Made by a program: the position numbers and the translations under genes. From the IMG/VR virus record IMGVR_UViG_3300034198_021211, positions 1 to 21,757 of that record: DNA of 21,757 bases; one strand, 5' to 3'. Under the pieces are notes generated by a model. The model saw only the letters and a list, made by a program, of their open reading frames with translations, made no database searches and was not told the DNA's origin. This document shows positions 1-21,757 of this stretch, piece by piece. Numbering within the stretch: the stretch's first letter is position 1; each line of letters starts with the position of its first letter. Source of the stretch: a virus.

Positions 1-1
1 T

Positions 2-553
2 ATGCAGCTTGCGCAAGATATGTTTAAGCATGCAGGCGCAGCTGGCGCCGCATCAAAAGAATATGTTGCTTCTAAAGGCGATGTTGTTGAACAACATTCC
101 GGAAATAAACATACTGACCTAGAAGGCGATGATATTAAAAGCATAGCAGGTAATAAACATGTTATGATTAAAAATGGAGAACATGCTATCCATGTACAAA
201 ATGGTAATATGGATACAAAGGTTGATAAAGGCAGGTATCAAGTATACGCCTCAGACACAATAACAATTGAAAGTAAAACAAGAATAATTATAAATGTTGG
301 TAAAAGTTATATCGATATATCTCCAAAGGGTATTGAAATAGGTTCAGATGGATTTATAAATCTTTATGTTAATAAGGGTAAGGATAATCTTACTATTGCA
401 AACTATGGATCTGGCAGAGTTCAGCTTGGTGCTGGCAGTGGTTCAGCCGTTGTAGCTGGTAATGATGTTATTATTAAATCTAAAACTGGTACTACTATCG
501 AAAAAGGACCAGCAATTCCTCCATTACCATGGCCAGGTTTACCTCCTAAATAA
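2..553 (+). CDS. 5: Baseplate central spike / hub protein, gp5-like C-terminal part (5' end cut by window)
   Basis: The visible 183 residues are the C-terminal part of a spike protein; the frame is open to the window edge, so the ATG at base 2 is probably an internal Met. The sequence is a run of short beta strands with regularly spaced Gly, Asn and Asp (GNKH appears twice, about residues 34-37 and 51-54), as expected for the triple-stranded beta-helix needle of T4 gp5 and VgrG-like spikes. It ends in a Pro-rich tail (AIPPLPWPGLPPK). In T4 this needle punctures the outer membrane at the centre of the baseplate. The lysozyme and OB-fold parts of gp5 are not visible, so I cannot say whether this phage has them. 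The gp25 gene follows 16 bases later, which supports a baseplate role. The family call is fairly firm; the gp5 identity depends partly on context. Confidence 0.7.
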   Translation: MQLAQDMFKHAGAAGAASKEYVASKGDVVEQHSGNKHTDLEGDDIKSIAGNKHVMIKNGEHAIHVQNGNMDTKVDKGRYQVYASDTITIESKTRIIINVGKSYIDISPKGIEIGSDGFINLYVNKGKDNLTIANYGSGRVQLGAGSGSAVVAGNDVIIKSKTGTTIEKGPAIPPLPWPGLPPK

Positions 554-560
554 CTAAAAA

Positions 561-574
561 GGCTATTAAATGGC
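561..574 (+). promoter_or_regulatory. Ribosome binding/start context of the gp25 gene (GGCTATTAAATGGC)
   Basis: An A-rich AAAAAGG stretch (556-562) acts as a Shine-Dalgarno-like site before the ATG at 570. The block GGCTATTAAATGGC is nearly repeated at the gp8-like gene (9500-9513, GGGTATTAAATGGC), and a related GGGTATTACAAATATG precedes 17811. This fixes 570 as the start. Confidence 0.5.
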
Positions 575-1016
575 AGTTACTAGAGCGGATACTTTAACAG
601 CAACTCAAAAGAAATTGGAATATTACTCCGATTTTCTTGATAACTTTGATCGTTCACCGATTGGTAATGAGCTCGGAAGAGCGATAAATGAAAAAAGTAT
701 AAATCAATCTATTCGCAATTTATTGTTCACAGATTATGGCGAAAGACTTTTCCAACCAACTATAGGATGCGATCTTAGAAAAACTCTATTCGAACTCAAT
801 ACACCACAAAATTCAGAGTATATTTCGTTCACAATAAAGAATACATTGGATCAATATGAACCAAGAATAAAAGTTTTAGATGTATATATTGATGATGGAT
901 TTGGTGTAACTTCTAAAAATACAAGTGAAAATGAGATTTCAATATCAATAACTTACGTAGTAATAAATAAACCAGATCCATTAACAATAACAATTCTTCT
1001 AAAAAGAGCACGCTAA
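570..1016 (+). CDS. 25: Baseplate wedge subunit gp25 (GPW/gp25 family)
   Basis: A 148-residue protein, close in length to T4 gp25 (about 130). It carries the family core: a helix with SIRNLLFTDYGERLFQP (about residues 47-63), then GCDL (66-69), then YEPRI (96-100) with the EPR triad typical of gp25 and the type VI secretion protein TssE. In T4, gp25 sits with gp6 and gp53 in the wedge core and helps start sheath polymerisation at the baseplate. The gene lies directly before the gp6 homologue, the stop TAA abutting the next ATG, which suggests translational coupling. Older databases call this family a lysozyme; no catalytic motif supports that. The start is supported by the upstream AAAAAGG. 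Confidence 0.92.
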   Translation: MAVTRADTLTATQKKLEYYSDFLDNFDRSPIGNELGRAINEKSINQSIRNLLFTDYGERLFQPTIGCDLRKTLFELNTPQNSEYISFTIKNTLDQYEPRIKVLDVYIDDGFGVTSKNTSENEISISITYVVINKPDPLTITILLKRAR

Positions 1017-2789
1017 ATGGCTAATAATTCTCTTAATGTTTCTTTGTTAGATTTTGATAGCATCAAACATAATTTTAAGGAATATCTCAAATCACAACCA
1101 ACCTTTAAAGATTATAATTTTGAAGGTTCTAATATTTCTGTTCTTTTAGATGTTTTATCTTATAATTCTTATTTGAATTCATTTTATCTTAACATGATAG
1201 CGTCAGAAATGTTTTTGGACTCAGCTCAAAAGTTGGATTCAGTTATTTCACATGCAAAAGAGTTAAATTATCTTCCAAGATCTAGTCGTTCTGCAAAAGC
1301 AGTTGTTAATGTTGTTGTTGATGCAGTTGGTGTGATAAATCCTCTAATTGTACCAAAGGGGACAATTTTTTCTGGTAAAACTTCAACTAACAGTTTTAAT
1401 TTTGTTACCGATAAACAACATTCATATTTTTCAAGTAATACAATTTATGAAATTCCTAATTTAGAAATATATGAAGGTTCATATGCTCAAGATTCATTTA
1501 TAGTAGACTATAATGTGGAAACACAAAGATTTTTACTATCAAATCCTAATGTTGACACAGAGAGTTTAGAAGTATTAGTCAATGAAAATCTTGGTGATAC
1601 TATATATACATTCACAGAAAATCTTTCTAATTTGACTGGTAAATCTACTGTTTATTTCTTGCAAGCGACGTATAGTCAGCAATATGAAATATTTTTTGGG
1701 GATAATGTTTTTGGTAAGAAACCAAAGAATGGTTCAGTTATAACAGTTAATTATAGAGTAACAAGTGGTTCAGACGCTAATGGTATCGCATCGATTAACA
1801 TGGATACTGATATTGGTCCTTTTAACAAAGGATTGGTTAGTGTCATATCAGTAGATACAATTTCCCCTACTATTAGCGGTGCCAATGCTGAAAGTATTGA
1901 ATCTATCAGATATAATGCACCAAAACATTATCAAACTCAAGGTCGTTGTGTTACCACAAACGATTACATTTCTACAGTTTTAAGAGAATATCCAGAAATA
2001 CAATATGTGAATGTTTATGGTGGTTCTATTACAAATTCTGCTGTAGAATATGGAACAGTTTATATTTCACCAAGTACGTATGCTGGACATACTCTTTCTG
2101 AAACAAGAAAATTAGATATTAGATCTTATATTGGAGGTTTATCGCCGATAGGAACGAAAGTTTCTGTAGTAGACCCAGATTATCTTTATGTTAATATGTC
2201 AATACTTTTACATGTTAATTTTAGAAACACAACTATTTCACCAGCTAGTTTGGTATCAAACTGCATACAATCGGTCAAAGACTATAATTTAAACAATTTA
2301 CAAAATTTTAACACTGCATTTAGATTATCAAAAGTTGAACAAGCAATAAATGAAACAGATGTTGGTATTTTAAGCAATGAAACAACAACAACCATTTACA
2401 AATCTTTTTCGCCTCCATTAGATATTATTACTGCGGTATATTGCGTCTTTGATAATAAAATAATTAAAGGTTCTGTAAAAAGTTCTAATTTTGATTCTTT
2501 GGGCAAAACATATATACTCACTGACAGTATAAGCGGCATTGATGTTGGTACAGGTAAATTATATTTGTTTGAACAAAATACAAATGCAACAACTCCAAAT
2601 TATAGTTTAATTGGATCGGTTGATTATGATAATGGTATAATAAATGTAGATCATGTAATTTATCATAATATCAATGGTGGTTTAAATATTACAGCAACAC
2701 CTGTCAACCAAGACATTTACTGTTATAAAAATACTATTATAGAAATTGATACAATAACTGGTTTAACTTTTAAAGTAATTAGCGAATAA
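1017..2789 (+). CDS. 6: Baseplate wedge subunit gp6 (baseplate J family)
   Basis: A 590-residue homologue of T4 gp6 (about 660 residues), the protein whose dimers form the inner ring joining wedges. Seen directly: the N-terminal signature YNFEGSNISVLLDVLSYN (residues 33-50), matching T4's YDFEGS...DLLAYN region; a central J-like stretch with VNYRVTSGSDANGI; and a segment reading RYNAPKHYQTQGRCVTTNDY, the common gp6/J motif. The C-terminal 150 residues are beta-rich and less conserved. The ATG follows directly on the gp25 stop, with AAGAG (1004-1008) as the likely ribosome site inside the previous gene. The last base of its stop overlaps the next start (TAATG), so gp25, gp6 and gp7 are probably translated as a coupled set. 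Confidence 0.92.
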   Translation: MANNSLNVSLLDFDSIKHNFKEYLKSQPTFKDYNFEGSNISVLLDVLSYNSYLNSFYLNMIASEMFLDSAQKLDSVISHAKELNYLPRSSRSAKAVVNVVVDAVGVINPLIVPKGTIFSGKTSTNSFNFVTDKQHSYFSSNTIYEIPNLEIYEGSYAQDSFIVDYNVETQRFLLSNPNVDTESLEVLVNENLGDTIYTFTENLSNLTGKSTVYFLQATYSQQYEIFFGDNVFGKKPKNGSVITVNYRVTSGSDANGIASINMDTDIGPFNKGLVSVISVDTISPTISGANAESIESIRYNAPKHYQTQGRCVTTNDYISTVLREYPEIQYVNVYGGSITNSAVEYGTVYISPSTYAGHTLSETRKLDIRSYIGGLSPIGTKVSVVDPDYLYVNMSILLHVNFRNTTISPASLVSNCIQSVKDYNLNNLQNFNTAFRLSKVEQAINETDVGILSNETTTTIYKSFSPPLDIITAVYCVFDNKIIKGSVKSSNFDSLGKTYILTDSISGIDVGTGKLYLFEQNTNATTPNYSLIGSVDYDNGIINVDHVIYHNINGGLNITATPVNQDIYCYKNTIIEIDTITGLTFKVISE

Positions 2790-5700
2790 TGAACATAGAA
2801 AAATATATTTCACCATTCATTGAAAGTCAATTCCCTCAATTCTACCAAGAAGAGGGTGAACAATTTATTGCATTCGTTAAAGCATATTATGAATGGATGG
2901 AATCAGAAGGTAATATAATCAATCAAACAAGATCATTGTTGGATTATAGAGACATTGATACCACATTACGAGATTATATTTCACATTTTAAACAAAAATA
3001 TATCAACTCTTTGCCAGAGAATGTTGTTGCAGATAAGAAATTATTGATCAAACATATTCTTGAATTATATAGATCAAAAGGAACAGAAGCATCTTACAAA
3101 TTCTTGTTTAAGATGTTATTTAATGAAGAAATTGAAGTTTATTTGCCAGGCGATCATATATTTAAATTATCCGATGGTGAATGGATATTAAAAAAATACA
3201 TTGAAATTTCTGATAGTCCTTATCTATCTGATATGATTGGTAAAGAAATTTATTCTACAACTACCAATTCAAGAGCTGTAGTTGATAACTATTTTATTGC
3301 TAGAGTTAATAATAAACTAGTTAACGTTATGTTTTTAAACGACTTAAGAGGTAATTTCAAATATGGCGAAAGAATATTTTGTGTAGAATTACCGCAAATA
3401 AATCAAGATAATGCTCCTATTATATTTGGTTCGCTTTCAACTGTTAGTATAACTAATGGTGGTTTGGGCTACAAAGTCGGCGATATTTTAGATATTCAAA
3501 ATAGTGGTGTTGGTGGAAAAGCAAGAGTTTCATCAACAACATCTAAGAATGGCGAAGTTACATTTGATATTATTAAAGGTGGTACAGGGTTTTCTTTAGA
3601 TGCAGTTGTAAATGTTGATGGTTTACAATTACCTATTAAAAAAATATACAGTAAAAATCCTGCTGTTGTTGCCACGAGTGCACCGCATAAATTAAAAAAT
3701 GGCAACTCTTTAAGAATTGATTTTACCACAAATGGGTTTGAACCTATCAATACTTCATTGTATTCTTATTTTGTTAATGTAATCAATACTACTGCATTTA
3801 GCACTTATACTGACATTACCTTAACAACACCATATGATGGAACAGCGCTTGGATCTCTATTAAATATTCAATATGTTACTAAAGCTAATCCAATCGTTTT
3901 ATCAACAAGAGGGATAGTTGTAAAAGAAGATCCAGAAAACCCTGGAGAATCGATTACAGTAACAGAAACAATTCAACATGGACTAGAAAACGGAGATCAA
4001 GTCGCAATTCAAAATGTTGAAGGAATGACTGAATTAAATGATAAAATATTTTTTGTTAAATCAAATAATCTTACAGAGTTCAGCCTTTATAGAGATAAAG
4101 GATTAACTATTCCTGTAAACAGCACAGGATTCACTACACATGAATCCAATACAGGTTATATTTTCACAAATACTCCAATATATGATATTGTACCAATTAA
4201 AAATATTGAAAAAACAAACCCTGTAAAAGTAGAAACTAGTACATTTCATTATCTAAAAGATGGTGATTTTATTAAGATAGATATTGTTAACGGAACAACA
4301 GAATTAAATGTTCTTAATTTTTCATATTATGTTAAGCTTTCTAACACAACAGCCTTTAGCTTATATTCTGATGAGAGTCTAACTACTCCTATTAACGGCA
4401 CAGGTTTTACAACATACGTATCTGGTGGGTTTATTTATAAATTTCCATTTTATTTTGGAAATACTGGTTATACATATCTCAATACTGGTGGTGAGGGAGC
4501 TACATTTAAAATAGGTTCTTTAGTAAATAAAGAAGTATTGAAAATTAACACAGATCATATTCATGATTACGTTCCAACTGTTCTAGACGATACAGAAAAT
4601 GGATATGCTTTAACTATTGATGATGTTATTGGTAATACAACCATTGGTACATATTCACATGGCAATATTGATGAATTTGCACCTGGTAACATTATTAAAA
4701 TGGGTGAGGTTGATGTCAGAGAATTTGATGTAGAAATAACATCAGAAACTTTGATGTCAAATGGTGAAATTTTATCAAACACTACTTTAGGAATTGGTAT
4801 ACTAGAAATCTCCGATGTAAATTCTTCATTTTTACCAGACGATTTGGTTTATCAAACAAATAATGATTTAGAGAATGGAACAAATACTGCAATTGGTGCT
4901 GTATATTATTCCCCTGATAAACTTTTAATTAAAAATGTATCAGGAACTCTCAATGATGCCAAAAAATTATACAATGCAAATGAAGATAGAAAGATTACAA
5001 AATTAAATGTTGTTAACATAACTGGCCAATTTGAAATTTCAAATCGAATTTTTCAAACAGATAATGGTTTGGTAAATGGTACAATAACAGCATCTGGTGT
5101 AGTATATTACTCATCAGGAGCTGATATTAGAGTTGATCAGCTTTCCGGAACATTTGTACAAGGAAAAATATTTAATACTGCATCAGATTCAAATGGGTAC
5201 GTTTCAAAGAAATTAACTTTTTATGTTGTGACAATAAATGGAACGTTTAATGTTTCTGATGTTGTTTATCAAACAAACGATAATACAAAAACTGGTAATA
5301 AAACAGCAACAGGTTTAGTATATTATTCTTCTGGTTCTACGATCAGAATTCATCAAACATCTGGAACATTTTCAACTAAAAAAATGTTTAATGATAATTC
5401 AAATTCAAATGGTGTGATTGATAGTATTACTACGGTTTCTGAAGCAGCTATTAAATTAAATTCTTATGCAGCTGTAGACACCATAGAAATACCAACTCTT
5501 ACACATTTAAAAGTAGTTAATACAGATGATACATTGTTAGCTCTAACTTCTGATGGTTATGCAGTTGATGGGAACCTTGTTGGAAATGTTCACAGTGAAC
5601 TTTTATATACTGGAACCATATTAAAAAGTAATATTTCTGGCACAACCTTAAAAATAAATACACCATATTCAGCTAAAACAGTTAGTGTTAATGCAAATTT

Positions 5701-6859
5701 AGTTGATGTCTTATCTAATTTGTTATATGCTAATAATCAAAATGGTTATTTTTTAATCGATAGAACTGTTTCTGTAGTTGGAAGAATTTCAGATGTGACT
5801 ATTTCGCACGCTAACCCAGCAGTTGTAACCACCACAGTAGTTGCTGATGCTAATTTTACTATATTTGAAAATGACCCTATTAAATTCAATACAAATGGAG
5901 GTTTACCTGCTGGTATTCAAGATTATCAATATTACCCTGAAAAAGTATACTATGCAGTAAATGTTGATGATGGTATCTATGGGTTTCCAGATTTAAGAAC
6001 TTTTAATATTGCGGAAACTCCTTCTGGTACACCAATTGCAACGACAAGTGATGGGTTTGGAACACACAATATTACAAACATAGTTGAGACAGGTATTTCC
6101 GCAACTGTAACACACAATAAAAGAATGACAGATTGGTTTCAATTTGGTATACCTTTACCATTTCCTTTCAATAGAAAAAATTTAGATACAAGAATATCTG
6201 TATTGATATATGTTGATAAGGAAGTTGGTACTATTGCATCATTGACTCAAATTAATCCAGGTACTGGATATAGCCTTGATCCTACAGTTTCTGTAATTGA
6301 ACCATTAGTAAAAGAATTAGGGTATTATGAATTATTTGGCCCATATGTGAAAACTTTGAAAGGATTTAATGCTTCTATAACTGCTAAGGCAATTAATGCT
6401 AATGGTATTGTTACTTCGATTGAAGTTATTGACAGTGGGTTTGGTTATGATAGAGATCAAACAGTTGAATTATTATCAAATTCTAACCCATATGCAGTAA
6501 CAGGAAAAACTGTTGTTGATTTAAATGGTACTGCCGCAGGATACTGGCTAGATAATAAAAGTTTCGTTAGTGATGAGATGTATTTACAAGATAGTAATTA
6601 TTATCAAAATTATGCATATGAAATTGTTGCTGAGAGAATGATGCATACGTATGAAAATTATGTTAAAGATTTGGTACATCCGACTGGTATGAGAATGTTT
6701 GGTAGATTTATAGTTAGAAGTGAAATTGACATTTCAACTGTTAACGATATTGTTGAGAGTGCTATCGTTCAGAAACCAAGAGAAGAATATTATCGTATCG
6801 ATAGTGGTAATATCCTTGTTGATAATACAACTATTCTTTCAGACAACGAAATTATATAA
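2789..6859 (+). CDS. 7: Baseplate wedge subunit gp7-like protein with a very large repeat insertion
   Basis: A 1,356-residue protein. The N-terminal 200 residues resemble the C-terminal third of T4 gp7: FVKAYYEWM (29-37), then YRSKGTEASYKFLFKMLFNE (94-113), nearly identical to the T4 stretch around KGIEASYKFLFKVLYNEE, then a region like T4's GQTIYTATGR. The end carries LVHPTGMRMFGRF (from 1295), matching T4's RFVHPVGFGF. Between them lie about 1,000 residues of beta-rich repeats: GxGY-type segments, three FCCH-like units (about 290-548) and three YQT/YYSSG units (672-879). T4 gp7 is about 1,030 residues and its long N-terminal part has no visible counterpart here. In T4, gp7 binds gp6, gp8 and gp10 in the wedge. 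Position between gp6 and gp8 homologues agrees. The homology is recalled from memory of T4 gp7 and would need a profile search; the repeats have no assigned role. Confidence 0.75.
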   Translation: MNIEKYISPFIESQFPQFYQEEGEQFIAFVKAYYEWMESEGNIINQTRSLLDYRDIDTTLRDYISHFKQKYINSLPENVVADKKLLIKHILELYRSKGTEASYKFLFKMLFNEEIEVYLPGDHIFKLSDGEWILKKYIEISDSPYLSDMIGKEIYSTTTNSRAVVDNYFIARVNNKLVNVMFLNDLRGNFKYGERIFCVELPQINQDNAPIIFGSLSTVSITNGGLGYKVGDILDIQNSGVGGKARVSSTTSKNGEVTFDIIKGGTGFSLDAVVNVDGLQLPIKKIYSKNPAVVATSAPHKLKNGNSLRIDFTTNGFEPINTSLYSYFVNVINTTAFSTYTDITLTTPYDGTALGSLLNIQYVTKANPIVLSTRGIVVKEDPENPGESITVTETIQHGLENGDQVAIQNVEGMTELNDKIFFVKSNNLTEFSLYRDKGLTIPVNSTGFTTHESNTGYIFTNTPIYDIVPIKNIEKTNPVKVETSTFHYLKDGDFIKIDIVNGTTELNVLNFSYYVKLSNTTAFSLYSDESLTTPINGTGFTTYVSGGFIYKFPFYFGNTGYTYLNTGGEGATFKIGSLVNKEVLKINTDHIHDYVPTVLDDTENGYALTIDDVIGNTTIGTYSHGNIDEFAPGNIIKMGEVDVREFDVEITSETLMSNGEILSNTTLGIGILEISDVNSSFLPDDLVYQTNNDLENGTNTAIGAVYYSPDKLLIKNVSGTLNDAKKLYNANEDRKITKLNVVNITGQFEISNRIFQTDNGLVNGTITASGVVYYSSGADIRVDQLSGTFVQGKIFNTASDSNGYVSKKLTFYVVTINGTFNVSDVVYQTNDNTKTGNKTATGLVYYSSGSTIRIHQTSGTFSTKKMFNDNSNSNGVIDSITTVSEAAIKLNSYAAVDTIEIPTLTHLKVVNTDDTLLALTSDGYAVDGNLVGNVHSELLYTGTILKSNISGTTLKINTPYSAKTVSVNANLVDVLSNLLYANNQNGYFLIDRTVSVVGRISDVTISHANPAVVTTTVVADANFTIFENDPIKFNTNGGLPAGIQDYQYYPEKVYYAVNVDDGIYGFPDLRTFNIAETPSGTPIATTSDGFGTHNITNIVETGISATVTHNKRMTDWFQFGIPLPFPFNRKNLDTRISVLIYVDKEVGTIASLTQINPGTGYSLDPTVSVIEPLVKELGYYELFGPYVKTLKGFNASITAKAINANGIVTSIEVIDSGFGYDRDQTVELLSNSNPYAVTGKTVVDLNGTAAGYWLDNKSFVSDEMYLQDSNYYQNYAYEIVAERMMHTYENYVKDLVHPTGMRMFGRFIVRSEIDISTVNDIVESAIVQKPREEYYRIDSGNILVDNTTILSDNEII
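3656..4430 (+). repeat. Three degenerate FCCH-like protein repeats in the gp7-like gene
   Basis: Three units start near nt 3656, 3887 and 4217. Each opens with NP and a run of Val/Ile, then an H-x-L-x-x-G-(N/D) turn (HKLKNGN, HGLENGD, HYLKDGD), then an asparagine-rich strand, then a TxFSxY-like strand (FSTY, FSLY, FSLY), ending in (T/I)P followed by GTA or TGF. The middle unit has the VEGMTELN motif seen in proteins labelled E1 FCCH domain. These are structural beta modules here, with no sign of ubiquitin chemistry. Confidence 0.65.
4802..5425 (+). repeat. Three tandem YQT/YYSSG protein repeats in the gp7-like gene
   Basis: Units of about 67-72 residues start at nt 4802, 5003 and 5219. The shared pattern is G-x-F/L, a few residues, (V/I)(Y/F)QT(N/D), NGT or TGN, then A(T/S/I)G-x-VYYS, a run of I/V strands, then SGT. 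A fourth related unit occurs in the gene at 17811 (see 18450-18660). Confidence 0.8.
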
Positions 6860-6867
6860 AACAAATT

Positions 6868-6874
6868 AAAGGGA
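6868..6874 (+). promoter_or_regulatory. Ribosome binding site AAAGGGA of the fibre gene
   Basis: AAAGGGA lies 9 bases before the ATG at 6884 inside the 24-base gap after the gp7-like gene, and supports that start. No perfect TATAAATA late element was seen in this gap. Confidence 0.6.
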
Positions 6875-6883
6875 TAAAGACAA

Positions 6884-9463
6884 ATGTCAAGACAGATTAT
6901 TGATGTAGGCATAACAGCAAATGATGGCACAGGAGATGCAATCCGAGATGCTATGATTAAAGTAAATGATAATTTCACTGAACTTTATAATGGTAAATTT
7001 CCTGGATCAGTAAATGCAACATCATTTACTGTTGGGACATATTTTGAAGCAAATACTTCAATATTAAAATCACCTGGTCTTTCTGTCAATAATTCTGTTA
7101 TATCTTTTTCAGGTTTTGTTAATGCAGCCTCCTTTGTCCCAAGAGGTGGTTCAGCTTCTAATGGAGCTCTTTGGAAAACTTCCGCTGGCGCTATCAATTA
7201 TTATGTATGGCAAGGCGCTGGTAATAGTTCTATTTGGTGGACTTCAGCTCATGATTTTAGCATCAATCCAAATGGCAACAATGGCGTTCTTTTTGTTAAT
7301 ACAACTTTTGTTTCCACACCCGTCTCAGTAAATGTTGCGCAAAATTTATATGTTGGTGGAAATATAGAAGCTGAAATTTTCACTCCTATTGTTGGAGGAA
7401 CAAGTACAGATGGTTCTATTTGGGCTAATTCTACCTCATATATTTGGCAAGGTAAAGGATTAACATCTATCTATTTGAATAAGGATCATGAATTTCATGT
7501 TAATCCAAATGGCAACGATGGAGTTTTAAAGGTTACTCAAGATAGTGTTTCTGTTTCGAAACAACTTTCTGTTCCGCTCGAAGGTATCAAATTTGCTGAT
7601 GACACTGTATTAACATCCGCAATTTTAGAAGGTGGTAGAGTTGATGGGTTTGGCTCTATTGATCAAATTCCTTATTTTACATCAGGAGACACTGTAGTAG
7701 GAGCTTCTGGTATATCTATTGCTGATTTTGGCGAATCATTGAATGTTAATGATAGAATAATTGCAAATACTTTCACACCAAGATTAAATGCTGGCTGGCC
7801 ATCTAATATATTTGAAGGATCTATCAGAGCATACACTGATGAATTTGGTGCTAATAATTATGTTTGGCAGGGATCTTATGACCCTATTACAAATACAGGA
7901 TTTTCTTTACAACAACAAACAAATTACTTTGCTGTTCATACGCCATATAAACCTATGGCGTTTACAATAGATGATTATGGATATGCTAATTTTTCTAAAA
8001 ATTTAGTTGTCAATAATTTATTTGATAATACTTCGGGGCAATTAAGAGCAAGATATTTTATTCCAATCAATCAAGCTGGTGGTACGCCAATAAATGGCGC
8101 TCTTTGGGCATCAAGAAATAATTCTGGCACCAACTATTATAATTGGACTGGTGAAGGATCTAGTTATCTTCGTTGGGATTCCACACATACATTTACAATT
8201 AATCCAACTGGGACTAATGTGTTTATGGCAAATCCAATGGGTGTTTTTGTCAACACTTATTTAACTATTAATCGTAATTGTAATGCCAATACCATATTCG
8301 CCAAAGAAATAACTACTGATAAACTAAATTCAAAATCATTTATACCAACTAAAGCCATTGGTTACCAAAACCCTGGTAATGGTGCTCTTTGGGCATGTAA
8401 GTCTACTGATAATAATATTGATTATTATGTATGGCAGGGTGGTGGAGCAAGCTCTGTATGGTGGGACCAAAATCATTTATTCAGTATTAATCCTAATGGT
8501 ATTTCTACTCTAAGAGCTTATCCAAATCATGTTGATATCGCGGGTGCAGTTACTGCAAATACTTTCACACCATTACTAGCAGATGGTTGGAATAATATAG
8601 CTAATGGCGCTCTTTGGGCTTCTACTGATGTAAATAATAGAATTTATAGATATTATGTTTGGTCAGGAGAAAATAATCAATCAGGTCATAGTTTGGCTTG
8701 GTGGTCTTCAGATCATAATTTTAATCTTGGTATAAATGATAAAATTATGATGTATGCTTCTAAATATGGATTTATGTTTAGTGGGACAAACATTAATAAC
8801 CCCAGCGCAGACCCTATACCAATATTAGGTTTATTCTCTGGTTCAAGTACAACTAATTGTTATACACAAGTACAAGGTAGAATGTCAGTCGGTGTGCCAT
8901 CTATTCCTGGTGAAAAATTTCGTGTACAGGGATCTGGAATGTCTGTACTTGAAAATGTTATAACTGCTACTGTAGATGGCCGACTAGTTACGGGTGTTAT
9001 ATCAAATGCTACTGATGCATCTTATGATTTTGATTTCTTTGGTGGGTGGAGATCATCAGGAGCAAAATTCCGTGTAGATAGCACTGGCGCAGTATATGCA
9101 CTTTCTTATAATGAGGGTGCTTCAGATCAAAGATTAAAAACAAATATTAAACCAATAACAAATGCTCTTGATAAAGTAACTTCTTTGACAACGTTTACAT
9201 ATAATTGGAATGAATTAGCTGTAGGGTTTGGGTTTGATGGAAAAGAAGATCAAGTTGGTTTATTTGCCCAGGAGCTTGAAAATGTTCTTCCAGAAGCAGT
9301 AAAAATTGCACCGTTTGATATAGCTAGAAATCCTGATGACACAAGCGAATATGTTTCAAAATCTGGTGAAAATTATAAGACAATCAAGTATGAAAAATTA
9401 GTTCCGTTATTGATTGAAGCTATCAAAGAATTGAAGGCTGAAATTGATCAATTGAAGAAATAA
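6884..9463 (+). CDS. Tail/baseplate fibre with gp10-like N-terminal anchor and S74 self-cleaving chaperone
   Basis: An 859-residue fibre in three parts. Residues 1-36 carry the motif NDGTGDAIRDAMIKVNDNF followed by TELY, the N-terminal signature of T4 gp10 and, more weakly, gp9; this suggests attachment to the wedge. Residues about 93-630 hold six repeats built around NGALW, YVWQG and HxFxINPNG, each preceded by a short (T/S)F(T/I/V)P spacer. The last ~113 residues are a Peptidase_S74 intramolecular chaperone: SDQRLKTNI starts at Ser747, VGLFAQELENVLPE follows, and a short coiled coil (LIEAIKELKAEIDQLKK) ends the protein. In this family the chaperone cuts itself off just before the Ser of the SDxxLK motif after the trimer folds. 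The repeats probably form a trimeric beta shaft or glycan-binding modules. In T4 no fibre gene lies between genes 7 and 8. Receptor and exact fibre type are unknown. Confidence 0.85.
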   Translation: MSRQIIDVGITANDGTGDAIRDAMIKVNDNFTELYNGKFPGSVNATSFTVGTYFEANTSILKSPGLSVNNSVISFSGFVNAASFVPRGGSASNGALWKTSAGAINYYVWQGAGNSSIWWTSAHDFSINPNGNNGVLFVNTTFVSTPVSVNVAQNLYVGGNIEAEIFTPIVGGTSTDGSIWANSTSYIWQGKGLTSIYLNKDHEFHVNPNGNDGVLKVTQDSVSVSKQLSVPLEGIKFADDTVLTSAILEGGRVDGFGSIDQIPYFTSGDTVVGASGISIADFGESLNVNDRIIANTFTPRLNAGWPSNIFEGSIRAYTDEFGANNYVWQGSYDPITNTGFSLQQQTNYFAVHTPYKPMAFTIDDYGYANFSKNLVVNNLFDNTSGQLRARYFIPINQAGGTPINGALWASRNNSGTNYYNWTGEGSSYLRWDSTHTFTINPTGTNVFMANPMGVFVNTYLTINRNCNANTIFAKEITTDKLNSKSFIPTKAIGYQNPGNGALWACKSTDNNIDYYVWQGGGASSVWWDQNHLFSINPNGISTLRAYPNHVDIAGAVTANTFTPLLADGWNNIANGALWASTDVNNRIYRYYVWSGENNQSGHSLAWWSSDHNFNLGINDKIMMYASKYGFMFSGTNINNPSADPIPILGLFSGSSTTNCYTQVQGRMSVGVPSIPGEKFRVQGSGMSVLENVITATVDGRLVTGVISNATDASYDFDFFGGWRSSGAKFRVDSTGAVYALSYNEGASDQRLKTNIKPITNALDKVTSLTTFTYNWNELAVGFGFDGKEDQVGLFAQELENVLPEAVKIAPFDIARNPDDTSEYVSKSGENYKTIKYEKLVPLLIEAIKELKAEIDQLKK
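7160..8780 (+). repeat. Six Trp-rich fibre repeats (NGALW...YVWQG...HxFxINPNG)
   Basis: Units start near nt 7160, 7409, 7814, 8093, 8378 and 8603. Units 1, 4, 5 and 6 begin NGALW; unit 2 begins DGSIW and unit 3 EGSIR. The YVWQG motif is intact in 1, 3 and 5, and varied in 2 (YIWQG), 4 (YNWTG) and 6 (YVWSG). The HxFxINP strand is lost in units 3 and 6. Spacing is irregular (about 75-135 residues), so these are diverged copies, not a recent expansion. Confidence 0.85.
9119..9124 (+). other. Predicted S74 autocleavage point (Ala746-Ser747)
   Basis: The codons for Ala746 and Ser747 precede DQRLK, matching the SDxxLK motif at which S74 chaperones cut themselves. Cleavage would leave a 746-residue mature fibre and a ~113-residue released chaperone. 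Inferred from the family rule. Confidence 0.7.
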
Positions 9464-9473
9464 AAAAAATTCA

Positions 9474-9481
9474 TATAAATA
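9474..9481 (+). promoter_or_regulatory. Phage late promoter element TATAAATA
   Basis: A perfect match to the T4 late promoter -10 element lies in the 45-base gap between the fibre and gp8-like genes, ending 27 bases before the ATG at 9509. It would be read by host RNA polymerase with the phage late sigma factor (gp55) and clamp. In such AT-rich DNA a chance match is possible, but the intergenic position and spacing favour a real site. Confidence 0.65.
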
Positions 9482-9508
9482 AAATAAGATATGGTTCTGG
9501 GGTATTAA

Positions 9509-12500
9509 ATGGCTGTTATTACTTTAAATCAAAAAATTGATGTAGTTAACAACTTCATCAATTCAGTTAAAGATAAAAGAAATTCCTACTATGTTTTTGT
9601 GGGTAAAACATCACCATGGTTAAATTCTGACGGTGGTATCAATGATTTAGCTGTTATTGATGCGAATAACTCCATCACTCAAACACAGCATGACATTTAT
9701 CAAAATATGAATTTTGCCAAAAGATTGACCGAAAACGATATTATTTTTATGGCAAAACGTAATACTTGGGTTGCGGGTAAAATTTATGATCGTTATGATA
9801 ACAACCATCCGGATCTTCAAAATAAATCAATTTATGTTATAACAGACACTAATGATGTTTATAAGTGTATACATAATGGTTATTCGCCAAAAACAACAGA
9901 TGGTCTCCCTTCAACTGTTAAACCAACTATAAAACAAACTTCTGGTAATTTCCAAACTTCGGATGGTTATATTTGGAAATATTTGTTTACATGTGAAGCT
10001 TCGGCTTATACTAATTTTGCTACTTCTAATTATATACCAGTAACTCCAAATAATGATGTTATTGCAAATGCTATTCCTGGAACCATTGATAATATTGTGA
10101 TTAAAAATGATGGTGAAAATTATCAGGTATATGAAGAAGGGTATCTAAGATCTTTTGTTGATACATTCAATGTACAGCTTCCTATAAGAAGTTCTACCAT
10201 TGATGACTTTTATACAAATTCTTCAATTTATTTAAAAGCTGGATTTGGTGCTGGTCAAATAAGACAAATTATTGCATATGGTGGTTTAGACAGACAAGCT
10301 GCTGTTAGCCCAGCATTTAAATATTATGAAAATTTAAAACTTAAAGATATTATAGGTGGTGTTAATTTTACTATTGGTAAATTAGTAGTTCAAAAAATTG
10401 CTAATATTATATTTTTCTATAACCAAGGTTCTTTCAATAAAGGCGACGAAATTTATCAATCTGATAAAGGTGGTTATGGTACTATTTTACATGCTAACAC
10501 AACTACCTTCGTTACTTTAAACACTTCTGGTATTGATTGGTGGAAAGACTATCCTTTCCGTAATACGAATGAAAGCGCAATTAAAAAAAGCGGTAAAGTT
10601 AAAGTTGATGTTACTACAGATAGATATAAAATATTACCAGTTTCTGGGACAGCTTTTACAAGTGAATATTTAGAAAATGAATATATCAGAGTTGGTGATG
10701 ATGAAAATAAAAACATAAGAAGAATAGTAAGCGTCACAGCGGAAGCGATAAGTGTCAATTATCCATTCGAATTTGCTGCTAATGTTGAATCTGCTAATAA
10801 TTATCTTGTTCCATCAGCCGCCACAGCTGATTCTGTTACAAACCATGTGACAGAAGGAGATATCGTATACACCAATCTTGATTCTGCTCAATTGTCGTTT
10901 TCTAACGTTCAACCAGAAACAAGTATGTTTACGATCGGCGAAACCCTTCTTGTATTTGATGAGAACGGAAACCCAGATTATGCCAATGGAACATTATCTT
11001 TTGCAAATACAAGTTCTCTAATTTTATCAGATGTTCAAGGTGAAATTAACGCACAAAGATATGTTGTTGGCGCTACTTCTCAAACAAAGGCTCATGTAGA
11101 TTCTGTAGATTCTTATCCAAACATCACAGTTGAACCTATCTATGGTCAGTTTTTAACTGGAGCTCCTATTGAAATCAGAAGTCAAAATGGAGACCCTGTT
11201 GGTAACGCTACAGTTATTTCGAAATATTCTTCACCAGATTCATTAACAGAATATATAATTGGCCCGACAGTTAATATCCTAGGTGATGGTAACGGAGCTA
11301 CAGCTTATGTTCATGTTGATTTGACTTCTAAAAACCAATCTAGAGGTATCAGTTCTGTTATTATGATTAATAATGGACAAAACTATACAAGAGCAAATGT
11401 TACTATTACCGCAAATACAATTTATGGTTCTGGTGCATCCGTTGAAGCTCAAATAAGCCCAATCAATGGCCATGGCAGTGAACCATATCTTGAAATGAAT
11501 GCAATTTATTGCGGTATTTCGAAAAAAATTGGTACTGGCGCAGTTGAAAATTTTGTATTCCCAACTTATGGTTCGTATAGAAATGTTGGGATTATTAAAA
11601 ATCCTTTAATTAAAGATGTCATGTTACATGTTGCAAATTTTGATAGATGCACACTAACATGTGAAAATATAGTTGGTGATTCAACGTTCCAGGTTGGAGA
11701 AGTTCTAATTCAAAATAGTTCTAAAAGAGCTGGAGTTATCACTAGCGTTGAAGGTGACACAAGTAGCGCTACTGTTGAATTAAAAAGTATAGATGGTCCA
11801 TTTATTGTAAATGGTGAGGATGAGAACGGCGATCCAGCTGATGATAGTGTTGAAGGGTTTACAAGCGGCGCCACCGCAAATGTAACAGCTTTCTCTTACA
11901 ACTATTTCTCATCTGATGTACAAACGTATTCTTATGATAACACACTTGGTGGTTCTGGATATATAAATCAAACATTCAATGAAACACATGAAAAAATTAG
12001 ACTAACTAATGTAGTTGGTTCTTTTGCTGTAGGTGATCCTATATTTGAACCATCAGCAAATGCATATGCAACAATAACATCAATTTATACAGCTAATGAA
12101 ACTATTGATTCATCTGCAAATTATGGTCAACAAGTTCTTCAAACTGCAAGAGTTGCATTGTTTTCAAACAATAGACCTTATCAATTATATGAATATGTCA
12201 CTCAGGATATTTCATTCGCAACTGGTAGAATCATAAGTTGTACTGATGAAGTTGATATCAATTATGTTGATTCTACCAACTATATTGTTGGGGACATACT
12301 AGTAAATGAAACAACAGGCGCCAATGGTATAGTTGTTTTTGCAAATAATGATGCAAATTATATAAAGGTAGCGTCAATAAGCCAAGAAGGTTTTGATGAT
12401 TACACAAGACCATTTAACGATGGTGATATGATCAATAATTTAGAAATGAATAAACAGACAACAATAAATAAGTTATATACTGTTTTAATATTAGACGATA

Positions 12501-12736
12501 TTAATTATCTGTCAGGGTCTCAAACCACCCCATTCCTTGGTGTGTTTACTATCTCTCCAGACGATGCAATAAGAGGCAATACAACAGGTGCATATGGTTA
12601 CGCTATCACAGAAAATTCAATTAGATTACCAGAATTTGTGAGAGATAGTGGTAAAGTCATTTATAATGAAACACTTGCTCCGTTTGATAGAACAACAACT
12701 TCTACAGAACAAATTAAACTAATTATTAAATTTTAG
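9509..12736 (+). CDS. 8: Baseplate wedge subunit gp8-like protein with large insertions
   Basis: A 1,075-residue protein, about three times the 334 residues of T4 gp8. Three blocks resemble T4 gp8 in order: YVFVGKTSPW (28-37) with DGYIWKYLF (152-160), like T4 FITFGRSEPW and DGYVWEYLFE; a middle block from SEPYLEMNAIY (657) through FPTYGSYRNVGIIKNP (about 684-700), like T4 FRQISIITNP; and the C-terminus GKVIYNETLAPF...IKLIIKF, like T4 GEMIYMENRPPI...INILFTF. The stretches between blocks are filled with beta repeats of the GxFxxGDxIYQ and GxxY types seen in its neighbours. In T4, gp8 dimers clamp gp7 on the wedge periphery. The ATG follows GGGTATTAA and a late promoter. Homology is from motif order; insert function is unknown. 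Confidence 0.75.
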   Translation: MAVITLNQKIDVVNNFINSVKDKRNSYYVFVGKTSPWLNSDGGINDLAVIDANNSITQTQHDIYQNMNFAKRLTENDIIFMAKRNTWVAGKIYDRYDNNHPDLQNKSIYVITDTNDVYKCIHNGYSPKTTDGLPSTVKPTIKQTSGNFQTSDGYIWKYLFTCEASAYTNFATSNYIPVTPNNDVIANAIPGTIDNIVIKNDGENYQVYEEGYLRSFVDTFNVQLPIRSSTIDDFYTNSSIYLKAGFGAGQIRQIIAYGGLDRQAAVSPAFKYYENLKLKDIIGGVNFTIGKLVVQKIANIIFFYNQGSFNKGDEIYQSDKGGYGTILHANTTTFVTLNTSGIDWWKDYPFRNTNESAIKKSGKVKVDVTTDRYKILPVSGTAFTSEYLENEYIRVGDDENKNIRRIVSVTAEAISVNYPFEFAANVESANNYLVPSAATADSVTNHVTEGDIVYTNLDSAQLSFSNVQPETSMFTIGETLLVFDENGNPDYANGTLSFANTSSLILSDVQGEINAQRYVVGATSQTKAHVDSVDSYPNITVEPIYGQFLTGAPIEIRSQNGDPVGNATVISKYSSPDSLTEYIIGPTVNILGDGNGATAYVHVDLTSKNQSRGISSVIMINNGQNYTRANVTITANTIYGSGASVEAQISPINGHGSEPYLEMNAIYCGISKKIGTGAVENFVFPTYGSYRNVGIIKNPLIKDVMLHVANFDRCTLTCENIVGDSTFQVGEVLIQNSSKRAGVITSVEGDTSSATVELKSIDGPFIVNGEDENGDPADDSVEGFTSGATANVTAFSYNYFSSDVQTYSYDNTLGGSGYINQTFNETHEKIRLTNVVGSFAVGDPIFEPSANAYATITSIYTANETIDSSANYGQQVLQTARVALFSNNRPYQLYEYVTQDISFATGRIISCTDEVDINYVDSTNYIVGDILVNETTGANGIVVFANNDANYIKVASISQEGFDDYTRPFNDGDMINNLEMNKQTTINKLYTVLILDDINYLSGSQTTPFLGVFTISPDDAIRGNTTGAYGYAITENSIRLPEFVRDSGKVIYNETLAPFDRTTTSTEQIKLIIKF

Positions 12737-12740
12737 AGGA
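12735..12740 (+). promoter_or_regulatory. Ribosome binding site AGAGGA overlapping the gp8 stop
   Basis: AGAGGA shares bases with the TAG stop of the gp8-like gene and lies 4 bases before the ATG at 12745. It fixes that start and implies translational coupling of the two genes. Confidence 0.65.
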
Positions 12741-12744
12741 AATA

Positions 12745-15700
12745 ATGGCAGCTAATAATTCTCTCCTTGATACAAATTTGAGTACTAGCCCGTATTTTGA
12801 CGATTATGACCCAGCGAAAAACTTCGCAAAGATTTTGTTTAAGCCAAGAACAGCTGTACAAACAAGAGAATTGAACCAGATACAATCAATTTTACAGAAT
12901 CAAATTAGTATATTCGGTAAAGATATCTATAAAGATGGTTCGGTTATTGGCGGTGGTTGTCAGTTAACATATGACAATAGCTATTCATTCGTTAAATTAA
13001 ACGATACTTATGCTAATTCTACTGCTCTTACAGTTTCTAGTTTGGATGGTTTAGTTGCTACAAATGCAAGAGGATTAAGAGCTAAGATTATCAATACTGT
13101 TCAAGGCTTAGAATCAAAAGCCCCTGATTATAACACTATCTTTGTTAAGTATTTAAATACTTCTCTTTCACCATATGCAAATGGTGTATACCAAACTAAA
13201 TTCGATGCAAATGAGCAATTGTCATTTTACACAGATGCGGGATCTTATCAAGGTAATGTTGTTACTGCTTCCCCTACTGTTGCAGCAACTGTTTCAGGTT
13301 ATGGTTATGCTATAACTGTCGGTGAAGGTATAATTTTCAAAAAAGGATATTTTGTTAATGTTCCTAAACAAACTTTAGTTGTTGACAAATATTATAATAT
13401 ACCTGATAATGTTTCAGTTGGTTTTGGTGTAAAAGAAACAATTGTAACTGCTTCTTCTGATTCTAGCCTTTTCGATAACGCTGCTGGTTCTCCAAACTTT
13501 ACAGCTCCTGGCGCCGATCGTTTAAAACTTGATGGTGTATTGGAAGTTAGACAAACTAATTTAATAGATGCTAATACATTTTTCTCTATTGTTGATTTTA
13601 AAAACGGTTATCCTGTAACAAATAGAACAGATGCACAGTTTAATTCAATTCAGAAAGAACTTGCACGTAGAACTTATGAAACAAATGGTAATTTCGTTGT
13701 TGAACCCTTTGTTATTTCTTCAATGCCATTAGCAAATACACAAGATGCAGATTATGCTACTCACTATAACGCTATGGTTAGTAGAGGTTTGGGTTATGTT
13801 GATGGTTATAGAGTAGAATTTATCAATAATACTGGTGTTAAAGCCAGAAGAGGCGTTGATACTAATGGTATATCTCAACAAGAAGTTTCTTTAAATTTTG
13901 GTTATTATGTAAAAATAAAAGAATTATCTGGTAGTTTTTCAAGTTCCAGTGAAATTGTTCCAGTAGAAATTCATAATGTTGCAAAAACTTCTATAACATC
14001 AAGAACTTTATTATCTACAAGTTATTCTGCAACTACTAAAATTGGTACTGCATATATAAAAGGAATTGCAATAGATAATAATGGTTTGCAAGGCTCTCCG
14101 GATTGTCAGTATAGACTTTATTTGTTTAATTTGACAATGAATCCAGGGGCTAATTTTAGAGATGTTAAGAGTGTAATTTTTTATGAAAGTAGTACTCTTA
14201 AAGCCGTCGCTGATGTAATAACAACAAAGAATTTTGCTTCTGATGCTCAAATTGCAAAATTAGAAAATTCAAATTTGAAAAGCTTGATATTCCCATTTGG
14301 TCAAAATGCATTGACACAAAGCGATTTTAATAATATGGAATTCAAGTATAGAAAAGTTAAAACTGCCACTATCAATAAAGATACTTCAATAGCAACAATT
14401 GGTGTTGATATTGATGCTACTGCCACTTCTACAGATTTCTTATATTCAGGGAGTTCTTTGTCTGGTCCTGCAATGAATGACTTTATTGTTGTGCCAACAT
14501 CAAACGGTTATTCTGATGTTAAGACAGGAACTATAACAACACATGATAGTGCTTGTACTACAATTACTGGCGCTAGTGGTACTAATTTTATTACACAGTA
14601 TGAAGTTGGGGATTTTATTTACGCTAATAACACAGCAAGAAGAATTGTAGGAATTACAAGTGCTTGTACTGCAATTGTAGATGCTGATTTTGGCGGGGCT
14701 GCTGGAAGTGGAACAGCTCACCAAAAAGTATGGTTGAAGGGCAATCCAATACCGTTTGCTGGTAGAGCAAATAGAAGTATGTCAATTGTAAGTAACAGTT
14801 TGACAATAGACCTTGGTGAAAATGCAAACGCAGCATTCAACGTTCAAATTCTACATTCCCTTTCAAGAAAAGGCGCCAAGCCTATAAAGAAAAATATAAA
14901 CAAAACTGTTTTCGTTAAAATAGACTGTTCTACTCACGAAAACGGTCATATTGGTCCATGGTGTTTAGGTATCCCCGATGTTTTAAGTATTGATGGTGTA
15001 TATGTGGATAACTCAGGCGATAAAACATATTCAAACACAACAACAAATCGTGTTTCTAACTATGTTTTGGACAATGGCCAAAGAGAATCACATTACGATC
15101 TAGCATATATGAGTATTATCAATAATACTATTGGTGATAATTTAACTGCAGATACAACTATTCTTGTTCAATTAACTGCGTTTACATATAATAGTTCGCA
15201 GGGTGTTGGTTATTTTGTTGCCAATTCTTATCCAGTTGATGATATTAATTTTATGAATTCTGACAGAATGGCGACGTATCAAATACCTGTATACAATTCA
15301 CCAGTTGGAGTATCTTATAATTTAAGAGATAGTGTTGATTTCAGACCTTATGCTACAAATACAGCTGCTATTTCAACAACTATTAATTCAGCATATACGA
15401 ATCCTCCAAGAACACTATCGTTTAACTATACTCCTTATTTGCCTGTACCTGATTCCCTTTTCCAATCAGACCTTGCATATTATTTGAGAAGAATTGATAG
15501 AGTATCTTTGGATATTGCAGGTAATATTATTATCACTGAGGGTAAACCATCTTCTGGCAATCCAGCAGCACCGCCTGAAAAACAACAAACAATGACACTT
15601 GGTTTAATAAAAGTATCACCGTTTCCTTCTCTAACTTCTTCTGAAGCGGCTGAACAAAATAGATATGACATTGCTATTCAAACGCAAATGAGTCAGAATA

Positions 15701-16446
15701 AAAGATATACAATGAAGGATATTGGTCAGTTTGATAAGAGAATAAAAAATCTAGAATATTATACTTCATTATCTATGCTAGAATCTTCTGCTGCTTCTTT
15801 GCAAGTTAGAAGTACTTCTACAGGTTTGAATCGATTCCAGAATGGTATTTTTGTAGATCCTTTCAATGGATTTGATCTATCAAATACAAGACATCCGAAA
15901 TTTTTTATCGCAATTGACCCAGAAAGAACTGAGTTAAGACCATCGTTTGTTCAAATTAGATCTGAATTTGACTTTAATCAAAGTTTAAGCGATGAATATA
16001 ATGGCAGTCAAAAAGTTGCTAAATATGGTAGTCTTGTTATGTTAAAGCACACAACATCATCAATACCATATATTCAACAAAAATATGCTACTAAATATAG
16101 AAATGTTATTGATGCAAACCTCTATCATTATAGAGGAACTGTTAAATTGACACCTAATGGTTCACAAGCCCCAGATATTACAAAAGGTGTACAAGTTCTT
16201 GATAATGTTGATAATTATTCAAATTGGGCATTTTTAGCGGAAAAGGCTTGGGGCACTCAATGGGGTAATTGGGTAACACAATATACGAATTATGCTAATA
16301 CGATTATTAGCGCCGCGAGTATTAAAGATGAACATTATAACGCTTCTGGTCAAATTGATACTACCACAATTGCAAATAGATTTAATAATACTGGAAAGGG
16401 TATTCCAGCAAATCAACCTGGTGGTGGTACTGTTGTTCCAACTTAA
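12745..16446 (+). CDS. DUF4815-type virion structural protein (first of three linked segments)
   Basis: A 1,233-residue protein. The N-terminus shows the DUF4815 signature: FDDYDPAKNFAKILFKPRTA, then VQTRELNQIQSILQNQI (about residues 18-53), as in large structural proteins of T4-like cyanophages. The central part is mostly beta strands rich in Thr, Ser and Asn. Towards the C-terminus come SVDFRPY, an Asn/Pro-rich stretch, then a helical segment from M990 (MKDIGQFDKRIKNLEYYTSL), which in related proteins reads like MxDIGxLEKRIxxLEYYTxL. It ends in a flexible Gly/Pro tail (PANQPGGGTVVPT). It probably acts at the baseplate edge or as a fibre attachment protein; there is no clear T4 counterpart. 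The next gene continues with a domain that usually follows in the same polypeptide. Translation is probably coupled to the gp8-like gene. Confidence 0.8.
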   Translation: MAANNSLLDTNLSTSPYFDDYDPAKNFAKILFKPRTAVQTRELNQIQSILQNQISIFGKDIYKDGSVIGGGCQLTYDNSYSFVKLNDTYANSTALTVSSLDGLVATNARGLRAKIINTVQGLESKAPDYNTIFVKYLNTSLSPYANGVYQTKFDANEQLSFYTDAGSYQGNVVTASPTVAATVSGYGYAITVGEGIIFKKGYFVNVPKQTLVVDKYYNIPDNVSVGFGVKETIVTASSDSSLFDNAAGSPNFTAPGADRLKLDGVLEVRQTNLIDANTFFSIVDFKNGYPVTNRTDAQFNSIQKELARRTYETNGNFVVEPFVISSMPLANTQDADYATHYNAMVSRGLGYVDGYRVEFINNTGVKARRGVDTNGISQQEVSLNFGYYVKIKELSGSFSSSSEIVPVEIHNVAKTSITSRTLLSTSYSATTKIGTAYIKGIAIDNNGLQGSPDCQYRLYLFNLTMNPGANFRDVKSVIFYESSTLKAVADVITTKNFASDAQIAKLENSNLKSLIFPFGQNALTQSDFNNMEFKYRKVKTATINKDTSIATIGVDIDATATSTDFLYSGSSLSGPAMNDFIVVPTSNGYSDVKTGTITTHDSACTTITGASGTNFITQYEVGDFIYANNTARRIVGITSACTAIVDADFGGAAGSGTAHQKVWLKGNPIPFAGRANRSMSIVSNSLTIDLGENANAAFNVQILHSLSRKGAKPIKKNINKTVFVKIDCSTHENGHIGPWCLGIPDVLSIDGVYVDNSGDKTYSNTTTNRVSNYVLDNGQRESHYDLAYMSIINNTIGDNLTADTTILVQLTAFTYNSSQGVGYFVANSYPVDDINFMNSDRMATYQIPVYNSPVGVSYNLRDSVDFRPYATNTAAISTTINSAYTNPPRTLSFNYTPYLPVPDSLFQSDLAYYLRRIDRVSLDIAGNIIITEGKPSSGNPAAPPEKQQTMTLGLIKVSPFPSLTSSEAAEQNRYDIAIQTQMSQNKRYTMKDIGQFDKRIKNLEYYTSLSMLESSAASLQVRSTSTGLNRFQNGIFVDPFNGFDLSNTRHPKFFIAIDPERTELRPSFVQIRSEFDFNQSLSDEYNGSQKVAKYGSLVMLKHTTSSIPYIQQKYATKYRNVIDANLYHYRGTVKLTPNGSQAPDITKGVQVLDNVDNYSNWAFLAEKAWGTQWGNWVTQYTNYANTIISAASIKDEHYNASGQIDTTTIANRFNNTGKGIPANQPGGGTVVPT

Positions 16447-16464
16447 TAATAGGGTTTTTTAAAA

Positions 16465-17781
16465 ATGCCAACAAATACAACTTTAGAAACAACATCTGTA
16501 CAAACGCTTGCAATTACTCAAAACGTTTTACAACAAGTTGGAACTCAATTAAGATCGAGTCCAATGGTGACAGAAAAAACAGAAAATGATTTTGTTGAAA
16601 ATATTAAAATTTTATCATATATACCTTCGAAGACAATTAAATTTGAAGCGCATGGTATGAAACCTAATACACGTGTATGGGCTTATTTTGATAATGTGCC
16701 AGTTACTAACTGGTGTAGCCCTGTTCTCGATGGTTGGAGTCAAGATAATATTAATGCTTCTCAACAAACTGTTGCATATGGCACTACTGAATTAATGACA
16801 GATTCGACAGGATATATTCAAGGTCTTTTTGCTATACCCCCCAAACAATTTCAATCACAGCAAATTATTTTTAAGTTGGTTGATATTTCAGACTTAACTC
16901 AAGGCGAAGCTGCAATAACAACTGAAGCTGATGGAACTTATTTTGGAAGTACATTATCTTATGCCAAAGGTCACACTACATTTACCACACAAAGCACAAC
17001 AATATCAAAAACTGAGGTTAAACAAGATTTGAGTGTTGGTGCTTTATCATTGCTAGGCGATGCATCTTCAAAATATATACCTGATCCTGTTTATACACCA
17101 CAAGCAGGTGGTTCGGGATGTGGATGTGGATGTTTTATTGGTTCTTCTTTAATTACATTAGCTTCTGGTGAAGAAATACCAATTAACCAAGTTAAAATAG
17201 GCGATAAGATTTATAATTACAATAAAACGCAAATTAACACTGTTAAATTTGTTGAATCTTTAAACGATAAATATTTTGACAATCTCTACAGTCCATCAAA
17301 AGACATTGAACCATTTGCAACAAACAACCACCCAATTTATATTGATGGTGAACTTTCTTGCATTGATCCTGAAAGAAATAATAATTGGTACCCTTGGCTT
17401 GGTAAAAACAAGAAAATAGAAGCAATTATTGGTCCTATTAAAAACGATAAAGTGTACAATCTTTGGGTGGATGGAGATGGTACATATATTGTAAATGGAT
17501 ATGGCACAACTTCAATTTTTGGAGACGGCGGTCTTCTTCGTTTATTAATTGAACAAAATTTAATTTCTGAAAAAAGAGCTATTGAAATATTATACAATTA
17601 TTTGTTATTGGACAAGTATACAATTTATGGAATTTACATTTTTAATATATTTTTTGGAAAATTAAATATTAAGTTTATTAACAAAACATTTGCAAAAATT
17701 TTCGAAACTGATACTTATGTTAAAAAAATGTTTGACCCTATCTGTAAGATAGTTGGTGGAACCTATTGTTTAGTGAAATAA
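16465..17781 (+). CDS. Structural segment fused to a C-terminal Hint (intein-like) domain
   Basis: A 438-residue protein in three parts. Residues about 50-190 are a beta domain (FEAHGMKPNTRVWAYFDNVPV; DSTGYIQGLFAIP; TTFTTQSTT) of the kind found after the DUF4815 part of cyanophage structural proteins. After a linker and GSGCGCG comes a Hint fold: Cys223 starts block A (CFIGSSLITLASGEEIPINQ, then KIGDKIY), TNNH with His289 gives the block B TxxH motif, and KVYNLWVDGDGTYIVNGYG (329-347) matches block F. The C-terminal His-Asn pair is missing; the sequence reads TTSIFGDGG. So N-terminal cleavage at Cys223 is plausible but full splicing is not. A hydrophobic, aromatic tail of about 80 residues follows. 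Start supported by AGGG (16451-16454) before ATG 16465. The mature product may be the first 222 residues only. The Hint call is firm; its activity is inferred. Confidence 0.8.
   Translation: MPTNTTLETTSVQTLAITQNVLQQVGTQLRSSPMVTEKTENDFVENIKILSYIPSKTIKFEAHGMKPNTRVWAYFDNVPVTNWCSPVLDGWSQDNINASQQTVAYGTTELMTDSTGYIQGLFAIPPKQFQSQQIIFKLVDISDLTQGEAAITTEADGTYFGSTLSYAKGHTTFTTQSTTISKTEVKQDLSVGALSLLGDASSKYIPDPVYTPQAGGSGCGCGCFIGSSLITLASGEEIPINQVKIGDKIYNYNKTQINTVKFVESLNDKYFDNLYSPSKDIEPFATNNHPIYIDGELSCIDPERNNNWYPWLGKNKKIEAIIGPIKNDKVYNLWVDGDGTYIVNGYGTTSIFGDGGLLRLLIEQNLISEKRAIEILYNYLLLDKYTIYGIYIFNIFFGKLNIKFINKTFAKIFETDTYVKKMFDPICKIVGGTYCLVK
17116..17133 (+). repeat. (GGATGT)x3 hexamer repeat encoding Gly-Cys-Gly-Cys-Gly-Cys
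   Basis: Three perfect copies of GGATGT code for residues 218-223, ending on the proposed Hint catalytic Cys223. The repeat thus places two extra Cys residues immediately before the cleavage point. Confidence 0.9.
17131..17532 (+). other. Hint domain region (blocks A to F)
   Basis: It runs from Cys223 to about Gly356 of the gene at 16465. At about 134 residues it is the size of a mini-intein without a homing endonuclease. Block A Cys, block B Thr286 and His289, and a block F strand are present; no HN at the C-terminal end. Confidence 0.75.
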
Positions 17782-17784
17782 ATA
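17777..17784 (+). promoter_or_regulatory. Possible late promoter element AATAAATA
   Basis: One mismatch from TATAAATA, overlapping the stop codon of the Hint gene and ending 26 bases before the ATG at 17811, about the same spacing as the perfect element before 9509. AT-rich sequence makes chance matches common, so this is tentative. Confidence 0.3.
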
Positions 17785-17793
17785 TATAAAATC

Positions 17794-17800
17794 AAAAGGG
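17794..17800 (+). promoter_or_regulatory. Ribosome binding site AAAAGGG
   Basis: AAAAGGG lies 10 bases before the ATG at 17811 and shows that the third segment has its own translation start, so it is not reached by readthrough from the Hint gene. Confidence 0.55.
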
Positions 17801-17810
17801 TATTACAAAT

Positions 17811-20800
17811 ATGAAACCAATTGGTCAAACTTTTTATGTTAATGAGCCAGCTACTGGAGTTCCAGGTGTCTTTATTAAAGAAGTTTATGTTTATTTCAAA
17901 ACAATTTCAACTACAGATGCTATAGAATTACAAATTAGAACAACTTTAAACGGTGTTCCTACTAAAGAAACTTTGCCATTTGCTTCTAAAATAATTTACC
18001 CAGATGAAGTAGACGATAATGGAGATTTCTACTTGAATGCATCAAGCGATGCATCAGTACCAAGTAGATTTATTTTCGAAACACCAGTTTTTGTTGAGTC
18101 AAATAAATCATATGCGTTAGTAGTGTTTCCGCCAGGTGGAAACCAATCTGGCGGAAGTTATCAAATATGGACTTCTGAGATTGGGTTAAATGACGTTAAA
18201 TCTGGCGAGGCAGTAACTGATAATAATGACACTGGTGATTTATTCTTATCTTCTAATGATATTAGCTGGACTCCTATTATTACAGAAGATATGAAGTTCT
18301 CAATATTCATTGCTGAGTTTACTTCAACTTCTGGATCTGCAATTTTTAGTTCTCCAAACGAAGAATATCTTGAGTTGGAAGAAACTGTTGGAACCTTTGC
18401 AGAAAAAGAACCATTGTTTATTGCAAATACTCCAATTAGTGTTGCTAAGTTGACTGTTCCATCGATTTCTGGTGGCGCTTTTTCTGTTAATGATGAAGTT
18501 TATCAAACAGATGATGATACAGCTTTAGGAACTAATACTGCAACAGGTAAAGTATATTATTCTTCTGGAAGTATAATTAAAGTCTCAAATACATCAGGAG
18601 CTTTCTCCAGTTCTACATTCCCAAAACTATTTAAAGCTGGTGCAGAGGTAAGTGGTGATGTTACCGCTGTTTCTCAAAATGCTTCTGTAACATCAACAGC
18701 AAATACATTTACTCTTCCTGATCCTTCTTTGTTCAGCGAAGGTGATTATATCTATATCGCAACAAGTAATATGTCAAATACAAATATTTTTAAAGTTACT
18801 TCTGTTGGTTCAACAACTTTAAATTTTGCTAACGTTTACCCAGCTTCACTGGCGAATTCTAATTTTACCGATCAAAATTGTATCTATGGACATATATATG
18901 GGGGTACAGAAGGTAAATTGAATGGTGGTATGGGCGCTATACAAACTTACCCAGATTTTACAAGAGCAATTATCGATAACGTTCATCCCGGAACTGGTAA
19001 TGGTTATTTCAGTGATGCTAATGGACTTAAATTAGTTGGTATGTATTCATCAGCAACTTCTAAAATTAATAAAACAGTAAGTTTCGTATATAATCAATTA
19101 TCTCCTCAAATTACGCATGTTGTGCCTCCAAAAACAGAAATCAGTTGGTCATTTAAAGGTGTTAAAAATGATGGGTTTTATACCGACGATGCTGATTATA
19201 TTGATATAAATGAAGGTACTTCAAACGAACTAACAGACAGCGAACGAATTTTAATGTCAAGAAGTGCTGAATTACAAAATAGACCAGGTGGGACGCAATC
19301 GCTTTTTATTAAGGCTGATATGATCTCATCAAACACTAAAATATCTCCAAGTGTCGATGTATTGACTAAATTAACTCACTTTACAAGAAACAATTCTTTC
19401 CCCCAGTATGAATATTCTGGTTATTATTTAAATGTAACTAATTTGAAAGGTAATTTCAACGAAGGCGATATTATCCACCAAAATAATGCGGTCGCTGGCA
19501 TTGTAAGATTTGCCAACAGTTCTTTTATTAGAGTAACTAATGTTCCAACAGGAACATATTTCCAAGCCCAAGTTAGAACAATTAATAGTGTTGCCGCTGT
19601 TACTGACACTACTGGTAAATTTTCATGTAGTGTTGCTACATTAGCATATGGCGACCGTATTACTATCACTGGCACATTAACTGGATCCGGATCTATTACT
19701 GACTATGTTTCAGGAACTGTCTATAAGGTTTCTGCAGTAACTGGAACTTCCCCAAGAGTTACTGGATTCACACTAGTGACTGAAGCTGGCCAGGCTATTG
19801 AAACTAGTGTTGGATCTTTAACTGGTTTAACATTCTCCGCTGATTGCGCTCTATTGGAAAATAGAACTGGAGCAAATAAAGACCCAGTTCAGTTGGCTAA
19901 TGCAATTATTACTACTGCTGAGTATTATTCAGAATCTTATGATAATGGATATTTCGCCGCCCCAAGGTACATTTCTAAAAGCGTTGGTCTCGCAGAACCT
20001 GCTGAAGACATTTTAGTTTATCTTGCTGCATATAGACCAGCATCTGCAAGCATATTTGTTTATGCAAAAATATCAAATGAGGGGGATCCAAATCAATATA
20101 GTTCAAAAGATTGGACTCTCTTGTATGAAAGATCTTCACCATCTCTAGTAAGTAGTAGTGTAAATATAGACGATCAGGTTGAATTGTCTTATAGTTTCCC
20201 ACAGAGCGTTAATCTTTTCCCAAATAGTGTTTCTTTCCTAGGAACAACAGTAACTACAAAAACTTACTCATCTGGTGGCGCTTCTGGGGCATTTACTTTT
20301 ATAGTTGCATCAAACGTTACTAATATTGAATTAGGTCAAATTGTTGTTGGGACTTATGTGCCAGACAATACTGTTGTCACTGCGATTGATAGTGTAACAA
20401 GAACCATCACTTTGAGTAAAGCATTTACTGGTCAAGCATCTGGAAGTTACACATTCCGTATTCCAAATACAACTGTTACTTTATATTCAACAGATAATTT
20501 GTATGTCGGCTCTTACATTTATCTATATGATCCAGATCTAAGTAAATATAATGTTAGACAAGTAACAGGTGTTCTTGATAACAATACAATTTATATTGAT
20601 TCACCACCTTCGTTTTCATCATCGGATGCATCGATCGGAACTATCCCAATCAAATCAAGACATTCTGCATTCTTGAATGATCAAAATTTTAATATTGTAA
20701 GATATGTTACTTCTGACGATTTAGTTTTTGATTCTTATTCTACTTTCTCTATTAAAATTGTATTAGGTTCTACATCAACTACTATTGTTCCAAGAGTAGC

Positions 20801-20831
20801 TGATATGAGAGTTCTGGCGATACAGGCGTAA
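17811..20831 (+). CDS. Virion structural protein, QTF-type N-terminus and C-terminal DUF4815-associated domain
   Basis: A 1,006-residue beta-rich protein. It opens with PIGQTFYVNEPATGVPGVFI and IQ/LNGVP motifs that match the domain beginning DPLAQTF...GIF...NGYP, which in T4-like cyanophages lies inside a larger DUF4815 polypeptide. EDMKFSIFIAEF follows near residue 165. A YQT/YYSSG repeat like those in the gp7-like gene is at about 214-283, and another GNFNEGDIIHQ-type unit near 19445. Later come SLFIKADMIS, then YFAAPRYISKSVGLAEPAED with YLAAYRPASASIFVYAKI, and the ending FSIKIVLGS...VPRVADMRVLAIQA, all typical of the C-terminal half of those proteins. No signal peptide or membrane segment. 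It likely assembles with the products of the two preceding genes on the baseplate. Function beyond structure is unknown. Confidence 0.72.
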   Translation: MKPIGQTFYVNEPATGVPGVFIKEVYVYFKTISTTDAIELQIRTTLNGVPTKETLPFASKIIYPDEVDDNGDFYLNASSDASVPSRFIFETPVFVESNKSYALVVFPPGGNQSGGSYQIWTSEIGLNDVKSGEAVTDNNDTGDLFLSSNDISWTPIITEDMKFSIFIAEFTSTSGSAIFSSPNEEYLELEETVGTFAEKEPLFIANTPISVAKLTVPSISGGAFSVNDEVYQTDDDTALGTNTATGKVYYSSGSIIKVSNTSGAFSSSTFPKLFKAGAEVSGDVTAVSQNASVTSTANTFTLPDPSLFSEGDYIYIATSNMSNTNIFKVTSVGSTTLNFANVYPASLANSNFTDQNCIYGHIYGGTEGKLNGGMGAIQTYPDFTRAIIDNVHPGTGNGYFSDANGLKLVGMYSSATSKINKTVSFVYNQLSPQITHVVPPKTEISWSFKGVKNDGFYTDDADYIDINEGTSNELTDSERILMSRSAELQNRPGGTQSLFIKADMISSNTKISPSVDVLTKLTHFTRNNSFPQYEYSGYYLNVTNLKGNFNEGDIIHQNNAVAGIVRFANSSFIRVTNVPTGTYFQAQVRTINSVAAVTDTTGKFSCSVATLAYGDRITITGTLTGSGSITDYVSGTVYKVSAVTGTSPRVTGFTLVTEAGQAIETSVGSLTGLTFSADCALLENRTGANKDPVQLANAIITTAEYYSESYDNGYFAAPRYISKSVGLAEPAEDILVYLAAYRPASASIFVYAKISNEGDPNQYSSKDWTLLYERSSPSLVSSSVNIDDQVELSYSFPQSVNLFPNSVSFLGTTVTTKTYSSGGASGAFTFIVASNVTNIELGQIVVGTYVPDNTVVTAIDSVTRTITLSKAFTGQASGSYTFRIPNTTVTLYSTDNLYVGSYIYLYDPDLSKYNVRQVTGVLDNNTIYIDSPPSFSSSDASIGTIPIKSRHSAFLNDQNFNIVRYVTSDDLVFDSYSTFSIKIVLGSTSTTIVPRVADMRVLAIQA
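18450..18660 (+). repeat. Stray copy of the YQT/YYSSG repeat
   Basis: Residues about 214-283 of the gene at 17811 reproduce the repeat of the gp7-like gene, with VYQTDDDTALGTNTATG and VYYSSGS in the same register as the third copy there (VYQTNDNTKTGNKTATG). The stretch AGTATATTATTCTTCTGG (18551-18568) is identical to 5317-5334. Confidence 0.8.
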
Positions 20832-20835
20832 TATT

Positions 20836-21069
20836 ATGGATTTCATAAAAGTTAAAGATCATCCAAATTTAATTAGAGATAAACGTAGTAATGCTATTTT
20901 AAATACCGATAAAGAAGCATTAAATAAATACAAAGAAGAAAGAGAACGTTTGTTAAAAATTAAAAATGCTGTTGATGAAACTCCAAATTTAAAAAAAGAT
21001 TTAGAGAAAACTAAACAAGATGTTGCCGAAATAAAACTCATGCTTCAGAAAATAATGGAAAAAATTTAA
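20836..21069 (+). CDS. Small coiled-coil protein, conserved in marine T4-like phages, function unknown
   Basis: A 77-residue, highly charged protein. The first 30 residues (MDFIKVKDHPNLIRDKRSNA, then ILNTDKEALNKY) form a compact motif that I recall from small proteins beside tail fibre genes in T4-like cyanophages. The rest, from about residue 47, is predicted helix with heptad-spaced Leu/Ile and many Lys/Glu, so a coiled coil is likely. It starts 4 bases after the previous stop with only a weak CAGG upstream, and its TAA is directly followed by the ATG of the next gene. It may be a minor virion component or an assembly helper for the neighbouring fibre; neither is shown by the sequence. Confidence 0.7.
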   Translation: MDFIKVKDHPNLIRDKRSNAILNTDKEALNKYKEERERLLKIKNAVDETPNLKKDLEKTKQDVAEIKLMLQKIMEKI

Positions 21070-21757
21070 ATGTCAGTAACATTAACCCAAATATCAAACA
21101 CGCAGGTTTTTGGAACTTGGCTGAACAGAACAAACCAAACACTAGCAGTTATAACAGCAAACGCTGTTACTACAGATAATACAGCGATCGGTGGTTTTAC
21201 TAGTGGTAATGGTACTGTTAATGGTATTTTGGGCGCTAACGTTATTTTTGCTAGAGATGGTATAAGAGGTGGTAATGTTACTGCTTCCAATACATTGTTT
21301 ATTACTTCAAATGCTGTGTTCAAATGGAGTAATAGTATATCTTCTTCTAATTTGGTTATTCTTGTTTCAAGTCAATATGGAGCAAATCTTAGCGTAAATG
21401 TTAACTTTGTAACAATAAAATCTGTAAGTAATACTGATATAATCGCCAATGGTGTTAGTACAACAAGTTCTAATGGCACAACCTTTACATCTGTTGGCAA
21501 TAATCTCATAGTATCAAATAATCTTGTATTAGAAACAATAAAAAATATTAATGCTACAAGTAGTAATGTGATGTTCACAGCTACACAAAATACTTCTTTT
21601 ACCACCAATAATTTTACAGTTACCGCAACACCTGGCAATACTTTAATAACAACAAATAATATTACCATCTCAACAAAAGATTTCACATTATCTGGGGATA
21701 GTGGCAATACTAGTTTAACAACTAATAATTTTACAATTACTGCAACACCTGGTAATA
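21070..21757 (+). CDS. Fibre-like repeat protein, 5' part only (runs off the window)
   Basis: The frame opens at the ATG directly after the TAA of the 77-residue gene and has no stop in the 229 complete codons to the window end. The N-terminus reads MSVTLTQISNTQVFGTWLNR followed by TNQTLAVITANAVT, a start shared by many long tail fibre proteins of T4-like cyanophages, with GGNVTASNTLFITSNAVF after it. The rest is Thr/Asn/Ser-rich beta sequence. From about residue 178 short units appear (NNFTVTATPGNT, then FTLSGDSGNT, then NNFTITATPGN), with the first and third exactly 39 residues apart. It is probably a trimeric fibre or adhesin shaft; the tip and any chaperone would lie downstream. No clear Shine-Dalgarno site is seen, which suggests coupling to the preceding gene. 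Confidence 0.7.
   Translation, partial: MSVTLTQISNTQVFGTWLNRTNQTLAVITANAVTTDNTAIGGFTSGNGTVNGILGANVIFARDGIRGGNVTASNTLFITSNAVFKWSNSISSSNLVILVSSQYGANLSVNVNFVTIKSVSNTDIIANGVSTTSSNGTTFTSVGNNLIVSNNLVLETIKNINATSSNVMFTATQNTSFTTNNFTVTATPGNTLITTNNITISTKDFTLSGDSGNTSLTTNNFTITATPGN
21607..21757 (+). repeat. Short TTNNFT(V/I)TATPGN repeats at the window end
   Basis: Near-copies start at 21607 and 21724, 117 bases (39 codons) apart. A diverged unit (FTLSGDSGNTSLTTNN) sits between them, giving steps of 23 then 16 residues. The array continues past the window. Confidence 0.65.

Follow-up and report, generated by a model that had tools for sequence, protein, structure and literature searches.

The open reading frame (ORF) at 16465..17781 of the viral DNA analyzed here (the window, comprising all 21,757 nucleotides of IMG/VR record IMGVR_UViG_3300034198_021211) raises the question of what an intein-like domain might be doing inside a phage structural protein. 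This ORF encodes 438 aa, its stop codon ends at 17781, and like the VrlC and module parts described below it lies on the + strand. The first-pass annotation had placed a Hint domain at 17131-17532 and considered it able to cleave but probably not to splice. This location proved to be exact, with 17131 being the first base of Cys223 and the span encoding residues 223-356. The sequence also contains the elements that had been named, i.e. Cys223 as the expected thioester nucleophile (17131..17133), the block B motif Thr286-x-x-His289 (T286-N-N-H289; 17320..17331), the block F strand (VYNLWVDGDGTYIVNG, residues 330-345), and TTSIFGDGG (residues 348-356). Upstream of the Hint, residues 1-168 (16465..16968) correspond to the mid-domain of VrlC, with residues 41-168 resembling residues 1091-1217 of VrlC from Stenotrophomonas phage YB07 (E ~1e-20), and a Gly/Cys-rich linker (GGSGCGCG, residues 215-222; 17107..17130) precedes the putative scissile bond. 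Downstream, residues 357-438 (17533..17778) form a conserved helical tail.

Evidence for the Hint fold came from profiles as well as from structure prediction. As a single sequence, the module ORF matched Pfam Hint (E 0.002) and Vint (E 0.0035), both below the curated cut-offs. The profile of the module family was significant against solved structures, with PI-SceI at 6e-5 and the BIL domain 2lwy at 8e-5 across almost the full Hint, and it matched Hedgehog entries at 0.06-0.12 in block A only. The first-pass annotation had named an AlphaFold model as a check, with its claim to be given up if no Hint fold appeared. AlphaFold2, with an input of 37 sequences, returned a beta-rich Hint and, C-terminal to it, five helices (mean pLDDT 92.4, pTM 0.87). 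The best Foldseek match in the PDB was the ciliate BIL2 domain 6y75 (2.4e-8), followed by Vint (2.2e-7) and then inteins, with BIL 2lwy (4.2e-5) and Hedgehog 1at0 (2.9e-4) among the further matches and 28 PDB matches at E<=0.001. In a viral structure library, the top matches were entries called 'Hint domain containing protein' from uncultured phages. Both the fold and the residues by which the Hint superfamily is recognized (an N-terminal Cys/Ser and the block B TxxH) were found. Judged by profiles and model, the Hint identity is well beyond chance and the module is a member of this superfamily.

Pattern-plus-tblastn scans of IMG/VR recovered 2, then 6, 48, and 69 loci with a widening query, and GTDB contigs gave two additional loci. 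After removal of copies, the family set consisted of 64 distinct modules of the same architecture, nearly all on uncultured phage contigs, and the wide distribution suspected in the first-pass annotation was borne out. Its mention of similar Hint tails in other marine T4-like phages held in part: many uncultured IMG/VR contigs have relatives, but a tblastn search of 50,697 named phage records (queries: window, L013, L018, and L032) gave no convincing member. The matches in named phages were partial and weak, and many fell in genes that often contain inteins, such as those for helicase and terminase. The unannotated giant phage records of Prevotella Lak phages contain a block A-like match (E 2e-4; e.g. 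MK250021.1:386020-386241), possibly a different Hint or an intein. At L125 and L126 the module lies in contigs filed under Burkholderiales / Erysipelotrichaceae metagenome-assembled genomes, which are probably phage contigs.

The reaction centre was kept in members down to ~33% identity with the window module. At readable positions, Cys1 (Cys223 in the window) was found in 62/62 members and Thr286, His289, and Glu264 (17254..17256) each in 63/63, while Asn344 (64/64), Thr348 (64/64), and Gly389 in the tail (63/63) were also invariant. One candidate member without Cys1 (L118) was rejected as such, because Cys1 is present and an insertion had shifted the apparent start of the match. The C-terminal His-Asn, noted earlier as missing, was absent at the expected place in the window (T349-S350-I351) and in all 64 members; where inteins have their terminal Asn (Ser350 in the window, 17512..17514), the family has Ser in 61 modules, Thr in 2, Asp in 1, and Asn in 0. 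Since the same architecture recurs in 64 modules, decay of an intein is unlikely.

How does the module relate to known Hint systems? These differ in outcome, with splicing in inteins, toxin release in PT-HINT, and cholesterol transfer in Hedgehog. Type A BIL domains have a terminal His-Asn and no +1 nucleophile, and the module, being devoid of His-Asn, falls outside this type; type B is characterized by B-type sequence motifs and N- and/or C-terminal cleavage, and the comparison with it was one of fold, in which the best match was a BIL. BIL domains (2lwy; ciliate BIL2 6y75) provide the closest structure, a near full-length profile match, and the same block F VYN (2lwy), and cleavage as in BIL would be expected of the phage module. 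In contrast, BIL2 ends in Asn143 (6y75 title, C1A-N143A) where the module has Ser or Thr in 63/64 members, and a conserved tail follows the Hint in the module. Hedgehog (Hog, PF01079) shares with the module a Hint that starts with Cys-Phe, is preceded by Gly in the window and most members, and lacks the terminal His-Asn, and in addition a C-terminal appendage and attachment to different N-terminal domains. Unlike Hedgehog, the module has virion hosts and a five-helix tail without detectable likeness to known domains, a conserved appendage where Hedgehog has its C-terminal SRR/ARR region, and its Foldseek match to 1at0 is weaker than that to BIL. Class 1 inteins have the same fold and N-terminal reaction residues, but canonical splicing of the module is not expected because the terminal Asn (as part of His-Asn), a Cys/Ser/Thr +1 nucleophile, and a conserved same-chain C-extein are all lacking. 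Class 3 inteins are defined by a WCT motif and no Cys1, and the module, with Cys1 in 62/62 members, does not belong to this class. Pretoxin HINT domains (PT-HINT, PF07591) likewise sit near the C-terminus of an exposed protein with a further domain after them; in the module, however, the following domain is constant, and the PF07591 match is weak (E 0.04 for the window; 8/37 members at E<=0.01). The Peptidase S74 chaperone is also a C-terminal self-releasing module on phage fibre proteins, but with a different fold and chemistry. One such protein is encoded in the window itself (ORF 6884-9463); it is fibre-like, its N-terminus resembles T4 gp9/10, and its C-terminus carries the self-releasing chaperone.

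Inteins proceed through an N-S acyl shift, transesterification to the +1 residue, Asn cyclization, and an S-N shift, whereas Hedgehog carries out the first acyl shift only and BIL domains without a +1 residue mainly yield cleaved products (PMC7664689). With somewhat better than even confidence, we interpret residues 223-438 as a C-terminal autoprocessing module, Hog-like in build and close to BIL in chemistry, that would form a thioester at Gly222-Cys223 and part the N-part from the Hint and tail without splicing. After folding of the Hint, the Gly222-Cys223 bond would be activated by T286 and H289 and the acyl group transferred to the Cys223 thiol (N-S acyl shift). A nucleophile would subsequently resolve the thioester, yielding a structural protein that ends at Gly222 and a freed Hint plus tail; splicing would not ensue, because the terminal Asn and the +1 nucleophile are missing. 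The acceptor would most likely be water or a thiol, resulting in plain cleavage during assembly or entry. Of the residues required for these steps, the module has those of the first alone, and they are invariant. We therefore infer a thioester at 222/223 that is resolved by an outside nucleophile, and hydrolysis or thiolysis would be the simplest outcome. The Hedgehog processing site is Gly-Cys (PMC5874633), and the Gly-rich linker and Gly at -1 of the family resemble it. What counts against our reading is that the -1 residue is not always Gly; it is Gly, inside a Gly-rich stretch, in 35/62 members and Asp, Glu, Arg, Ser, and more in others. The module is well conserved and catalytically plausible, and it probably works like Hog/BIL domains. 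In 12/62 members, a Cys is found within 6 residues before Cys1 (e.g. GCGCG-C linkers). Because disulfides of the active-site Cys render splicing redox-sensitive (PMC4031507), one might speculate that such Cys-rich linkers permit redox control.

The first-pass annotation had ended the domain at residue 356, which is valid for the Hint; the functional unit, however, includes the conserved tail of ~85 aa and thus reaches as far as the stop codon at 17781. This conserved helical tail had been overlooked, as had the several unrelated virion hosts and the association with splitting of the VrlC gene. In the AlphaFold2 model of the window module, the tail consists of five helices from the Hint to the C-terminus (pLDDT 85-96), and in modules that are not cut by a contig end it comprises ~80-110 residues that reach the ORF end. 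It is one constant domain across different host proteins. No counterpart of the tail was found in the PDB (profile best E 0.009; Foldseek best E 5.5), and kinship with adenylyltransferases, suggested by that best profile match, was judged to be chance. The tail probably serves in Hint folding, in holding the Hint in place, or in presenting an acceptor.

The main rival of plain cleavage is a Hedgehog-like transfer in which the thioester would hand the N-part to a specific acceptor with help of the tail, so that a baseplate protein becomes covalently attached. We consider this unlikely overall, and it is the main rival because the tail is conserved and Glu264 is invariant, which together exceed the needs of simple hydrolysis and would also suit such a transfer. 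MAFFT aligned Glu264 with Asp46 of a Hedgehog sequence that was checked against 1at0, and Asp46 is the base for cholesterol transfer. This match is tentative, however, because past block A Hedgehog was aligned solely by MAFFT and not by hmmalign or hhalign. The overall architecture also fits, as Hog combines a Cys-started Hint without His-Asn with a C-terminal appendage (PMC2362128, PMC5874633). On the other hand, PDB profile and Foldseek searches did not relate the tail to the sterol recognition region, and BIL is closer by structure than Hedgehog. Candidate acceptors would be a small molecule, a lipid, a sugar, or an amine of another virion or host protein. The module might even be a phage counterpart of Hedgehog, in which a virion thioester covalently joins a baseplate protein to a specific acceptor chosen by the tail (another component of the virion, a small molecule, or the surface of the host), although we regard this as slightly more doubtful still.

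The module was found at the C-terminus of unrelated virion proteins. Linkage clustering of the 64 modules assigned 35 to DUF4815/VrlC, a few of which may be linked solely via additional Hint copies. Seven were on the gp5 baseplate hub, five on a protein of ~150 aa, and three on a virion structural protein, and there were several single cases. The L044 host matched phrog_694 'baseplate hub and tail lysozyme' (E 1.5e-33), and at L041, L044, and L089 we take the genes after the gp5-type gene, by sequence recognition, to be gp25-like and gp6-like. On a quick module tree with many weak branches, the host labels were clustered, yet at least 11 changes were needed overall. Exactly one module each was present in 16 records of 43-192 kb, which may be fragments. 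In the window phage, the module is on VrlC and none was seen on the visible end of gp5, a cut ORF at 2-1016 that resembles the end of the gp5 needle and is followed by a gp25-like ORF. At L039:2194-6009, a DUF4815 host has a weak match to a carbohydrate-binding module (CBM_5_12, E 7.5e-4).

The presence of the module on the gp5 hub, with which the tail pierces, would be consistent with an effector role, in which Hint and helical tail are cargo freed in the newly infected cell in the manner of PT-HINT toxins; in polymorphic toxins, HINT peptidases directly precede the toxin (PMC3482391). We nevertheless find this improbable, given that the helical tail is one conserved domain instead of a varied toxin set, that no known effector fold was found in it by PDB profile or Foldseek searches, and that HINT reportedly never occurs with toxins delivered by T6SS (PMC3482391).

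The hosts of the VrlC type revealed a further feature, namely a split of the VrlC gene at the module. In the window, phrog_358 (2056 positions) is spanned in order by three genes: the ORF at 12745..16446 (positions 4-1175), the N-part of the module ORF (1164-1239), and the ORF at 17811..20831 (1423-2006). The first, of 1233 aa, is the DUF4815 part (PF16075, E 4.8e-54) and directly precedes the module ORF; in most relatives both are fused, and in L002 and L003 the DUF4815 part, mid-domain, and module form a single ORF. At 16444-16464 of the window, where both ORFs are in one frame, the stops TAA TAG and a start signal containing GGG lie between them, and L012 and L083 likewise have a short separate module ORF. 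The third gene is the VrlC C-part, which resembles YB07 VrlC from residue 1291 onwards and is in another frame than the module ORF. Both are separated by a 29-base gap (17782..17810) that has GGGTATTACAAAT ahead of the following ATG and is nearly the same in L002 and L003, and no exact copy of the T4-type late promoter TATAAATA was found at this junction. Readthrough or frameshifting from 16465-17781 into 17811-20831 was rejected as the main reading in view of the other frame and a gap with its own start signal; the gap varies among contigs. In YB07, VrlC is one protein of 1931 aa, with the module site corresponding to the linker between residues ~1220 and 1291.

Among the 35 VrlC-labelled contigs, 30 have the C-part as a separate ORF right after the module, with one small ORF in between in a few cases; three contigs end too soon (L082, L097, L104), and L069 and L072, which are maybe mislabelled, have no C-part. 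The position of the cut varies and, depending on the contig, is either after or before the mid-domain. Conversely, VrlC was one ORF in 11/11 examined phages without a module on VrlC. These were four phages with the module on gp5 (L143-L150; records G004, G006, G018, and G019; VrlC of 2016-2032 aa) and seven named phages (YB07, S-H34, ACG-2014a, phiM12, VAP7, Mosig, and S-WAM1), in which all three parts are present in ~1620-2480 aa. The split partly follows from the presence of the module, because the module always ends its ORF. What is informative is that the C-part stays next door and that an unsplit VrlC accompanies the absence of a module on VrlC. Fisher's test gave 3e-10 for the association of module and split, a value that overstates independence because the contigs share descent.

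Its location in inter-domain linkers of several hosts, with the C-part kept directly downstream, could also mark the module as a degenerate or selfish intein-derived cassette that cleaves itself off the N-part while the C-part is translated from its own start. This appears less probable still than effector release, as there is no homing endonuclease, the 16 records have one copy per phage, the tail and reaction centre are conserved, and host labels cluster on the tree. A split intein was rejected, since the complete Hint is inside one ORF. Finally, trans-ligation of the N-part to the separately made C-part via the thioester would restore the single VrlC chain seen elsewhere and would suit the C-part directly downstream in 30 contigs, but it is very improbable because the C-part N-termini (MKPI, MPYV, MATS, MTTL, MGYN, and others) have no conserved nucleophile and a partner of this kind is not seen for hosts like gp5.

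Since VrlC is split when the module sits on it, the data suggest that in some uncultured T4-like phages a structural protein of the virion is trimmed, or attached covalently, by thioester chemistry. A literature search turned up no account of Hint modules that regularly belong to the phage tail tip or baseplate; the phiCbK and CBB papers report inteins or Hint domains in phage terminases and a reductase. The unbroken reaction centre, the module's own tail domain, its occurrence on the gp5 hub in some phages and on VrlC in others, and the gene split together lead to the testable claim that baseplates mature or attach via a thioester. If true, the family would offer a natural collection of small Hint domains with N-terminal cleavage that could be used in protein ligation.

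Some phages carry the module at the end of a tandem Hint array. L031:1-2358 has 4 Hint copies, three of which end in HN-K and stand head to tail before the module, with the array following collagen-like repeats. L032:1291-6681 and L036:1330-6687 have 3 copies each, with two HN-K-ending Hints upstream of the module, and in L066, L072, and L097 an HN-K end immediately precedes the module Cys. In the three arrays that were read, the last copy was of the tailed, HN-less type. By sequence, the HN-type copies look like A-type BILs, which suggests that in array phages the tailed module may be the terminal element of a BIL system.
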